Shown one piece after another: positions 1-64,000 of a stretch of DNA of 64,000 nucleotides. Position 1 is the first letter of the stretch; each line of letters opens with the position of its first letter. Source of the stretch: Streptococcus rubneri (GTDB lineage: Bacteria; Bacillota; Bacilli; Lactobacillales; Streptococcaceae); the NCBI RefSeq assembly GCF_004785935.1, contig NZ_SRRP01000001.1, positions 1,054,001-1,118,000 on the forward strand, written 5' to 3'. The translations under genes were made by a program, and so were the position numbers. A model generated the notes under the pieces. That model saw nothing but the letters and a program-made list of their open reading frames with translations, was not told the DNA's origin and made no database searches.

Positions 1-267
1 TACTCGTATTTCATCCTGTTGACGATGCAAACTTCCTACAAAATCACGATCCAATTCTTGAATATGGCAAATTTGAACCTTCTTCACGAAGCGTTCCTTT
101 TTTAATTGCTGCACGATTTCAAGGACTTGAGAACTATCGACATAGACCTGTACATAGCGCATTTTTTTGGAATGATAAATCACATCCCCAATTGCCTGTA
201 ATTTTTTTGCATCACGATTATAGTACAACTTAACAATTAAACCTGTTCTTGCTTGTTTCTCAAACAT
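1..267 (-). CDS. YlbG-family (DUF2129) protein, partial
   Basis: The minus strand from position 267 reads MFEKQARTGLIVKLYYNRDA and stays open for 89 codons to the window edge, so the C-terminal end lies outside the window. The ATG is preceded by an AAAGGGACA-like ribosome site. The short length and the VKLYYNRDAKKL and VYVDSSQVLEIV stretches fit the small YlbG/DUF2129 proteins, which in Firmicutes sit next to clpP or coaD. The function of this family is not known to me. It lies downstream of clpP on the same strand but is separated from it by a terminator, so it probably has its own promoter in the 268-352 interval. Identification rests on recalled family resemblance and the neighbourhood. 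Confidence 0.75.
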   Translation of the reverse strand, partial: MFEKQARTGLIVKLYYNRDAKKLQAIGDVIYHSKKMRYVQVYVDSSQVLEIVQQLKKERFVKKVQICHIQELDRDFVGSLHRQQDEIRV

Positions 268-352
268 ACATTGTCCCTTTCTGGTTCTTCTACCAGTATA
301 GCAAATTTCAAGTAAAAATACTATATTTTTCAAAAAACTCTCTTGAAATAAG

Positions 353-384
353 AAAATCTCCTCTATATTTTAGAGGAGATTTTT
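353..384 (-). terminator. Intrinsic terminator after clpP
   Basis: The minus strand carries an inverted repeat with arms AAATCTCCTCTA and TAGAGGAGATTT around a short A/T loop, followed by a run of T. It lies just past the clpP stop codon and before the ylbG-like gene. Confidence 0.8.
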
Positions 385-401
385 GCTCTGCAAAAGCTTG
401 A

Positions 402-992
402 TTAGCCTAAATTGTTATTGGACATGATTTCATCGATAAAACCATAGGCCAATGTTTCTTCAGCAGTCATCCAGTTATCGCGTTCCGCATCTGCGTGGAT
501 TTTCTTGAGGGTTTGCCCAGAATTTTCCGCCAAGATTTTTTCCAATCTGTGACGTGTTTTCAAGAGGTGTTCTGCTGCAATCGCCATATCTGTTTGTTGG
601 GTACCACCGCCAGTACCACCCATTGGTTGGTGAATCATGTACTCCGCGTTTGGCAACATGAAGCGTTTGCCTTTAGCACCACTTGACGCAATCACAGTCC
701 CCATGGAAGCCGCCATTCCCATAACAATGGTTTGGACATCTGATTTGATAAAGTTCATGGTATCTACAATGGCCAGCCCTGCTGAAACAGACCCACCCGG
801 TGTATTAACATACATGTAGATATCTTTGGTATTATCTTGAGCATCCAAGAAAAGCAATTGGGCAATAATGGAATTGGCCATTTGATCTTCTACTGGTCCT
901 GTTACCATGATAATCCGGTCTTTTAAGAGGCGAGAATAAATGTCGTATGAGCGTTCCCCACGACTAGTTTGTTCAATTACTACTGGAATCAT
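402..992 (-). CDS. clpP: ATP-dependent Clp protease proteolytic subunit
   Basis: This 196-residue protein is the serine protease subunit that assembles into the tetradecameric ClpP chamber and degrades proteins fed to it by Clp ATPases in the cytoplasm. The catalytic triad is visible: Ser96 in GMAASMG, His121 in YMIHQPMGG and Asp172 in AERDNWM. Length is normal for ClpP. The start follows AAAAGGAGATGAATCA, a strong ribosome site. The gene has its own promoter overlapped by a CtsR box (see 1091-1120), so heat-shock control by CtsR is expected. It is followed by a terminator and is probably monocistronic. Identification is certain from sequence motifs. Confidence 0.98.
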
Positions 993-1019
993 TGATTCAT
1001 CTCCTTTTATCCAATTTCA

Positions 1020-1046
1020 CCAGTCCCCTTCTTCTTTGGGGACCGG
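1020..1046 (-). other. Stable hairpin in the clpP 5' leader
   Basis: In the minus-strand transcript the arms CCGGTCCCC and GGGGACTGG can form nine consecutive pairs (one G-U) around a nine-base A-rich loop. It sits between the clpP promoter and its ribosome site. There is no T-run after it, so it is not a terminator; a role in mRNA stability or start-site exposure is only a guess. Confidence 0.5.
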
Positions 1047-1090
1047 CTTTCTTTCGAGAGGTTCTTCACCTTCGATCTTTTCTAAAAGCT

Positions 1091-1120
1091 ATTATATCCC
1101 ATTGGTCAACAAAGGTCAAA
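1091..1120 (-). promoter_or_regulatory. clpP promoter with overlapping CtsR box
   Basis: On the minus strand a -35 TTGACC (1114-1119) and a -10 TATAAT (1091-1096) are separated by 17 bases. On the plus strand 1104-1120 reads GGTCAAC-AAA-GGTCAAA, a near-perfect heptad direct repeat of the CtsR operator (RGTCAAANANRGTCAAA). It covers the -35 and spacer, so bound CtsR would block RNA polymerase. CtsR control of clpP is established in streptococci; the site here is read directly. Confidence 0.9.
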
Positions 1121-1156
1121 TTTTTACTTTCTTTCAAAGACTTTCAGGAGATGTAA

Positions 1157-1786
1157 TTATTTTGTACCAAAGAGACGGTCCCCTGCATCTCCCAAACCTG
1201 GCACAATATAACCGTTTTCGTTCAGGCGTTCATCCAAGGCTGCTGCAAAGATTTCGACATCTGGATGAGAGTCTTGGAAAGCTTTCACTCCTTCTGGAGC
1301 TGCAACCAAGCAGACAAATGTAATATGGCTGGCACCACGTTTCTTCAAGGAATCAACAGCCAAGATAGCTGAACCACCTGTAGCCAACATTGGATCCACG
1401 ACAAAGATATGGCGTTGGTCGATATCTTCTGGCAATTTCACCAAGTATTCGACCGGTTTCAAGGTTTCTTCATCGCGATACATTCCGATATGCCCAACTT
1501 TGGCAGCTGGTACTAAACTCAAGAGTCCGTCTACCATCCCGATTCCCGCACGAAGGATTGGGACAATCGCTAGTTTTTTACCAGCAATTTGTTTTTGAAT
1601 TGTTTTGGTAATCGGTGTTTCGATTTCTACATCTTCTAGTGGAAGATCACGCAACACTTCATACCCCATCAACATGGCAATTTCATCAACTAATTCACGA
1701 AAAGCCTTTGTAGAGGTATCTGTCCGGCGCAAAATGGACAATTTATGCTGAATAAGTGGATGTTTAATGACTTCAAGTTTTCCCAT
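1157..1786 (-). CDS. upp: Uracil phosphoribosyltransferase
   Basis: The 209-residue product converts uracil and PRPP to UMP in pyrimidine salvage. The PRPP-binding loop [11 protein letters not shown] and the GIGMVDGLL segment are plain, and the C-terminal [11 protein letters not shown] ending is typical of Upp. I place the start at [10 protein letters not shown] (ATG at 1784-1786), preceded by AAAGAAGGAACTATT; an in-frame ATG nine codons upstream lacks as good a site and adds an atypical tail. It lies upstream of clpP on the same strand, as in other streptococci, but clpP has its own regulated promoter in the 164-bp gap. Confidence 0.96.
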
Positions 1787-1886
1787 AATAGTTCCTTCTT
1801 TCTCTATATTCATCTTATTATATCAAAAAGGAAGAAAAAGGCCTACAAATATGCAAACCTTTTCTTTTCTTATTTTCATTAGTAGC

Positions 1887-4547
1887 TTATAGCCACTCCT
1901 TGTACTTACCAATATAATAGTGTTTGACCAGGGTGACACTTGCCATATAAAGGAAGAGAATCCCCGCTAGTAATAGGAAGTAAAGACTATTTAGTGGCGC
2001 TACTTTTAGCAAGGAAGCCAATGGGCCATATGGTAGGAAGGTCACAAAGAGGGCGCCCAATAAGGTCGTTGCCATGACAGCAAGGGCTGGCCGACTTTGA
2101 ACAAAGGGCAATTTTGGAGACCGCAGCATATAGATGACCATGGTTTGGGACCACATGGACTCGATAAACCAGCCGGTTTGAAAGAGCATGATGAAGAGTC
2201 CTGCACTACCAGCACCATGGACATAGCCATAGCCTGTAATCATGGGTACAATGACAAAGTAGAGAATGATGAAGGTCAGGATGTCAAAGATAGAGGAAAT
2301 AGGACCGAACCAGGCCATAAAGCGGGTAATGGATTTGGCTTCCCAGATTCGTGGTTTCTTCAAGAAGTCCTTATCCACTCGGTCAAAAGGCAAGGCAATA
2401 CAGGAAAGATCGTAAACCAAGTTCAAGACGATGAGATGGATAGGGGCCATTGGAAGGAAAGGAAGGAAAATACTGGCAAAGAGAAGGGAGAAGATATTCC
2501 CGAAATTAGAAGAAACGGTCATCTTGATGTATTTGGTCATATTGGCATAAACCTTGCGTCCTTCTACCAAGCCTTTTTCGAGGACCATCAAGTCCTTATC
2601 CAGAAGGATAACATCTGCTGTTTCTTTGGCAATATCGACAGCTGTATCAACCGAAATACCCACATCTGCTACTTTCATAGAAGGTGCATCATTGATGCCA
2701 TCTCCCATATACCCCACCTTGTGCCCATTCGCTTTGAGCTGCAAGATAATGCGTGCTTTTTGGTCTGGAGATAATTTTGCAAAAACGGTGGTTGTTTCGA
2801 CTGCTTGAGCCAACTCTGAATCAGAGAGACTGTCGATATCGCTACCCAGCAAAATGCGGTCAACATCCAGTCCCACCTTTTCACAAACCGCTTGGGTCAC
2901 TTTCTCATTATCACCCGTAAGAATTTTAGTAGCAACTCCGTATTCCGCAAGGGTATTGATGGCTGGTGCTGCGGATGGTTTTGGTGGATCCAAGAAGGCT
3001 AGATAGCCCGTCAAGATCATGTCTGCTTCATCCCCTACTTCAAAGGCATAGCCTTCCTCAAGATTTGATTTGTAACTAACCCCTAGCACGCGCAAACCTT
3101 GTTCATTCAGTTGAGCCACTTCTGCCAAGACGTCTTCCCGCACTTGGTCTGTTAGGGGGATAATCTCATCCTTGTATTCCACATAGTTAGAGACTGTTAG
3201 CATTTCTTCCAAGGCTCCCTTGGTGACCATGCTCACGATTCCCAGCTCATCCTTGACAATGACACTCATCCGACGGCGTTCAAAGTCAAAAGGCAATTCA
3301 TCAATTTTTTGGAAGCTTTGGTCCAAGCCTCTGACAATTTCGTGTTTCTTAGCTTCTCTTTCTGTCCGACTGATAATGGCGCGGTCCATCAAGTTTTTGA
3401 GGCCGGTTTGGAAGTAAGAGTTGAGATATGCCCGACGTAGGACGGATAAATCCAAGTCCCCACGAATGTCGAGTGGGTATTCGAGTACAATTTCATCTTG
3501 GGTCAAGGTTCCTGTCTTGTCCGTACAGAGGATATCAATAGCGCCTAGATCTTGAATAGCGTTGAGCTTTTTGATAACCACTTTTTCTTTGGCCATGATA
3601 ATGGAACCCTTAGCCAAGCTAGCTGTGATAATCATTGGAAGCATTTCCGGAGTCAAACCCACTCCTACACTGAGGGCAAAGACGCCTGCTTCCAGCCAGT
3701 CCCCGTCTGTCAAAGCATTGATAAAGAAGACGATGGGCACCATCACCATCATGAGTCGGATCAACAACCAAGAGATGGTGTTCATTTCTCGTTCAAAAGA
3801 GGTTGGTTCATCATAAGTATTGATGGTCTGCTCAATCGCTCCCATCATGGTTTCATCCCCGACTACTAAGACCAAGGCAGTTGCTCGGCCTGAGATGACG
3901 TTGGTCCCCATGAAAGCTAGACTCTCACTCTCCAGGAGACTATCCAGATTTTGGCCACTTGCTTTTTTTAAACAAACTTTTTCGACAGCATCACTCTCAC
4001 CAGTCAAACCGGATTGTTGGACGAAGAAGTCTCGAGAATCTAACAAGACCACATCCGCTGGAATCATGTCGCCTGCACTCAGTTTGATCAAGTCTCCCAC
4101 AACGATCTCATCAATGGGAATTTCTTCTTCCTTGCCTTCTCGAATCACTGTTGCTGTATTAACAATCATGCGAGAAAGGTTACTAGCAGCCTTGTCACTG
4201 CGTAATTCTTGGATAAAGCGAATCCCCCCTGAGAGAAGAACGAGGACGACGATAATAAGAGAGGTCGTTGGATCTTCCTCACCCGGCTTGGCTAACCAAA
4301 CATTGGTCACCAAAGAAACAAGGGCAATGAGAAGCAGGATGACTGTGAAGGGATTGATGATCGATTCAACAATCCGTTTCCAGATAGAGCTTTCTTGTCC
4401 TTTGGTAAGGACATTTTCTCCATAACTTTCCCGGTTTTCTTCTACTTGGTCTTCCGTCAATCCAGACCAGCTAGATTGATAGTTGGATAAGGTTCTTGTT
4501 TCTGCATCTTGCAATGCAGCAATGAGTCTTTCTTTTGTTGTTTGCAT
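1887..4547 (-). CDS. mgtA: Magnesium-transporting P-type ATPase
   Basis: This 886-residue membrane pump belongs to the P-type ATPases of the MgtA/MgtB class, which import Mg2+. The phosphorylation motif LCTDKTGTLTQ places the acceptor Asp at residue 343; the TGES actuator loop (SGLTGES), GDGIND hinge (YMGDGINDAPS) and about ten membrane segments are present. I start at MQTTKERL (ATG 4545-4547) because AAAAAAGGAGATTTCA precedes it; the longer open frame runs through the leader. An M-box riboswitch and terminator (4707-4920) lie upstream, which independently supports Mg2+ as the substrate. A short upstream reading frame (4580-4654) stops 32 bases before the start and may add a second layer of control. 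Confidence 0.93.
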   Translation of the reverse strand: MQTTKERLIAALQDAETRTLSNYQSSWSGLTEDQVEENRESYGENVLTKGQESSIWKRIVESIINPFTVILLLIALVSLVTNVWLAKPGEEDPTTSLIIVVLVLLSGGIRFIQELRSDKAASNLSRMIVNTATVIREGKEEEIPIDEIVVGDLIKLSAGDMIPADVVLLDSRDFFVQQSGLTGESDAVEKVCLKKASGQNLDSLLESESLAFMGTNVISGRATALVLVVGDETMMGAIEQTINTYDEPTSFEREMNTISWLLIRLMMVMVPIVFFINALTDGDWLEAGVFALSVGVGLTPEMLPMIITASLAKGSIIMAKEKVVIKKLNAIQDLGAIDILCTDKTGTLTQDEIVLEYPLDIRGDLDLSVLRRAYLNSYFQTGLKNLMDRAIISRTEREAKKHEIVRGLDQSFQKIDELPFDFERRRMSVIVKDELGIVSMVTKGALEEMLTVSNYVEYKDEIIPLTDQVREDVLAEVAQLNEQGLRVLGVSYKSNLEEGYAFEVGDEADMILTGYLAFLDPPKPSAAPAINTLAEYGVATKILTGDNEKVTQAVCEKVGLDVDRILLGSDIDSLSDSELAQAVETTTVFAKLSPDQKARIILQLKANGHKVGYMGDGINDAPSMKVADVGISVDTAVDIAKETADVILLDKDLMVLEKGLVEGRKVYANMTKYIKMTVSSNFGNIFSLLFASIFLPFLPMAPIHLIVLNLVYDLSCIALPFDRVDKDFLKKPRIWEAKSITRFMAWFGPISSIFDILTFIILYFVIVPMITGYGYVHGAGSAGLFIMLFQTGWFIESMWSQTMVIYMLRSPKLPFVQSRPALAVMATTLLGALFVTFLPYGPLASLLKVAPLNSLYFLLLAGILFLYMASVTLVKHYYIGKYKEWL

Positions 4548-4579
4548 TGAAATCTCCTTTTTTATCAGGAGCCAAACGC

Positions 4580-4654
4580 TTATAGAGTCCCGATGACACA
4601 AATCAGCGATTGGCTGGCTATGTGCGGTTCGGGATGATCGTCGATTTGTATCAT
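4580..4654 (-). CDS. Candidate 24-codon leader peptide before mgtA
   Basis: Downstream of the M-box terminator, AAAAGGAGAACACT is followed by an ATG at 4652-4654 and a 24-codon frame beginning MIQIDDHPEPH and ending in TAA at 4580-4582. The ribosome site is as good as that of mgtA. The early D-D-H-P-E-P stretch resembles the acidic/proline run of enterobacterial MgtL, whose translation falls off at low Mg2+; that family comparison is established knowledge, its application here is inference. Bases inside the frame can pair with bases just after it (AGCCAATCGCT with AGCGTTTGGCT, ten of eleven pairs), and CTCCT after the stop can pair with the AGGAG of the mgtA ribosome site. Whether it is translated is unknown. 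Confidence 0.45.
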   Translation of the reverse strand: MIQIDDHPEPHIASQSLICVIGTL

Positions 4655-4701
4655 AGTGTTCTCCTTTTCTACTTGATAGGTGAAAGGCTTCTTAAGCATA
4701 A

Positions 4702-4733
4702 GAAAAGAGCCCTCCCTCTAACAGGTAGGACTC
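4702..4733 (-). terminator. Riboswitch-controlled terminator before mgtA
   Basis: In the minus-strand transcript GAGTCCT and AGGGCTC form a seven-pair stem (one G-U), with further partial pairing inside, followed by TTTTC. It directly follows the M-box and is the likely expression platform that stops transcription at high Mg2+. Confidence 0.75.
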
Positions 4734-4777
4734 ATTAAACTCGTCGTTTATTTTTTAATGAAAATTCTCAAAAAATA

Positions 4778-4921
4778 GACCGTCCAAGCTTTAGCTCCGC
4801 AAGGCAATGAAATGAGCTTAGTCTTGACCTTTGCGATCAGGACTGTTGACCAACGAGTAGTGTCTCCACTGCTTTGCGGTAGTCATCCGTATCCTTGTGG
4901 TAGCCTCACCTACCGTTATTC
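4778..4921 (-). ncRNA. M-box (ykoK) Mg2+ riboswitch
   Basis: The minus strand reads GGTAGGTGAGGCTACCAC at its 5' end (about 4899-4916), then GGATACGGATGACTACCGC, GTTGGTCAACAGTCCTGATCG and finally GAGCTAAAGCTTGGACGG. These are the conserved blocks of the ykoK/M-box leader, including the AGGTGAGGC start and the GCTAAAGC 3' block. The position, between a promoter and a terminator ahead of an MgtA-type pump, is the standard arrangement. Mg2+ binding favours the terminator and shuts the gene off. I recognise the family by its conserved blocks; exact ends are approximate. Confidence 0.93.
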
Positions 4922-4927
4922 CCCTTG

Positions 4928-4956
4928 AGTATACTCCTCCCCTATAGAAAAGTCAA
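4928..4956 (-). promoter_or_regulatory. Promoter of the M-box/mgtA transcript
   Basis: The minus strand has TTGACT (4951-4956), a 17-base spacer and TATACT (4928-4933). The predicted start near 4921 coincides with the 5' edge of the M-box. Confidence 0.85.
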
Positions 4957-4964
4957 CCCTCACA

Positions 4965-6134
4965 TTAAACTTTTTTAGGAAAGGCAGTTACGATCCGAGC
5001 AACAATCTCTTGGACTAGGGTTTTCGGAGCCGCCACATTTAGACGAGCATGTTGCTTCCCTTCTACTCCAAAGTCTGTTCCTTTATTGAGGATGACCTTG
5101 GCCTGATCATGAAGACGAGCATGGAGTTCTTCCTCAGACAATCCGTAGTCAGAAAAATCTAGCCAAAGAAGGTAGGTCCCCTGAGGCTTCATCACCTGGA
5201 TATCGGTCCGCTCTCGTATAGTATCCACAGCATAATCGATATTTTCTTCCAAGACAGTTTTTAAGTCTTCCAACCAATCCTTTCCCTTCTGATAGGCAAC
5301 TTCTGTTGCCATATAACCAAGGGCAGAGATTTCATGCTGGTTGTTTCGCAATTGCTGGGCTAAGAAGGACTTCCGCAAGCCTTCATTCTCAATGATGGCA
5401 TAGGAATTTTTTGTCCCTGCAATATTGAAAGTTTTTGTCGCACTAGATAAGACAAGTGTGAATTCTTTAAAGCTGGGATCTACTGTATTAAAAGACACAT
5501 GTTTGTGCCCAAACAGCGCCAAGTCTTGGTGAATTTCATCTGAAATAAGTAAGACTCCATATTTTTGGCAAAGTCGACCGATTTTTTCTAAGACTTCCTT
5601 CTCCCAAACTCTCCCACCCGGGTTATGAGGATTGCACAAGATATAGAGTTTTACCTGATGTTGGACTAGATCTTTTTCCAATTGCTCAAAATCAATTTGG
5701 AAGAGTCCCTCCTCTTCAAGAAGAGAATTGGTCACTAATTTGCGTTGATTGAGACGAACACTACGAGCAAATGGGGGATAGACTGGTGTATTGATGAGGA
5801 CAGAGTCCCCTTCCTTGGTGAAAGCTTGAATAGCCGTTGAAATGGAAGGAACAACCCCTCCCATAAAGACAATGGCTTCCTTAGCAAACTCATAGCCATG
5901 CTCGGTTTTTTCCCAATTCTGAATGGCTTGGTAGAGCTCCTCGCTTGGATAGGTATAGCCGTAGACCAATTGATCCGCATAGTCTCGAATGGCTTGTCGA
6001 ACAGCAGGTAAGGATTCAAAATCCATATCGGCAATCCAAGCAGGAAGAAGCTCAGGATCTTGTTCTGACTCCTTCCACTTACTAGTGTGGTGCCCCAAAC
6101 GATCAGGGGCGGTCAAAAATTGTTCTTTTCCCAT
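4965..6134 (-). CDS. PatB/MalY-type pyridoxal-phosphate C-S lyase
   Basis: This 389-residue cytoplasmic enzyme is a fold-type I PLP protein of the MalY/PatB aminotransferase-like family, which cleaves cystathionine or cysteine to pyruvate, ammonia and a thiol. Visible marks are CNPHNPGGRVW, the SDEIHQDL aspartate motif that holds the pyridine nitrogen, and the Schiff-base lysine in SSATKTFNIAG. Its stop lies just beyond the mgtA promoter; it follows the cystathionine-type enzyme gene at 6144-7238 with nine bases between them, so the two form a methionine/cysteine metabolism operon. Substrate (cystathionine versus cysteine, giving H2S) cannot be told from sequence. Confidence 0.88.
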   Translation of the reverse strand: MGKEQFLTAPDRLGHHTSKWKESEQDPELLPAWIADMDFESLPAVRQAIRDYADQLVYGYTYPSEELYQAIQNWEKTEHGYEFAKEAIVFMGGVVPSISTAIQAFTKEGDSVLINTPVYPPFARSVRLNQRKLVTNSLLEEEGLFQIDFEQLEKDLVQHQVKLYILCNPHNPGGRVWEKEVLEKIGRLCQKYGVLLISDEIHQDLALFGHKHVSFNTVDPSFKEFTLVLSSATKTFNIAGTKNSYAIIENEGLRKSFLAQQLRNNQHEISALGYMATEVAYQKGKDWLEDLKTVLEENIDYAVDTIRERTDIQVMKPQGTYLLWLDFSDYGLSEEELHARLHDQAKVILNKGTDFGVEGKQHARLNVAAPKTLVQEIVARIVTAFPKKV

Positions 6135-6143
6135 GATGGACTC

Positions 6144-7238
6144 CTATCTAGCCAATGCTTGTTCTAAATCCTCTATCAAATCCCTTGCGTCTTCAATTCC
6201 GATGGAGAGGCGAAGCAAGTCGTCCGTTAACCCATAGGAATGACGAACCTCTGCAGGAATATCTGCATGAGTCTGGGTCGTTGGATAGGTAATCAAACTT
6301 TCCACACCACCTAAACTCTCTGCAAAGGTAAAGACTTGCAAATGATTCAAAATGGTTGGAATTTTTTCTTCCTTCCTTACTTTAAAGGAAACCATGCCTC
6401 CCTTGCCGGTATACAAGACTTCCTTAACAGCTGGATGCCCCTTCAAGAATTCCACTACCTTCTTCGCATTTTCTGTAGAGCGCTCCATACGAAGAGCCAA
6501 GGTTTTTAAACCACGGATCAATTGGTAGCTGTCAAAAGGTGAAAGAACAGCTCCAGTTGTGTTAAGGTTATAAAAAAGTTGCTCATAGAGACCTTCGTCA
6601 TCTGTGACAACAACACCCGCTAAGACATCATTGTGCCCCGCTAGATACTTGGTCGCTGAGTGGAGGACAATATCTGCTCCTTCTTCAATTGGACGTTGGT
6701 AGATAGGGCTATAGAAGGTATTGTCTACAATCACTTTTGCCCTTTTTTCATGAGCTAAGGTAGCCAGTTTCTGGATATCAAACTCCAACATGAGAGGATT
6801 GGTTGGCGTTTCAATATAGAGAATATCCACTTCTTCCTTCAGACCCTCTATCAATTCTTCCTCTGAATTCGCATAGGTAAAGAAGAAGCGGCCTTCTTGC
6901 TCCATCTGGTTGAACCAGCGAAAAGAGCCTCCATAAAGGTCCCGTACTGCTAAGACCTTGCTTCCCACTGGAAAAATACTAAAGGCTAAGACAATGGCAG
7001 ACATACCTGAACTCGTCACCAATGCATGCTTTGCGCTCTCAATAGCTGCTAAAGTCTTCTCAGCATTTACCCGAGTTGGATTCTTTGTACGGATATAGTC
7101 GTATCCAGTAGATTGACCAAACTCTGGATGCTGGTAAGTAGTTGAAAAATGAAGCGGAGTAATCAAAGCCCCCGTTGCTTGATCCGATTTAATTCCAGCT
7201 TGCGCTAGGATAGTGTTAATATTCTTTTTGCGACTCAT
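6144..7238 (-). CDS. Cys/Met metabolism PLP enzyme (cystathionine gamma-synthase/beta-lyase type)
   Basis: The 364-residue protein belongs to the Cys/Met PLP-dependent family (MetB/MetC/MccB). It shows the N-terminal HFSTTYQHPEFG segment, the YDYIRTKNPTR block, TSSGMSAI, the DNTFYSPIYQRP aspartate motif and the PLP lysine in VLHSATKYLAGHNDVLAG. Family members catalyse steps between cysteine, homocysteine and methionine. The start at MSRKKN follows TTGGAGGTTTGT; the frame is open four codons further. It is cotranscribed with the MalY/PatB-like gene downstream. I cannot separate gamma-synthase from beta- or gamma-lyase activity from sequence, so no symbol is given. Confidence 0.88.
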   Translation of the reverse strand: MSRKKNINTILAQAGIKSDQATGALITPLHFSTTYQHPEFGQSTGYDYIRTKNPTRVNAEKTLAAIESAKHALVTSSGMSAIVLAFSIFPVGSKVLAVRDLYGGSFRWFNQMEQEGRFFFTYANSEEELIEGLKEEVDILYIETPTNPLMLEFDIQKLATLAHEKRAKVIVDNTFYSPIYQRPIEEGADIVLHSATKYLAGHNDVLAGVVVTDDEGLYEQLFYNLNTTGAVLSPFDSYQLIRGLKTLALRMERSTENAKKVVEFLKGHPAVKEVLYTGKGGMVSFKVRKEEKIPTILNHLQVFTFAESLGGVESLITYPTTQTHADIPAEVRHSYGLTDDLLRLSIGIEDARDLIEDLEQALAR

Positions 7239-7343
7239 ACAAACCTCCAATGGACGTAAATTCAGTTGTCTCTATTGTATCACTTCTTCAGATGATACGG
7301 TTTTTCCTTTTTCAAGAGCTAGATATAGCTTCAAACTATAATG

Positions 7344-7373
7344 AAAAAGAGGTGGGCGCTAAACCCAACCTCC
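7344..7373 (-). terminator. Terminator after the murJ-like gene
   Basis: The minus strand has GAGGT-T-GGG and GCCCACCTC arms (one bulged base) followed by TTTTT. It lies just past the stop of the 7379-9007 gene. Confidence 0.75.
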
Positions 7374-7378
7374 ATAGT

Positions 7379-9007
7379 TTATGAGATGTGAAATTTATTT
7401 CGAAGAGTAGCTGCCTTGTTCCCAATAAAACGATCTAAGAAACGAAGACGAAGACCAAGACCACCATAAACGATGATTCCCACACCACCAATCAGAGCTA
7501 CATAGATCATACTCATCACTCGACCGTTTGGTTTTAAGACAAAACTAAAAATCAAGACTGAAAGTAAAACCACTAATAGCATAATTAAGGTTAAAATAGC
7601 TGTTAATAAGCTCCGTTTGAAGACTATTTTGCGATTAAAATGAGTCACTCGATGAATTTCTTTGTACATGAGGACGATTGGAATCATGAGACCAATAGTA
7701 GTAGAAAGAAGAGGGCCATAGGCTCTAAAGAGATAAATAAAAGGCACTTGTAGAATCAGTTTCACCAATACCCCATAACCAAAGTAAAGAATCGCCTTCC
7801 TATTTTGGAAAAGAGCCTGGATCATTGGGGATAGGACTGTATACAAGCCTAGAATGACCGTTTGCAACATCGCTAGGATAAAAAGCCCCAAAGCAAGGGA
7901 ATCTGGTTTCCCGTAAAAGACGGTATAGAGAGGCTTTGCAATGGCTACTGCACCAATCGTAGCTGGAAGCAAGAAGGCTACTAGCATGGTCAGGTTATCC
8001 TGAACTAGCTTACCAGCAGCTCGAAAATCCCCCTTGACATAGTTTTCTGTTAAAAGCGGAATCCCCACTCCTCCAATCGAGGTCGCTACCGCAATTAAAA
8101 TCATGGTGATTTTATTTGGATTTGCTGAGAAGTAGCTGAATTGAACCAAAAGCTCTGAGCGAGAGAAGTTGGTGAACCAAGACATGACATTGCTATAGGT
8201 CATCTGGTCGATAATCTGGAAGAGCTGAATGGCTGATCCTGTTACAATGAACGGAATCGCTTCACGAATGGTATCCCACAAGAGGGCCTTGGTATCAATC
8301 TCATTGTCAGACTCTGGTCGATGAATAATATGTTTCAAAAGGCCTGTCTTCCAGAGGTAATAGAAGAGAACAAATAGACTTGCCCCCATCCCAATAAAGG
8401 CTGCAAAAGTGGACTGGGTCACTGCTTCAACGTAATCACCTGAGCCAACTTTCATAATAAAGTAGGCTGTCAAGAGCATCCAGATAACCCGAATCACTTG
8501 CTCAGCAATTTGACTGATGGCATAAGGTTTCAGATTGTTATGCCCTTGGAAGAAGCCACGGATGACACTCATGGAAGGGAAGATGAGGACTGCCCAAGAC
8601 AGGCTTTGCATGACAGGGATTAGGTCTTTCCCACCCCCAGACAGCTTTGCAAAGACTGGAGAAAGCAAATACATGATAATGGCAAAAATTAGTCCCAACA
8701 AGGACATGAACTTGAGAAAACCTCGAATCATGGCATAGCTATGTTCTTCTTGCCCCTTAGTATTGTATTTAGCCACCTGCTTAGCGACTGCTACCGGGAC
8801 GCCTGCTGTTGAAATCAGCAAAAACCAAGCATAGATATTATACCCCATAGTAAAGAGACCATTTGCTTCTGCCCCATGTTTCCCCATCCAGATATACCAA
8901 GGGATGATATAGGCCGCTCCTAAGAGACGGCTGATAAAATTGCTAGCTGTCAACCAGACTGTTCCACGCAGCATCTGGGCCTGTTGATTACTTGTTTCGT
9001 TACTCAT
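7379..9007 (-). CDS. murJ: MurJ/YtgP-like lipid II flippase (MOP superfamily)
   Basis: The 542-residue protein has about fourteen hydrophobic segments and belongs to the MVF/MOP exporter family. Streptococcal YtgP-type proteins of this length flip lipid II across the membrane for peptidoglycan synthesis. N-terminal GTVWLTASNFISRLLGAAYI and the conserved RGFFQGHNNLKP loop fit that subgroup. It is divergently arranged with murE (9094), as in pneumococcus-like genomes, and this cell-wall neighbourhood strengthens the call. A generic polysaccharide flippase is the alternative. The 86-bp gap to murE must hold promoters for both directions. Confidence 0.82.
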   Translation of the reverse strand: MSNETSNQQAQMLRGTVWLTASNFISRLLGAAYIIPWYIWMGKHGAEANGLFTMGYNIYAWFLLISTAGVPVAVAKQVAKYNTKGQEEHSYAMIRGFLKFMSLLGLIFAIIMYLLSPVFAKLSGGGKDLIPVMQSLSWAVLIFPSMSVIRGFFQGHNNLKPYAISQIAEQVIRVIWMLLTAYFIMKVGSGDYVEAVTQSTFAAFIGMGASLFVLFYYLWKTGLLKHIIHRPESDNEIDTKALLWDTIREAIPFIVTGSAIQLFQIIDQMTYSNVMSWFTNFSRSELLVQFSYFSANPNKITMILIAVATSIGGVGIPLLTENYVKGDFRAAGKLVQDNLTMLVAFLLPATIGAVAIAKPLYTVFYGKPDSLALGLFILAMLQTVILGLYTVLSPMIQALFQNRKAILYFGYGVLVKLILQVPFIYLFRAYGPLLSTTIGLMIPIVLMYKEIHRVTHFNRKIVFKRSLLTAILTLIMLLVVLLSVLIFSFVLKPNGRVMSMIYVALIGGVGIIVYGGLGLRLRFLDRFIGNKAATLRNKFHIS

Positions 9008-9093
9008 ATGTTTCCTCTACTAGATAGTCTTCTTTCATTATAAACTTTTCCTTTACACTTGTAAAATAAGGGCTTTCAGTTTAAAATAGGATT

Positions 9094-10539
9094 ATGATGA
9101 AGATAGAAACTGTACTAAACATTTTAAAAGAGGATCACAACTTTCGTGAGATCCTACAAGACGGAGAATACCACTATTCTGCAAGTGGTGTTTCTTTTAA
9201 TCAAATTAGCTACGATAGTCGAAAGGTCAACGCTGAGACCCTCTTTTTTGTGAAGGGGGCAAATTTCAAGAAGGAATTTTTGGAACAAGCAATCGAACAA
9301 GGCCTTCAGTGGTATGTCGCTGAGCAAGACTTTGAGGTTAGCATCCCAGCCATTATCGTTACGGATATCAAACAGGCTATGAGCTTGATTGCCATGGAAT
9401 TCTATGGCCACCCTGAGCGCCAGCTAAAACTCTTAGCTTTTACAGGGACCAAGGGCAAAACCACTTCTGCTTACTATGCCTACAAGATTCTTGAACAAGG
9501 CCACCGTCCAGCTATGCTATCCACTATGAACACAACCTTGGATGGCAAGACCTTCTTCAAATCAACCTTGACGACTCCAGAAAGCATTGATTTGTTTGAA
9601 ATGATGGCCCAGGCAGTAGCCAATAATCGGACCCACCTGATTATGGAGGTCTCTAGTCAGGCCTATTTAGTCAAACGGGTTTACGGACTTACTTTTGATG
9701 TTGGTGTCTTCCTCAACATCAGCCCTGACCATATTGGACCGATTGAGCATCCAACCTTTGAGGACTACTTCTACCATAAACGTCTCTTGATGGAAAATAG
9801 TCGTGCTGTTGTCGTCAATAGCGATATGGATCATTTTGAGATTCTTGCGGAAGAGGTCGCTGAGCAAGACCACGACTTTTACGGTAGTCAATCAAGCAAC
9901 CAAGTCCACAACTCTAAAGCCTTTAGCTTTTCTGTCACTGGCAAGTTAGCCGGCGACTACCAGACCCAACTGATTGGTCGCTTCAACCAAGAAAATGCTG
10001 TGGCTGCAGGTCTTGCCTGCCTTCGTCTAGGTGCGAGTCTCGAAGACATCCAAAAAGGAATTGCCAAGACGCGCGTTCCTGGCCGAATGGAAGTCTTGAC
10101 TCAAAAGAATGGGGCCAAGGTCTTCATCGACTATGCCCATAATGGAGATAGCTTGAAAAAACTGCTCTCAGTTGTCGAAACCCATCAATCGGGAACCATT
10201 TCACTGGTCCTTGGATCAACTGGGAATAAAGGAGAGAGCCGCCGCAAGGACTTTGGCTTGCTCTTAGAAGACCATCCTGAAATTCAAGTCTTCCTCACAG
10301 CGGATGACCCTAACTATGAAGATCCTTTGGCCATCGCTGAAGAGATTGGCAGTTTCATCACGCGCCCTGTCGAAAAAATCGCAGATCGCGAACAAGCCAT
10401 TCAACAGGCTATGGCAACGACCAGCAAGCCTGAGGATGCTGTTATTATCGCCGGAAAAGGAGCTGACTGCTACCAAATCGTCAATGGCGTAAAAGAAGAG
10501 TATCCAGGGGATGCCGCCATTGCTGAACGTTACCTATAA
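9094..10539 (+). CDS. murE: UDP-MurNAc-tripeptide synthetase, L-lysine type
   Basis: This 481-residue cytoplasmic Mur ligase adds the third residue of the peptidoglycan stem peptide. The ATP loop [15 protein letters not shown], the [13 protein letters not shown] motif and the C-terminal ligase domain are clear. The substrate-selecting motif reads DDPNYEDP rather than the DNPR of diaminopimelate enzymes, so L-lysine is the expected substrate. Two ATGs are adjacent (9094 and 9097); streptococcal homologues have the same number of leading residues as the first, although TAGGA is better spaced for the second. It is transcribed away from the flippase gene and ends at a shared terminator. Confidence 0.96.
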
Positions 10540-10550
10540 TCAAACGAAAG

Positions 10551-10578
10551 AAGGCTAGGAAATTTTCCTAGCCTTTTC
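10551..10578. terminator. Bidirectional terminator between murE and the DUF1803-like gene
   Basis: A perfect inverted repeat AAGGCTAGGAA / TTCCTAGCCTT with a three-base loop is followed by T on the plus strand and by T on the minus strand as well. It serves the convergent genes on both sides. Confidence 0.85.
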
Positions 10579-11228
10579 TATTGTTTACTAAACATCAGTC
10601 TTTCCTTGTCCAAGTCCACTACTAATTCATATTTGCCTTCATCATTTTTTCGGATATAGCCTAAGATTTCTAAACTGTCTACAAAGATGTCTCTGCGCTT
10701 TTGCTGGGCTTCTTCTTTTTTGAGGAACTTGAGCAAAAAGCTAGTCATATACTTGAGAGCATACTCTGGATTGACGTCTCCCAAAATGGCATAGAGCTTC
10801 TCTTGCTCCTCCGTCAAAGGGTATTGGTGAGCCACCTTGTAAAAGTAATTGGAAAGGGTCTGTGCATTTCGCTCAAAGTCAGTCTCCTCTATGAGAAGCA
10901 CTGCATTGGTCGTGTTGCGGAGTTCCGTTTGGAAGACCTTGACTTTCAGTTCCTGATAAAATTCACTATCCTCTCGGACAAAGACTTCTTGATCCAAATC
11001 AACAAGATCAGCTGACTCCAAGAAAGGCAGGTTGAGGGTGTAGCGTTTATTTTCTCGAAGGATCAAGCCCGCTTTGATATACTCCTCCATCAGTTTATCC
11101 ACTGGTTGATCTGGAAATTGGGCCTTGATTTGCCGCAAAATCACATCATCCTGCTGATCCAAATAGTTGATCAAGTCCTTAAAAAAAGGCTGACGTGTCA
11201 AACGTGTGGGGTTAATGATTGTAATCAT
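10578..11228 (-). CDS. DUF1803-like conserved protein of unknown function
   Basis: A 216-residue soluble protein beginning MITIINPTRLTRQPFFKDLI. It is rich in charged residues with no signal peptide or membrane segment. I associate it with a streptococcal family of unknown function (DUF1803) found beside murE and ppaC, but this rests on memory of gene order rather than a search. Its start overlaps the end of the preceding NlpC/P60-like gene by 17 bases, so the two are translated from one message. No catalytic motif is visible. Confidence 0.75.
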   Translation of the reverse strand: MITIINPTRLTRQPFFKDLINYLDQQDDVILRQIKAQFPDQPVDKLMEEYIKAGLILRENKRYTLNLPFLESADLVDLDQEVFVREDSEFYQELKVKVFQTELRNTTNAVLLIEETDFERNAQTLSNYFYKVAHQYPLTEEQEKLYAILGDVNPEYALKYMTSFLLKFLKKEEAQQKRRDIFVDSLEILGYIRKNDEGKYELVVDLDKERLMFSKQ

Positions 11229-11724
11229 CCAAATACCTTTCTTTAAATTGTAGATGGGGAGACTGGGCTAACTGACTCGGGTTGGTCCCGGGCTGATCTA
11301 AAGGAACGGCTAGACCAAGCTCCTTGTAGTAATCCAGCCAGAACGGACTAATCTCCTCTTCCTCATCTCCAAACTTCATGGGAATGGTTTCAAAAATAGG
11401 GAGAATTTCTGCTACAAACTGGGAACAATAGAAACCATCTCCATCTGGATAAAAGGACGCATTGTAGGGAGCCCCTAAAAGACTCTCTGCTCGCTTTTTG
11501 ACCTCTTCGTGATCAATCTCCGTATAGCGATAAAGGTCATAGAATTTTCCAGCTTCAAAGAAATCTTCGGGTGACTGGGAAAGAACACCACCTTCTACCG
11601 TTGCATGATAAATGAAACCGTCCAAAAAGATAGCCACATGGCTGTAATTACCTGTCGAAGCCTGGATGGCCTGCCCCATTTCCGTATCTTCTCTCACAAA
11701 AATCAAATCGCCATTTTCTAACAT
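11212..11724 (-). CDS. YiiX/NlpC-P60-like permuted papain-fold protein
   Basis: The 170-residue protein starts MLENGDLIFVRE and contains NYSHVAIFLDG with a conserved His and DGFYCSQFVAEIL with a Cys, the order expected for permuted NlpC/P60 (YiiX/YebB-like) cysteine peptidases or amidases. There is no signal peptide, so it should act inside the cell, and its substrate is unknown. It overlaps the DUF1803-like gene downstream by 17 bases. Upstream lies the ppaC terminator, so this pair has its own promoter or depends on readthrough. Confidence 0.75.
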   Translation of the reverse strand: MLENGDLIFVREDTEMGQAIQASTGNYSHVAIFLDGFIYHATVEGGVLSQSPEDFFEAGKFYDLYRYTEIDHEEVKKRAESLLGAPYNASFYPDGDGFYCSQFVAEILPIFETIPMKFGDEEEEISPFWLDYYKELGLAVPLDQPGTNPSQLAQSPHLQFKERYLDDYNH

Positions 11725-11737
11725 CTTTCTCTCCTAG

Positions 11738-11764
11738 CAAAAAAGGAGCCGAAACTCCTTTTTA
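11738..11764 (-). terminator. Terminator after ppaC
   Basis: The minus strand reads AAAAAGGAGTTTCGGCTCCTTTTTT, a stem of AAAAAGGAG and CTCCTTTTT around a short loop ending in T. It lies between the ppaC stop and the next gene. Confidence 0.75.
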
Positions 11765-11787
11765 ACAATGGGCTTCCCCATCTATGA

Positions 11788-12723
11788 TTATGCATTAAAG
11801 CTTTCAGTCAATTGTGGTACCACTTGTTTCTTACGTGAAACAGCACCTGGAAGGAAAGCGTGGTTGTTTTCAAGTTTGAAGTTGAAAGCTGCTTCTACCT
11901 TGTCCATATTAGCACCAAGAGCCAAAATTTCTGAGTTTGAGTTGACGATGTCTGTAATCATCAAGACAAAGTCAGAGTAGCCGTTAGCTGCATTTGCGGC
12001 TTGGATAGCTGCTTCGATTTCAGCTTGGCGTTCCAAGACTTCAGCAATATCAACTGTGTTCACTTGAGCCACACGGACATTGTTTCCGTTGAGTTCAAAA
12101 GTCTTCGCATCGATATCAATCAATTCTTCAGCAGATTTGCTTGCCAAGTTTGTACCAGCCTTAAGCATGGAAAGACCGTATTCTTCCAAGTTTACACCAG
12201 CCAATTCAGCCAATTCAGGCGCAATCACCTTATCAGATGGGTGGGTTGTTGGTGATTTCAAAAGAAGAGTATCTGAAATCAAACCTGATAGCATCAAACC
12301 TGCGATTTCTTTTGGAACAGCTACGCCATGCTCTTTGAACATGCGGTAAACGATAGAGGATGCTGATCCAACTGGTTCCAAACGCATGTAAAGTGGGCTT
12401 GCAGTTTCAAAGTTAGCCACACGGTGGTGGTCCACCACACCATACACTTCTACTTCAGCGATATCTGAAACAGATTGTTGGAATTCATTGTGGTCTGTTA
12501 AGATGACTTGCTCTGCACCTTCTGCTTTAGCAGATGTGATCACGCGCGGTGCTTCTACACCAAAATAGTTCAAGACGAAAGCTGTTTCTTCATTTGGAGT
12601 TCCAAGGGCCACTGCCTCTGTATCCAAACCATATGCTTCTTTTGCAAGGTAAGCAAAAGCTACAGATGAACCAATGGCATCTGAATCAGGGTTTTGGTGA
12701 CCAAAAACAAGAATTTTTGACAT
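11788..12723 (-). CDS. ppaC: Manganese-dependent inorganic pyrophosphatase
   Basis: This 311-residue family II (DHH/DHHA2) enzyme hydrolyses pyrophosphate and pulls biosynthetic reactions forward. The metal-binding signature [13 protein letters not shown] and the DHH motif in [10 protein letters not shown] are present, as is the C-terminal [10 protein letters not shown] motif of the DHHA2 domain. Length is normal. Family II pyrophosphatases are the usual form in streptococci. It stands alone between terminators, downstream of an extended -10-like TGCTAAAAT on the minus strand near 12765. Confidence 0.97.
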
Positions 12724-12812
12724 GTTTCTACCTCTTCATTTTCATTTGTCTATTAACTCTATTTTAGCACGTTTTTCCGTTTAAAGAAAGGGAATAGTTG
12801 TGCATTTCATCA

Positions 12813-12842
12813 GAAAAGACAGCTGGAAGAACCAACTGTCTT
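12813..12842 (-). terminator. Terminator after pflA
   Basis: Arms AAGACAGTTGG and CCAGCTGTCTT (one G-U) on the minus strand are followed by TTTTC, just past the pflA stop. Confidence 0.8.
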
Positions 12843-12849
12843 AACTTCT

Positions 12850-13644
12850 TTATCCTTTAACTCGTTTCAAGTAATCTTGATAACTTTCGGTTTCCATCAA
12901 GTCCTTAGCATTTTGAACCCGTTCTTTTGTTGGAGGTTTCACACCCTCCAATTTGTACGGAATTCCCAATTCACGCCATTTGAATTCCCCCATAGTATGG
13001 TAAGGGAGAATTTCAAATTTATCGACATTTTTAAGGGTTTTAACAAATTTTCCAAGCTCGATCAAATCATCATCTCGGTCCGTTAAACCTGGTACCAAAA
13101 CGTGACGAATCCAAACGGGTTTTCCAATATCAGACAAGTACTTGGCACAGGCCAAAATATTCTTGTTAGTTTGACTGGTCACAAATCTGTGTCGTTCATC
13201 ATTGATTTCCTTGATATCAAGAAGCACCAAGTCTGTCACCGCCATCAAGCGGTCGAATTTTTCCAAATAACGAGGTGTATTTCGGAAAGGTAGAGCACAG
13301 GTATCCAGCGTACAGTGGATGCCTAGTTCTTGAGCTTTGGTAAAGAGGGCAATCAAGAAGTCAATTTGAAGCAGAGCTTCTCCTCCACTGACTGTAATTC
13401 CTCCTTTATTTCCCCAGAAGCCTTTAAACCGCAAGGCTTCTTCTAGAACATCATCCACCGTCCGTTCACGGGACTTATTGGTTTCCATAGCCCAAGTATC
13501 TGGATTATGGCAATACTGGCACCGCATTTGACAGCCTTGAAGGAAGACAATAAAACGGATCCCTGGTCCATCCACCGCACCGAAGCTTTCCGTAGAGTGT
13601 ACCATTCCTGTTACTTTTCCATAGTCAACTGTTTCATTTTCCAT
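12850..13644 (-). CDS. pflA: Pyruvate formate-lyase activating enzyme
   Basis: The 264-residue radical-SAM enzyme installs the glycyl radical on pyruvate formate-lyase, enabling mixed-acid fermentation without oxygen. The iron-sulfur motif GCQMRCQYCHNP gives Cys38, Cys42 and Cys45; GGITVSGGEALLQ is the SAM-binding GGE motif. It reads as a single-gene unit ending in a terminator; the lyase gene itself is not in this window, which is normal for streptococci. A half-match to a CcpA site lies at 13661-13676, too poor to claim. Confidence 0.96.
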   Translation of the reverse strand: MENETVDYGKVTGMVHSTESFGAVDGPGIRFIVFLQGCQMRCQYCHNPDTWAMETNKSRERTVDDVLEEALRFKGFWGNKGGITVSGGEALLQIDFLIALFTKAQELGIHCTLDTCALPFRNTPRYLEKFDRLMAVTDLVLLDIKEINDERHRFVTSQTNKNILACAKYLSDIGKPVWIRHVLVPGLTDRDDDLIELGKFVKTLKNVDKFEILPYHTMGEFKWRELGIPYKLEGVKPPTKERVQNAKDLMETESYQDYLKRVKG

Positions 13645-13812
13645 GTCTTGTCCTTCTCTCTTGAAAACGATTTATGATTTTATTATATCACGATTCCTTG
13701 TGAATAAAAGGATTTTAATGATTTTTTAGAAAATAAACTGTTTTCCAATTTCATCCCATTGTATTAGTACAGGTCATTCCAGTAGCTGTTACTCTTACCT
13801 ATTCTCTATAGC

Positions 13813-13846
13813 AAAAAAAGAAAACGAAGAGCCGTTTTCTTTTTTT
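13813..13846. terminator. Perfect inverted repeat, likely bidirectional terminator
   Basis: Arms AAAAAAAGAAAACG and CGTTTTCTTTTTTT match over 14 bases around AAGAGC, ending in a long T-run on either strand. There is no recognisable gene immediately upstream on the plus strand, so it may be what is left of a removed gene. Confidence 0.6.
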
Positions 13847-13862
13847 AATATCTTAAGAAATC

Positions 13863-14042
13863 TTGATTTCACCAATCGATAATCGCGATAAAATCTTACT
13901 GGATCTTGGAAAAGACCAACACGTTGTAACAGTCCGCTCCCAGGTTTACTTAGCAGACGGTCGGCAATTCCAGTTCACCGAAAGCCGTCACAAATTAGAC
14001 AAGTTTCATTTTGTCGACTATGCAAAAAGAAATCAAAAATAG
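13863..14042 (+). pseudogene. Orphan coding remnant upstream of the fucosidase gene
   Basis: The plus strand has an open frame from a stop at 13854-13856 to TAG at 14040-14042 with protein-like content (for example LLDLGKDQHVVTVRSQVYL and KLDKFHFVDYAKRNQK). There is no ATG, only a TTG at 13863 without a convincing ribosome site, and a clean intrinsic terminator follows. It looks like the 3' end of a gene whose front was lost. I do not recognise the family. A small real gene using TTG remains possible. The rest of the 13645-14247 gap shows only the inverted repeat at 13813 and the cre-like palindrome at 14100. Confidence 0.45.
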
Positions 14043-14055
14043 AGTACTCCGCTGG

Positions 14056-14085
14056 CAGTTGAGAATGGACTCAACTGTTTTTTTT
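14056..14085 (+). terminator. Intrinsic terminator after the orphan remnant
   Basis: CAGTTGAG and CTCAACTG form a perfect eight-pair stem with a six-base loop, followed by eight T on the plus strand. It insulates the fucosidase gene from upstream transcription. Confidence 0.85.
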
Positions 14086-14099
14086 ACGATATCCGAAAA

Positions 14100-14113
14100 T
14101 GAAAACTGTTTCA
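14100..14113 (+). promoter_or_regulatory. cre-like palindrome upstream of the fucosidase gene
   Basis: TGAAAACTGTTTCA matches the CcpA operator pattern TGAAANCGNTTTCA in both arms but has CT instead of the central CG. It lies about 85 bases before the candidate -35 TTGACA at 14199-14204. Catabolite control of a glycosidase gene would make sense; the central mismatch keeps confidence low. Confidence 0.3.
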
Positions 14114-14307
14114 GCCCAAAATAATAGCTTATTTATCTCTTATTTCTCTCCTATTTTAAGAAATAACACTCTCAAATATGCATCTTACCTAAAAGCTATT
14201 GACATTTTCCTGTTTCCCTATTAAATTGGATATGATAGAAATAAAATATGAAGGGACTGTCTTTAACTAAAAATGTAAGCGGTCTCAAAAAGCTAGAGGA
14301 GAGTTCT

Positions 14308-17300
14308 ATGGACCAAAGATTTTTGGAAAAATCCTGTCGTTATAGCATCCGCAAACTAACAGTCGGTACGGCTTCTGTTTTACTAGGTGCATTTTTTCTC
14401 AGCTCACATCAGGTATTGGCTGATAGTATTACGGGAAGTCAAAATGAAAACAACCTTACTGAATCTGCCCCAACAATAGAGAGTCCGACTGACGGAACTG
14501 GAGGATCCAAGCCAGAAAATCCACCTATTGCTCCTATTTCTGAAGAAAGAGACTCAACTCCTGATAGATCTGTTGAAAGTAATCATACAGACGGTTCGAC
14601 TAGTTCAATTGAGCCGAATAAAGATAAGGAAACTATGAAAGTTGAGACTCCCGTGGCCAAACAAACTGATTATCAATTGACCTACAATCAACCAGCTGCT
14701 CCTTCCTATGACGGTTGGGAAAAGCAGGCTCTCCCAGTCGGAAATGGCGAGATGGGGGCCAAAGTCTTCGGATTAATTGGTGAGGAGAGAATCCAGTACA
14801 ACGAAAAAACACTCTGGTCTGGAGGCCCTCAGCCAGATAGTACAGACTATAAAGGAGGAAACTACGAAGACCGCTACAAAGTCTTAGCAGAAATCCGTAA
14901 GGCCCTTGAAGCTGGAGACCGCCAAAAAGCGAAACAATTAGCTGAACAAAATCTAGTAGGACCAAACAATGCTCAGTATGGTCGTTATTTATCTTTTGGT
15001 GATATCTTTATGGTCTTTAACAACCAAAAGAAAGGCTTGGAAAATGTTACCGACTATCATCGTGACTTAGATATTACCCAAGCTATTACGACTACTTCTT
15101 ATAGCCAAGATGGAACCACTTTTAAACGCGAAACCTTCTCTAGCTATCCTGACGATGTTACTGTAACCCATTTGAGTAAAAAAGGAGATAAGACCCTCGA
15201 TTTTACCCTTTGGAATAGCTTAACAGAAGATTTACTTGCTAATGGCGATTACTCTTGGGAATATTCGAATTATAAACAAGGGGCGGTTACGACTGATTCG
15301 AATGGTATCTTGCTCAAGGGGACTGTCAAAGATAATGGACTACAATTTGCTTCTTATCTTGGAATCAAGACAGACGGACAAGTCACTGCACAAGATGGCT
15401 ATTTGACTGTCACTGGAGCTAGCTATGCGACCCTTTTACTCAGTGCCAAGACCAATTATGCTCAAAATCCAAAAACCAATTATCGCAAGGATATTAATGT
15501 AGAAACAACTGTCAAATCGATTGTCGAAGCTGCTAAGGCCAAAGATTATGAAACTCTAAAACATGACCACATCGAGGACTATCAAAGTCTCTTCAACCGT
15601 GTTCAACTAAATCTTGGCGGTAGCAAGTCTACTCAAACGACAAAAGAAGCTCTCCAAACCTATAATCCGGAAAAAGGGCAACAACTAGAGGAACTCTTCT
15701 TCCAATACGGACGTTACCTCCTCATCAGTTCGTCTCGTGACCGTACTGATGCTCTTCCTGCTAACTTGCAAGGAGTCTGGAATGCTGTAGACAATCCACC
15801 TTGGAACGCTGATTACCACCTCAACGTTAACCTTCAGATGAACTACTGGCCTGCCTATATGAGCAATCTCGCAGAAACGGCTAAACCAATGGTCAATTAT
15901 ATCGATGACCTGCGCTACTATGGCCGTATCGCTGCTAAAGAGTATGCAGGGATCGAGTCCAAAGAAGGCCAAGAAAATGGTTGGCTGGTCCACACCCAAG
16001 CTACACCGTTTGGCTGGACCACTCCAGGTTGGGACTATTATTGGGGTTGGTCTCCGGCTGCCAATGCTTGGATGATGCAGAATGTCTATGACTACTACAA
16101 ATTCACCAAGGATGAGACCTATCTCAAAGAAAAGATTTATCCAATGCTCAAGGAAACTGCTAAGTTCTGGAATTCCTTCTTGCACTACGACAAATCTAGT
16201 GACCGTTGGGTGTCTTCTCCATCCTACTCACCAGAACATGGAACCATCACGATTGGGAATACCTTTGACCAATCTCTAGTTTGGCAGCTCTTCCACGACT
16301 ATATGGAAGCAGCCAATCATCTCAATGTCGACCAAGACTTGGTGACAGAAGTGAAGACTAAATTTGACAAGCTCAAACCACTTCATATCAACCAAGAGGG
16401 CCGAATCAAGGAATGGTACGAAGAAGACAGTCCTCAATTCACTAATGAAGGAATTGAAAACCATCACCGTCACGTTTCCCATCTAGTTGGACTCTTCCCA
16501 GGTACTTTATTTGGCAAGGATCAGCCGGAATACCTGGAGGCCGCACGCGCAACCTTAAACCATCGTGGAGATGGGGGGACTGGTTGGTCCAAGGCCAATA
16601 AAATCAACCTCTGGGCTCGTCTACTAGATGGAAATCGTGCCCATCGTTTGTTGGCTGAACAGCTTAAATCTTCAACTCTAGAAAACCTCTGGGATACGCA
16701 CGCGCCTTTCCAAATTGATGGAAACTTTGGTGCCACCAGCGGGATGGCAGAAATGCTCCTTCAGTCTCACACAGGCTATATTGCTCCATTACCAGCTCTT
16801 CCGGATGCCTGGAAAGACGGGCAAGTCTCAGGTCTAGTCGCTCGTGGTAACTTTGAAGTCAGCATGAAATGGAAAGAAAAAAATCTTGAGTCATTAGCTT
16901 TCCTTTCCCATGCTGGGGGAGATTTAGTGGTCGATTATCCAGATATCGAATCGAGTATTGTCAAGATTAACGGGAAAGAAATCAAGCCAACTCTTCTGAA
17001 GGGCAATCGGATTCAGATTGCCACTCAAAAAGGGGATCAGATTACCTTTGAGAAGTTGCCAGAGCAGGTCACTCGCCTATCTGCTGTGAGAAAAGATGCT
17101 GTAACAGCTGAACTCGATTTCAATCCGGTTACAGATGCAACCCACTATGTCATCCGTCGAGAAAGCAAAGATGAAAGCAATGACGCTTCTTCTGTCAAGG
17201 AATTCCTAACCAATGTCACTCATTTCATCGACCGCTCCATTGATTCTCTCCACAGCTATAGCTATACTGTTAGAGCCATGATTGGGGAGCGCTCAAGGCA

Positions 17301-19164
17301 AGCATCAGAAGCTGCGTCAATCCAGCCAGTTGTCGAATTGATGGACGACAGAGATCCCCGTGTTCAATACGGTCCTGCCTTCCATAACTGGGAGGATGCT
17401 GATCTATTTGCAGGAACTGAAAAATACGCTGACCTAACTGTCGATAGCTATTCTGACAAAGATGCTACTGCTAGGATCTCTTTCAAGGGGAGAGGAATTG
17501 AAATCTATGGTCTCAAATCATCTGAATTAGGCCTGGCAGAAGTCCAAATCGATGGCAAAAAAATAGGAGACCTAGATTTCCACACATCTGGAGAGACGGA
17601 AAAAAGTGCTCTAATCGGTCGTTTTACAGGACTTCCTGATGGAGATCACCTCCTAACTCTAACTGTGAAGAAGGAGCACTTGAACCGAGGGGATGAACGC
17701 TCAAAAATTTCCTTGGATTACTTTAAAATCTATCCAGGCCAAGGTGCGACTGTTGAAAAGATGGATGACAGAGACCCCCGCATCCACTATGGCTCCTTGT
17801 TCAAGGACTGGAATGAATCAGGCTTATATCAAACGACAGAAAAATACGCGACTCTCCAAAACGTGGATCCATCTCAGTTTTCTGAGGCCAAGGCAACCAT
17901 TCCCTTCACTGGTACAGGTATTCGCATTTACGGCTTAAAATCTTCTGACTATGGAAAAGCCTTAGTAACCCTGGATGGAAAAGAAATGCCAAGCTTGAAC
18001 TTCTACTCAAGTGCTGACTATGAAAAGAACGTATTAATTGGCGAGTATACAAACTTAAGCAATGGAGATCATATCCTCACCTTGACAGTGGATCCTAATT
18101 CTCTTGATGACAGAAAGATGATTTCTCTAGATTCATTCGACATCTTAAAGCCACCAACAGTATCCCTGGATACTCCAAGCCTAGCCCCAGTAAAAGCAGG
18201 CGATCAGACGATTACCCTCACACTTCCGTCTGGGGAGTGGGATGCTATTGCCCTTCATTTCCCTGGCGAAAAAGATCCTATTTTCCTCAAAAAAAGGGAC
18301 GAACAGCACGTTACTCTATCAGATGGAAATCGAGTGTTAGCGATTAAGGACCAGCAGATTGAACTGCCGATCCCAGAAACTTTTCACCAAAAACAAAATC
18401 AGATCATCTCAGCCTATGCCATCCGAGGAAAGACCATCACTAGTCCGGTCGTCTCTCTCTTACCTGCTATAGTGACAAGTTTGGGAGACCAAAAACCACC
18501 TGTAGTGACCCTTCCTGAGTACACAGAGCCAATCGGCACTTCTGGGCAGGAGGCACCTATCCACTCTCTACCTGAATATGTCCTTCGAGTACTGAAAGAC
18601 CAAGCAAGCAAGGTAGAGGTCATTAGCGGAGAGAATGAGATTGGTAGTGACAGTCATTTAGAGATTCAAAAGGTCCTTGACCAAGGTCTCTTTGGTAAAA
18701 CCTACGATGCTTTCAACCTTCAACTCAAGGATAAAGAAGGGAATCCAGTTCCAGTGAAAGGAAGTGTACTGGTACGACTTCCACTATCAAAAGAAGTGAA
18801 GCAACTCTATGTCCTGACTCCTAATCAAGGACTCCAACCATTAGAATTCACACTCAGAGAGGGCATGATTGAATTCATGGCACAAGAGTTAAGAACCTAT
18901 GCCATTGTCTACCAGTCAGACTCCAGTGAAAAAGTTGAGCCGACTACATCAGAAAGAAGGGAGCCATACAAGCCAATTTCAGAGAGCACTAGTCCAAGGA
19001 AGGCCGGTGATGCTTTGATGAGTGTTCCCAACTCTAAACAAGACCAGGCTTCGCAAAGACAACTTCCAAAAACGAATACTGGACACAGTTCATACCTACT
19101 CTTCTTAGCAGGACTCAGCCTTGTTCTCGCAGCTAGCTTCCTAGAGAAAAAGGAACAGGATTAG
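14308..19164 (+). CDS. Cell-wall-anchored GH95 alpha-L-fucosidase
   Basis: A 1618-residue surface enzyme expected to cleave terminal alpha-1,2-fucose from host glycans. Order: YSIRK signal peptide (residues 12-16; cleavage near residue 37), a Ser/Thr/Glu-rich spacer, a GH95 region from about 130 to 910, an FN3-like stretch to about 1008, two tandem repeats of about 140 residues (from 1012 and 1152, both starting MDDRDPR), a streptococcal C-terminal domain, and the sortase signal LPKTN (1586-1590) with hydrophobic tail. Residues matching the catalytic set of Bifidobacterium AfcA are present: Asn506 and Asn508 in HLNVNLQMNYWP, Glu643 in SYSPEHG and Asp804 in QIDGNFG. I choose the ATG at 14308 because AGAGGAGAGTTCT precedes it; an in-frame ATG 20 codons earlier has no ribosome site. 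Some GH95 enzymes prefer alpha-L-galactose. Confidence 0.93.
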   Translation: MDQRFLEKSCRYSIRKLTVGTASVLLGAFFLSSHQVLADSITGSQNENNLTESAPTIESPTDGTGGSKPENPPIAPISEERDSTPDRSVESNHTDGSTSSIEPNKDKETMKVETPVAKQTDYQLTYNQPAAPSYDGWEKQALPVGNGEMGAKVFGLIGEERIQYNEKTLWSGGPQPDSTDYKGGNYEDRYKVLAEIRKALEAGDRQKAKQLAEQNLVGPNNAQYGRYLSFGDIFMVFNNQKKGLENVTDYHRDLDITQAITTTSYSQDGTTFKRETFSSYPDDVTVTHLSKKGDKTLDFTLWNSLTEDLLANGDYSWEYSNYKQGAVTTDSNGILLKGTVKDNGLQFASYLGIKTDGQVTAQDGYLTVTGASYATLLLSAKTNYAQNPKTNYRKDINVETTVKSIVEAAKAKDYETLKHDHIEDYQSLFNRVQLNLGGSKSTQTTKEALQTYNPEKGQQLEELFFQYGRYLLISSSRDRTDALPANLQGVWNAVDNPPWNADYHLNVNLQMNYWPAYMSNLAETAKPMVNYIDDLRYYGRIAAKEYAGIESKEGQENGWLVHTQATPFGWTTPGWDYYWGWSPAANAWMMQNVYDYYKFTKDETYLKEKIYPMLKETAKFWNSFLHYDKSSDRWVSSPSYSPEHGTITIGNTFDQSLVWQLFHDYMEAANHLNVDQDLVTEVKTKFDKLKPLHINQEGRIKEWYEEDSPQFTNEGIENHHRHVSHLVGLFPGTLFGKDQPEYLEAARATLNHRGDGGTGWSKANKINLWARLLDGNRAHRLLAEQLKSSTLENLWDTHAPFQIDGNFGATSGMAEMLLQSHTGYIAPLPALPDAWKDGQVSGLVARGNFEVSMKWKEKNLESLAFLSHAGGDLVVDYPDIESSIVKINGKEIKPTLLKGNRIQIATQKGDQITFEKLPEQVTRLSAVRKDAVTAELDFNPVTDATHYVIRRESKDESNDASSVKEFLTNVTHFIDRSIDSLHSYSYTVRAMIGERSRQASEAASIQPVVELMDDRDPRVQYGPAFHNWEDADLFAGTEKYADLTVDSYSDKDATARISFKGRGIEIYGLKSSELGLAEVQIDGKKIGDLDFHTSGETEKSALIGRFTGLPDGDHLLTLTVKKEHLNRGDERSKISLDYFKIYPGQGATVEKMDDRDPRIHYGSLFKDWNESGLYQTTEKYATLQNVDPSQFSEAKATIPFTGTGIRIYGLKSSDYGKALVTLDGKEMPSLNFYSSADYEKNVLIGEYTNLSNGDHILTLTVDPNSLDDRKMISLDSFDILKPPTVSLDTPSLAPVKAGDQTITLTLPSGEWDAIALHFPGEKDPIFLKKRDEQHVTLSDGNRVLAIKDQQIELPIPETFHQKQNQIISAYAIRGKTITSPVVSLLPAIVTSLGDQKPPVVTLPEYTEPIGTSGQEAPIHSLPEYVLRVLKDQASKVEVISGENEIGSDSHLEIQKVLDQGLFGKTYDAFNLQLKDKEGNPVPVKGSVLVRLPLSKEVKQLYVLTPNQGLQPLEFTLREGMIEFMAQELRTYAIVYQSDSSEKVEPTTSERREPYKPISESTSPRKAGDALMSVPNSKQDQASQRQLPKTNTGHSSYLLFLAGLSLVLAASFLEKKEQD

Positions 19165-19256
19165 CTTGATGTTGTTAGCTACATCAATAAAAGAACATTA
19201 GTGATTCTTCAATAAAAAAATAAATTTCGTCTTTTTAGCATTAAGCTAAGCATTGA

Positions 19257-19391
19257 AACTTTCCGCAGTGAGAAAAATGCTTGAAACACTGTTTTTTTCA
19301 AGCATTCGGGAGTTTTGAAACCTTAGATTCAAAACTAAGTCATGGAATTTCGTAGAAGTTCGCTGACGTCCGCACTCACCTAAGGAAAGTT
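19257..19391. repeat. Fold-back intergenic element with terminal inverted repeats
   Basis: Outer arms AACTTTCC (19257-19264) and GGAAAGTT (19384-19391) are complementary and each is followed inward by a GTGAG/CTCAC pair. Inside lie two further hairpins: AATGCTTGAAA/TTTCAAGCATT (19276-19306) and GTTTTGAA/TTCAAAAC (19312-19335). No ORF of note is present. It resembles the small non-coding repeats common between streptococcal genes, but I cannot assign it to BOX or RUP. Confidence 0.5.
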
Positions 19392-19416
19392 ACTAGGATT
19401 ACTTTTTCTTCAATAT

Positions 19417-19600
19417 AAAAGAGGCTGGGACAAAAGTCCTAGCCTCTCAATTGTCTTTGGATTATCGAGCAAGACGCAGTGGTTGAGTGGGCTCTACTAC
19501 GCTGATTTCATCAGCTTTTACAGCCCTACTCAACTGTGCGGAGGTAGGACGACGAAATCGAATTCTAACGAATTACCGATTTCTGTCCCACTCTCTTTTT
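19417..19600 (-). repeat. Multi-hairpin intergenic repeat acting as terminator
   Basis: Read on the minus strand this starts GAGAGTGGGACAGAAATC and holds three stems: GAAATCG..AATTC/GAATT..CGATTTC, then GTTGAGT/ACTCAAC with GGGCT/AGCCC and GCTGAT/ATCAGC nested, and finally GAGGCTAGGAC/GTCCCAGCCTC (19421-19446) followed by TTTTAT. It begins four bases after the stop of the ABC ATPase gene, so the last stem probably terminates that operon. I recall near-identical units in many mitis-group intergenic regions; copy number must be checked in a whole genome. Confidence 0.6.
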
Positions 19601-19603
19601 CGT

Positions 19604-20407
19604 TTATCCTAATACCAATTCGTCACTCACCAATGTTTCACCACTGTTCTGATGGAAAAGGCGCATCAAGTCTTCAACTGTCAGGTTCTTCTTTTCTTCC
19701 CCTTTAACATCGACTACAATCTTGCCTTGGTAGAGCATGATCAAGCGATTGCCATATGCGATGGCATGGTTCATATCATGCGTAATCATCAAGGTTGTCA
19801 AATCATGGCTTTCGACAATCTTTTGCGTCAGTTCCATGACCATTTCACTGGTCTTGGGGTCGAGCGCCGCGGTATGTTCATCCAGTAGCAAGAGTTTCGG
19901 TTTGACCAAGGCAGCCATCACTAAGGTCAAAGCTTGACGTTGCCCGCCTGATAAGTATTGCGTATCCACTTTGAGGCGATTTTCCAAACCAATATTGAGT
20001 TCCTTCAAAGCCGTTTTAAATTCCTCGCGGTCCTTTTCTTTGACACCCCAACTGAGGCTCCGTCTTGCTCCACGTTTTTTAGCAATGGCCATGTTTTCTT
20101 CAATGGTCAAGCGGGAAGCCGTCCCCATCTTAGGATCCTGGAAAACACGCGCAATATCTTTAGCACGCTTCCGAACACTGGTCTGCTTAATGGATTTCCC
20201 TTCCAAAAGGATATCTCCTTGATCCACTTGCAAGCCACCAGCCAGAATATTCATCAAGGTCGATTTCCCAGCTCCATTTCCTCCGATGACGGAGATGAAA
20301 TCCCCTTCTTCTACTGTTAGATCCAAGCCTTTGAGAACATGGTTTTCATTGACCGTACCTGCTTCGAATGTCTTATGGATATCTTCAATTTTTAACAATG
20401 TTGCCAT
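19604..20407 (-). CDS. ABC importer ATP-binding protein, TrpZ-like
   Basis: The 267-residue ATPase has Walker A GGNGAGKST, the signature YLSGGQRQAL and Walker B LLLLDEHTAALDP. It is the last gene of a three-gene unit with a permease and a substrate-binding protein. Streptococcal transporters of this make-up (TrpXYZ) are predicted tryptophan importers; I infer this role from the family of the partner proteins, and the substrate is not proven. The spacing to the permease gene is 13 bases. The operon ends in the repeat at 19417-19600. Confidence 0.85.
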   Translation of the reverse strand: MATLLKIEDIHKTFEAGTVNENHVLKGLDLTVEEGDFISVIGGNGAGKSTLMNILAGGLQVDQGDILLEGKSIKQTSVRKRAKDIARVFQDPKMGTASRLTIEENMAIAKKRGARRSLSWGVKEKDREEFKTALKELNIGLENRLKVDTQYLSGGQRQALTLVMAALVKPKLLLLDEHTAALDPKTSEMVMELTQKIVESHDLTTLMITHDMNHAIAYGNRLIMLYQGKIVVDVKGEEKKNLTVEDLMRLFHQNSGETLVSDELVLG

Positions 20408-20420
20408 TTATCTTCTCCTT

Positions 20421-21314
20421 CTAGTTGCTGCTTAATTTTAATCCACGAATCTTGACACGTTTCTGTACTTCTGGTGCGAACAAGACCAAAGCCAAGAGAA
20501 TGGCGTTAAACAAACGGACTAAGTTTTGGTCTAGGTTTGGAATTTCGTAGATATTGAGGATAATGAGGCGGTAGACAATTGCCCCCACTCCAATCGAAAG
20601 CAAGCGTCCTCCAATGGTCAAATCATGAATTAGGACTTCTGCTAAAATAACAGCACTGAGACCTACGACGATGGTCCCTGTACCAGAAGTCACGTCGGAG
20701 AAGCCGTCTGTCTGAGCGAAAAGAGCCCCACACAATGCAACCAGTCCATTGGAAATCATGTAACCGAAAATCTTCATGGTGTCCACATTCACCCCATTGG
20801 CCTCACTCATCGGGATATTGTCACCAGTCGAACGAAGAACCAAACCAATCTGGGTTTTCATCAAGAGGGTCAAAATCAGACAAACCAATAACAAACAAGC
20901 AATACTAACAGCAAAGACAGCCGCCTCATTGGACAAACCCAAGCCCATTACAGACTTGAAAATGGTACTAGAATCACCAATGGATAAATTAGGGACGCCC
21001 CCCATAATCTTAATATTGATTGAATAGAGACCAGTCAGTGTCACAATCCCTGTTAAGAGGGCGGGGATCTTCATCTTGGTATGCAGAAGGCCAGAAACTA
21101 GACCTGCTAACATCCCTGCTAAAATCGAGAAGAGGGTCGCTAACCAAGGGTTTTGACCTGCTTGGATTTGGGAAGCAACTACAGCAGCTCCTAGTGGAAA
21201 GGCCCCTTCCGCTGTCATATCCGCTATATCTAAGATGCGGAATGTTAAGAAAATACCAATGGCCATAATTGACCACAATAAACCTTCAGATAAACTTGAT
21301 AATACTAAATCCAT
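20421..21314 (-). CDS. ABC importer permease, TrpY-like
   Basis: This 297-residue integral membrane protein has about eight hydrophobic segments and the branched-chain amino-acid permease fold (LivH-like). AGGAGATGG precedes two adjacent ATGs; the second (21314) has the better spacing. It lies between the ATPase and the binding-protein genes and forms the channel of the same importer, which is predicted to carry tryptophan or a related compound. Fragments typical of the family include TAEGAFPLGAAVVASQIQAG and VGLSAVILAEVLIHDLTIGG. Confidence 0.85.
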   Translation of the reverse strand: MDLVLSSLSEGLLWSIMAIGIFLTFRILDIADMTAEGAFPLGAAVVASQIQAGQNPWLATLFSILAGMLAGLVSGLLHTKMKIPALLTGIVTLTGLYSINIKIMGGVPNLSIGDSSTIFKSVMGLGLSNEAAVFAVSIACLLLVCLILTLLMKTQIGLVLRSTGDNIPMSEANGVNVDTMKIFGYMISNGLVALCGALFAQTDGFSDVTSGTGTIVVGLSAVILAEVLIHDLTIGGRLLSIGVGAIVYRLIILNIYEIPNLDQNLVRLFNAILLALVLFAPEVQKRVKIRGLKLSSN

Positions 21315-21324
21315 CATCCATCTC

Positions 21325-22299
21325 CTATTTCTTTTCGTTCATACCAGAGAGATCAATTCCTAATTTCTTCGCCATCTCTTTGTTGACATACAATTCTAGA
21401 TTCTTAGGGGCCTCCACTGCCAGTTCGGCTGCCTTTTCCCCTTTCAGGATACGAATCGCCATCCGGGCAGATTGACGTCCCAAGGCTTTATAGTCTGTAC
21501 CATAGGTATAAAGACCGCCCACTTGGATCATTTCAATAGATCCCCCAAACACCGGAACCTGATGCTTCAAAGAAACTTGTTTAATGGTTTCCATAGTGGA
21601 AGAAATGATGTTGTCTGTTGGAACAAAGACTATATCCACCTCTGACATCAAACTGTCAGCTGCAGCTTTCACATTATTGCTGTCTAAAATAGTTTTCTCC
21701 ACCACTAGATAGCCTTTAGCCTCAAGAATCTTTTTTGCTTCGTCCTTTTGAACGACAGAATTAGGTTCACTTTGTGTGTAGAGAATTCCTACGATCTTAG
21801 CAGTGGGTAAGACAGTTTTAATCATATCAACCTGAGTAGCAATCGCATCTGAAGACTGGTCACTCGTTCCCGTCACATTCCCACCAGGTTGATCCAATTT
21901 CTTGACTAGCTTGGCAGCCAGAGGATCCGTTACCGCTGAGAAAAGGACAGGGGTTGTATGAGTTGTATTGGCTAAACTTTGAGCTGATGGAGTGGCGATT
22001 GCAAAGACCAAATCACTCTTTTGAGCCAATTGTTTCGAAATATTTTTCAAATTTCTTTGTTCGCCTTGGGCATTTTGATAGTCGATTTCAATCGTTTCTC
22101 CATTCACATAGCCTTGCTTGGCCAACTCTTCTACAAAGCCTTTGCGAGTCGCATCTAGAGACTTATGGGTAATATATTGGGAAATCCCAATCCTAATTTT
22201 TTGATGCTTGGAGGTCTTCAACTGATGTAGGGTCAAGAGGGAAGTCATCAGTAGACCGACAACCAAAACTGGTGCAATTAATTTCTTTACAACTTTCAT
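21325..22299 (-). CDS. ABC importer substrate-binding protein, TrpX-like (PF04392 type)
   Basis: The 324-residue protein starts MKVVKKLIAPVLVVG after AAAAGGAGATCTTTTTA, and has one N-terminal hydrophobic segment without a lipobox cysteine, so it appears membrane-anchored rather than lipidated. The remainder (IRIGISQYITHKSLD, VFAIATPSAQSL, FVPTDNIISSTME) fits the ABC_sub_bind family used by TrpXYZ-like importers. It is the first gene of the operon, preceded by a leader of about 300 bases with an attenuator. A tryptophan ligand is an inference from family and would need binding data. Confidence 0.82.
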   Translation of the reverse strand: MKVVKKLIAPVLVVGLLMTSLLTLHQLKTSKHQKIRIGISQYITHKSLDATRKGFVEELAKQGYVNGETIEIDYQNAQGEQRNLKNISKQLAQKSDLVFAIATPSAQSLANTTHTTPVLFSAVTDPLAAKLVKKLDQPGGNVTGTSDQSSDAIATQVDMIKTVLPTAKIVGILYTQSEPNSVVQKDEAKKILEAKGYLVVEKTILDSNNVKAAADSLMSEVDIVFVPTDNIISSTMETIKQVSLKHQVPVFGGSIEMIQVGGLYTYGTDYKALGRQSARMAIRILKGEKAAELAVEAPKNLELYVNKEMAKKLGIDLSGMNEKK

Positions 22300-22337
22300 T
22301 AAAAAGATCTCCTTTTCTAAAAAATCCAAACAGGAAA

Positions 22338-22438
22338 CAAAAAACCGTTTAGATGATCTCTAAACGGTTGGTATGATTCCTCACAAACTTAAAAAGTATG
22401 CCAGCATTGCCGTCCATTTAGATATCATCTATATGGAC
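22338..22438 (-). promoter_or_regulatory. Attenuator with competing stems before the TrpXYZ-like operon
   Basis: Four segments are readable on the minus strand: 1, GTCCATATAGAT (22427-22438); 2, ATCTAAATGGAC (22412-22423); 3, ACCGTTTAGA (22359-22368); 4, TCTAAACGGT (22344-22353) followed by TTTTTT. Segments 3 and 4 form a ten-pair intrinsic terminator; 1 and 2 form a hairpin with one A-A mismatch; TCTAAATGG of segment 2 can instead pair with CCGTTTAGA of segment 3 (one G-U), which would break the terminator. This is classical attenuator logic. No T-box motif is present, and the sensor is unidentified. Confidence 0.7.
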
Positions 22439-22517
22439 CACAATCAAAAATCTTAGCCACATAGATACAAACAAATTGCTCGTTTCGTTTGCATCCATGA
22501 GTTCATGTCTACAAACA

Positions 22518-22577
22518 CTATCTAAAGTAGCTAAAATAAAAGTTTTGATTTAACAATGAGGTGTGTGTGTTTTTCAT
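22518..22577 (-). CDS. Possible leader peptide of the TrpXYZ-like operon
   Basis: Within the leader an ATG at 22575-22577 opens a 19-codon frame, MKNTHTSLLNQNFYFSYFR, with a cluster of aromatic codons (F-Y-F-S-Y-F) just before the stop. The ribosome site (GAAAGCAGAATGTT) is weak. Two other short frames in the leader each hold a single Trp codon. An attenuation leader peptide sensing aromatic amino acids is conceivable but not supported by more than this pattern. Confidence 0.25.
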   Translation of the reverse strand: MKNTHTSLLNQNFYFSYFR

Positions 22578-22609
22578 AACATTCTGCTTTCGTTTTTTAT
22601 TTGTTGATT

Positions 22610-22638
22610 ATCTTATCGTAATTATTTCCCCTTGTCAA
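22610..22638 (-). promoter_or_regulatory. Promoter of the TrpXYZ-like operon
   Basis: TTGACA (22633-22638), a 17-base spacer and TAAGAT (22610-22615) on the minus strand. It would give a leader of about 300 bases before the binding-protein start. Confidence 0.85.
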
Positions 22639-22700
22639 CCCTAAATTCAGAATTTTTTAAATTTTTTGATGGAACTTCTTTCTCATCCACAAACGAGAAT

Positions 22701-22752
22701 GGGAGTGGCAAAGGACTCCAACTAATTAAATAGAGTTCCTTTCCCCACTCCC
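22701..22752. repeat. Imperfect 52-bp palindrome between operons
   Basis: GGGAGTGG and CCACTCCC close a long imperfect stem that continues through AAAGGA(A)CTC and its complement around an A/T-rich loop. No gene lies in 22639-22865 apart from this and the terminator at 22820. It may be a mobile-repeat remnant. Confidence 0.45.
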
Positions 22753-22819
22753 ACATAGCTCAAAACAGTGCTTTAGCCATCAAGTACTGCATCATGCATC
22801 TACTACTATCACACAGCAA

Positions 22820-22844
22820 AGGCTGGACACTCTTTGCCCAGCCT
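22820..22844 (-). terminator. Probable terminator of the 22866-23792 gene
   Basis: AGGCTGG and CCAGCCT pair around an 11-base loop on the minus strand, 20 bases past the gene's stop; the T-run after it is short (TTGC). Confidence 0.5.
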
Positions 22845-22865
22845 CAAAATAGATTTAATGACTTT

Positions 22866-23792
22866 TTATTTTTTAAACGTTAACTTCTCGTCGCCTTTAC
22901 CATCTTTTTCTTTAATAGTTAAGATACCATCCTTAGTGGTATAATCTAAGGTTACATTGATCAGGGTTGTATCTTTTTCAGATACAAATTCTTTATCCTT
23001 CTCATTAAGCTTTCCTTGAAACATCATGTACTCAATGGTCCCCTTTTTGGTATCTATCTTAATGCCTATTTGATCAAAAAGTAAACTGTTACCATAGGTT
23101 TCGATATAGTTCAAGGCATCTGAAGATGAAGCGATTACTCCACCGCTTCCTTCCACCATATAATCAGCTAGGGCTTTGAAATCAATCTTGGCCGTTGCCA
23201 CCATCTTTACTTTTTTATCTTTCACCTCAAGAGAAACATTCAAATCCTTCATGTATTCTTCCGGGATGTCGGTATCATCTAAGAAGCCTTTTCCTACATA
23301 TGACAGCAATTCTTTTTTAGTCTCAGAAGTTGCCTGCCAAGTCCCTTGAATACTATTTGGATTCTTGAAAAAAAGGAAAAAAGCACCGACTGCCAAACTA
23401 GCAACTGCCAGTAGTGAACAGATCCCAATAATCCATCCCTTTTTCGATTTCTTAGGAGCTATTGATCCCATACCCGGATACGCCATTGTCCCATTCACCT
23501 GACCATTTGGGAAAGAAGTCACTTGAACTTGTGGCCCATTCAACGCTGGAAAAACAGCCTGCTCTTGGTTTAGACCTCCTTGTGGCTGAGACGCAACTGG
23601 TGGCACTGCTTGCCCCATTCTTGAGTCCGAAACGTCCGTCGGTGCATGAACCTGTGGACTTGGGTTTCCATCCACCGTCCCTTGTGAAGTTTCGGGATTT
23701 CTAAACAATCCCCATGCTTGTTGGTATTCCTCTTGACTAGCTGGTCGTCCATGAATTCGTTCAAATTCCGCTAACCACTCTTCTTGTTTCAT
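22866..23792 (-). CDS. Predicted single-pass membrane protein of unknown function
   Basis: The 308-residue protein starts at MKQEEWLAEFERIHGR (AAGGAGGAAATAGG before it). Residues 1-35 form a short helical motif (EEWLAEFERIHGRPASQEEYQQAW) seen at the front of other streptococcal membrane proteins; a Pro/Gln/Gly-rich linker follows; one membrane segment (GWIIGICSLLAVASLAVGAF) is preceded by KKSKK, so the C-terminal half should face outside. That half begins GTWQATSETKKELL and resembles, in its G-x-W-x-A/L opening and beta-rich pattern, the two lipoproteins at 58295 and 58985. No function can be assigned. Confidence 0.8.
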   Translation of the reverse strand: MKQEEWLAEFERIHGRPASQEEYQQAWGLFRNPETSQGTVDGNPSPQVHAPTDVSDSRMGQAVPPVASQPQGGLNQEQAVFPALNGPQVQVTSFPNGQVNGTMAYPGMGSIAPKKSKKGWIIGICSLLAVASLAVGAFFLFFKNPNSIQGTWQATSETKKELLSYVGKGFLDDTDIPEEYMKDLNVSLEVKDKKVKMVATAKIDFKALADYMVEGSGGVIASSSDALNYIETYGNSLLFDQIGIKIDTKKGTIEYMMFQGKLNEKDKEFVSEKDTTLINVTLDYTTKDGILTIKEKDGKGDEKLTFKK

Positions 23793-23886
23793 CCTATTTC
23801 CTCCTTCGCGATTCTTAGTTTTATTATAAACTAAATCAGATGGACAAGCAACCAAGCCTCAAAAGGAGCTGATCTTCACTCTACCA

Positions 23887-23915
23887 AAAAAACCAAGGAA
23901 AGCCCTTGGTTTTAG
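23887..23915 (-). terminator. Terminator after the CNNM/CorC-type gene
   Basis: AAAACCAAGG and CCTTGGTTTT form a perfect stem on the minus strand followed by TTTT, a few bases past the stop at 23922. Confidence 0.85.
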
Positions 23916-23921
23916 ATGCTA

Positions 23922-25274
23922 TTAGGCATCCTGTAATTTGGATATTGTTTCTTCTTCATCCACTAGATCACTGACCTCAACCTTGACTTTGGTTACACGA
24001 CCATTTTTGACTTTATCATTGGTCAAAATCAAATGTTTCTTCATACTGTCTACTTCAAAGCTCAAGCGTTCTTTATGACCTGGAATGCGACCAACCCCAG
24101 TCAGGTAGTAGCCTGCGATGGTGTCCACATCATCGCTTTCTAACTTCACATCAAAATACTCATTGAAATCATTTAGGGTCACAATCCCCTGAACAATATA
24201 GAGGTTAGGCTCAATTTCAAAAACATCATTCTCAGCCTTATCGGTTTCATCATCGATTTCCCCGACGATTTCCTCAAGAAGATCTTCCAAGGTTACCAGA
24301 CCAGCCATTCCTCCATACTCATCGAGCAAAATGGCCATTTGATTCTGTGTATTCCGAAGCTCCTTCAGGAGATCATCAACAAAGATCGTTTCAGGTACAA
24401 AGAGAGGTTCCTGAAGAATCTTGCGAAGAAATATGTTCTCAAAGCCATTCACAAACCCTTCGTTGAGCAAGCGTTTAGTATGAATGAGACCAATAACATT
24501 ATCCTTGTCGTCATCATAGACAGGGATACGAGAAAAATTCTGTTTTAAGATACTTTCGATGATTTCTCTGGTATCATCTTGGATATCCACCATAAAGGCA
24601 TCCGTACGAGGAACCATTAGCTCACGCGCCATCAGCTCATCTAGCGAAAAGACTCCTTGCAACATTTCAATCTCGTCAGCATCCAGACTCGTTTCACTCT
24701 TAGCCAGCATATAGGCAATCTCATCTCGTGACATCTCTTCGTCTGCATCATCGAATTGCATTGGTGTCAGACGACTTACCAGATTGGTTGATGCCGATAA
24801 GAGCCAGACAAAGGGACTAACGATTTTACCAAGTAAAATAACAATCGGTGCCGTCCGAATAGCCAAACTATCTTTTAGATTCATGGCAATACGCTTCGGA
24901 TATAACTCACCAAATACAATCGAAATATAAGTCAGAAAAGCCAGTGAGAGGAAACTAGCCATCGCACGCGCTGTCTCCGTATTTCCCATCCAAGAAGCTA
25001 TGACTTTCCCAAGATCATGGGCTAGGCTTGCCCCAGACAAGATGGTAATCAAGGTAATGCCGACTTGAATCGTAGACAAAAAGTGGTTTGGATTTTCCAA
25101 TACTTTTAAGAGGCGAATGTATTTTTTATCACCCTCTTCAGCCTTCTGTTCCACCCGAGAGCGATTCAGCGATACCATCGACATTTCTGTCGCAGAGAAA
25201 AATGCATTTAATAGCGTCAATATAAATAGTAAAACAAATTGCAGTATTAAATCCTGACTGCCAGGGTCTTCCAT
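23922..25274 (-). CDS. CNNM/CorC-type membrane protein with CBS domains
   Basis: The 450-residue protein has an N-terminal DUF21/CNNM membrane domain (about four hydrophobic segments, NAFFSATEMSMVSLN at the start), a pair of CBS domains (around LMARELMVPRTDAFMV and ILLDEYGGMAGLVTLEDLLEEIVGEI) and a C-terminal CorC_HlyC domain. Relatives are annotated as haemolysin-like but are linked to Mg2+ or Co2+ efflux or resistance in several bacteria. The start MEDPGSQD follows GAGGAGAAGATCC; an upstream in-frame extension to 25337 has no support. Together with mgtA this gives the window two likely magnesium-homeostasis proteins, though they are far apart. Confidence 0.88.
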   Translation of the reverse strand: MEDPGSQDLILQFVLLFILTLLNAFFSATEMSMVSLNRSRVEQKAEEGDKKYIRLLKVLENPNHFLSTIQVGITLITILSGASLAHDLGKVIASWMGNTETARAMASFLSLAFLTYISIVFGELYPKRIAMNLKDSLAIRTAPIVILLGKIVSPFVWLLSASTNLVSRLTPMQFDDADEEMSRDEIAYMLAKSETSLDADEIEMLQGVFSLDELMARELMVPRTDAFMVDIQDDTREIIESILKQNFSRIPVYDDDKDNVIGLIHTKRLLNEGFVNGFENIFLRKILQEPLFVPETIFVDDLLKELRNTQNQMAILLDEYGGMAGLVTLEDLLEEIVGEIDDETDKAENDVFEIEPNLYIVQGIVTLNDFNEYFDVKLESDDVDTIAGYYLTGVGRIPGHKERLSFEVDSMKKHLILTNDKVKNGRVTKVKVEVSDLVDEEETISKLQDA

Positions 25275-25345
25275 GGATCTTCTCCTCAATGTATAAATAA
25301 TAATGCTCATTATACCATATTTTTTAAAATGGTGCATGATTGCAA

Positions 25346-25375
25346 AAATTTCCCTCCAAAAGCGGAGGGAAATTT
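25346..25375 (-). terminator. Terminator after the Mga-like gene
   Basis: AAATTTCCCTCC and GGAGGGAAATTT form a perfect twelve-pair stem on the minus strand directly after the stop at 25379, followed by TT. Confidence 0.85.
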
Positions 25376-25378
25376 GGT

Positions 25379-26860
25379 TTAGTCTTCCTGACGCGTAAAG
25401 TCATAAAAGAGAGTGTTGAGTTTTTCGACTAGTTCTAATAAGGTCAAACTGCTGGTACAAATAAAATCTTTTCCCTTCAGTTTCGGAATCATGAAGTTTG
25501 CAACGATGACATCATATTCAGATTTTTCCAATTCACTAATCGTAACATCATGCTGAATTAACTGTGAAAACTCAAAGTTGTCGGTACAATAAAACTTCAA
25601 GAAATCAATCATCGATCTAGCATGGTTATCATCAAAGCGACTAATAATAAGAACCTTCACAGCCTTCCGGCGACGTAAGAGCTGTGGCAAGAGGGTTTCC
25701 CAATGAGAAAAGACGGTATAAACCAAATGCTTGAGATTCTCCGGATTTTCATGGAAGCCCATCGCCACTAAATATTGATACAAACTCTCCTCTACATCTT
25801 GGTAGAATTTAGGGAAGAGGGTCTTGTAATCTCCATTGGTATTAGACTTGGTATCATAAAGAAGATATTCTGCAAAGATCTCACGACGTTCCAAATGAGC
25901 CGTATTGTGAATATGCATAATCATTTCATCAAAATTTGGAACCTCTAAGCCATAGGCTTGGCTTGTTCTCTCAAGGAGTTCTTTTGCTAGATTATAGGAT
26001 TTATAGGTGACTGCATCTTCTTTGGTCGCAGCAATCAAATCTTCAGGACTAAAATAAAAGCGTTTTTGTAAGAAGATAATAAAGAGTTGCTCGATGGTTT
26101 CTTCAGTAAATTCGACACCTAGTTGGAGACCGAAATAATGGAGCATCTCATTAATCTTTGGTAAATCTTGGTAGAGATAGGCATATTGGCCATACTTATT
26201 CGCTAACTCAATACGATATCCTTGCTTGATCCGGCAAAGATAAACCGTCAACATAATTCTGTAGGAATGGAATAGAGAGAAGGACAAGGGGTAATCTGTC
26301 AGCTTGTAGAAAAAGGTAATAAAATCTGTGATAACCTGCTCTCTGATGTCTGGAAAAGGCCAATCCAAGTAATAATACCGCTCCGCGAAATATTGCGAAT
26401 AGAAAAAGCGGACATCAATCTCATCCCCTTCCACATTGAGAGGATTCAACGTAATTCTGATATTGTACTTCTCTTGTAAAATCTGGTTGATATTACGAAT
26501 TAATCGATAAAAGGACTGTTGACTCAGGTCATAACGACGACAGATCCGATCAGCTGAGACATCCTTGTGGAAAAATAGATACTCTAACAAAGAAAAAGCA
26601 ACAGATTCCTTGAAAAAGTGATGGTAAACAACCTCAATTCCGATAGAATCATCATAGCTAATTTTAATCCCATTGGTAGAAGATTCAATCAAAAAGTCAT
26701 CAAAAACTGTCCGTAAATTGGAAAGATCTTCCTTTAACGAACGCTCTGTACAATCTAGCATTTCTGCTAATTCCTTTAAATGGAACCAGCGTTTTTCACG
26801 TATTAATGTTTCTAACAAGCGCATTTGGCGCCGTTGTTTCTTAGCAAGTAGTTCTAACAT
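25379..26860 (-). CDS. Mga-family transcriptional regulator
   Basis: A 493-residue regulator with two N-terminal helix-turn-helix regions (HLKELAEMLDCTERSLKEDL at about 27-46 and the DRICRRYDLSQQSFYRLIRNI region near 100-120), followed by PRD-like segments and a C-terminal EIIB-like domain with KVLIISRFDDNHARSMIDF. The length equals that of pneumococcal MgaSpn. Family members bind curved DNA and control virulence or sugar genes. It is transcribed alone; neighbours give no hint of its targets. The start MLELLAKKQRRQ follows AAGGAGAACTTAGGC. Confidence 0.88.
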   Translation of the reverse strand: MLELLAKKQRRQMRLLETLIREKRWFHLKELAEMLDCTERSLKEDLSNLRTVFDDFLIESSTNGIKISYDDSIGIEVVYHHFFKESVAFSLLEYLFFHKDVSADRICRRYDLSQQSFYRLIRNINQILQEKYNIRITLNPLNVEGDEIDVRFFYSQYFAERYYYLDWPFPDIREQVITDFITFFYKLTDYPLSFSLFHSYRIMLTVYLCRIKQGYRIELANKYGQYAYLYQDLPKINEMLHYFGLQLGVEFTEETIEQLFIIFLQKRFYFSPEDLIAATKEDAVTYKSYNLAKELLERTSQAYGLEVPNFDEMIMHIHNTAHLERREIFAEYLLYDTKSNTNGDYKTLFPKFYQDVEESLYQYLVAMGFHENPENLKHLVYTVFSHWETLLPQLLRRRKAVKVLIISRFDDNHARSMIDFLKFYCTDNFEFSQLIQHDVTISELEKSEYDVIVANFMIPKLKGKDFICTSSLTLLELVEKLNTLFYDFTRQED

Positions 26861-26982
26861 GCCTAAGTTCTCCTTGATTTACACAATTCACTAGTTATTA
26901 TAACACATTTCCTAAAAAAAGCGTAAGAATTTACGAAAGGACCATATTCTTTATAATTTTATATCTATTGTACAAGAAAAAA

Positions 26983-27025
26983 GGGAAAACGGAAGTCATT
27001 TTGATAAAATGAGTCCTGTTCTCCC
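26983..27025 (-). terminator. Terminator after the AI-2E-family gene
   Basis: An imperfect long stem on the minus strand (GGGAgAAC..TCATTTT / AAAATGA..GTTTTCCC) ends in TTTTTT, 10 bases past the stop. The remaining 26861-26982 interval holds the regulator's promoter region and nothing else I can identify. Confidence 0.7.
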
Positions 27026-27031
27026 TATTCA

Positions 27032-28177
27032 TTATTCATTAAAACTACCTTTGGATTTGTTGATAATCCCAAATTCTTCCTGTTTCTTTTGTTTTTCGTT
27101 CCGCTTATGATTTTCGTATAAGGCTGCTAAAAATTTGACGATTTCTTTTCCAATGGAGTATACCGGAATCGCCACAATCATTCCAATGACCCCGTAGATG
27201 TTACTAGACAAGAGCAAGAGAACCATGATCGTAATGGGATGCACCTTCATTACGCCTCCAACAATCCGTGGATAAAGAATATTTCCATCGATTTGTTGAA
27301 CAATCAACATGAAGATAACCGCTTTGACCATCATATTGAAATCCGTGAAGGCATAGGTAACCACCATAGGAATCAAGCCAATCGTAGGCCCAATATAAGG
27401 AATGAGGTTGGCCAAGGCTGAGAAAATGGCAAAGACCAAGGCATATTTCAAACCAATAATGCTGTAACCAATATAGGCGAGAGTGCCGATTATCAAGGCA
27501 TCGATTGAAATCCCGCTAATATAGTGAGAAACCGTTTGGTTGAGGCTCACTAAGAGAGAGCTGATATTCCGTCGGTCATTTTTCAGAATGGTCCGCTCTA
27601 GCATCGGTAATAATTTTTTCCCATCGATCAAGAAATAAACCAAGAAAATAGGCGTCATCACGAGAATAAAGAGCGTGTTGACAATCGTCGATACCACACT
27701 ACCTAAACTATTGGTCACACTGTTCAAAATATTTTGTAGGATATCTACATAGGATAAGTTCAGTTGCTGAATGGTTGATTGGATATTGATATTCTGAAAG
27801 GCTGGATTCTTAGATAACTTAGTAACAAAACTTTGGACTTCCCAATAGAGGCTCTGAGTCGAATTGATCAAACTAGTCAACTGATTAATCAAGATAGGAA
27901 GAATATAGACTACTCCATAGATGATCAACCCAAAAAGAGTTACCAGAGTTAAAAGGATTCCTAACATTCGATTTAGACGAAATCTCTTCTCTAAAAATTC
28001 CACGATCGGATTGGTAATATAATATAGGAAGCCCGCAATCAAAAACGGAAGAATAATAGTATTTAGGACCGACACAAATGGCGAAATCAAATTTCCCATG
28101 GTCCCCCAAATATAGAATATGATGGTTAATAATAGGACTTCACAGGTCCAAAAGAATAATTTACTTTTATGAAACAT
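27032..28177 (-). CDS. AI-2E family transporter (UPF0118)
   Basis: The 381-residue membrane protein has about eight hydrophobic segments and a central soluble stretch (residues about 100-150), the layout of the AI-2E/TqsA/PerM family. GLKYALVFAIFSALANLIPYIGPTIG is a typical conserved block. Members export signals or small ions, and some act as Na+/H+ antiporters; the substrate here is unknown. AGGAGGAAAGGG precedes the start. It is divergent from the ABC ATPase gene at 28249 with both promoters in a 70-bp gap. Confidence 0.88.
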   Translation of the reverse strand: MFHKSKLFFWTCEVLLLTIIFYIWGTMGNLISPFVSVLNTIILPFLIAGFLYYITNPIVEFLEKRFRLNRMLGILLTLVTLFGLIIYGVVYILPILINQLTSLINSTQSLYWEVQSFVTKLSKNPAFQNINIQSTIQQLNLSYVDILQNILNSVTNSLGSVVSTIVNTLFILVMTPIFLVYFLIDGKKLLPMLERTILKNDRRNISSLLVSLNQTVSHYISGISIDALIIGTLAYIGYSIIGLKYALVFAIFSALANLIPYIGPTIGLIPMVVTYAFTDFNMMVKAVIFMLIVQQIDGNILYPRIVGGVMKVHPITIMVLLLLSSNIYGVIGMIVAIPVYSIGKEIVKFLAALYENHKRNEKQKKQEEFGIINKSKGSFNE

Positions 28178-28248
28178 CCCTTTCCTCCTATCTGCTATTT
28201 TATCATATTTATGGTAAAATAGAGAATATTTTTATGAAGGTTAAAAAG

Positions 28249-29037
28249 ATGAAAGATAGCTTAATTGAACTAAAAGAGGTCACCCTAAGAAAAGATGGAA
28301 ACAATCTCCTTTCGCATTTAAATTGGACCGTCAATAAGGGGGAAACCTGGGCCATCCTTGGACTAAATGGTGCTGGTAAATCGACCCTACTTCGTCTCTT
28401 AATGGCGGAATATTGGAAAACGGAAGGAGAGGTTTCCGTTCTTGGGACACAATTTGGACAAGGGGGCATTCCTGAGCTTCGCAAACGAATCGGAGTGGTC
28501 AGTTCCTTTATTTCAGAGCGCATCCCCGAATCTCTTTCTCCAGAAGAGATTGTCCTCACTGGAAAATACAAAAGTAGCATTCTTTATACAGCTTATGGAG
28601 AAAAAGAACTCGACGAAGCAAGGGACATGTTGCGTCGCATCGGAGCCAATGCTTTGATTGGGCGAAGATACCGGACCCTCTCTCAAGGGGAAAAACAGAC
28701 GATTCTTATCGCCCGCAGTCTCATGGAAGAACCCGATCTTCTTATCTTTGACGAAGCCTCAAGTGGGCTCGACTTGTTTGCTCGGGAAGCGATTTTTCAG
28801 CTGATCCACCAGATCAAACAGATGGAAAAGGCACCGACCATTCTCTTTGTCACCCACCATGCAGAGGAAATCACCAAGTCCTTTAGCCATGTCCTTCTCC
28901 TCAAAGACGGACAAAGTTTTGCTCAAGGACCTAAGAAGGGAATCCTCACCCAAGAGACTCTATCCGCCTTTTATGGAGGACAAGTCCAGCTAATTCCAAT
29001 CGGAGAGGACCGCTATTACATTCAACCAGACCAGTAA
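28249..29037 (+). CDS. Stand-alone ABC transporter ATP-binding protein (YlmA-like)
   Basis: This 262-residue ATPase shows Walker A LNGAGKST, signature TLSQGEKQTILIA and Walker B DLLIFDEASSGLD. No permease gene adjoins it; similar orphans (YlmA type) occur across Firmicutes. An extended -10 (TGGTAAAAT, 28212-28220) puts the transcript start near 28227, which leaves only seven bases before the first ATG (28234); the internal ATG at 28249 has AAGG upstream, so I prefer it (five codons shorter). It ends at a terminator shared with the convergent antiporter gene. Confidence 0.82.
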   Translation: MKDSLIELKEVTLRKDGNNLLSHLNWTVNKGETWAILGLNGAGKSTLLRLLMAEYWKTEGEVSVLGTQFGQGGIPELRKRIGVVSSFISERIPESLSPEEIVLTGKYKSSILYTAYGEKELDEARDMLRRIGANALIGRRYRTLSQGEKQTILIARSLMEEPDLLIFDEASSGLDLFAREAIFQLIHQIKQMEKAPTILFVTHHAEEITKSFSHVLLLKDGQSFAQGPKKGILTQETLSAFYGGQVQLIPIGEDRYYIQPDQ

Positions 29038-29064
29038 TCAATAGTCTGCTAAGATACAAAACAA

Positions 29065-29099
29065 AGAGATTGGGACAAGCGTCACCAATCTCTTTTCTT
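29065..29099. terminator. Terminator between the ABC ATPase and nhaP-like genes
   Basis: AGAGATTGG and CCAATCTCT pair around a loop with an additional GAC/GTC pairing, followed by TTTTCTTC on the plus strand; the minus strand also has a short T-run. Confidence 0.75.
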
Positions 29100-29120
29100 C
29101 TATTTAGCTGAAAATCATTT

Positions 29121-31175
29121 TTATCGATTTCGAGCGTAATTGATCATATCATAAGGAAGAGTATTGGCACTTTCTCTTAAGGAATAGTTTTCCAATTCGT
29201 TGACATTTTGCCGCATGCGACGCGCATACTTGGCCGAAATCAAATGCTGTTCCTCATATTCGAAAATCAATTTTCTCTCTAAGTAATAACCTCTTAGCAT
29301 CTCATCAATATTATTGGGCTTGATGCGATTGATAACCCGTTCTACAAAGGCTCCACTAGTAATCAATGACGTTTCACGCAGACGAGATTCTTGAAGGAAG
29401 GAAACCAAGCTACTGCGATAGACTCCTTTTAGATTTTCCAAACTCTCGATAATAATTTCCGTATTAGCCAAATACAAGGCAGCAATCTGGTCATAGTCAA
29501 TGGCTTCGAGCTTGTAATTCTCTCCGTTTTTCCACGCCCGAAGACCAGAACCGAAGGTCACTACTTCGTGGAAGAGGAGTCTAATTAAGCGGAAGAGTAC
29601 CAAGAAATAATAGGTCAAGCGGGATGACAGATTGCGGTTGACCTTCTGCTCCATGGATCGAAGATAACGTTGATAGACATGGTAACTTCTATCTCGAATC
29701 TTTCCTTCTTCATAAGCCTGTTCCAGACCATCATTCTCAATACTAAGAATAAGGAGTTTCAGTTGTTCCCAATCTCTTTGAGTCGCCTTATCCTCCTGAC
29801 TGAGAATCATATTCTCTATCCGACCATGATAATTATCAATCGCCGCATACAAAGGACCCTTCTGCTTGGTCACCGTCAACTCTTTTTCCAATAGCATGAC
29901 GACATCGTTCAAGATAGCAATGTGCATTAAATGATCATTGGATTCCTCTTTGTCTTCAGAGAGTTTTGGTAGGATGAGAAGCCCGATTAAGAAACTACAC
30001 AAGGTGACTCCTGCTACTAAAAACAAGAGAACAGGGTATTCTGTTTCTAAATTTGTCGGTATCAAGAGAATGGTCGCGATAGACACCGTTCCTTTGACCC
30101 CTGAAAAGGTCAACAAGAGGGCATCTTTCAGATACTTATCAATGGATTTTTTTAATCGGAAACCCCGGTACCAGTAAAATCCAAACACCATCAAAAAGCG
30201 AATCAGGAATAAGAGTCCCGTCAATAAGAGAACAGTCACAATCAAGAGCAGATTGTTGTAAAAGGGAGTTCTAAGAATTGGCTCAGAGATCATCTCTAGC
30301 TCCATCCCCAAGAGGACAAAGACAGAACCGTTGAGGACAAAATTGACTGTATTCCAAACTGTATGCGTGACCGTATCGACTTTGGCTTCTAATAGGGTAA
30401 TTTTCTTAAACCGACTGGCCTTTAGAATCCCAGCCACGACCACCGCAATAATCCCCGACACATGGATCTCTTCTGCGATAAAGAAGGTTAACAACGGAAG
30501 ACTCAATTCTAAAATGAGTTCACTGGCAATATCTGTTGCCCGAACACTGAGCAGTAATTTTTGAAGCCCACGGTTGACAGCTGCTGTCACAATCCCTACC
30601 GCAAAACCGCCTAAAATGGAGATAACCAAGTCCCAACTAGCTTGGCCCAAGGAAAATACTCCAGTGGTCCATGCAGCCAGTGCCACACGAAAGGCGACCA
30701 AGCCTGAAGCATCGTTGAGCAAGCCCTCTCCTTTTAGAATGTTGGAGATTCGTTTTGGAAAGGAAAAGCGTTCCGATAGAGAGGCAAAGGCCACTAAATC
30801 TGTCGGACCGAGCGCTGCTCCAACTGCCATACAAGCAGCCAAAGGAATTCCCATCCACATGAGATGAGCCATCCAGCCCAAGCTAAGGGTCGAAATAAAA
30901 ATGACTGGGAAGATTAAAAAGGCAATAATGCGCCAGTGCTTCAAAATCGAGGTAATGTCTGCTTCTTCTGCTTCTCGAAAGAGTAATGGTCCAATAACCA
31001 AGGCCAAAAAGAGTTCGGTATCTAAGTGATACTCAGAATTGGGTAAGAGAAAGCCAATCCCAATCCCAAGGACGATCTGGATCAAGGGGAGGGGCAAGGT
31101 CGGAATCAACTTATTGGTCGCATTGGAGACAATCAGGATCAGGGAAAAGACAATGGCATAGACAAGAATCTCCAT
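29121..31175 (-). CDS. Na+/H+ antiporter of the NhaP/CPA1 family
   Basis: A 684-residue protein with about twelve hydrophobic segments in the first 420 residues and a long hydrophilic C-terminal part. GAALGPTDLVAFASLSERF and the LKGEGLLNDASGLVAFR block with its ion-binding Asp pair are typical of CPA1 antiporters, which exchange Na+ or K+ for H+ and maintain internal pH. AGGAGGATAAGAG precedes the ATG. It follows the small gene at 31179 by three bases, so it is the last gene of a unit with mnmL/mnmM-like genes, probably by chance of operon structure. Confidence 0.9.
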   Translation of the reverse strand: MEILVYAIVFSLILIVSNATNKLIPTLPLPLIQIVLGIGIGFLLPNSEYHLDTELFLALVIGPLLFREAEEADITSILKHWRIIAFLIFPVIFISTLSLGWMAHLMWMGIPLAACMAVGAALGPTDLVAFASLSERFSFPKRISNILKGEGLLNDASGLVAFRVALAAWTTGVFSLGQASWDLVISILGGFAVGIVTAAVNRGLQKLLLSVRATDIASELILELSLPLLTFFIAEEIHVSGIIAVVVAGILKASRFKKITLLEAKVDTVTHTVWNTVNFVLNGSVFVLLGMELEMISEPILRTPFYNNLLLIVTVLLLTGLLFLIRFLMVFGFYWYRGFRLKKSIDKYLKDALLLTFSGVKGTVSIATILLIPTNLETEYPVLLFLVAGVTLCSFLIGLLILPKLSEDKEESNDHLMHIAILNDVVMLLEKELTVTKQKGPLYAAIDNYHGRIENMILSQEDKATQRDWEQLKLLILSIENDGLEQAYEEGKIRDRSYHVYQRYLRSMEQKVNRNLSSRLTYYFLVLFRLIRLLFHEVVTFGSGLRAWKNGENYKLEAIDYDQIAALYLANTEIIIESLENLKGVYRSSLVSFLQESRLRETSLITSGAFVERVINRIKPNNIDEMLRGYYLERKLIFEYEEQHLISAKYARRMRQNVNELENYSLRESANTLPYDMINYARNR

Positions 31176-31178
31176 CTC

Positions 31179-31442
31179 TTATCCTCCTGATTGTTGGTTA
31201 CAACAGTCCTCAAAGAGTTGCTTTTGTTCTTGGATCTTTTGATCAATCTTTGTCAGATCCTTGTGCTCAATTTTCTTCTGGCAACGTTCCATTTCAAGAG
31301 AGACCAGCTTCTTCTTGATTTTGATCATCTTTTTGCTCATCCGTGCTTCATCCAAAAAACCGACTGCACGTTCATGAGAGGTTGACTCCACAAAATTGTG
31401 GCGAAGATCTTCAATTTTATTTTTTAAAAATTCTTTATCCAT
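31179..31442 (-). CDS. Small coiled-coil protein of unknown function
   Basis: An 87-residue, highly charged protein (MDKEFLKNKIEDLRHNF) with long helical heptads, no membrane segment and two Cys near the end (DCCNQQSGG). It overlaps the methyltransferase gene upstream by eight bases and ends three bases before the antiporter start, so it belongs to that operon. I do not recognise it. Tight packing and good coding character make it likely to be real. Confidence 0.7.
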   Translation of the reverse strand: MDKEFLKNKIEDLRHNFVESTSHERAVGFLDEARMSKKMIKIKKKLVSLEMERCQKKIEHKDLTKIDQKIQEQKQLFEDCCNQQSGG

Positions 31443-31992
31443 GGCGATAACTTTCTAATTTTTCAATCATGACTAAAAATGGGGGATGATTGATTTGGTT
31501 CAGAGTCCGGTAACTAGTGACCGTAAATTCTTGTTGAGGAAGTTGGGAGACAAAATCTAAAACCGCGTCCTTCTCTAAATTTCCACCCTCATGACCATAA
31601 TAGATCATAATGGCAATCCGCCCACCCTTGATTAAGCAGTGACATAACTTATCAATGGCCTGAATCGTTGTTCTGGGCTGGGTAATAATCGACTTGTCTG
31701 CTGAAGGAAGATAGCCTAAGTTGAAGATAGCTGCCTTGACCTGGTCGACATAACTATCTACTTCTTCATGCCCCTTTAAAAGAAGGTGGACATTGGAAAG
31801 ACCTGCTTTTTCCAAACGCTTCTGCGTATGGACCAAGGCCTGCTCTTGAATATCAAATGCATAAACTTCTTTGGCTAGTTTAGCCAAGAAAAGGGTATCA
31901 TGGCCATTGCCCATGGTCGCATCAACGACGGTATCTTGATCCGTAATGACTTCCCTAAGAAAATCATGGGCCATTTCTAATGGTCGCAACAT
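31435..31992 (-). CDS. mnmM: YtqB/MnmM-like tRNA U34 methyltransferase
   Basis: The 185-residue class I SAM methyltransferase has the SAM loop VDATMGNGHDTLFLA and the AIFNLGYLP motif of the YtqB family. In Bacillus this protein (MnmM) methylates the aminomethyl group at the wobble uridine of tRNAs to finish mnm5(s2)U. GGAGGACTAGC precedes its ATG. It is paired with the radical-SAM protein upstream, the usual partner, two bases apart. The assignment rests on family and pairing; the YtqB proteins were long annotated only as rRNA methylases. Confidence 0.82.
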   Translation of the reverse strand: MLRPLEMAHDFLREVITDQDTVVDATMGNGHDTLFLAKLAKEVYAFDIQEQALVHTQKRLEKAGLSNVHLLLKGHEEVDSYVDQVKAAIFNLGYLPSADKSIITQPRTTIQAIDKLCHCLIKGGRIAIMIYYGHEGGNLEKDAVLDFVSQLPQQEFTVTSYRTLNQINHPPFLVMIEKLESYRHG

Positions 31993-31993
31993 G

Positions 31994-32926
31994 CTAGTCC
32001 TCCAATTTTCCTACTTTACAGCCTTGAACACTTCCTCGACGACGCATTTCTGTTTCAATAGCATTCAGTACTTCCCACTTATTGAGACTCCACATCGGTC
32101 CTATCAGCATCTCTCTTGGAGCATCTCCTGTAATCCGATGGACGACGATCTCCTTAGGAATGATCTCCAGTTGATCACAGATGACCGACACGTATTCCTC
32201 CTGACTCAACAATTGCAATCGCCCTTCATGGTAGTCTCGCTGCATCCGGGTATTGGTCATGAGATGGAGCAGGTGCAATTTAATGCCCTGGATATCGTTG
32301 TCCCTTACACAACGACGGACATTTTCTACCATCATCTCATGCGTCTCCCCAGGAAGACCGTTGATTAAATGTGAAACAATCTCTGCCTTAGGGACCTGTT
32401 GGCGAATCCGCTTCACCGTTTCTACATAGAGCTCGTAACTATGAGCCCTGTTGATCAGTTCAGAAGTTGCTTCATAAGTCGTCTGCAAGCCCAGCTCAAT
32501 GGTCACATGCATGCGCTCTGTCAATTCTGCTAGGTAGGCTAAAGTTTCATCTGGCAAGCAGTCTGGCCGTGTCCCGATGTTCATCCCTACGACACCTGGC
32601 TCATTGATGGCTTGCTCATAGCGCTCCCGAATGACATCAACAGCTTCATGGGTATTGGTGAAATTTTGAAAATAGACCAAATACTTTTTGACATCCGGCC
32701 ATTTACGGTGCATAAAGTCAATTTCTTTATAGAACTGATCCCGAATAGGAGCATCTGGCGCTACGATGGCATCTCCAGAACCAGAAACTGTACAAAAAGT
32801 ACAGCCCCCACGAGCAACTGTTCCATCACGGTTGGGACAGTCAAATCCCGCATCGATCGGGACTTTGAAGGTCTTTTCTCCAAATAAAGTTCGATAATAA
32901 TCATTTAAGGTCGAATAGGATTTCAT
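31994..32926 (-). CDS. TIGR01212/YtqA-like radical-SAM protein (MnmL type)
   Basis: The 310-residue protein carries the unusual iron-sulfur motif Cys30-x11-Cys42-x2-Cys45 (FDCPNRDGTVARGGCTFC) characteristic of the YtqA/TIGR01212 family, plus the GMNIGTRPDCLPDE and ELGLQTTYEATSELINRAHS blocks of the Elp3-like radical-SAM group. The Bacillus homologue is associated with the wobble-uridine modification path and sits beside MnmM as here. I start at MKSYSTLNDYY (GAGGGGT before it), which removes the overlap with the upstream gene that the longest open frame would create. Confidence 0.82.
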   Translation of the reverse strand: MKSYSTLNDYYRTLFGEKTFKVPIDAGFDCPNRDGTVARGGCTFCTVSGSGDAIVAPDAPIRDQFYKEIDFMHRKWPDVKKYLVYFQNFTNTHEAVDVIRERYEQAINEPGVVGMNIGTRPDCLPDETLAYLAELTERMHVTIELGLQTTYEATSELINRAHSYELYVETVKRIRQQVPKAEIVSHLINGLPGETHEMMVENVRRCVRDNDIQGIKLHLLHLMTNTRMQRDYHEGRLQLLSQEEYVSVICDQLEIIPKEIVVHRITGDAPREMLIGPMWSLNKWEVLNAIETEMRRRGSVQGCKVGKLED

Positions 32927-32958
32927 ACCCCTCATTATAGCAAAAAAGCAGAGTGAAC

Positions 32959-33270
32959 TCAAAGTTGAGTCTCCTCTGCTTTCCATTTGTATTTCTTAAG
33001 ATCGATACAACCATTCTTTTTCCGGTCTACCCCTTCTGCCCAGAGAAGCGTGCCTTGCTCTTCCCAATCAGGAGCCAAGCGACCAGTAGACGTCACGACC
33101 CGATGACAAGGATAGGCTACATCTTTTGTAGAAGTTGCCAAGACCTTGCCGACCTGGCGGGCATGGCGAGGATAGCCGATGAGTTGGGCGATTTGTCCAT
33201 AGGTCGCAACACGTCCCAGGGGAACCTGAGCAACGACCTTTAGGACCTTTTCTTCAAATAAATCGTTCAT
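32959..33270 (-). CDS. MGMT-like single-domain DNA-alkylation protein
   Basis: At 103 residues this is only the C-terminal, DNA-binding domain of O6-alkylguanine-DNA alkyltransferase. The helix-turn-helix part (GRVATYGQIAQLIGYPRHARQVG) and the active-site motif AYPCHRVV with Cys55 are present. Alkyltransferase-like proteins of this size usually have Trp in place of the Cys; here Cys is kept, so repair activity is possible. It lies three bases after the PAP2 gene and upstream of the radical-SAM gene in one transcription direction. Confidence 0.85.
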   Translation of the reverse strand: MNDLFEEKVLKVVAQVPLGRVATYGQIAQLIGYPRHARQVGKVLATSTKDVAYPCHRVVTSTGRLAPDWEEQGTLLWAEGVDRKKNGCIDLKKYKWKAEETQL

Positions 33271-33273
33271 GCT

Positions 33274-33924
33274 TTACTTCTGCTTACTCTTAAAGCGCCA
33301 TTCAAAACGCAAACGGTCGTAATAAGGAAAGACCATTTGTAAAAGACCGAATCCCAAAAGCATACTTCCTGTGACGTCTGTCGGGTAATGAACCCCAACG
33401 TAGACACGAGATACAACAATGGTCACCATACAAAGGAAGAGGGCAATCTGAGCCAGGACTTTTCCGACTTGAGAGGTCATGCGTTGTCCTACAATAATAA
33501 TCAAACCACCAAATACGAGGGTGGCTGCTAAAGAGTGACCACTCGGAAAAGAATAGCCACCCTCTTGTACCAAGTGTTGAAGTGCTGGACGTGGGCGCAG
33601 ATAGATGTGTTTCAGAATCACCACGAGTAATCCAGTTGTAACTAAACTCCCAGTGAGGAGGAGGGCCTCCGTATACCATTTCTTACAGACAAAGAAGAGG
33701 ACAATGACGCCAACCCAGGATACGACAACTGGTGTGTTCATCAGCACTGTCACACGGGTAAAGAAGTCAGTCAGATAGGCTGGTAAATCCCCGCGAATAG
33801 CCGATTGAATCGGTTGATCGATTCCGACTACATTTTCCGGATAAAATTTGACTACATAGCCTAGAATCATAAATAACAAAAGGGCAAAAGAGCCCTTTAA
33901 AAAATGAGATTGTTTATTTTTCAT
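33274..33924 (-). CDS. PAP2-family membrane phosphatase
   Basis: A 216-residue membrane protein with the three phosphatase motifs: K-x6-RPRP (KHIYLRPRPALQ), PSGH (SFPSGHSLAA) and SRVYVGVHYPTDV. Members dephosphorylate undecaprenyl pyrophosphate or phosphatidate. The ATG used (33922-33924) lies inside the last codons of ribU, an 11-base overlap, and has no ribosome site of its own, so translation is probably coupled to ribU; a GTG nine codons earlier is the alternative. Undecaprenyl-pyrophosphate recycling is a guess within the family. Confidence 0.85.
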   Translation of the reverse strand: MKNKQSHFLKGSFALLLFMILGYVVKFYPENVVGIDQPIQSAIRGDLPAYLTDFFTRVTVLMNTPVVVSWVGVIVLFFVCKKWYTEALLLTGSLVTTGLLVVILKHIYLRPRPALQHLVQEGGYSFPSGHSLAATLVFGGLIIIVGQRMTSQVGKVLAQIALFLCMVTIVVSRVYVGVHYPTDVTGSMLLGFGLLQMVFPYYDRLRFEWRFKSKQK

Positions 33925-34471
33925 AGATTTTAAGTAGGGGCTGCAAGACACTATAGAGCAACCAGAAAGTAGCAGCCCAAATCAGTCCTTCTATTAGATT
34001 AAAGGGAACAACCATACTGAGAAGATACTTTTCAACTCCGACCATCTTCGCTATGTCAAATCCAACAAATTTAGCATAGAGAGGGATGGCATAAAAGTAA
34101 TTAACCAGAAGCATGGAAAGGGTTAAGCCAATGGTTCCAAATAGGCTAGCCATCACAAACCGCACTATGGTTTTCTTCTGATTCCAAATGATTGCAAATG
34201 CTAGAATAAAGACGAATACAGCAATCATATTAATCGGCAAGCCAACCAAGGTCTCGGCTCCTCGCCCATTTAGTACCAATTTGAGAACAGATCGAATCAC
34301 CAGTACCAGAAATGAGCTCTTCAAATCTAACAGAACTAAGGCGAGTAAGATTGGAATCGTACTAAAATCAACCTTTAAAAAATCAATCCCTATTGATAGT
34401 TGATAAAACATCAATAGAAAAGAAAGTGCTGATAAAACAGCCACTAGGGTCAGTTTGCGAGTATTTGTCAT
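33914..34471 (-). CDS. ribU: Riboflavin ECF transporter S component
   Basis: The 185-residue membrane protein has about six hydrophobic segments and the RibU pattern (KLTLVAVLSALSFLLMF, GIDFLKVDFSTIPILLA). It binds riboflavin outside and works with the shared ECF ATPases and T protein encoded elsewhere. TTGGAGGAACCTGTG precedes the ATG at 34471. The FMN riboswitch directly upstream (34684-34918) is strong independent evidence for the substrate. The PAP2 gene overlaps its end. Confidence 0.94.
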   Translation of the reverse strand: MTNTRKLTLVAVLSALSFLLMFYQLSIGIDFLKVDFSTIPILLALVLLDLKSSFLVLVIRSVLKLVLNGRGAETLVGLPINMIAVFVFILAFAIIWNQKKTIVRFVMASLFGTIGLTLSMLLVNYFYAIPLYAKFVGFDIAKMVGVEKYLLSMVVPFNLIEGLIWAATFWLLYSVLQPLLKIYEK

Positions 34472-34683
34472 CACAGGTTCCTCCAATTTTTACTAAAATT
34501 AGAAGAAGTTGGAAAGATTCCCTTAACCTTATTCTATTTCAATCGTTTTAAAGAAAACTTAAACAGTTCCTTGGTACTTGACTAAAGATGTCAGAATGCT
34601 ACAAGAAAAAAGCTCGAAGACTGATTTCTTATAAAATCAACAAAATTTCTATCAAGTCCAGCGTCAAAAAGAACAGGTTTGTT

Positions 34684-34918
34684 CCTCTCTCGTCTTCTCC
34701 CATCCAGACTATACTGTCGGTTGTGGAATCGCACCACATCAGCTTGCGCTCGCGGACTTCTTTTAGAGTATGGAAATGGTCTTTTCTTTTTGACGAGGCG
34801 CCAAGCTGTAGACATAACTTATAGTTAGGTAAAGCTTGGCAACAAAGTATAAAAGGAAAAGACCATTTCCTAGTAAAAGTCACCGCCGGTCGGGAATTAC
34901 ACCCTGCCCTGAAGACCC
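34684..34918 (-). ncRNA. FMN (RFN) riboswitch with enlarged variable stem
   Basis: The minus strand shows the conserved FMN blocks in order: CTTCAGGGCAGGGTG, AATTCCCGACCGGCGGT, AGTCCGCGAGC, GGTGCGATTCC, CCGACAGTATAGTCTGGATG and GAGAAGACGAGAG. Between the GGCGGT and AGTCCGCG blocks, where a short variable stem is usual, there is an insert of over 100 bases: a perfect 15-pair stem (34856-34870 with 34772-34786) capped by a second 8-pair stem (34833-34840 with 34800-34807). FMN binding should repress ribU. Confidence 0.95.
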
Positions 34919-34922
34919 CTTA

Positions 34923-34951
34923 ATCATAACAAAAAACACCTGCTATTGCAA
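34923..34951 (-). promoter_or_regulatory. Promoter of the ribU riboswitch transcript
   Basis: TTGCAA (34946-34951), 17 bases, TATGAT (34923-34928) on the minus strand, with the predicted start just before the riboswitch. The -35 lies within the hairpin that ends trmL transcription. Confidence 0.75.
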
Positions 34952-34956
34952 GTGTT
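34930..34956 (-). terminator. Terminator after trmL, overlapping the ribU promoter
   Basis: AACACTTGC and GCAGGTGTT form nine pairs (one G-U) around AATA on the minus strand, followed by TTTTTTG. It lies 50 bases past the trmL stop. Confidence 0.75.
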
Positions 34957-35006
34957 TTGTAATATCAAAAGTTACAATAAGTGGACTTTTGTAAAGAGCA
35001 TTTGCC

Positions 35007-35549
35007 CTACTTCAACTTATCTCCATCATACTGATGGACCAGCTCTAATCCAGCAAATTTCTGTTGTCTGAGGGCTTCATAGACAATCATACAAACGGTA
35101 TTGGAGACATTCAAGCTTCTGACATGTTCATCATTCATCGGAATCCGAATTGCCTTTTCAGCATGGAGCCGCATAAAATCTTCTGGTAAGCCTTTGTCCT
35201 CACGACCAAAGATGAAATAATGTTCTAAATTATCATTATAATTTACATTCGAATAGGTCTGATCAGCAAATTTTGAAACCAGGTGGACCTTTCCGCCTGC
35301 CGCAGCCTCCATAAACTCATCCAAGCTGTCGTAAAAGCGAACATCTAACTTATCCCAATAATCCAGTCCCGCACGTTTCATCTTTCGATCATCAATAGGA
35401 AAAGCCATGGGACGGATGATATGGAGAGGAGCATTGGTAGCTGCACAAGTGCGAGCGATGTTCCCAGTATTTTGGGGAATTTGAGGTTGGTAAAGAACTA
35501 CATGGTTTTTTGATTTGGTTTCTGTATAAGCTAATTCTTCAATATTCAT
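35007..35549 (-). CDS. trmL: tRNA (cytidine/uridine-2'-O-)-methyltransferase TrmL
   Basis: The 180-residue SPOUT-class enzyme methylates the wobble ribose of certain leucine tRNAs. Typical blocks are [37 protein letters not shown] and [20 protein letters not shown]. The ATG at 35549 is preceded in frame by a GTG; the ribosome site (GAGATCGTG) is modest. A structured RNA with its own promoter and terminator-like hairpin (35566-35670) lies directly upstream and may govern expression. Confidence 0.93.
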
Positions 35550-35565
35550 CACGATCTCATTTCTG

Positions 35566-35670
35566 GCAAAAAAATAGCCACACTGCCCGGAGTCAAGCTC
35601 AGCAAACAGCGTGGTTACGACTTCATTAACTTAACTCACAACAGGTTTGAGGTAAATCAATCAAGTTACT
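35566..35670 (-). ncRNA. Structured leader or small RNA upstream of trmL
   Basis: From the predicted start (about 35669) the minus strand can form a hairpin around TTACCTCAAACC (CTCA/TGAG, with AACTT/AAGTT outside), then a second stem in which AACCACGCTGTTT pairs with GGGCAGTGTGGCT over 12 of 13 positions (several G-U), followed by TATTTTTTT. That is an intrinsic terminator 17 bases before trmL. I do not recognise a known riboswitch class. It may be an attenuating leader or a free small RNA of about 105 bases; the ACCTC loop could pair with ribosome sites. Confidence 0.55.
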
Positions 35671-35675
35671 GTATC

Positions 35676-35703
35676 AGTATACCACTTTCATCCGTCATGT
35701 CAA
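35676..35703 (-). promoter_or_regulatory. Promoter of the trmL leader RNA
   Basis: TTGACA (35698-35703), 16 bases, and an extended -10 TGGTATACT (hexamer 35676-35681) on the minus strand. Confidence 0.85.
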
Positions 35704-35848
35704 CTACTTTGCCCTAAAAATTTCATAATTTTACAATATTATTCCAAATTTCTTCTCATTACTTGAATCTTCTACTGTTTCTCCCATTAAAAGATGATTT
35801 TTTTTTGAAAATAGAGTAAGATAGAATCATACTTTGGAGGAAATATTC

Positions 35849-37204
35849 ATGAAAATTATTGTAGTTGGAGGCGGAAAAGTCGGAACAGCACTCTGTCGTT
35901 CCCTCGTCGCGGAAAATCACGATGTCATCTTGATTGAACAAGATGAAGCCGTTGTTAATCATATTACCAAACGCTACGATATCATTGGTATTGTTGGTAA
36001 TGGTGCCAACTTTAAGATTCTCGAACAAGCAGATGTGGCCGACTGTGACATCTTTGTTGCTCTCACAGAGCAAGACGAAGTCAACATGGTTTCTGCCGTC
36101 CTGGCTAAGAAAATGGGAGCTAAAGAGACCGTTGTCCGCGTCCGCAATCCAGAATACTCAAACCCTTACTTTAAAGAAAAAAATATACTTGGGTTCTCCC
36201 TGGTCGTCAATCCTGAGCTCCTCGCAGCTCGCTATATTGCTAATAGCGTTGATTTCCCAAATGCTTTGTCTGTCGAGCACTTTGCTAGTGGACGAGTTGC
36301 CTTTATGGAATTCAAAATCAAAGAGGAAAGCCCTCTCTGCCAGATGACCCTTTCTCAATTCCGGAAAAAATATGGAAACATTATTATCTGTGCCATCGAA
36401 CGACAAGGTCAGTTAACGATTCCGGATGGGGACTTCACTTTACAAGCCTTTGATAAGATTTTTATGACGGGAAATCGAGTGGAAATTGTGAATTTCCACA
36501 ATAGCATTCGTCCTCAGGTCGTTAAAAGTCTCCTCCTGATCGGAGCTGGTAAGATTTCCTACTATCTCCTAAATATTTTGGAAAATAGCAAACGGAAGAT
36601 CGACTTAAAAGTCATTGAAATCGATCAAAAACGAGCAGAATGGTTTAGTCAAGAATTCCCTGATCTCTATGTTATCCAAGGAGATGGGACATCAAAAGAT
36701 ATCCTCATGGAGGAACGGGCTAGTAACTTTGATGCCGTAGCAACCTTGACGGGCGTTGATGAAGAGAACATCATTGCTTCCATGTTCCTGAATAGCATTG
36801 GCGTACAAAAGAATATTACCAAGGTCAACCGAACTAGCCTGCTGGAAATCATTGATCGGCAAGATTTTTCAAGTATTGTGACACCGAAGGGCATTGCGGT
36901 AGATACCATCATGCATTTCATCCGTGGACGTTATAATGCCCGCTATTCAAATCTTGAAGCCTTGCACCACGTTGCCAACGGTCAAATCGAGACTCTTCAA
37001 TTCCAGATTCGAGAAGAAAATAAGATGACAGGCAAACCTTTGGCTCAACTAAAATTGAAAAAAGGTGTCCTCATTGCTGCTATTATCCGGAATGGCAAAG
37101 CTATTTTCCCAACTGGAGATGACCACCTCTTGATTGGAGACCGGATTATCGTCACCACCTTAATCAGCAATATCACGAAAATCTATGATTTGTTAGAGGG
37201 GTAA
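35849..37204 (+). CDS. trkA: Trk potassium uptake regulatory protein TrkA
   Basis: A 451-residue cytoplasmic protein with two RCK halves. Each has an N-terminal Rossmann fold (MKIIVVGGGKVGTALCRSL at the start; SLLLIGAGKISYYLLNIL at about 228) and a C-terminal TrkA_C domain. It binds nucleotides and gates the TrkH channel. TTTGGAGGAAATATTC precedes the ATG at 35849; the frame is open five codons upstream without reason to use them. trkH follows after three bases, so the pair is one operon. Confidence 0.94.
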   Translation: MKIIVVGGGKVGTALCRSLVAENHDVILIEQDEAVVNHITKRYDIIGIVGNGANFKILEQADVADCDIFVALTEQDEVNMVSAVLAKKMGAKETVVRVRNPEYSNPYFKEKNILGFSLVVNPELLAARYIANSVDFPNALSVEHFASGRVAFMEFKIKEESPLCQMTLSQFRKKYGNIIICAIERQGQLTIPDGDFTLQAFDKIFMTGNRVEIVNFHNSIRPQVVKSLLLIGAGKISYYLLNILENSKRKIDLKVIEIDQKRAEWFSQEFPDLYVIQGDGTSKDILMEERASNFDAVATLTGVDEENIIASMFLNSIGVQKNITKVNRTSLLEIIDRQDFSSIVTPKGIAVDTIMHFIRGRYNARYSNLEALHHVANGQIETLQFQIREENKMTGKPLAQLKLKKGVLIAAIIRNGKAIFPTGDDHLLIGDRIIVTTLISNITKIYDLLEG

Positions 37205-37207
37205 GCC

Positions 37208-38668
37208 ATGAATAAAAGTATGATTCGCTACCTTTTAGCAAAACTCCTCTTGATTGAAGCCATGCTTCTTGGTGTTCCAATCATCGTAGGTCTTCTAAAT
37301 CTTCAGAATGACTTTGTTGTCAAAGATAGTCCAACTGTCTTCCTCTCCATTATTGCAACCATTGCCATTCTCCTCATCCTTGGAGGAATGGGAACCTTAT
37401 TCAAGCCCAAAGATTTTCACATCTATGCCAAAGAAGGCGTTCTGATTGTGGCTTTGTGTTGGATCCTCTGGTCCTTCTTTGGTGCTCTTCCTTTTGTCTT
37501 TTCAGGACAAATCCCAAACATCATTGATGCATTTTTCGAAGTTAGCTCTGGTTTTACGACCACAGGGGCAACCATTTTAAATGACGTCTCCGTCCTCAGT
37601 CCTTCCCTTCTTTTCTGGCGTAGTTTCACCCACTTAATCGGAGGGATGGGGGTGCTGGTCTTTGCCCTAGCTATTATGGACAATAACAAGAACAGCCACC
37701 TCGAAGTGATGAAGGCAGAAGTGCCTGGTCCCGTATTTGGTAAAATTGTATCCAAATTGAAGAACACAGCTCAAATCCTTTATTACCTCTATTTGGCCCT
37801 CTTCTTCCTCTTTGTCGTGATCTACTTCCGTGCTGGCATGCCTCTTTATGATAGCTTTATCATTGCTATGGGAACTGCTGGTACTGGTGGGTTCACCGTC
37901 TTCAATGACGGGATTGCCCACTACCATTCGACCCTCATCACTTATTTGGTCAGTTTCGGAGTCTTGGTCTTTGGGGTCAATTTTAACCTTTATTACTACA
38001 TCATGCTTCGCAAGTTCAAAGCCTTCTTCGGCGATGAAGAACTTCGCACCTACCTGATGATTGTCGGGGTTTCTTCCCTTCTGATTGCCTGCAACATTTT
38101 CCATCTCTATCATAATTTTGCAGATAGTTTTGAAATGTCCTTTTTCCAAGTCTCCAATGTCATTACCACGACTGGATTTGGTTTTGGCAATACTGTTGAT
38201 TGGCCGCTCTTTTCTCAGTTTCTCCTTCTCATGCTCATGGTGGTTGGTGGATCCGCTGGGTCAACGGCTGGGGGACTGAAAGTGATTCGTTGCTTAATTC
38301 TAGCTCGGATCGGAAAAAATCAAATCCGTTCCATGCTATCACCCAATCGGGTGATGACCCTTCATATCAATGGTTCATCTTTAGACAAGGATACCCAGCA
38401 CAAAATTTTAAAATATTTCGTGGTCTATACCTTGATTACGATCGCCCTCATTGCGGTTGTCAGCTTTGACAGCAACAATTTTATGACGGTTGTCAGTGCA
38501 GTCTTTAGTTGCTTTAACAATATCGGACCGATGATTGGGACAACGGATACCTTCGCTATCTTTAGCCCCATCTCGAAGTTCTTACTATCGATTGCCATGA
38601 TTGCAGGTCGGTTAGAAATCTACCCGATGTTACTTCTCTTTATGCCAAGAACTTGGTCTAGACGTTAA
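37208..38668 (+). CDS. trkH: Trk potassium uptake membrane protein TrkH
   Basis: The 486-residue channel subunit has repeated membrane-pore-membrane units. Selectivity-filter segments are seen in SSGFTTTGATI, GTAGTGGFTVF, VITTTGFGFGNT and FNNIGPMIG. AGAGGGGTAAGCC, overlapping the trkA stop, serves as ribosome site. It takes up K+ together with TrkA. A strong terminator follows at 38667. Confidence 0.95.
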   Translation: MNKSMIRYLLAKLLLIEAMLLGVPIIVGLLNLQNDFVVKDSPTVFLSIIATIAILLILGGMGTLFKPKDFHIYAKEGVLIVALCWILWSFFGALPFVFSGQIPNIIDAFFEVSSGFTTTGATILNDVSVLSPSLLFWRSFTHLIGGMGVLVFALAIMDNNKNSHLEVMKAEVPGPVFGKIVSKLKNTAQILYYLYLALFFLFVVIYFRAGMPLYDSFIIAMGTAGTGGFTVFNDGIAHYHSTLITYLVSFGVLVFGVNFNLYYYIMLRKFKAFFGDEELRTYLMIVGVSSLLIACNIFHLYHNFADSFEMSFFQVSNVITTTGFGFGNTVDWPLFSQFLLLMLMVVGGSAGSTAGGLKVIRCLILARIGKNQIRSMLSPNRVMTLHINGSSLDKDTQHKILKYFVVYTLITIALIAVVSFDSNNFMTVVSAVFSCFNNIGPMIGTTDTFAIFSPISKFLLSIAMIAGRLEIYPMLLLFMPRTWSRR

Positions 38669-38701
38669 AAAAGTTTTGGAAATGATTCCAAAACTTTTTT
38701 T
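38667..38701 (+). terminator. Terminator after trkH
   Basis: AAAAAGTTTTGGAA and TTCCAAAACTTTTT form a long perfect stem followed by T on the plus strand; the symmetric A-run also makes it usable on the minus strand for yidD. Confidence 0.85.
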
Positions 38702-38731
38702 CTATTCTCTAAAATTAGTTGTCTTAAAAAA

Positions 38732-39001
38732 TCAAAAATGATCTCCATTCCCAATTTCTTCATTCTCTTCTAAATGGCTTTTCAAACTGAAATGATCCGG
38801 AACTGGGTCAAAGCCTGTCTTACTCCAGGGATGGCAACGAAGAATCCGAGCAAGCCCCATTAGAATCCCTTTCAGACCATGCCGTTCAATAGATTGAATC
38901 ATATAGTTTGAACAGGTAGGACTATAGCGACAGGAAGGTGGAAAGAGGGGTGAAAGAAGGCGTTGATAGAGACGAACAAGGCCGATTGCACATTTCTTCA
39001 T
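38732..39001 (-). CDS. yidD: Membrane protein insertion efficiency factor YidD
   Basis: The 89-residue protein has the YidD signature [20 protein letters not shown] and [15 protein letters not shown]. It assists YidC-mediated insertion of membrane proteins. Its ATG overlaps the rluB stop by one base (TAATG), so it is the last gene of the scp operon. Length is normal. Confidence 0.95.
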
Positions 39002-39729
39002 TATTTTTTCGTCTTTGTCACTGCAAGAGTATGCAATTGGCTAATTTCTTTTTTATTGAGACGGCGGTATTCACCGGGGCGAAGTCCTGACACATCTAAA
39101 TTCCCAAATTGCGTCCGAGACAATTTATCCACCAAAAGGCCCACAGCTTCAAACATCTTTTTAACCTGGTGATTACGGCCTTCATGGATGGTCAATTGGA
39201 CAACCGAGCGATTCTTTTCTGGATCTACCTTTAGAATCTCATAGGTTGCTGGCTTGGTCTTTTTGCCATCAATGGTCACACCACGAGTTAAGGGGCGCAA
39301 GTTTTCTTTGTTGGCCAATCCCTTCACACGCGCAACATAAACCTTATCAATCTCATTACGCGGATGGATCATTTCATCCGTAAAATCACCATCATTGGTC
39401 AAAATCAGGACACCAGAAGTATCCCAGTCCAAACGACCGACAGGATAAATCCGTTCCTTGACTTGCGGTAACAAATCAATAACAGTTGGTCTCCCTTTAT
39501 CGTCTGATACACTGGAAATGACTCCTCTTGGTTTATTTAAGAGGTAGTAAACCTTCTCTTCGTTGTATATGGGTTGGCCTTCCACTTCTACTAGATCCCC
39601 AGATTTAATAATAGTTGCCAATTCACGAACCACTTGACCATTGACAGTTACAAGACCTTGTTTGATCAATTCCTCTGCTTTGCGTCGACTCGCAACACCA
39701 GCATGAGCAATGTATTTATTAATTCTCAT
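39001..39729 (-). CDS. rluB: rRNA pseudouridine synthase RluB
   Basis: A 242-residue enzyme with an N-terminal S4 RNA-binding domain ([22 protein letters not shown]) and the RsuA/RluB catalytic motif [19 protein letters not shown], where the first Asp is the nucleophile. RluB modifies U2605 of 23S rRNA. The start at 39729 lies inside the end of scpB (11-base overlap) behind AGAGGAAATCG. Position after scpB is conserved across Firmicutes. A 16S-specific relative is less likely given length and context. Confidence 0.93.
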
Positions 39730-40288
39730 CGATTTCCTCTGTTCTTTCTGTAAACAATTGACTTTCCTGACCAATTAACTCCGTTTCCTCAACAATTGGA
39801 AGTTCTTCTAAGTGGTTAATCCCCATATAATCAAGGAAGTAATCTGTGGTAACATAAAGATTTGGTCTTCCTATGACTTCTTTTTTCCCATCTTCTCTAA
39901 TCAGTTCAAAAGAAAGTAATTTTGAAATGGCCCCACTGGAGTTGACACCTCGAATATCATCGACTTCAATCCGAGTAATCGGCTGTTTGTAGGCAATGAT
40001 GGAGAGAGTTTCCAAGGCAGCTCGAGAGAGACTTTGATTCATTGGTGACTTTGAATACTCACGTAACAGCTCTGCATATTGGGACTTGGTCACTAATTTA
40101 TAGGTTGACGCTGTCTCCAATAAGGCCATACTAGAATCCTGATCCTGCTCGTACTTCTGGGCCAATTTTTCTAAACTTTGAATTACTCCTGTGGGAGGAA
40201 GGGATAAGAGGTCGGCAATCTGCCTCACCGTCAAACCATCTTCTCCTGCAACAAACAAGAGGGCCTCCATCTCTGCAATTTTACTCAT
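39719..40288 (-). CDS. scpB: Chromosome segregation and condensation protein ScpB
   Basis: The 189-residue kleisin partner has the winged-helix blocks [21 protein letters not shown] and [29 protein letters not shown] of ScpB. With ScpA and SMC it condenses the chromosome. It overlaps scpA by eight bases and rluB by eleven. Confidence 0.95.
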
Positions 40289-40991
40289 TCTTTAATCCTA
40301 CTAAAATAATATCTCCAAATGGTTCTTCCTGAAGAGCCTCAACTTCTTGTACTTTAATTAATTCCAAAGTCGCCAAAAAGACTGTAATCAGTTCGTTGAC
40401 ATCCTTGGCTTCCTCAAAAATATCTTGTAGCAAGATTCTCTTACCAGGCTGACACAAGTGACGAACAACATTCATCAGGTCTTCAATTTTATACTCGTCT
40501 CGAACAATGGTCGTATGATTTTGTCGAAATTCTTCTTTCTTTTTCGTCAACAATTTTGAAAAGGCCAAGAAAAGATCAATCGTGGTCTTGTCATGGACCA
40601 ATTCTGCATCATCATAGACTAATTCCGTTTTGGGTTTTGAAAAGTACTGGGCTCTCTCCTCGTGTTGAAGGGCCATTTTCTCCCCTAGCAACTTGAATTT
40701 TCGATATTCCTCGATTTGAGATAAGAGATCTTGCTCTAAATCTTCTTCCTCAGCCTCTTGCTCCGCAATCTTAGGAAGGAGGCGCCTACTTTTGATCAGA
40801 GTCAATTGACTAGCCATCAACATATACTCACCAGCAACCTCCAAGCGCATAGCCTGAAGGGTGGCTAGGTAGACCAAATACTGCTCAATGACCTCAATCA
40901 GTGGCACTTCATAAATATCCATTTGGTACTTCGAAACGAGGTGTAAGAGGAGATCTAGAGGCCCCTCGAAATCCTTGATTTTTATATCCAT
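40281..40991 (-). CDS. scpA: Chromosome segregation and condensation protein ScpA
   Basis: The 236-residue kleisin begins [19 protein letters not shown], the ScpA signature, and has the helical middle and winged-helix C-terminus ([22 protein letters not shown]). It bridges the SMC heads. The ATG overlaps the stop of the xerD-like gene by one base. Confidence 0.95.
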
Positions 40992-41722
40992 TACTTATAC
41001 TTTTCTAAGGTGACCAGAGTTTTAAGGCCTAGCTCACGAGCGATACTAAAGAGATCCATCCCCTGTTCCCGTTGTTTTAATATATATTGTTCCCGTAAGG
41101 ATTGAGCTGATAGATCTTTAAAGCCCTTTTCAATCAAAAACGATTCCAATTGACGAAACCCCCATTGACGCGAATAGGCCTTGCCATTATTATCAAACAA
41201 ATAGGTTCCTGTTAGAGAATCTGTTAATTCGTCTAGGAGGGAATCTGGAATTCGCAACACACGCTTTTGCCCTTCCTTACCAACTCGCAAGACCTGGAAA
41301 TCAGGTTCGATATCAACAATTTTCAACTGAAGAATCTCACTAGGTAACAAGCCCATTTCAACAATCAGTAAGGCAATTAGACGTCCTTGACGAATCTCTG
41401 ATCCTTCCCAAAACAAAGACAAATCTAAGAGCTCTTGATCATGGCTTTTAGCAACTGTTACTTTGGGCAAGACTAGGCGATGGTATTCTCCAATCACATG
41501 GTTTTGATAGAGATAAAAAAGAAATTGGTTAACAGCAGACAGTTTCCGTTTTTGAACAGCTGGTTTGAAGTCTTTGATGCTGGCTTGATAAATCCGAAGA
41601 TTGGTATCAGAAATATGACCGTGAACCGTGTCTACGAATTGATCTAAATCATAGGAATAAGCTGTCTGTGAATTTTCACTTAAGTCTTTTTCTTTGATAA
41701 AACTAGTAATATGTTCTTTCAT
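40991..41722 (-). CDS. XerD-like protein, catalytically degenerate tyrosine recombinase
   Basis: A 243-residue member of the tyrosine recombinase fold with an N-terminal SAM-like domain. The usual first Arg (in G-L-R-x-S-E) is replaced: GLLPSEIL puts Leu at 126. The H-x-x-R box reads AQSLR, so the His is Gln207 while Arg210 remains. The L-G-H box reads LGL (Leu233). The C-terminal Tyr242 (LEKYK) remains. Three of the conserved residues are thus gone, which argues against strand cleavage. Streptococci use XerS at dif, so this protein likely has another role, plausibly with ScpAB given one-base and four-base overlaps with its neighbours. Confidence 0.88.
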
Positions 41723-42180
41723 TTTATCCTCATCTCATATTCATTCGAAAAATTATGCATGAGAGAGTTGATGGCTTTTAGAATAGATTTTCTGGTGATA
41801 ATGCCCAAGAAGGTGTCATCTGCTGCGACAACTGGAAGAAAAGACTCCTCAACCAATTTATGAAGGACATCTGTTACATCAAAATCTTCTCCTAAACGCT
41901 CACCATCTTTTTTTGTCATATGGACAATATCCATTGAAGAAAACTCTTCATCAGGAATCTCTTCTCTCATCTGATAGGACAAGATATCTGTTAAGGAGAT
42001 TGTTCCAACGAACTTCCTCTGATCAGTTACAACAGGAATACGTGTGTAACTAATTTGACTAAGCACTAATATAGCATGATCGACATTATGGGTATCAATC
42101 AAGACTGCTAAGTTTCGAGCAGGAGTCAAAAAAGTCTTCTCTTCACGAAGAATAAACTCTTCAAATTCCTTGGCAATCAT
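41719..42180 (-). CDS. CBS-domain protein, DarB/CbpB-like
   Basis: The 153-residue soluble protein is a pair of CBS domains (YTRIPVVTDQRKFVGTISLTDIL and FLPVVAADDTFLGIITRKSIL). Relatives (YkuL/DarB, CbpB) bind cyclic di-AMP and regulate (p)ppGpp or potassium functions; that link is family knowledge and not tested here. It overlaps the xerD-like and YfcE-like genes by four bases each. Confidence 0.85.
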   Translation of the reverse strand: MIAKEFEEFILREEKTFLTPARNLAVLIDTHNVDHAILVLSQISYTRIPVVTDQRKFVGTISLTDILSYQMREEIPDEEFSSMDIVHMTKKDGERLGEDFDVTDVLHKLVEESFLPVVAADDTFLGIITRKSILKAINSLMHNFSNEYEMRIK

Positions 42181-42698
42181 CGATCAAACTCCTTTGTAAG
42201 AGCCTCATAAACCTCATGATGGCGGTTTAAGAACTCCACTCGATACATATCCTTGTCAATTTCTACTTTTGCATAGAGGCATTCTTGAATCGGACCACGA
42301 GGTTGACTCAACGATCCTGGATTGAGGAAAAGAGTTCGTCCCTCTTTCCAAGCATTGGGAATATGCAGGTGCCCATAAAGACAGATGTCTGCATCTTCTT
42401 CCTGAGCCCATAAATCCAATTTTTGGAAACTAAAATTAATCTGAAAGAGATGCCCGTGGGTTTGAATAATCCGGGTAGGCCCCAATTGCGTTACCAAACG
42501 ATCTGGAAAGTCCCCGTAAAAGTCCACATTCCCTTTCACCACGCGAATCCCATCCCAAACTGGGTCCGTATTTTCTAACTCAGAATCTCCATTATGAAAA
42601 ATAGCATCTACTTTTCCTTTGTAATGTTCCTTAATCTCCTCAATGATCTCACGATCACCATGGGAATCACTCATTACGATGATTACTTGTTCTGCCAT
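42177..42698 (-). CDS. YfcE-type metallophosphoesterase
   Basis: This 173-residue enzyme carries the calcineurin-like metal motifs SDSHGD (residues 10-15), NGDSE, KGNVD, THGH and GHLH. Family members hydrolyse phosphodiesters in vitro; the natural substrate is unknown. It overlaps the rdgB-like gene by 16 bases and the CBS gene by four. Confidence 0.9.
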
Positions 42699-43651
42699 GC
42701 TGGAAATACCTCCACTAGTTTCTTCACGGCTAGGGCACGATGCGACTGTTGATTCTTCTCTTCTAGGGTTAATTGGGCAGAAGACTTACCTGTTTCTCCA
42801 ACTAGAAAGAGGGGATCATAGCCAAACCCATTCTCACCTTTTGGTTCAAAATTGATGTATCCTGGCCAATCCGCCTCGACAACAAGGCTTTCCTTACCAG
42901 GACTGGCAACCACTAAGGTTGTGTGGAATTTTGCTGACCGATCCTTCAATTCAAAGACCATCGCCAACTCATGTAAGAGCTTGGCATTGTTCTCTAGATC
43001 GGTCGCTCCCACACCTGCAAAGCGAGCAGACCAGACACCTGGTAAGCCCCCAAGAATATCGACCATAAGTCCTGAATCATCCGCTAAGACCATTTTCCCT
43101 GTTAGCTGTGAAATTGTTTCAGCTTTTAAGCGAGCATTTTCTTCAAATGTCATTCCTGTTTCAGCGACTTCTGGAAGATCTGGATAGTCATTGAGATTCT
43201 CGACTTCAAAGCCCATTTGTTCAAAAATCTGACGAAATTCTCTTGTTTTTCCTTCATTCCGAGTGGCAATTAACAAGCGATCTTTTACACCTTCCTGACC
43301 AAGAAAGTCTGCTAAAGGAAGCCCTGTCTTAGGGAGATAGACCGATAGAAGTTGCCCCTTCTCTACCATAAGGAGAGCTCCTTGGCGTTGAATAATCTCA
43401 ATGGTACGCCCTAACTTTTCTTCCACAATTTGAAAGAGGAAGGTTAAAAATCGCAAGCTAGAGCCAAAACGAACCACTGTTAGATTTAAGGGAAAACCAG
43501 CATCTGTGTCTCCAACTAGTGATTCAACCACATCAAGAAGTTCAGAAGCTTCTGAAGTGACCTCACTGTACTCGTTGTAATCACTGCGCTCTCCCCATTC
43601 TGCAAGGTACCAGTTTAAGGAATCTTTATATTCATAAATTTTTTGGTTCAT
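42683..43651 (-). CDS. rdgB: dITP/XTP pyrophosphatase with streptococcal N-terminal extension
   Basis: The 322-residue protein has a standard RdgB/HAM1 domain from about residue 128 ([18 protein letters not shown]; the catalytic [25 protein letters not shown] block) that hydrolyses non-canonical purine triphosphates. In front is a domain of about 125 residues ([20 protein letters not shown]) of unknown role, which I recall as typical of streptococcal versions. The ATG overlaps the murI stop (ATGA), so translation is coupled. Confidence 0.92.
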
Positions 43652-44442
43652 AATGTTACATGCTCCACATGAACGACTTGATGCAACCAAGTCTTAGCAA
43701 TCGCTGCAAAACTAGCGGCATTAGCCGTTGTATAAAACTGATGGTGACAGTCCTCCAATTGACGACTGCGATTAATCTCAAAATAGTTAAGTAAGACCGA
43801 GATATCCCGGACACACTCTGCACCACTATCAATCAATTGAACTTCGGGCCCCATGACATTTTGAATAATGGGTCGAAGAAGTGGATAATGGGTACAACCC
43901 AAGACTAAGGTATCCACCTTCCCAGCCAAAGGTTTCAACGTTTCATAGACGACTTTTTTTGTAACACTGGACTGCAACTCATTGGATTCCACCAGAGGGA
44001 CAAACTTCGGACAAGCTAAACTCTCTACTGCCATTTCTGGTGACAGGCTTTGAATTTTTTTCCGATAAATATCTGATGCAACCGTCATTGGAGTCCCAAT
44101 CACCCCAATTCGTTTGCTTTTTGTCGCCTTGATCGCTGCGGAAGCTCCTGGCAAAATCACTCCTAAAACAGGGATGTCCAAGGCTTCTTTCACCTCTTCC
44201 CATACAACAGCTGTCGCCGTATTACAGGCCAAAACAATCATCTTCACATTTTTCGTTAGGAGAAAACGAACCATCTCCCAAGTATAGTCACGAATTTGAT
44301 CTGCTGGTCTCGGCCCATAAGGTGCTCTGGCAGAATCACCAATATAGACGACCTCTTCATGGGGAAGTTGCCGCATCAATTCGCGTACAACGGTTAACCC
44401 TCCGACACCCGAATCCAAAAAACCAATCGGTCGATTGTCCAT
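43648..44442 (-). CDS. murI: Glutamate racemase
   Basis: A 264-residue cytoplasmic enzyme that makes D-glutamate for peptidoglycan. The catalytic cysteines lie in [10 protein letters not shown] and [10 protein letters not shown], and [13 protein letters not shown] is the N-terminal signature. GGAAGGAAAACAG precedes the ATG at 44442; an ATG five codons earlier is worse placed. It heads the nine-gene run ending with yidD. The usual promoter region lies in 44443-44527. Confidence 0.96.
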
Positions 44443-44527
44443 CTGTTTTCCTTCCAAAACAAGGGACTAAGAAAAATCTTAAAGTCCCCTTACTTATTTT
44501 ATTGTAAAAAACTAACGTTCAGTTTAT

Positions 44528-44770
44528 TTATTTCTTCTTCGTATTCAAAGATGCTTTTTGTTGATTCAGAATTTGACGGTAAACTTGTTGTACCTTCGCT
44601 TCACTTGGACGTTGACCACTAGCTCCCAATAATGTACGAACTGCTTCAACATTCAAACGTGGGTTTGATGCAAATTCTTTTTCAAACTGCTTGCGAAGTA
44701 GGTACATACCTGCCAACATTCCACCAAAGAAGGCAAGGATAATCAATAAAATTGTCAAAAATGTAGACAT
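44528..44770 (-). CDS. YneF-family (UPF0154) small membrane protein
   Basis: The 80-residue protein has one N-terminal membrane segment ([21 protein letters not shown]) and a short helical tail with the conserved [27 protein letters not shown] stretch of the YneF family. Function unknown. The start follows AGGAGAAAAACACTT. Confidence 0.9.
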
Positions 44771-44826
44771 AAGTGTTTTTCTCCTAAATTCAATATTTAC
44801 ACATTTTCTATTATACCAAAAAGGCC

Positions 44827-46077
44827 CTATTTTTCAAAGTCAAAGCCATACAATGTTGCAAAGTAATCCTCTGGTTTTTCGGCCCGTCGGATGAGACGAG
44901 TTTGGCCCGATTCTTCTAATAAAATCTCGGCAGATCGAAGTTTGGCATTGTACTGATAGCCCATAGAATAACCATGCGCTCCTGTATCATGGATCACCAA
45001 GAGATCCCCAATCTCAGAGACAGGAAACTCCCGATTTTTGGCTAACTTGTCATTATTTTCACACAAGCTTCCAACAATGTCTACCACTTCTGTCTCACCT
45101 TCTGGACGATCGAGATTGGTAATATGATGGTAGGCACCATACATAGCTGGGCGAAGAAGATTGACAGCTGAAGCATCCACTCCTAAATAGGTGCGGTAGG
45201 TCTGTTTCTTATGGGTAACATGGGTTACCAAAAGGCCATGGGGCGCCAACATAAAGCGGCCTAATTCCGTATAGATTTTCACTTGACCTAATCCAGCAGG
45301 GATTAAAATGGCCTCGTAAACCCGACGAACACCCTCCCCAATCACAGCAATATCATTTGGTTGGTCTTCTGGTTTGTAGTTCACTCCAACCCCACCGGAT
45401 AGGTTGACAAAGTCCAAGGTCACCCCTGTCTTTTCAACCACTTCTACTGCTAACTGGAATAATTGCTTGGCCAATTCTGGATAATAATCATTGGAGACGG
45501 TATTTGAAGCCAAGAGGGCATGGATTCCAAAGCGTTTGACTCCTAAGTCTTTCAACTCAATAAATGCTTGGATCAATTGTTCCTTGGTCATGCCGAACTT
45601 TGCCTCTTCAGGGTGATCCATGATATCCGTTCCCAGTTCAAACACCCCTCCTGGATTATAGCGGCAAGAGATGACCTCTGGTAGAGTCGTAACAGATTGT
45701 AAGAAAGCTACGTCTTCGTAGGCATCCAAGTTGATAGTTGCTCCTAGTTGACGGGCAAAAACCATCTCTTCAGCCGGCGTATTGTTGGAAGAAAACATAA
45801 TCTCTTGTCCCGTAAAACCTAATTTTTGAGCCATCAACAGTTCCACATAGCTAGCGCAATCCACACCACAGCCTTCTTCTTTAAGGATTTTTAGGATGGC
45901 TGGATTCGGGGTCGCTTTGATAGCGAAATACTCCTTAAATCCTGGATTCCAAGAAAAAGCTTGATGGAGCGCACGGGCTGTCTGCCGGATCCCAGCTTCA
46001 TCATATAGGTGAAAGGGAGTTGGATAGGTTTCCGTAATTTGTTTTAATGCCTCTCTGCTAATAAATGGGCGTTTCAT
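44827..46077 (-). CDS. lysA: Diaminopimelate decarboxylase
   Basis: The 416-residue fold-type III PLP enzyme makes L-lysine, here also the third residue of the cell-wall peptide. The PLP lysine is in [12 protein letters not shown], the glycine loop near [11 protein letters not shown], and the C-terminal substrate-binding block is [13 protein letters not shown] start at [11 protein letters not shown]; the open frame continues 46 codons further through a terminator and into the preceding gene, which is clearly not used. The site AGAGAAGCTTCAA is weak. Confidence 0.93.
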
Positions 46078-46130
46078 TTGAAGCTTCTCTTTTCTATCAA
46101 TTTTCTTTAGTATATCACAAGTTTTCCAAC

Positions 46131-46158
46131 AAAAAAAGCCGGTTCCCCGGCTCTTTTT
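46131..46158 (-). terminator. Terminator after the Bax-inhibitor-like gene
   Basis: GAGCCGG and CCGGCTT arms (AAAAAGAGCCGG-GGAA-CCGGCTTTTTTT on the minus strand) with a T-run, directly past the stop. Confidence 0.85.
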
Positions 46159-46159
46159 C

Positions 46160-46846
46160 TTAATCGTTGCGTCCAAAAATACGTAGAATATTGATGAACA
46201 AGTTGATGAAATCAAGATAGAGTTCCAAAGCTAAAGCTACTGCCCAACCATTGGTTGGTTGACCATTGGATTGTTCATAGACATAACGAATCTTTTGGTT
46301 ATCCCAAGCAGTCAAACCTGCAAAGATAATCACACAAAGAATGCTAAGGACATAATCCATACCAGAGCTTTGTAAGAAAATGTTCGCAATCGAAGCAATG
46401 ATAATTCCAATCAAGGCTCCCATAAATGCTCGGCCCATTCCAGACAAGTCTTTTTTGGTCACACGACCAATGGCTGACATGATAAAGAACATCAAGGCAC
46501 TAACGACGAAAGCTTTATAAACTGTCGCTTGAGCATAGCGTGCAATGATAAAACTCAAGGTAAACCCATTCAAAGCTGAATAAGTTAAAAAGAGAGGCAA
46601 GGCCATGGGATTATTTTTCACCGATTGTCTAGAAGCGACAAGGACCAAAATCAATTCAACGGCAATAGCAATATAGTAGACCCATGGAGCCTGAGTTAGA
46701 ATATATATGAAGGTTTCTTGGAAAAGGGTCATCATCAAAGCTGATACAACAGCTGAGATTCCAACTCCAACTCCAACTAGAGAATAAATTTTGCTATAAA
46801 AGCTATTAATCCCACTTTGTTCGTGGATAACGGTTTGTTGATTCAT
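46160..46846 (-). CDS. Bax inhibitor-1/YccA-family membrane protein
   Basis: The 228-residue protein has seven hydrophobic segments and the UPF0005 blocks [20 protein letters not shown] and [19 protein letters not shown]. The bacterial prototype YetJ is a pH-sensitive calcium leak channel. AGGAATGATTGATT precedes the ATG at 46846; an in-frame TTG two codons earlier is less likely. Confidence 0.9.
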
Positions 46847-46875
46847 AATCAATCATTCCTTTCAAACTTAAATTA

Positions 46876-47364
46876 TTATGATTTTAACATTTTTCGATGG
46901 AAAAGTCTCCTCTTTGACCACTTTTTTCTCATTGGTTCCGAAGCTTCCTTGATAGCCCAGTACTTATCGACCATGGTCACGAGGAAAGATTCTTTGTAGC
47001 ATGGTGGAGCAAGCGTCAACCCCCACATATGTTTGAGGATAATGTCTTCTTCTTTTTTATTGAGAGTTGTAATCTTTTTTGCATTTCGTACAGCTATTCG
47101 TGGATGTACCCAAGCATGACTCTTATTAAACTTGACCTGACGCCAGTCATAGTAAAAGAGGTCATGAAGGAGAGCTCCCCTAGCCGTACTTTTGGTATCC
47201 CAGCCCATTTTTTTTGAGATACGATAACTGGTATAGCTAACGTGAATCGAATGTTCTAACCGATTAGAATGAATGTGGTGGGGAATATCCTTTAATTTTT
47301 GAAGTTTAGGGTGATCAATCAAATGGCCAACTTCGGCCATGTATTCTTTATCCTGCCGATACAT
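46876..47364 (-). CDS. HD-domain phosphohydrolase-like protein
   Basis: A 162-residue protein with HD-superfamily metal ligands: NRLEHSIHVS, then LLHDLFYYDW (HD pair), and AWVHPRIAV. Such proteins hydrolyse phosphate esters or nucleotides; the substrate is unknown. GAGGAGGTGTGGTTT precedes the ATG chosen (47364). It follows the methyltransferase gene on the same strand. Confidence 0.88.
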   Translation of the reverse strand: MYRQDKEYMAEVGHLIDHPKLQKLKDIPHHIHSNRLEHSIHVSYTSYRISKKMGWDTKSTARGALLHDLFYYDWRQVKFNKSHAWVHPRIAVRNAKKITTLNKKEEDIILKHMWGLTLAPPCYKESFLVTMVDKYWAIKEASEPMRKKWSKRRLFHRKMLKS

Positions 47365-47402
47365 AAACCACACCTCCTCAATACGAGTGGAATCACCATA
47401 CA

Positions 47403-48143
47403 CTAAATTAGGGCAAACATCAAAATGCCTGCTGCAACAGCTACATTGAGACTTTCAGCCTGACCTGGCATGGTGATATGAACCAATTTGTCCGCTTTCT
47501 TCACCATTTCCGAACTAATCCCCTGTCCCTCATTTCCCATAACCAGCACGAAAGAAGTGGAAGGGACCAGATTCCTATAATCCACTGAATCTTTTGATAG
47601 GGTCGTCGCATAAAGTGGAAGCTGACTCTCTTCAATAAGTTGGCAAAGCGCTTCTTTTTTCATGCGAATGAGAGGAAGATGGAAATGGCTTCCTTGCATC
47701 GACCGCAAGGTTTTCATATTATACAAATCTGCCGATTGATCTGTCAGAAGAACTGCATCATAACCAGCTGCATCTGCTGTCCGAATCATAGTCCCGACAT
47801 TTCCTGGATCTTGAACATCCTCTAAAAATAGATAGCGTCCATCTTTCAGATTAAGCTGGGGAGATAGATCCAATCTAATTTCTGCTACAATCCCTTGAGG
47901 AGTCTTCGAATCCGCAAGATCTGCTAAAACCTCTGGCGTCACAAGGGTTATTTTTGTTCCCTCCATCACGCGATCGACGTATTCCTCTATGACGAAGACT
48001 TGCTCAATAGGTGCTTGGTATTTGACAGCTTCTTCATACAGATGCCAACCTTCTATCAAATAAGACTCTGTCCGATATTTTTTTTGATGAAGTTTTTTTA
48101 CTTTTTTAATTCCATTATTGGACTTAGAGGTTATAATATTCAT
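47403..48143 (-). CDS. TrmH/SpoU-family RNA 2'-O-methyltransferase
   Basis: The 246-residue protein has an N-terminal substrate-binding part (GIKKVKKLHQKKYRTESYLIEG) and the SPOUT knot blocks LFLEDVQDPGNVGTMIRTADA, VLVMGNEGQGIS and ITMPGQAESLNVAVAAGI. It methylates rRNA or tRNA ribose; the target cannot be read. The start MNIITSKSNNG (ATG 48141-48143) lies six bases after an extended -10 TATAAT, so the mRNA is predicted to be leaderless; no ribosome site exists. Confidence 0.9.
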   Translation of the reverse strand: MNIITSKSNNGIKKVKKLHQKKYRTESYLIEGWHLYEEAVKYQAPIEQVFVIEEYVDRVMEGTKITLVTPEVLADLADSKTPQGIVAEIRLDLSPQLNLKDGRYLFLEDVQDPGNVGTMIRTADAAGYDAVLLTDQSADLYNMKTLRSMQGSHFHLPLIRMKKEALCQLIEESQLPLYATTLSKDSVDYRNLVPSTSFVLVMGNEGQGISSEMVKKADKLVHITMPGQAESLNVAVAAGILMFALI

Positions 48144-48149
48144 AAGACC

Positions 48150-48158
48150 ATTATACCA
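48150..48158 (-). promoter_or_regulatory. Extended -10 promoter giving a leaderless mRNA
   Basis: TGGTATAAT on the minus strand (hexamer 48150-48155), with no good -35. Seven bases downstream of the hexamer is the A of the methyltransferase ATG. Confidence 0.65.
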
Positions 48159-48216
48159 CATTCACAGGGGGAGAGTCTCCGTCCTGAGAAGGAATTCAAG
48201 TAAAAGGAGAAGGAAG

Positions 48217-48495
48217 ATGCAAAAAGTAGAAATGACTGCACAAGGCCGGGTTCAAGGAGTTGGCTTTCGCTGGGGAGTTTATAGCTTAGCTCTTGAAATT
48301 GGAGGGATAACAGGCCGGGTCTGGAACAATGACGATGGAACAGTTACCATTTTAGCTGCTTGTGAAGAAAATGCCCTTATGGCTAAATTTATTCAAGAGA
48401 TTCGAAAAGGACCAACCCCATTTTCAAAAGTAACCTACCTAGATGTCCATTTAGCAAACTTTGAACCCTATAAGGATTTCAAAATTTCAAATTAA
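48217..48495 (+). CDS. acyP: Acylphosphatase
   Basis: The 92-residue enzyme hydrolyses acyl phosphates. The catalytic Arg and surrounding GRVQGVGFRWGVYSLA motif and the Asn of GRVWNNDDGTV are present. AAGGAGAAGGAAG precedes the ATG at 48217. It is divergent from the methyltransferase gene and followed by yidC, an arrangement common in streptococci. Confidence 0.95.
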   Translation: MQKVEMTAQGRVQGVGFRWGVYSLALEIGGITGRVWNNDDGTVTILAACEENALMAKFIQEIRKGPTPFSKVTYLDVHLANFEPYKDFKISN

Positions 48496-48573
48496 GTCTT
48501 GAGAACTATTGTTAAATTCATAAAAAAACAGTAGAATAGATAGGTATCATTTTAAAATTAAAGGATTGATCTA

Positions 48574-49512
48574 GTGAAAAAATATAAACGTTATTTACTT
48601 GCTACTCTCAGCTTGTCTGCTCTCCTGCTTCTAACAGGATGTGTTAGCATTGACAAAACAACCAAACAACCTACAGGATTTGTCTGGAATCTGATTGGAA
48701 GACCAATGGGCGAAGCGATTAAGTTCTTTGCAACTGATCTTGGTCTTGGCTTTGGTCTTGGAATTATTATCGTCACAGTCATCGTGCGACTAATCATCTT
48801 CCCTCTCGGTGTTTATCAATCATGGAAGGCAACTTACCAGTCAGAAAAGATGAACTACCTTAAACCAATCTTTGCTCCGATTCAAGAACGTATTAAAAAT
48901 GCGAAGACCCAAGAAGAAAAACTAATGGCCAATCAAGATTTGATGATGGCCCAACGTGAAAATGGCGTTAGCCCTTTTGGAGGAATTGGCTGTCTCCCAC
49001 TCTTGATTCAAATGCCCTTCTTCTCAGCCCTCTTCTTTGCAGCCCAATATACTGTAGGCGTAAAAGAAAGCACCTTCCTTGGCATCAGTCTTGGCAAAGC
49101 TAGTTTACTCTTGACCGTCATTGTTGGGATTCTCTACTACATCCAAAGCATGCTCTCTCTCCATGGAATTGAGGATGAAACTCAAAAAGAAACCATGAGA
49201 AAAACTGCCTTGATGAGCCCAATCATGATAGCAGTCTTCTCTATCATGTCACCTGCTGGAGTAACCCTCTACTGGGTAGTTGGTGGTTTCGTACAGATCA
49301 TTCAACAATTTGTCATCAATTACCTCATCCGTCCAAAATTACGGAAACAAGTTGCAGAAGAGTATAAGAACAATCCTCCAAAAGCAGCTGTATCCAATGG
49401 CGGGCGTGTTGCAAAAGATGTAACACCAACCACTCAAACAACTAATAACAGCGCTTTACCAATCAATGGAAATAAGAAACGAAATGCTGGTAAACAACGC
49501 AATCGAAACTAA
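48574..49512 (+). CDS. yidC: Membrane protein insertase YidC (lipoprotein form)
   Basis: A 312-residue insertase of the YidC/Oxa1 family. It starts with GTG behind AAAGGATTGATCTA and has a lipoprotein signal (SALLLLTGC, Cys23). The conserved transmembrane core (GIIIVTVIVRLIIFPLGVYQSWKA with its central Arg; GCLPLLIQMPFFSALFFA; GVTLYWVVGGFVQIIQQ) is present, with a basic C-terminal tail for ribosome binding. It inserts and folds membrane proteins, with YidD encoded elsewhere in this window. Streptococci have two YidC proteins; which one this is is uncertain. Confidence 0.95.
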   Translation: MKKYKRYLLATLSLSALLLLTGCVSIDKTTKQPTGFVWNLIGRPMGEAIKFFATDLGLGFGLGIIIVTVIVRLIIFPLGVYQSWKATYQSEKMNYLKPIFAPIQERIKNAKTQEEKLMANQDLMMAQRENGVSPFGGIGCLPLLIQMPFFSALFFAAQYTVGVKESTFLGISLGKASLLLTVIVGILYYIQSMLSLHGIEDETQKETMRKTALMSPIMIAVFSIMSPAGVTLYWVVGGFVQIIQQFVINYLIRPKLRKQVAEEYKNNPPKAAVSNGGRVAKDVTPTTQTTNNSALPINGNKKRNAGKQRNRN

Positions 49513-49516
49513 AATC

Positions 49517-49543
49517 AAGGCCGAGATTCCCTCTCGGCCTTTT
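49517..49543 (+). terminator. Terminator after yidC
   Basis: GGCCGAG and CTCGGCC pair around a seven-base loop with TTTTA after it. The remaining gap to 49698 is AT-rich and shows nothing else I can name. Confidence 0.85.
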
Positions 49544-49697
49544 ACGCAGTTCGAATATAACATCCCTTAGGTAACTACTGCTAGCTACAGTTATATTTCT
49601 GCTAAATTAGCTATCATACTTCAATAGAAATTAATATTATTAATATTATTGTATGTTTGATCGCAGTCTGACCACAAGGTATAGACTTATCTTCCAT

Positions 49698-49733
49698 CAA
49701 AAATAGAGTTCCCTCTAGGGAACTCTATTTTTG
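49698..49733 (-). terminator. Terminator after greA
   Basis: AAAAATAGAGTTCCC and GGGAACTCTATTTTT form a 15-pair stem, directly past the greA stop. Confidence 0.9.
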
Positions 49734-49734
49734 A

Positions 49735-50217
49735 TTACTTTGTTTTTTCAACATTCAAGATCTTCACTTGGTAGCTTCCTGCAGGAGTTTCAATTGTTAC
49801 AGTATCTCCTGTTCTCTTGCCAATCAAAGCATGACCAATTGGGCTTTCATTTGAAATCTTACCTGCAAATGCATCTGCACCAGCAGAACCCACAATAATA
49901 TAAACTTCTTCATCGGTTTCACCAACTTCTTGGACAGTTACAGTTTTACCAATCGCAACTTCATCAACTGCTACTGCATCACTGTCTACAATCTCTGCAT
50001 AACGAATCTTGGTCTCTAAGCTGGATATTTGACCTTCAACAAAGGCTTGTTCGTCTTTCGCCGCCTCATACTCACTATTTTCAGAGAGGTCTCCATAAGA
50101 GCGAGCAATCTTAATGCGTTCAACAACTTCTGGGCGACGGACTAATTTCAATTCTTCTAATTCAAGTTCTAGCTTTTCCTTTTCAGCTAGGGTCATCGGA
50201 TAAGTTCTTTCTGTCAT
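49735..50217 (-). CDS. greA: Transcription elongation factor GreA
   Basis: The 160-residue factor rescues backtracked RNA polymerase by stimulating RNA cleavage. The coiled-coil N-terminus ([47 protein letters not shown]) has the acidic tip [15 protein letters not shown], and the FKBP-like C-terminus ends [18 protein letters not shown]. It follows mltG, a common streptococcal order, but the mltG terminator separates them. Confidence 0.96.
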
Positions 50218-50252
50218 ATTTTTTCTCTTTTCTGTTATTTTTTAGAACTAAA

Positions 50253-50273
50253 AAGGTGTGGCATGCCACATCC
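50253..50273 (-). terminator. Terminator after mltG
   Basis: GATGTGGCATGCCACACC on the minus strand is a palindrome of at least 12 bases followed by TTTTTAG. Confidence 0.75.
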
Positions 50274-50276
50274 CTC

Positions 50277-51800
50277 TTAGTTTGAGCTGCTTTCTGTTAA
50301 TTTGCTATTCACGTGTTCTTCCACGTTCTTATTGTGTTCTTCAAATGTTTGTGCAAAATAGACTTCACCAGTTTCTACATTGGCTACAAAGTAGAGGTAA
50401 TCTGTTTTGCTTGGATTGACAGCTGCTTCAATTGCAGACAAACCTGGGTTATCTACTGGTCCAGGCATCAAGCCGGTATTCTTATAGACATTGTATGGAG
50501 AGTCTATATTGGTATCAATGCCAGCGTCTTCCTTCAAAGTCGTCTTTTTACCCAATTGACCTTGCGCATACAAGATGGCAATGTTACTTTGAAGTGGCAT
50601 ATCCTGGTTGAGACGGTTATAAAAGACACTTGCAATATCTTTTCGGTCTTTATCCGTCGCACCTTCTTTTTCAATCAAAGAAGCTAAGGTCAATACTTCA
50701 TTTACATTAATATTCTTTGATTCCATAGTATCGTAGTAGCCAGCAAGATTTTGATCCATCGCAGCTAGCATCTGGTCCACTAAATCTTCCATCTTACTAT
50801 CATTGCCATAGCCGTAGGTAGCAGGGAAAAGGTAGCCCTCTAGACGGTAGCGGACACCACTTTCCTTAGTTGGTAAATCAGCCAATAAGTTCGGATATTT
50901 GGCAATCATTTTCTCAATAAAGGCATCATCCTGAACCACTTTCAAGAATTGTTCCTTGGTATAAGGAGTTTTTGCCTTTTTCTTAGAGCTTGCATCAACT
51001 GAAACAACCTCTGCAATTTGATCGATTGTATACCCTTCCGGAATGGTGATCTTACCTAGGACAGGTGGCTGAGGCGTTGTCGTCCCTTGCTCCTGCAATT
51101 TTTGAATAATAGTTCCTAAGTCCATACTCTTTTGTAAATTGAAAAATCCAGATTGGAAATTACTGTAATTCTTAAACTTAGTATAGTAGTTAAAGAACTG
51201 GCCGTTTTTAATCAAGCCTTTCTTTTCCAGAATGGTTCCAATCTCACGATTGCTAGAACCAGCAGGGATTTCAACACTCACAAACTCTGTCGCACTTGTA
51301 TCCATTGCTTGGAGGTTAGAACGCACATAGGTCACTGCAAAAATCCCAGTAGCAATCATCACAACAATTAAGATTCCCAAAACGGTTAAGACGATACGCT
51401 TGGCGATACTATTCTGTTTTTTCTTTTTCTGAACTCGTTGATCGCGATCTTTTCGTGAAAAGGATGGATCTGGGCTAGTTTCTTTCTTTTTGGATACTGG
51501 CTGAGTTGGGCGGATAGGATGTTCAATCTTTTCTGTTTCTAGAGAAGTTACTTGCTTTTCCACAGGAATAGGTTTCTTTTCTACTGAAACAGGTTCTTTT
51601 TCTTCCTTGATGCTAGGAATATCTGTAGAGATAGCCTCTTTATCGGACTCCTTCTCGCCTGTCTGAGTTCCTCTCTCTTGGACCGGTAGATCATACTTTT
51701 TTTCTACCTCTACAAGCTGTTTATTGGCTTCTTCAAGGTCACGAAGGATCTTCTCCTTAAAGCTCAGCAGTTTTTCCTTATCTTGTTGGTTATCAGTCAA
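50277..51800 (-). CDS. mltG: Endolytic murein transglycosylase MltG
   Basis: The protein cuts nascent glycan strands in the periplasmic space and is tied to peripheral cell-wall synthesis. It has a Lys/Glu-rich cytoplasmic region, one membrane segment (AKRIVLTVLGILIVVMIATG), a LysM-like part and the YceG domain with LTLASLIEKEG (catalytic Glu) and NTGLMPGPVDNPGLSAIEAA. I favour a TTG start at 51800 (507 residues): GGGAGG lies eight bases before it, whereas the ATG at 51821 is only about four bases from the predicted transcript start. Using the ATG would give 514 residues. Confidence 0.92.
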   Translation of the reverse strand: MTDNQQDKEKLLSFKEKILRDLEEANKQLVEVEKKYDLPVQERGTQTGEKESDKEAISTDIPSIKEEKEPVSVEKKPIPVEKQVTSLETEKIEHPIRPTQPVSKKKETSPDPSFSRKDRDQRVQKKKKQNSIAKRIVLTVLGILIVVMIATGIFAVTYVRSNLQAMDTSATEFVSVEIPAGSSNREIGTILEKKGLIKNGQFFNYYTKFKNYSNFQSGFFNLQKSMDLGTIIQKLQEQGTTTPQPPVLGKITIPEGYTIDQIAEVVSVDASSKKKAKTPYTKEQFLKVVQDDAFIEKMIAKYPNLLADLPTKESGVRYRLEGYLFPATYGYGNDSKMEDLVDQMLAAMDQNLAGYYDTMESKNINVNEVLTLASLIEKEGATDKDRKDIASVFYNRLNQDMPLQSNIAILYAQGQLGKKTTLKEDAGIDTNIDSPYNVYKNTGLMPGPVDNPGLSAIEAAVNPSKTDYLYFVANVETGEVYFAQTFEEHNKNVEEHVNSKLTESSSN

Positions 51801-51831
51801 ATAATTGACCTCCCTCGTCATAATCCTTAAT

Positions 51832-51860
51832 ATTATATCTTAAAAGGGTTAGAAAAGCAA
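51832..51860 (-). promoter_or_regulatory. Promoter of mltG
   Basis: TTGCTT (51855-51860), 17 bases, TATAAT (51832-51837) on the minus strand; the predicted start is near 51825. Confidence 0.75.
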
Positions 51861-51895
51861 CAGTCACGGGCTTTTACTCCAAAAACGAGCTAATT

Positions 51896-52396
51896 TTAGC
51901 GGGCTAAAGGATTTTCCCAAACCATATCATACCATACTTCGCCTGCATAGGTCGAAGCAGATAGGCCTTCATTGACAAAGCCATACTTTTCATAATAAGC
52001 AAGGAGATAATCATGACAGGTTAAGCTAATCCCTTCTCTCTCTTCCTTCATTGCAAGTTTTTTCATAGCTTCTAGTAGCTTTTCCCCGACTCCCATACCT
52101 TGGGCAAATTTCGCAATAGAAAGGCTAGTAATCGTGATAAAACCTCCATCCTTACTTGCCTCATCTACTATCTGGTCCGTAAAGGATTGATCGTCTACCT
52201 GTCGTTTAAGGGTGACTGGGCCTTCTAAATAGCCTAGAATCTGCCCGTCTTTCTCAGCCACTAAGAAGGTAGAGGTGAGTTCTTCAATATGTTTCTTGAA
52301 AACTGTCGCATCCATTGCTTCTTCTGAACTAAAATTTTCCAGTTCGATTGCAGCAATTTCTTCTAAGTCGGCTAGTTTCGCTTGACGAATCTTCAT
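51896..52396 (-). CDS. GNAT-family N-acetyltransferase
   Basis: A 166-residue acetyltransferase with the acetyl-CoA loop AKFAQGMGVGEKLLEAM and the C-terminal YEKYGFVNEG motif. Substrate unknown. AGAAGGAGAAAAC precedes the ATG. It and the next GNAT gene lie between murC and mltG on one strand and are probably cotranscribed with murC. Confidence 0.88.
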   Translation of the reverse strand: MKIRQAKLADLEEIAAIELENFSSEEAMDATVFKKHIEELTSTFLVAEKDGQILGYLEGPVTLKRQVDDQSFTDQIVDEASKDGGFITITSLSIAKFAQGMGVGEKLLEAMKKLAMKEEREGISLTCHDYLLAYYEKYGFVNEGLSASTYAGEVWYDMVWENPLAR

Positions 52397-52422
52397 GTTT
52401 TCTCCTTCTCATTGGATGGAAT

Positions 52423-52830
52423 TCAAATTAGCTGAATACCTCCCAAGCTCCCTTCCTCCAAAAAATCCAATTGAAAATCATTCATTTCAAAATAAGAGAC
52501 CAATTCCTCTTGACAAGCCATGCGAATCCCTAAAAAAGATTCCTGAACGACAAGGGACTTTACAGTGGCTAAAAGTAAGGTGCCAAATCCCTGTTTTCTC
52601 CACATGGGATGGATTCCTAGAGAGAGTAAGGTCAGATAGGCTTGGGCTTGCTTAGCAGACTGTAAGATACATGCCCCAATCACTTGGTCCTCAAACTCAA
52701 GGATAAGTACTCTCAATGAATCTGATCCAGTGTCTGCTAGTCCTTGAAAAGAAAAATTTTGGGACGTGATCTGTTCGATCTCATCCCAATCATTTTCTCT
52801 AGCAAACCGAATCGTTAGCTTCGATTGCAT
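52423..52830 (-). CDS. GNAT-family N-acetyltransferase, short form
   Basis: This 135-residue protein has a GNAT core (LLSLGIHPMWRKQGFGTLLLATV) with the expected R-x-x-G-x-G/A loop but a short C-terminal part. TAAGGAGAAAACA precedes its ATG. Substrate unknown; ten bases separate it from murC, so it is part of that operon. Confidence 0.85.
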   Translation of the reverse strand: MQSKLTIRFARENDWDEIEQITSQNFSFQGLADTGSDSLRVLILEFEDQVIGACILQSAKQAQAYLTLLSLGIHPMWRKQGFGTLLLATVKSLVVQESFLGIRMACQEELVSYFEMNDFQLDFLEEGSLGGIQLI

Positions 52831-52840
52831 TGTTTTCTCC

Positions 52841-54175
52841 TTATTGAACGTTGTTTGTCAAGTTCCCAAGCAAACGCTCAAATGAGTATTCGTAGGTTTG
52901 AATATCTCCAGCTCCCATAAAGACATAGACAGCATTGTCATGGTTCAAGAGTGGAGATACGTTTTCAACAGTAATAATTCCAGATTTCTTAACAATCTTA
53001 GCTTCCAAGTCTTCGACCTTGACATCTCCATGATCGACTTCTCGAGCTGATCCGTAAATTTGGGCCAAGTAGACTGAATCTGCTTGGTTAAGGGCATCTG
53101 CAAACTCATCTAAGAGAGCAATGGTCCGAGTAAAGGTATGAGGTTGAAAGACCGCTACAATCTCTTTACTTGGATATTTTTGACGAGCTGCATCTAGAGT
53201 AGCAATAATTTCTGTTGGATGGTGGGCAAAGTCATCGATAATAACCGTGTCATTGACAATCTTTTCGGTAAAGCGACGTTTCACCCCAGCAAATGTCTTT
53301 AAATGCTCACGTACTAAGTCAAGATCAAAACCAGCAATATGCAATAAGCCAATAACAGCTGTTGCGTTCATCACGTTGTGACGACCAAATGATGGAATCT
53401 GGAATTGACCCAAATTTTCTCCACGGAAATGGACCGTAAAGCTTGAACCAGTCGTTGAACGCAAAAGATCACTAGCTACAAAATCATTCCCAGCTTCTTC
53501 AAACCCATAATAATAGATTGGCGCATTGGCTGTAATTCGACGAAGCTCAGGATCCTCACCGTAGATAAACAAGGCTTTCGAAATTTGTTTGGCATAATCA
53601 TTGAAGGCATTGAAAACATCTTCTAGACTAGTAAAGTAGTCTGGATGGTCAAAGTCAATGTTGGTAATGATGGAATACTCTGGATGGTAGGGCATGAAGT
53701 GACGCTCATACTCATCAGATTCAAAGACAAAATACTTAGCTCCTTTGGAACCACGACCAGTCCCATCCCCTATTAAATAGCTAGTATCAGTGATATTGGA
53801 CAAGACATGGGACAAAATCCCTGTCGTAGAAGTTTTCCCGTGGGCACCTGCTACTCCCATGCTGACAAAGTCACGCATGAATTCACCCAAAAAGTCATGG
53901 TAGCGTTGGTAAGTATAGCCTTGAACATCTGCATAGGCAATTTCTACGTTGTTCTCAGGTTTAAAGGCATTCCCGGCAATCAAGATTTGTTCCCCTGTGA
54001 GGTTTTCCTCGCTAAATGGTAGAATCTTAATCCCAGCTTGTTCTAGTCCTCTTTGTGTGAAATAATATTTTTCGACATCAGAACCTTGTACAGAATGTCC
54101 CATCTGATGGAGCATGAGAGCTAAGGCACTCATTCCAGCCCCCTTTATACCGATAAAATGAAATGTTTTTGACAT
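52841..54175 (-). CDS. murC: UDP-N-acetylmuramate-L-alanine ligase
   Basis: The 444-residue Mur ligase adds L-alanine to UDP-MurNAc. The UDP-binding loop [11 protein letters not shown] at residues 9-19, the ATP loop [12 protein letters not shown] and [13 protein letters not shown] are present, and length is normal. AGAAGGAGAATCC precedes the ATG. With murE, murI and lysA, this is one of several wall-precursor genes in the window. Confidence 0.97.
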
Positions 54176-54186
54176 GGATTCTCCTT

Positions 54187-54846
54187 CTATTGGTCCAGCT
54201 TAGTCACATTCAGTTCTTGCTTCACTGGCTGTGATTGGTTCTTGTGTTGATCCTTGTTGTAGATTTGACTCTTTTTCAAGAAATCATAGTTATTTTTCTT
54301 AGGTTGCTCTTCTTGAAGGTTTTCAGAAAGTGGTGTTGCTTCCGCCACATCAAGGAGAATCAACTGATCCTGCTTGAGGCGATCTCCAAACTGAGCCAAT
54401 TCTCCTGGGTTCTCCTTTTGAAAAGGAGCCGTCGGCTTAGTTTTAGGCATGAAAGAAGGGGTAAATTTCTTTCGATTTGGCTTAGAAGCAATATCTGCTG
54501 TTAGATAAGGCGCTGTACGCTTTTTTTTCAAATCCGCTCTCGCTGCTTCACGTGCCTCCTCTGCATAGCGATTGGCAGAACTTTTTTTATCAACAGGCGC
54601 CTTAAAGTCTGGCGCCATTGGTTGTCTTTTATGTTTACTACGTTCTAGCGGTTGTTGAAACGGCTTTTGATAGGGGTGATCTGCTTTTTTATTGGTTGCA
54701 ATCGGCTCCCACTCTAAATAATTTTTATCTGTATAATCCCCAAGAATGTTACTAATGAAGTCCCCATCATCGTACAAGTTCATATGGGGCATACTGGTTA
54801 GCATGATTTCATCATCTGCTACTTGAGGGAAATGCTTATCCTTCAT
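54187..54846 (-). CDS. Disordered basic protein of unknown function between the SNF2 gene and murC
   Basis: A 219-residue, Lys/Pro/Gln-rich soluble protein with little predicted structure apart from a short conserved-looking N-terminus ([20 protein letters not shown]). It lies 11 bases upstream of murC in the same operon. I recall that pneumococcus-like genomes have a similar unnamed gene at this position, which argues that it is real and perhaps tied to wall synthesis or division, but I can assign no function. Confidence 0.7.
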
Positions 54847-54902
54847 TGTTCTCTTCCTTTCGACACTTCATTAATTATAAACTATTCATTTTATTTTTCA
54901 AG

Positions 54903-57900
54903 TTATTCAGCTGAAATCCCTAAAATTTCCCGAATTTCTTCGATAGAGAGACCAGAGCGTGATTCTGTTCCATCTAGGATGGTAGATACTAGATGACGTT
55001 TACTCGTTTGTAGTTCCTGAATTTTTTCCTCAATTGTTCCACGCGTAATCATCCGATAGACTTCAACATTCTTATCTTGACCCATACGGTGGGCGCGACC
55101 AATGGCTTGGTCTTCTACTGCAGGATTCCACCAAAGATCGACTAAGATGACGGTATCTGCTCCAGTTAGGTTTAGTCCAACACCTCCAGCTTTTAAGGAA
55201 ATGAGGACGGCATCCCTTTGGCCAGCATTAAAAGCATTGGTCATGTCTTGTCGGTCATTAGCTGGAGTAGATCCTGTAATCTTAAAAGAGGACATGCCGA
55301 GAGACTGCAACTCTCCTTCCAACAAGTCTAACATCCCCCTAAATTGAGAGAAAATTAAAACTCTCTGATTCCCATCTTTGATCTGTTCCAAGAGTTCTCG
55401 CAAACTGTCTAATTTTCCACTTTCCCCTTCATAATCTTCTAAAAAGAGGGCAGGGGTGTCACAGATTTGGCGAAGACGCATTAAACCAGATAGAATTTCC
55501 ATCTTGCTCCGGTTGATTTCTTCTACTGAGGATGTCAGGATTCTCTCCTGCATTTGTTTAAGTTGCGCTAAGTAGATCGTTTTTTGATCATCTGCCAATT
55601 CGTTTTTGTAGGTCATCTCGATCAAATCAGGCAACTCTTGTAAGACATCACTTTTTTTCCGTCTCAATATAAAAGGTTTGACATACTGGGAGATGGTTTC
55701 TGGACTGAGCTGTTTAAATTCTTTCTTCCCAGGAAACAATCCAGGGAGAACGATTTGAAAGATGGACCAGAGTTCTTCTACATGGTTTTCAATAGGGGTC
55801 CCTGATAAGGCAAAGGTATGGGGAACATCGAATTTCCGTAAATTTTGTGCAATCTTTGTCTGGGAATTCTTCATGACCTGGGCTTCATCCAAGATCAAGT
55901 AATGGTATTGATTTTCTTGGTACTGCTCTACATCCTGGCGGAAAGAGGCATAACTGGTAATAGCCACCTGAGGATTACTGGCAATCACCTCATCCCGATT
56001 AGCTTTCAAACCATAAATGACTTCGACTTCCATTTGCGGAGCGAATTTTTCAAATTCCTCTTTCCAATTGTAAATCAAACTAGAAGGCGCTAAAATCAAT
56101 ATTTTTTTATCTGGACTAGCCACACTCGAAAGAAAGGCGATGGTTTGGAGGGTCTTTCCAAGTCCCATATCATCCGCTAGTATTCCCCCAAAACCATAAT
56201 GATTTAACATGGACAACCAACGAATCCCAATCTCTTGATAATCTCGGAGTTTGGCTTGAACTTGGATTTCCCCTAGTGAATAGGTTTCCGGGTGGGTCAA
56301 ATCATAAGCTAGCTGGCGAAATTGTTCAGAAAATTGGACATTCTCAGATTTCTCAAATAGTTGGGACAACTGGAAGGCTGCGATTCGGTTGGTTTGCAAC
56401 TGTCCATCCTTGGTTTTCTTAGCCCGAAGATCAAGGAGGATCTGACTTATCTTCTTGGTTTCTTCATCAAAAATCAGAAGTTTCCCAGCCTTACTGACAT
56501 AATAATCATTAGCTTCTATCAATGCAGACAGGACTTGGTCCACCTCAGCAGGATCAACAGAATCAAAATCAAAACCAATTTCTAGTAAACGGCCACTGGT
56601 CTGGATAGAGACTTTGGGCTTTTCTACATGATAGAGGTCGAGTAGAGCATCTGATAACTGAACAGGACCCAGTAGCTCGAACAAAGGAAGAGTCTGATTA
56701 AAAAAGCTATACACTTGTTGAGGTAGGAGAGGCGCCCGTTTGGTCTGGAACTGATCGGTAAATCCCGCCACTAACATGGTCTCAAATACTTGGCGTTCCT
56801 TATCAAAATTACCAGAATAAGGAAGCTTCTCCAATTCATTCCTAGAGTTGATCTTGCGATCCGAAAATACAAATTCTAAGTCTAAGAGAACCTCCTGATC
56901 TTGGGACAAGTCAAAATGAAAACGAGGTTGAAAATCATGAATAACAAACTTCTCTGGTGCTTGAATACTTCCAATTAAGCGAAATTTCTCCAGACTATAG
57001 GTTAATTTCGTTTGATCTGCTCCATCAAATTGAACCCTTCTTTTTCGATCCGTATCTATAGGTAAATCTTGAATGGCATCAATCAAGGATTTTTGAAGTG
57101 GATGAACTTGATAAAAATGTCCATTCGCAAAAAGGAAACGACCTTCCACCATTTTATAACTTCGAACATCGACCTGAAGCTCCGTATAGTCCTTCTTTTC
57201 CTCCACTTGGAAAGAATAGAGACCTGAATCTTCTTGTAATTCTTGAAAGTAGACTTCCTGGTAGCTTTCAAGCCCCAGTTCCAATATGAAGGAAGAAAGA
57301 GCCATCAGCAATTGGACTCCTTCTTCAAAGAGAGTCATTGGTAAATAGAGATGACGGCCTGCATTTGGAAAAAAAAGAGAATCATGCGTTGAGGCTCCTG
57401 ATACCAATCCTTGTATGAATCGAATCAGTTCTCGACTTTCTGGATCAAAAGCTCCGTAGGCCAAGGGTTCGTAGTAACTTTTCCCGATGGCAAAATAGCT
57501 TTCTTTTTGTACTGCCTGTAAAAAGGCTAAAATATCTCTCACCACATAAGAGCGCTCATCAGGTAAGCGGTGAATCCGTAGAGTCCACAAAAATTGCCCC
57601 GAATAATCATCTACATGCCCAGTTGCTGACAATCCGTATTTGATTTCTTTGGTTTCAACTTTCGGTAGAACTTGGTCTAAAAACAAACTTCCAAAAGAGA
57701 CTTTATCTTGGGTTTCTTGGGATTCAGTCACATCTTCTTCCAAGCTCCGTAATAGTTCCTTCCCCTGACCATCGTTTTTTAGAAAGGCTTCTGCTGCAGC
57801 TAGATGGATACAAAATTTCTTTTTTTGGAAAAAATCACAGCTACAAAAAATTGCTTGATCATCCAGGCTATACCGAAGATTCTCTCCCTCGATTCGAAAA

Positions 57901-57998
57901 TAGAGGTACTGATCCTTTTTTTCCTTTAGAGAAACTCGTCCCTCTTCATATAATAGAGTCCCTTGAGAACGTATCTTTCCTGGAATTAATTTTGCCAT
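54903..57998 (-). CDS. SNF2-family helicase with SWIM zinc finger
   Basis: The 1031-residue protein has a SWIM-type Cys-x-Cys...Cys-x-His finger near the N-terminus (Cys52, Cys54, Cys63, His65), a middle region typical of bacterial SNF2 proteins, and the helicase domain in the C-terminal third: Walker A DDMGLGKT at about 608-615, LDEAQ at about 703, and motif VI QAIGRAHRMGQ. It would translocate on DNA using ATP; the role in streptococci is not known. AAGGTGGTAATT precedes the ATG at 57998. Confidence 0.92.
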   Translation of the reverse strand: MAKLIPGKIRSQGTLLYEEGRVSLKEKKDQYLYFRIEGENLRYSLDDQAIFCSCDFFQKKKFCIHLAAAEAFLKNDGQGKELLRSLEEDVTESQETQDKVSFGSLFLDQVLPKVETKEIKYGLSATGHVDDYSGQFLWTLRIHRLPDERSYVVRDILAFLQAVQKESYFAIGKSYYEPLAYGAFDPESRELIRFIQGLVSGASTHDSLFFPNAGRHLYLPMTLFEEGVQLLMALSSFILELGLESYQEVYFQELQEDSGLYSFQVEEKKDYTELQVDVRSYKMVEGRFLFANGHFYQVHPLQKSLIDAIQDLPIDTDRKRRVQFDGADQTKLTYSLEKFRLIGSIQAPEKFVIHDFQPRFHFDLSQDQEVLLDLEFVFSDRKINSRNELEKLPYSGNFDKERQVFETMLVAGFTDQFQTKRAPLLPQQVYSFFNQTLPLFELLGPVQLSDALLDLYHVEKPKVSIQTSGRLLEIGFDFDSVDPAEVDQVLSALIEANDYYVSKAGKLLIFDEETKKISQILLDLRAKKTKDGQLQTNRIAAFQLSQLFEKSENVQFSEQFRQLAYDLTHPETYSLGEIQVQAKLRDYQEIGIRWLSMLNHYGFGGILADDMGLGKTLQTIAFLSSVASPDKKILILAPSSLIYNWKEEFEKFAPQMEVEVIYGLKANRDEVIASNPQVAITSYASFRQDVEQYQENQYHYLILDEAQVMKNSQTKIAQNLRKFDVPHTFALSGTPIENHVEELWSIFQIVLPGLFPGKKEFKQLSPETISQYVKPFILRRKKSDVLQELPDLIEMTYKNELADDQKTIYLAQLKQMQERILTSSVEEINRSKMEILSGLMRLRQICDTPALFLEDYEGESGKLDSLRELLEQIKDGNQRVLIFSQFRGMLDLLEGELQSLGMSSFKITGSTPANDRQDMTNAFNAGQRDAVLISLKAGGVGLNLTGADTVILVDLWWNPAVEDQAIGRAHRMGQDKNVEVYRMITRGTIEEKIQELQTSKRHLVSTILDGTESRSGLSIEEIREILGISAE

Positions 57999-58098
57999 AA
58001 TTACCACCTTACATTAATCTCTTTATTATATCACATCCTTTAAAAAATAATAAGGAGGTTAAAGCTTTTTCACATTATAGGTTCCTTTTCTTAGAATT

Positions 58099-58115
58099 TG
58101 TAATCCTTTTGTAAT
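58099..58115 (+). promoter_or_regulatory. WalR/VicR-like box upstream of the lipoprotein pair
   Basis: TGTAAT-CCTTT-TGTAAT is an exact match to the WalR (VicR) operator pattern TGTWAH-N5-TGTWAH. It ends about 32 bases before a TATAAT (58148-58153) that has no good -35, the arrangement expected for activation. The rest of 57999-58294 is AT-rich leader and promoter sequence. Confidence 0.6.
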
Positions 58116-58294
58116 CTCTTCTATACCTTCTCCTTACAACTTAGCGATATAATAGAAATGATATACAAGGATGTGTTTACAATGTAGTCTGTAGTGTTGT
58201 TTCTGTAAAACTAAGAAACATACTGTAACAAAATAAGAAGATCGTCATCTTCATGAAAAAAAGAAATCTATCACTATTCATTAGGAGGTCTACT

Positions 58295-58969
58295 ATGTTT
58301 AGACTAACAAAAAAACTTATCTGTACAGTTGTCCTTCTTGCCTCCATCCTCTTTATTGGAGGATGCTCGCCAAAACCTGAAAAAGCAACATCTTCTAAAG
58401 ATGTTGCAACAGGAATTACTGGGGAATGGCAATTAACCGATATCCGAAATGCTGTTCAGAAAACTTACTTTATTCACGATATGTATGGACGCACATTTGC
58501 AACCTTTTTACCCCAATTTGATGCTTTAGATATGAGACTAACCATTGATAAAGACCAAGCTCAAGTGACTTACGATTATGATCTAAACACTTATCTCACG
58601 AATTACTACGCTATCGCAAAGAAAACCAAAACTGAAGAAGAATTCAAAAAAGAACAACTCCAAGGTATTAAAGAACTAGCAGCTCGATATAAATCAATCA
58701 AGGCAACTGTAAATACAGAAACTGGCGAATACACTTTCGACGCCCCAGGTACTGTAAATACGAAAGACAAAACCATTCACTTCAAGGAAGCTTTGACGTT
58801 AATCAATTCTTTCACTTTTACAGTGGACGGCCCCTTCAAGCCTGCAACTTATCACTACGAACTCAAAGATGATCAGTTAATTTTAAGTCTAGAAGCTGAA
58901 GATGAGGATCATCTTCCCCATCTTTTTGAATTGAAATTCAATCGAGTATTAACACAGCCATCCAAATAG
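58295..58969 (+). CDS. Lipoprotein of unknown function, paralogue 1
   Basis: The 224-residue protein has a lipobox (LFIGGC, Cys24) and a single folded domain beginning GEWQLTDIRNAVQKTYFI. TAGGAGGTCTACT precedes the ATG at 58295, so the longer frame from 58253 is not needed. A paralogue follows 15 bases downstream. Both share the G-x-W-x-x-x-x-x-R-N-x opening and a C-terminal FELKFNRV/FEMKFKKV strand. They are expected on the outer face of the membrane. Function unknown; a WalR-like box upstream suggests a cell-envelope role. Confidence 0.85.
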   Translation: MFRLTKKLICTVVLLASILFIGGCSPKPEKATSSKDVATGITGEWQLTDIRNAVQKTYFIHDMYGRTFATFLPQFDALDMRLTIDKDQAQVTYDYDLNTYLTNYYAIAKKTKTEEEFKKEQLQGIKELAARYKSIKATVNTETGEYTFDAPGTVNTKDKTIHFKEALTLINSFTFTVDGPFKPATYHYELKDDQLILSLEAEDEDHLPHLFELKFNRVLTQPSK

Positions 58970-58984
58970 AAAAGAGGGAATCTT

Positions 58985-59716
58985 ATGTTCAAAAAAATAA
59001 TGAAAGCTTTCTTGATTACGTTTTTTTCTCTTTTCTTCTTTGCTGCTTGTGTAAGAACACCTTCGACTCATTCTCCCTCAACGTCCACTTCATCCGTTGA
59101 ATCCACTTCATCCACTGATAATACAGTAACACTCGATGGGAAATGGGAAGCTATTGAGTTCAGAAATACTATTGAACGAAGCTTGGGATATATTGACATG
59201 GCCGATTCGCATGCATCTAGACTCATATACTCTGATGCGATGAAAGATGTCGCTCCAACCCTCACAATCTCCGAAGATCAGGTTTCATTTGAGTATAGAT
59301 TAGAAATGAAACCATTAATAGATAACTATTATGCGTATAAAGAAAAAGATCCCAAAGAACCTATAACCATTAGCAAAGAAGAGTTCACTACGAATCTCCT
59401 TAACAATTTCAAGGGGATTTTTGATAAATATAAACATCATAAAGTTGAATTAGACAGAGACAAGTTGACAGCTCATTCTGTTTTAAAAGATGGAATGCTG
59501 AATGAAACAGATAAAACCATTTTTTTCTTAGAAACACCAAATATTTTGGGACTTGCCATTGTAGGAGGGGCTGATGTAAGATACCCTGTCTTCTACCACT
59601 ATGAATTAGTAGGCAACATTCTGACACTGACATTGGAAACGAAATCAGCCACAGAGGATGAATTCCCAATGTACTTTGAAATGAAATTTAAAAAGGTAGC
59701 AGAGGATAGCAAGTAG
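58985..59716 (+). CDS. Lipoprotein of unknown function, paralogue 2
   Basis: A 243-residue lipoprotein (FFFAAC, Cys22) with a Ser/Thr-rich linker after the lipid-anchor Cys and a domain opening GKWEAIEFRNTIERSLGYID. It matches the upstream lipoprotein in layout and in several motifs, so the two arose by tandem duplication. AAAGAGGGAATCTT precedes the ATG. It is the second gene of the pair and ends before a strong terminator. No function is assigned. Confidence 0.85.
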   Translation: MFKKIMKAFLITFFSLFFFAACVRTPSTHSPSTSTSSVESTSSTDNTVTLDGKWEAIEFRNTIERSLGYIDMADSHASRLIYSDAMKDVAPTLTISEDQVSFEYRLEMKPLIDNYYAYKEKDPKEPITISKEEFTTNLLNNFKGIFDKYKHHKVELDRDKLTAHSVLKDGMLNETDKTIFFLETPNILGLAIVGGADVRYPVFYHYELVGNILTLTLETKSATEDEFPMYFEMKFKKVAEDSK

Positions 59717-59743
59717 TAATGCATCTTCCGATAGACCAATTCA

Positions 59744-59770
59744 CCAAAAAAGAGGGCAAGCCCTCTTTTT
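59744..59770 (+). terminator. Terminator after the lipoprotein pair
   Basis: AAAAAGAGGGC and GCCCTCTTTTT form a perfect stem with a two-base loop and T-run. Confidence 0.9.
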
Positions 59771-59808
59771 GTGTGTTTAAAACCTTCATTTTGAGTTTTT
59801 TTATGTCT

Positions 59809-60156
59809 CTATTCCCCGATAACTATCAAAGAGAAAGAATATATGAGCAAGCCTAAAATAGAAAAGAAAAGGAAGCCAATGCTGAACGCTATTTTCGGTA
59901 TACTGGCTAATCCAAGACCTAAGATCCCAAGCTCTACGATTGAAATGAGAATAAGAAGTCGGAAATAGATTCCAAAAAACGTATAGCCCTTCCAAAAAAC
60001 GTATAGCCCTTCCAAAAAAAGAAATATTGATATGAGAGCGGTCTTTCTAACTAAGATAATAGAAATAAGGTGAAAACATCCCTCAAAATGATGATCGTCT
60101 TCATTTCTACCCAGCTCCACTTCAATTGTATTACTCGGCCAGTAAAAAAGAAGCAC
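59809..60156 (-). CDS. Possible small membrane protein with a tandem-duplicated segment
   Basis: An open frame of 115 codons from a GTG (60156) encodes hydrophobic stretches (HLISIILVRKTALISIFLFL and LLILISIVELGILGLGLAS) fitting three or four membrane segments. A strong ribosome site (AAAGGAGCAAGCC) points instead to an ATG at 60161 in another frame that stops after 35 codons. A 20-bp unit is present twice at 59971-60010, and since 20 is not a multiple of three it shifts the frame; removing it would separate the two hydrophobic halves. This could be a real gene, a phase-variable one or a decaying one. Confidence 0.35.
   Translation of the reverse strand: MLLFYWPSNTIEVELGRNEDDHHFEGCFHLISIILVRKTALISIFLFLEGLYVFWKGYTFFGIYFRLLILISIVELGILGLGLASIPKIAFSIGFLFFSILGLLIYSFSLIVIGE
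59971..60020. repeat. 20-bp tandem duplication
   Basis: The unit TCCAAAAAACGTATAGCCCT occurs at 59971-59990 and 59991-60010, with a partial third copy (TCCAAAAAA) at 60011. It lies within the hydrophobic ORF at 59809-60156. Confidence 0.9.
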
Positions 60157-60213
60157 TCCATAAAGGCTTGCTCCTTTTCCTAGATTTAGTTATTCTTTCG
60201 GAGTAGACATCTA

Positions 60214-61524
60214 TTACTTCCGTTTCCGAGCAATCAAATGAATCGGGGTCCCTTCAAAGACAAAGGCTTTCCGAATTTGATTTTCCAAGAAACGAAGATA
60301 AGAGAAGTGCATGAGCTCCTCTTCATTGACAAAGACCACAAAGGTTGGTGGCTTGGTAGCGACCTGAGTCGCATAGAAGATTTTCAGACGTTTTCCTTTA
60401 TCTGTCGGTGTCGGATTAATGGCAATGGCATCCATGATGACATCGTTCAAGACAGCTGAAGGAATGCGTGTATTTTGGCTCTCACTGATCTGCTTGATCA
60501 TGTCTGGTAGCTTGTGCAAGCGTTGTTTGGTCAAAGCAGAGACAAAGATGATAGGTGCATAAGAAAGGTATTGGAACTGATCTCGAATATCATCTTCCCA
60601 TTGCTTCATGGTGTGGTTATCCTTTTCAAGGGTATCCCACTTATTGACCACGATAATCATCCCTTTTCCAGCTTCATGGGCAAATCCAGCAATCCGCTTA
60701 TCGTACTCGCGAATTCCTTCTTCTGCGTTCAAGACCATCAAGACCACATCCGAGCGATCAATAGCCCGCATGGCCCGCATGACAGAATACTTCTCTGTAT
60801 TTTCATAGACCTTACCAGATTTCCGCATTCCGGCTGTATCAATCATGGTGTATTCTTGGCCTTCCGCATCGGTAAAATGGGTGTCAATCGCATCTCGCGT
60901 CGTTCCAGCCACAGGACTGGCAATGACGCGGTCTTCCCCAAGGATAGCATTGATCAGACTAGATTTTCCGACATTTGGACGACCAATCAAGCTGAACTTG
61001 ATGACATCTGGATTTTCTGCTTCCCGGTCCGTAGGAAGGTTTTCAACAATAGCATCCAAGACATCCCCTGTACCAATCCCGTGTACAGATGACACTGGCA
61101 AGGGTTCTCCTAAGCCAAGAGCGTAGAAATCATAGATGTCAGTTCGCATCTCTGGATTATCCACTTTATTGACTGCTAAAATGACTGGTTTATGGGTCTT
61201 GTAGAGCATCCGAGCGACATACTCATCTGCATCGGTAATCCCTTCTTTTCCAGATACGACAAAGACAATGACGTCTGCTTCATCCATGGCAATCTCAGCT
61301 TGGTGCTTGATTTGCTCCATGAAAGGTGCGTCCACGTCATCAATCCCGCCAGTATCAATAATACTAAATTGGTGGTTGAGCCACTCTGCCGTTGCATAAA
61401 TACGGTCCCGAGTAACCCCTTCGACATCCTCGACAATGGAAATCCGCTCACCGGCAATCCGGTTAAAGAGCGTCGATTTCCCGACGTTGGGACGTCCTAC
61501 AATGGCAACAGTAGGTAAAGCCAT
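60214..61524 (-). CDS. der: Ribosome-associated GTPase Der (EngA)
   Basis: The 436-residue protein has two consecutive GTPase domains ([14 protein letters not shown] at residues 8-21 and [14 protein letters not shown] in the second; both with DTAG/DTGG and NKxD motifs) and a KH-like C-terminal domain. It is essential for 50S subunit assembly. The start follows AGAGGACACC. It stands 16 bases downstream of the nitroreductase gene on the same strand. Confidence 0.97.
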
Positions 61525-61540
61525 GGTGTCCTCTTTTCTC

Positions 61541-62257
61541 TTATTTTTCTAGTTGGTGTTTCTTTAATAATTCTGCCGTAGCAGCAGGTTCTTCCTGTCC
61601 AAATTGGGCAGCCAATCGTTGGCTCCAAGTATCCGTTGCCCGTGCTCCAGCATAGGCAGTCTGTACTCGATCAAAGGCTTCAATCACTTCAGGAGTCTGC
61701 TCCTGGTAACTTTCTTCGAAGACAACAGCTTCCAAAGGAAGGCGAGGCTTCACAGGATGGTTTTGGTTTGGAACCCCTAAAGCCATCCCAAAGACAGGAT
61801 AGGTATAATCTGGTAAATTGAATAATTTAGCTACTTCAGAAGCTTGATAACGAACTAAGCCAATAATAACCCCTCCATAGCCTAGACTTTCAGCGGCCAG
61901 CAAGGTATTCTGACCTGCCAAGGCCGCATCTACAGAAGTAATCAACAAATTATCCGGTCCTTCTGGATGGAATTGATCCGTATGCATCCGAACTCCTTTT
62001 TCAGCTCGGTTGAGATCTCCTACAAAAAGTAGGAAGACAGAGGATTGACGGATGGCCTCCTGAGGGACGAATTGATAGAGCGCCTCTTTCTTTTCCTGGC
62101 TTCTCACTAAGATAATGGAGTAAGACTGAAAGTTCTTCCAAGAGGAAGCCATCTGTCCAGCTGTTAGGATCTCCTGAAGATCTTCCTCCTTGATATCCTC
62201 CTCTTTAAAGCGACGGACAGAGGAATGAGATTTCATCAAATCAATAACAGTATTCAT
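61541..62257 (-). CDS. Nitroreductase-family FMN oxidoreductase (NfrA-like)
   Basis: The 238-residue flavoprotein begins [20 protein letters not shown], the FMN-binding start of the NfsA/FRP group, with [13 protein letters not shown] and [19 protein letters not shown]. Such enzymes reduce nitro compounds, quinones or flavins with NAD(P)H. It overlaps dnaI by four bases, so it is in the dnaB-dnaI-der run. Substrate unknown. Confidence 0.9.
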
Positions 62258-63153
62258 CGGCGGTTTTCTCCTTCTAGGCGGACTTCTTTAGCCAGGAACT
62301 TGATTCGCTCCATAACACGTTTGGCTTGCCAAGTCTCATCTCCATTCCGAGACGTAGCAAAATGACGTTCTAAATCTTCAAAATTAAAATTCGAAGTAAA
62401 GAAGGTTGGAAGAATCTCCTGCATCCGGTGTTGCAAAATCACTTGCAAGACTTCATCCCGAACCCACGGTGACATTTGCTCTGCTCCAATATCGTCAAGG
62501 ATCAAAATTTCAGCTTTCTTAACCTGATCCAGCATCTCTTTGACTTGGCCTGTGTTGATGGCATTTTTGACATCAATGACAAAGCTTGGGAAATGCAAGA
62601 GGGTTGAAGAAGCCTGCCGTTTTTCGGACAAGTCATGAGCCAGGGCTGCCATCATATAGCTTTTCCCTACTCCAAAATCACCATATAGAAAAATTCCTTT
62701 ACGTGCTTGAGGATAGGAAGCAACAAAATTGGCTAACTCTTCAAAGGCCCCAAAACGTCCACGATCATCCAAGTCCACTTTGGCTAAGGAAGCTTCCTTC
62801 AAGGTGCTTGGTAAGTTGATTAGTTGCAAGCGTTTATTGATAGCTGCTTGTTTTTGCGCCTCAATCAGCTCAGGTGTCTCCTCATAGGAAACATCCGCAT
62901 AACCCTCATTCATTACTAAAACAGGCTTATACCCTCTTGCAATATAATCTGCATCGTCAAGGACAAAGCGATTACGCTCACTGATGTATTGATTAAATTT
63001 TGAAATGCTACGACGGATTTCTGCATCCGATAAGGCTTCCTTTTCAATAAAAGCTGCAATCTCAGGTTCGGTGAGAATTTGAGCCACCAATTCTTCATAA
63101 TTGAACTGTTGTAATCGATTCATCTGGGACATGGTTTTCCCTACGCTCTCCAT
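62254..63153 (-). CDS. dnaI: Primosomal protein DnaI (helicase loader)
   Basis: This 299-residue AAA+ ATPase loads the replicative helicase DnaC. Walker A lies in LYGDFGVGKSYMMAAL, Walker B in ILILDDIGAEQ and the arginine finger region near VRDEVLQVILQHRM. AGGAGGGGAGTAA precedes the ATG. dnaB ends one base upstream, so the two loader proteins are cotranscribed. Confidence 0.95.
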   Translation of the reverse strand: MESVGKTMSQMNRLQQFNYEELVAQILTEPEIAAFIEKEALSDAEIRRSISKFNQYISERNRFVLDDADYIARGYKPVLVMNEGYADVSYEETPELIEAQKQAAINKRLQLINLPSTLKEASLAKVDLDDRGRFGAFEELANFVASYPQARKGIFLYGDFGVGKSYMMAALAHDLSEKRQASSTLLHFPSFVIDVKNAINTGQVKEMLDQVKKAEILILDDIGAEQMSPWVRDEVLQVILQHRMQEILPTFFTSNFNFEDLERHFATSRNGDETWQAKRVMERIKFLAKEVRLEGENRR

Positions 63154-64000
63154 TTACTCCCCTCCTTGATCTAATTTCTCGAGCAAGGCTCGTTTTTGTT
63201 GTTCCAGGTCAGCTTGTTCTTCCTGGCTAGTCTGGTTTGTATAGTTAGGTTGACTCCATTTAGGGACATTGGTTTTCCCTGTTGCTTGCTTCTCTTTTGT
63301 TTTTTTCGTACTTGGTTCTTGTCGTTGACGAATCTTCAAAACGGCTTCTTCAGCAGTTTTTATCCCCTGGTAAGCAAAGTCATTTCCAACTTTTAAGGCA
63401 TACTTGTCATTAAGATTTGCGGAAGCAACTTTGTTAAAGGTCAACAGCAAGATTACATTTATGACTTCATCTAAGAGTCCTAACTTGGCCAAATCAGAAA
63501 TTGCTTTGCGCTCTGATTGTGTCACTACAGCCTTGCGAGCTTGTTTGATTTCTGCTAAAAATTGAAGACTGGTCTTATTTTTAGCTTCCCGAATAATGAT
63601 TCTTTCCTGCGGAGTGAACTCATCCTTGCCTTTTTCTTGTGGTTGTTGGATCAACTTTTGTCTCATACGCTTAGTTGAAATGACAAAATTAGTTGCCGTT
63701 TCTTTCGCTAAGAGGTAGGTCTCATACCAGGTCCAATTCTTTTCTTCCGTAATGGCATAGAGCACCAAGAGGTCTTCGCTTTCATTGGCAAAACGAAGCC
63801 CATCTCGAGCCATCAATTGTTTAAAGTGATCTAAACTAAAAGCTGGTGATGTAGGCTGAGCAATAGAAATACCTTCAATCCCAAAGATACTTGCAAAAGC
63901 GACCTTTCGTTTTTGACCCTCTGGTTTTTCAGGAAGTAAGTCTGCTACTGCTTGATCGCCAATTTTTTTCTTTAATAAGGTTTTGTATACAGGATTCGCT
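63154..64000 (-). CDS. dnaB: Replication initiation protein DnaB (helicase-loading), partial
   Basis: The frame is open from the right window edge to the stop at 63154, giving the last 282 residues; the 5' end lies outside. It has the DnaD/DnaB-II-like regions (FAFASIFGIEGISIAQ-like front, NLNDKYALKVGNDFAYQGIKT at the end) and an acidic/Gln-rich tail. In Firmicutes this DnaB, distinct from the Escherichia coli helicase, works with DnaD and DnaI at origins. Adjacency to dnaI supports the name. Confidence 0.9.
   Translation of the reverse strand, partial: ANPVYKTLLKKKIGDQAVADLLPEKPEGQKRKVAFASIFGIEGISIAQPTSPAFSLDHFKQLMARDGLRFANESEDLLVLYAITEEKNWTWYETYLLAKETATNFVISTKRMRQKLIQQPQEKGKDEFTPQERIIIREAKNKTSLQFLAEIKQARKAVVTQSERKAISDLAKLGLLDEVINVILLLTFNKVASANLNDKYALKVGNDFAYQGIKTAEEAVLKIRQRQEPSTKKTKEKQATGKTNVPKWSQPNYTNQTSQEEQADLEQQKRALLEKLDQGGE

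Follow-up and report, generated by a model that had tools for sequence, protein, structure and literature searches.

The region upstream of mgtA in the 64,000-nt stretch of Streptococcus rubneri DNA analysed here (the whole stretch is referred to as the window) raises the following question: does a gene for a Mg2+ pump that already stands behind a riboswitch for this ion also carry a second sensor, read by the ribosome? The first-pass annotation of the sequence had placed an M-box and a small upstream reading frame (uORF) resembling the enterobacterial mgtL in this leader. Our analysis suggests that the leader is probably a two-stage Mg2+ gate, in which the M-box is followed by an MgtL/MgtQ-like leader peptide. 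If this is true, two layers would serve one ion, RNA folding and the stability of translating ribosomes, and the ribosome would act as a Mg2+ sensor far outside the enterobacteria. It would then become possible to test, with ready sequences from harmless commensals, whether regulation by intrinsic ribosome destabilisation is a general principle.

Layout of the mgtA leader

The features of the locus are presented in Table 1. The leader, with its M-box and uORF, is situated between a PatB-like aminotransferase frame and mgtA, the product of which lies well above the TIGR01524 cut-off of 611 bits; its closest named relatives among the best 80 of 218 relatives kept are the pumps of S. australis and S. 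xiaochunlingii (98%). The M-box was recovered by the RF00380 model upstream of this Mg2+ transporter gene with a score of 87 bits, where the gathering score is 44, and an E value of 1.3e-17. The terminator that had been assigned to it fared less evenly: a hairpin followed by UUUUCUU was found in folding (-17.1 kcal/mol for the 46-nt stretch, z = -2.73), but a strict terminator scan detected none in the leader. As for the promoter-like site, chance alone would give approximately one such match (1.1) in the stretch. The 24-codon frame with its strong ribosome site was found as described, and its acidic and proline-containing part, DDHPEP, corresponds to codons 5-10, numbering from the ATG. A longer reading of the same frame (39 aa) begins at an in-frame ATG at 4699, which has no good ribosome site. 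The uORF stop indeed precedes the mgtA ATG by 32 nt, although this ATG is located at 4547 and not, as first given, at 4548. Two other RNA elements on the minus strand of the window also scored above the Rfam gathering threshold, an FMN riboswitch (34688-34920) and a 23S-methyl RNA motif (35571-35666).

Table 1 Features of the mgtA locus (window positions; the last row gives positions within the named loci)
Feature	Position	Strand	Basis or remark
PatB-like aminotransferase frame	6134-4965	minus	reading of its sequence
Promoter-like -35/-10, TTGACT-17-TATACT	4956-4928	minus	consensus scan; position suits leader
M-box (ykoK) Mg2+ riboswitch aptamer, RF00380	4924-4770	minus	covariance model and alignment
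Terminator-like hairpin with U tract	4733-4707, tract to 4700	minus	fold; presumed M-box expression platform
Shine-Dalgarno of uORF, AAAAGGAG	4668-4661	minus	sequence
uORF, 24 codons, MIQIDDHPEPHIASQSLICVIGTL	4654-4580	minus	sequence, conservation, peptide-level selection
Left arm of anti-sequestor stem P1, AGCCAATCGCT	4615-4605	minus	within uORF
Shared arm, AGCGTTTGGCT	4580-4570	minus	P1 right arm or left arm of sequestor P2
CTCCT, anti-Shine-Dalgarno of mgtA (P2 lower)	4571-4567	minus	
mgtA ribosome site (AGGAG, 4558-4554) and start region (TCAATG)	4558-4545	minus	
mgtA, Mg2+-translocating P3B ATPase	4547-1887	minus	TIGR01524 1059 bits, NF011702 1067 bits
S. cristatus-group loci (L016, L017, L018, L080): M-box; gene; uORF; mgtA	~430-585; 732-1343; 1376; ~1500		

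Conservation of the upstream frame and its association with the pump

A search for the pump in GTDB genomes provided 218 relatives, and the best 80 loci were kept. The core IDD[HY][PT]EP was present in the upstream frame of 75 of these 80 loci, and the remaining five possessed diverged frames, namely, MLSDDYSEK (L028), MPNDDHPSQQ (L031), MPEDGHPEK (L033), MPNADSEP (L077, Abiotrophia) and MPEPDSKQ (L079, Granulicatella). Across the 247 genomes of the genus, a degenerate form of the core pattern matched once in each of 124 genomes, and the reversed pattern, used as a control, matched in none of the 247. The pump itself was found in 133 of these genomes (132 above the family cut-off and a partial gene in G145), and the core was detected in 124 of the 133 mgtA-bearing genomes and in 0 of the 114 mgtA-free ones. 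The conservation of the frame in relatives had been set beforehand as the check on which the idea could fail; the frame proved to be conserved and not disrupted. Eight of the nine pump genomes without the core pattern carry a diverged acidic uORF (MPNDDHPSQQ in five; MSSDDHPIS, MLSDDYSEK and MPEDGHPEK in one each). The ninth is a draft genome with 4% contamination (G015), in which neither the M-box motif nor an acidic frame was found in the 901 bases retrieved.

Could such a frame have been encountered by chance? Only 1 of the 39 other Shine-Dalgarno-led small frames of the window reaches the number of D, E and P residues that the uORF has at residues 2-11. The mean D/E/P number was 0.90 in these 39 control frames, 1.57 in 35 others taken from the L149-L208 regions and 3.20 in 40 leader picks. 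An intergenic-only control was set aside, since 5 of its 11 frames were MDDS/MDES-type frames located behind M-boxes. Searches with three uORF peptides against the Pfam and NCBIfam models gave no match at E <= 1. The uORF is D/E/P-rich relative to the window controls and conserved at the peptide level, and thus more than a chance frame.

To assess selection on the peptide, codon changes were counted by the Fitch method on a tree of 74 pump genes, which corresponds to the core-bearing loci except L058 (left out of the alignment and tree; runs of N), with codons numbered from the Q of QIDDHPEPH. Codons 2-8 (IDDHPEP) showed 2/0/31 changes at codon positions 1/2/3 (binomial p = 4e-13), and only two residues varied in the 74 loci, H to Y in six and the first P to T in one, while D, D, E and the second P were invariant. 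For nine codons of the second half (12-20, SQSLICV..), the counts were 24/17/24 (p = 0.31), with no sign of peptide-level constraint on this tree; the change patterns of the two parts differ with Fisher p = 2e-8. Because the position 3 bias of IDDHPEP is absent from the second half, the first half appears to be kept as a peptide by selection, and the acidic and proline residues are conserved as the first-pass annotation had expected. In S. vestibularis-type uORFs (L021, L105 and L106), an early stop follows ...SQSLI, and the acidic half is retained.

Another question is whether the uORF accompanies the riboswitch or the pump. An apparent absence of the M-box in the S. cristatus group and S. 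massiliensis (L033) was rejected, as cmscan found RF00380 in 20 of 20 sources, further upstream. In the four S. cristatus-group loci, the M-box lies ~790 nt upstream, and the uORF is still directly before mgtA; the M-box is followed in all four by a gene starting MK[FL]WYSS, which was scanned against Pfam in L016 alone and is GST-like there. Similarly, the acidic frame of L133 and L136 is located 545-575 nt after the M-box, close to the pump. The intervening genes of these two sets of loci are presumably under Mg2+ control too. Same-strand P-ATPase motifs lie downstream of the M-box in 14 of the best 30 M-box loci, and when ATG, GTG and TTG starts were counted, 13 of these 14 contained a Shine-Dalgarno-led frame with at least two acidic residues at positions 2-5 (11 with ATG, of the MDDS, MDES, MEDE and MEDS types, and two with GTG, MPEDSS and MSEDSS). 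The fourteenth (L135) has a weaker frame, MVFMSDHALE, and an acidic Shine-Dalgarno-led frame was found in 0 of the 16 loci of this set that have no P-ATPase motifs. This count makes the link between the uORF and the pump stronger. Since the frame stays near the pump in the split loci and, among these 30 loci, occurs only with P-ATPase motifs, these sequence data indicate that it belongs to the pump and not to the riboswitch. Scans of the downstream proteins of 10 M-box loci identified P-ATPases (L121, L123, L124, L127 and L139), MgtC (L126 and L137) and FtsW/RodA (L128, L130 and L131). With L134, there are four loci in which an M-box stands directly upstream of an FtsW/RodA-like gene (by Pfam in three of the four), and a Mg2+ link to cell wall elongation is possible there.

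In the wider order, an M-box was found in 209 and a pump above the cut-off in 175 of 295 Lactobacillales genomes. From these, 60 pump-upstream regions were hand-picked over families f2, f3, f4, f7 and f8 (32 genera), and a search rule that ignored composition (an ATG start, the best Shine-Dalgarno, a length of 8-45 codons and a position within 330 nt) yielded a uORF in 41 regions and no frame in 19. Some of these picks are probably wrong; that of L187, for instance, falls inside its M-box, and MDHPAPERN lies nearer the gene. In a set of 26 genera (the first frame per genus, at least 12 aa; L174, which is shorter, was left out), residues 2-11 contained 81 D/E/P against 31.9 +/- 5.3 in shuffles of their own letters (highest of 2000: 49) and 63 D/E against 23.6 +/- 4.5. 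D/E/P made up a share of 0.31 at these residues and of 0.14 elsewhere in the frames (Wilcoxon p = 5e-4). At least two acidic residues were present there in 23 of the 26 genera, at least three D/E/P in 16 and any Pro in 14. The peptides outside the streptococci look mostly unrelated, e.g. MDHHQGEEVEDPDS, MPQFLEDDPAEPES, MEKGSSSDSPGDD, MEDPGSEQ, MDDSHPDQ and MSRSTNEPKEPGS. In a phylum-wide sample, the pump is rare, exceeding the cut-off in 18 of 219 genomes, the source genome among them; by a similar rule, an acidic frame was found in 5 of the other 17 loci (for example, MEPESSNGSNPDE, MDDVADGSS and MDTDGPSSRR) and in none of the remaining 12. Judged by sequence, the arrangement is not special to the source genome and recurs in other Lactobacillales with mostly unrelated peptides. 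One subgroup of acidic uORFs starts with MDDS (L121, L125, L132, L177, L180, L183, L189, L192 and L202); several of them have LLSICF or YCLFV-like ends, and in some of the loci, a small membrane-protein frame lies between the uORF and the ATPase.

Competing stems and the modelled effect of early ribosome release

According to the first-pass annotation, a segment of the frame can pair with one just after it, and CTCCT can mask the AGGAG of the mgtA ribosome site. In the window, the two arms AGCCAATCGCT and AGCGTTTGGCT do pair, with the exception of one U-U mismatch, CTCCT is complementary to AGGAG, and the start region of mgtA can take part in the masking stem as well. These stems were assessed in 42 distinct core-holding streptococcal leaders, with identical rows and leaders longer than 125 nt in the aligned stretch (the carriers of a ~106-nt insertion, and L075) left out. 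P1 joins uORF codons 12-15 by 11 pairs to the segment that includes the stop and the bases just after it, and is paired in 92.9% of cells, against 18-51% when slid. It shows 10 further pair types (7.8 in shuffles), with two double-change cells on its own. With its extension (AUACACAG with CUGUGUAU, best conserved in the mitis and sanguinis groups), the number of double-change cells rises to 13 against 3.6 +/- 1.5, 10 of the 13 coming from one column pair.

On the masking side, pairing between the AUUGG of the shared arm and the CCAAU at the start of mgtA is possible in 96.2% of cells, against 9-66% when slid, with covariation no higher than in shuffles; the window has UUUGG with UCAAU at this place, and most relatives have AUUGG with CCAAU. 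The CCAAUC within the uORF resembles the CCAAUG of the gene, and exact CCAATC, ATTGG and CCAATG occur together in 29 of the 42 rows. CUCC-type letters can mask the mgtA Shine-Dalgarno in 84% of cells, against 78% when slid by one column, with weak covariation, and the neighbouring UGUAUGA:UCAUACA stem is formed in 30 of 30 leaders where the letters exist and is nearly invariant. No clear covariation was found for the masking stems of the streptococcal leaders, and when folded in isolation, the leader of the window's clade accommodates the P1 core together with the CTCCT:AGGAG stem. Thus, conservation of the letters supports the stems, but the compensating changes sought in them are few and come mostly from one column pair. 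The ~106-nt repeat-like insertion, which we take to resemble the pneumococcal RUP element, follows the uORF in L029, L030, L039, L041, L047 and L052; it is placed in the sequestor hairpin loop, and the two arms are mostly preserved. L075 carries a stretch similar to it around the uORF end.

Would premature ribosome release change which structure forms, as had been proposed? A static model, which included neither kinetics nor coupling to transcription, was used to calculate how much it costs to open the mgtA ribosome site with the whole uORF held open (full reading) and with only its first ten codons open (early release), for 29 leaders (the window and 28 hand-picked loci). The cost fell after early release in 23 of the 29, which is the predicted direction. 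It decreased from 9.1 to 4.7 kcal/mol in the window (the mgtA start being set here one base 5' of the true ATG), from 11.0 to 5.2 in the close relative L001 and from 9.0 to 3.5 kcal/mol in L069, an S. pneumoniae locus. In 21 of the 29 leaders, no more than 8% of 60 shuffled versions of the second half reached as low a value. Such a drop is informative because the extra free RNA alone would tend to close the site. There was no effect in six leaders, two of the S. parasanguinis type and the diverged L031, L028, L077 and L079. In S. parasanguinis-type leaders (L006-L015, L089 and L091), the uORF continues across the shared arm, leaving 18 nt between its end and mgtA, and this extended frame would alter the operation of the switch. 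Several of 11 lowest-energy folds inspected (among them the window, L038, L069 and L075) retain Shine-Dalgarno pairs after early release; therefore, the effect lies in the ensemble cost rather than in a clean switch, and the case for the switch step is weaker for it.

The same calculation was applied to 19 other genera (the first locus per genus; uORFs shorter than 18 aa and gaps outside 8-80 nt were left out). The predicted direction was obtained in 11 of them, strongly (3.5-9.3 kcal/mol) in nine, all from f2 and f8, and no gain was obtained in eight, from f3, f4 and f7. Because of doubtful start sites (for instance, in L155 and L167) and the membrane-protein frames between the uORF and the ATPase, a mechanism acting on the Shine-Dalgarno is not claimed for all genera.

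A putative two-stage gate and its alternatives

At high Mg2+, M-boxes favour the terminator that follows them, and the M-box of the window would do the same in the first stage. In the second stage, at adequate Mg2+, ribosomes would read the uORF through and hold its second half unfolded, so that the post-stop arm would pair with the mgtA Shine-Dalgarno and start, and mgtA would be poorly translated. When Mg2+ is low, ribosomes with the nascent chain D-D-H-P-E-P would drop off around codons 5-10, by intrinsic ribosome destabilisation; the second half, now free, would capture the post-stop arm in P1, the mgtA site would become cheaper to open, and mgtA would be translated. Polyamines or ribosomal proteins could tune this layer, which depends on ribosome stability. 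The leader carries two layers, the second of which has the features of this type of control: its placement, a selected acidic and proline-containing start, a second half acting at the RNA level and competing stems, the last being the weakest of the four. Selection, stems and fold direction are thus in favour of the MgtL-like interpretation offered by the first-pass annotation; the translation of the uORF, the Mg2+-dependent drop-off itself and the effect on MgtA are inferred.

Can the same observations be explained otherwise? The Pro and His codons of HPEPH are suitably placed for amino-acid attenuation, in which the uORF would sense charged tRNA-Pro or tRNA-His (as proposed for the Pro codons of mgtL/mgtP), ribosomes would stall at P or H, and Mg2+ would be sensed by the M-box only. 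Proline is also enriched, with 18 in residues 2-11 of the 26 genera, yet the common feature of these frames is the acidic residues (23 genera, against 14 with any Pro), and it is the His and the first Pro of the core that are replaced in streptococci, by Tyr in 6 and Thr in 1 of the 74 loci, with D, D, E and the second P constant throughout. We consider this reading unlikely. A slim chance remains for an arrest or coupling peptide, the full translation of which would activate mgtA: the shared arm starts at the uORF stop codon, and CTCCT follows 8 nt further, so a ribosome at the stop would cover both and open the mgtA site, and the S. parasanguinis-type frame, with its end 18 nt before the gene, suits such coupling. 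This possibility leaves the conserved acidic start unexplained, however, and unlike in known arrest peptides, the second half is free of peptide-level constraint (24/17/24), and the frame ends early in three S. vestibularis-type loci.

The control could also be mainly transcriptional, with uORF translation gating an unseen Rho-dependent or RNase site, as in E. coli mgtL, and the Shine-Dalgarno stems being secondary. The action of MgtL via Rho, as reported in the available part of the source (PMC11282234), and the absence of a fold gain in 8 of the 19 other genera agree with this. The streptococcal stems, in contrast, converge on the mgtA ribosome site and start. To our knowledge, many streptococci have no rho gene, which also counts against Rho, and the chance of this explanation seems slimmer still. 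Returning to the two-stage gate, the uORF is most likely a Gram-positive variant of the MgtL/MgtQ kind by its mode of action, as judged by analogy, and not a proven member of a family. More broadly, we lean towards acidic-peptide ribosome destabilisation being a general Gram-positive Mg2+ sensor, reinvented or rapidly diverging before MgtA-type pumps across the Lactobacillales and in a few other Bacillota and stacked behind the M-box, such that the same ion would gate transcription and translation; in streptococci, the uORF RNA would mimic the mgtA start (CCAAUC and CCAAUG) and compete with it for one shared arm.

The usual description of the M-box riboswitch ends at the terminator; the window aptamer is a plain member of RF00380 (ykoK), but a conserved small frame follows the terminator here. 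Among the matches listed in searches of open PMC papers by words and peptide letters, no title or abstract dealt with a Gram-positive acidic uORF before mgtA, and no pairing of an M-box with a ribosome-destabilising uORF was found in print. The nearest case among these is that of M. tuberculosis pe20, in which an M-box is likewise followed by a conserved uORF (rv1805A). It differs in that the M-box controls this uORF via a translational platform and Rho, in a species without MgtA/B, and the words mgtL and destabili- are absent from the text of this paper as far as available (PMC12810186). A Ribo-RET study of S. pneumoniae D39, searched in its accessible text by peptide and DNA fragments, did not reveal the streptococcal uORF peptide (PMC9426450), which may reflect growth conditions or an absence of translation.

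Two enterobacterial systems provide the closest functional parallels, as described in the available parts of the cited papers. The mgtL of E. coli and Salmonella is also a uORF of an mgtA leader with an acidic and proline-containing N-terminus (EPDP there and DDHPEP here), and low-Mg2+ drop-off has been proposed as the on-switch of mgtA, as we propose for the streptococcal uORF; unlike the latter, it is Gram-negative and PhoP-controlled, its output is Rho-dependent termination, and an M-box is not mentioned in these parts (PMC11282234, PMC11552253). In E. coli, ribosomes leave MgtL at the EPDP motif in low Mg2+ and mgtA is transcribed, and a reporter is no longer expressed once amide substitutions are made (PMC11282234); a comparable but weaker effect is possible for corL, which precedes corA (PMC11552253). 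The mgtQ of the Salmonella mgtC-mgtB intergenic region is likewise a short Shine-Dalgarno-led uORF before a gene for a Mg2+ P-ATPase with acidic residues near its start: D2 and E5 of this 8-aa peptide weaken its own translation and favour the stem that frees the mgtB ribosome site (PMC8092293). There too, competing stems free (2:3) or mask (3:4) the ribosome site, and weak uORF translation favours the transporter; compared by these features, mgtQ differs in having 8 codons and lying inside an operon, with no M-box mentioned in the excerpts (PMC8092293). The two systems also diverge in the role of the start codon: in mgtQ, element 1 is occluded while a ribosome occupies the uORF, and mgtB falls when the start codon is lost (PMC8092293), whereas in the streptococcal uORF, the second half of the frame itself forms the anti-sequestor arm, and our model predicts that loss of the start codon would raise mgtA.
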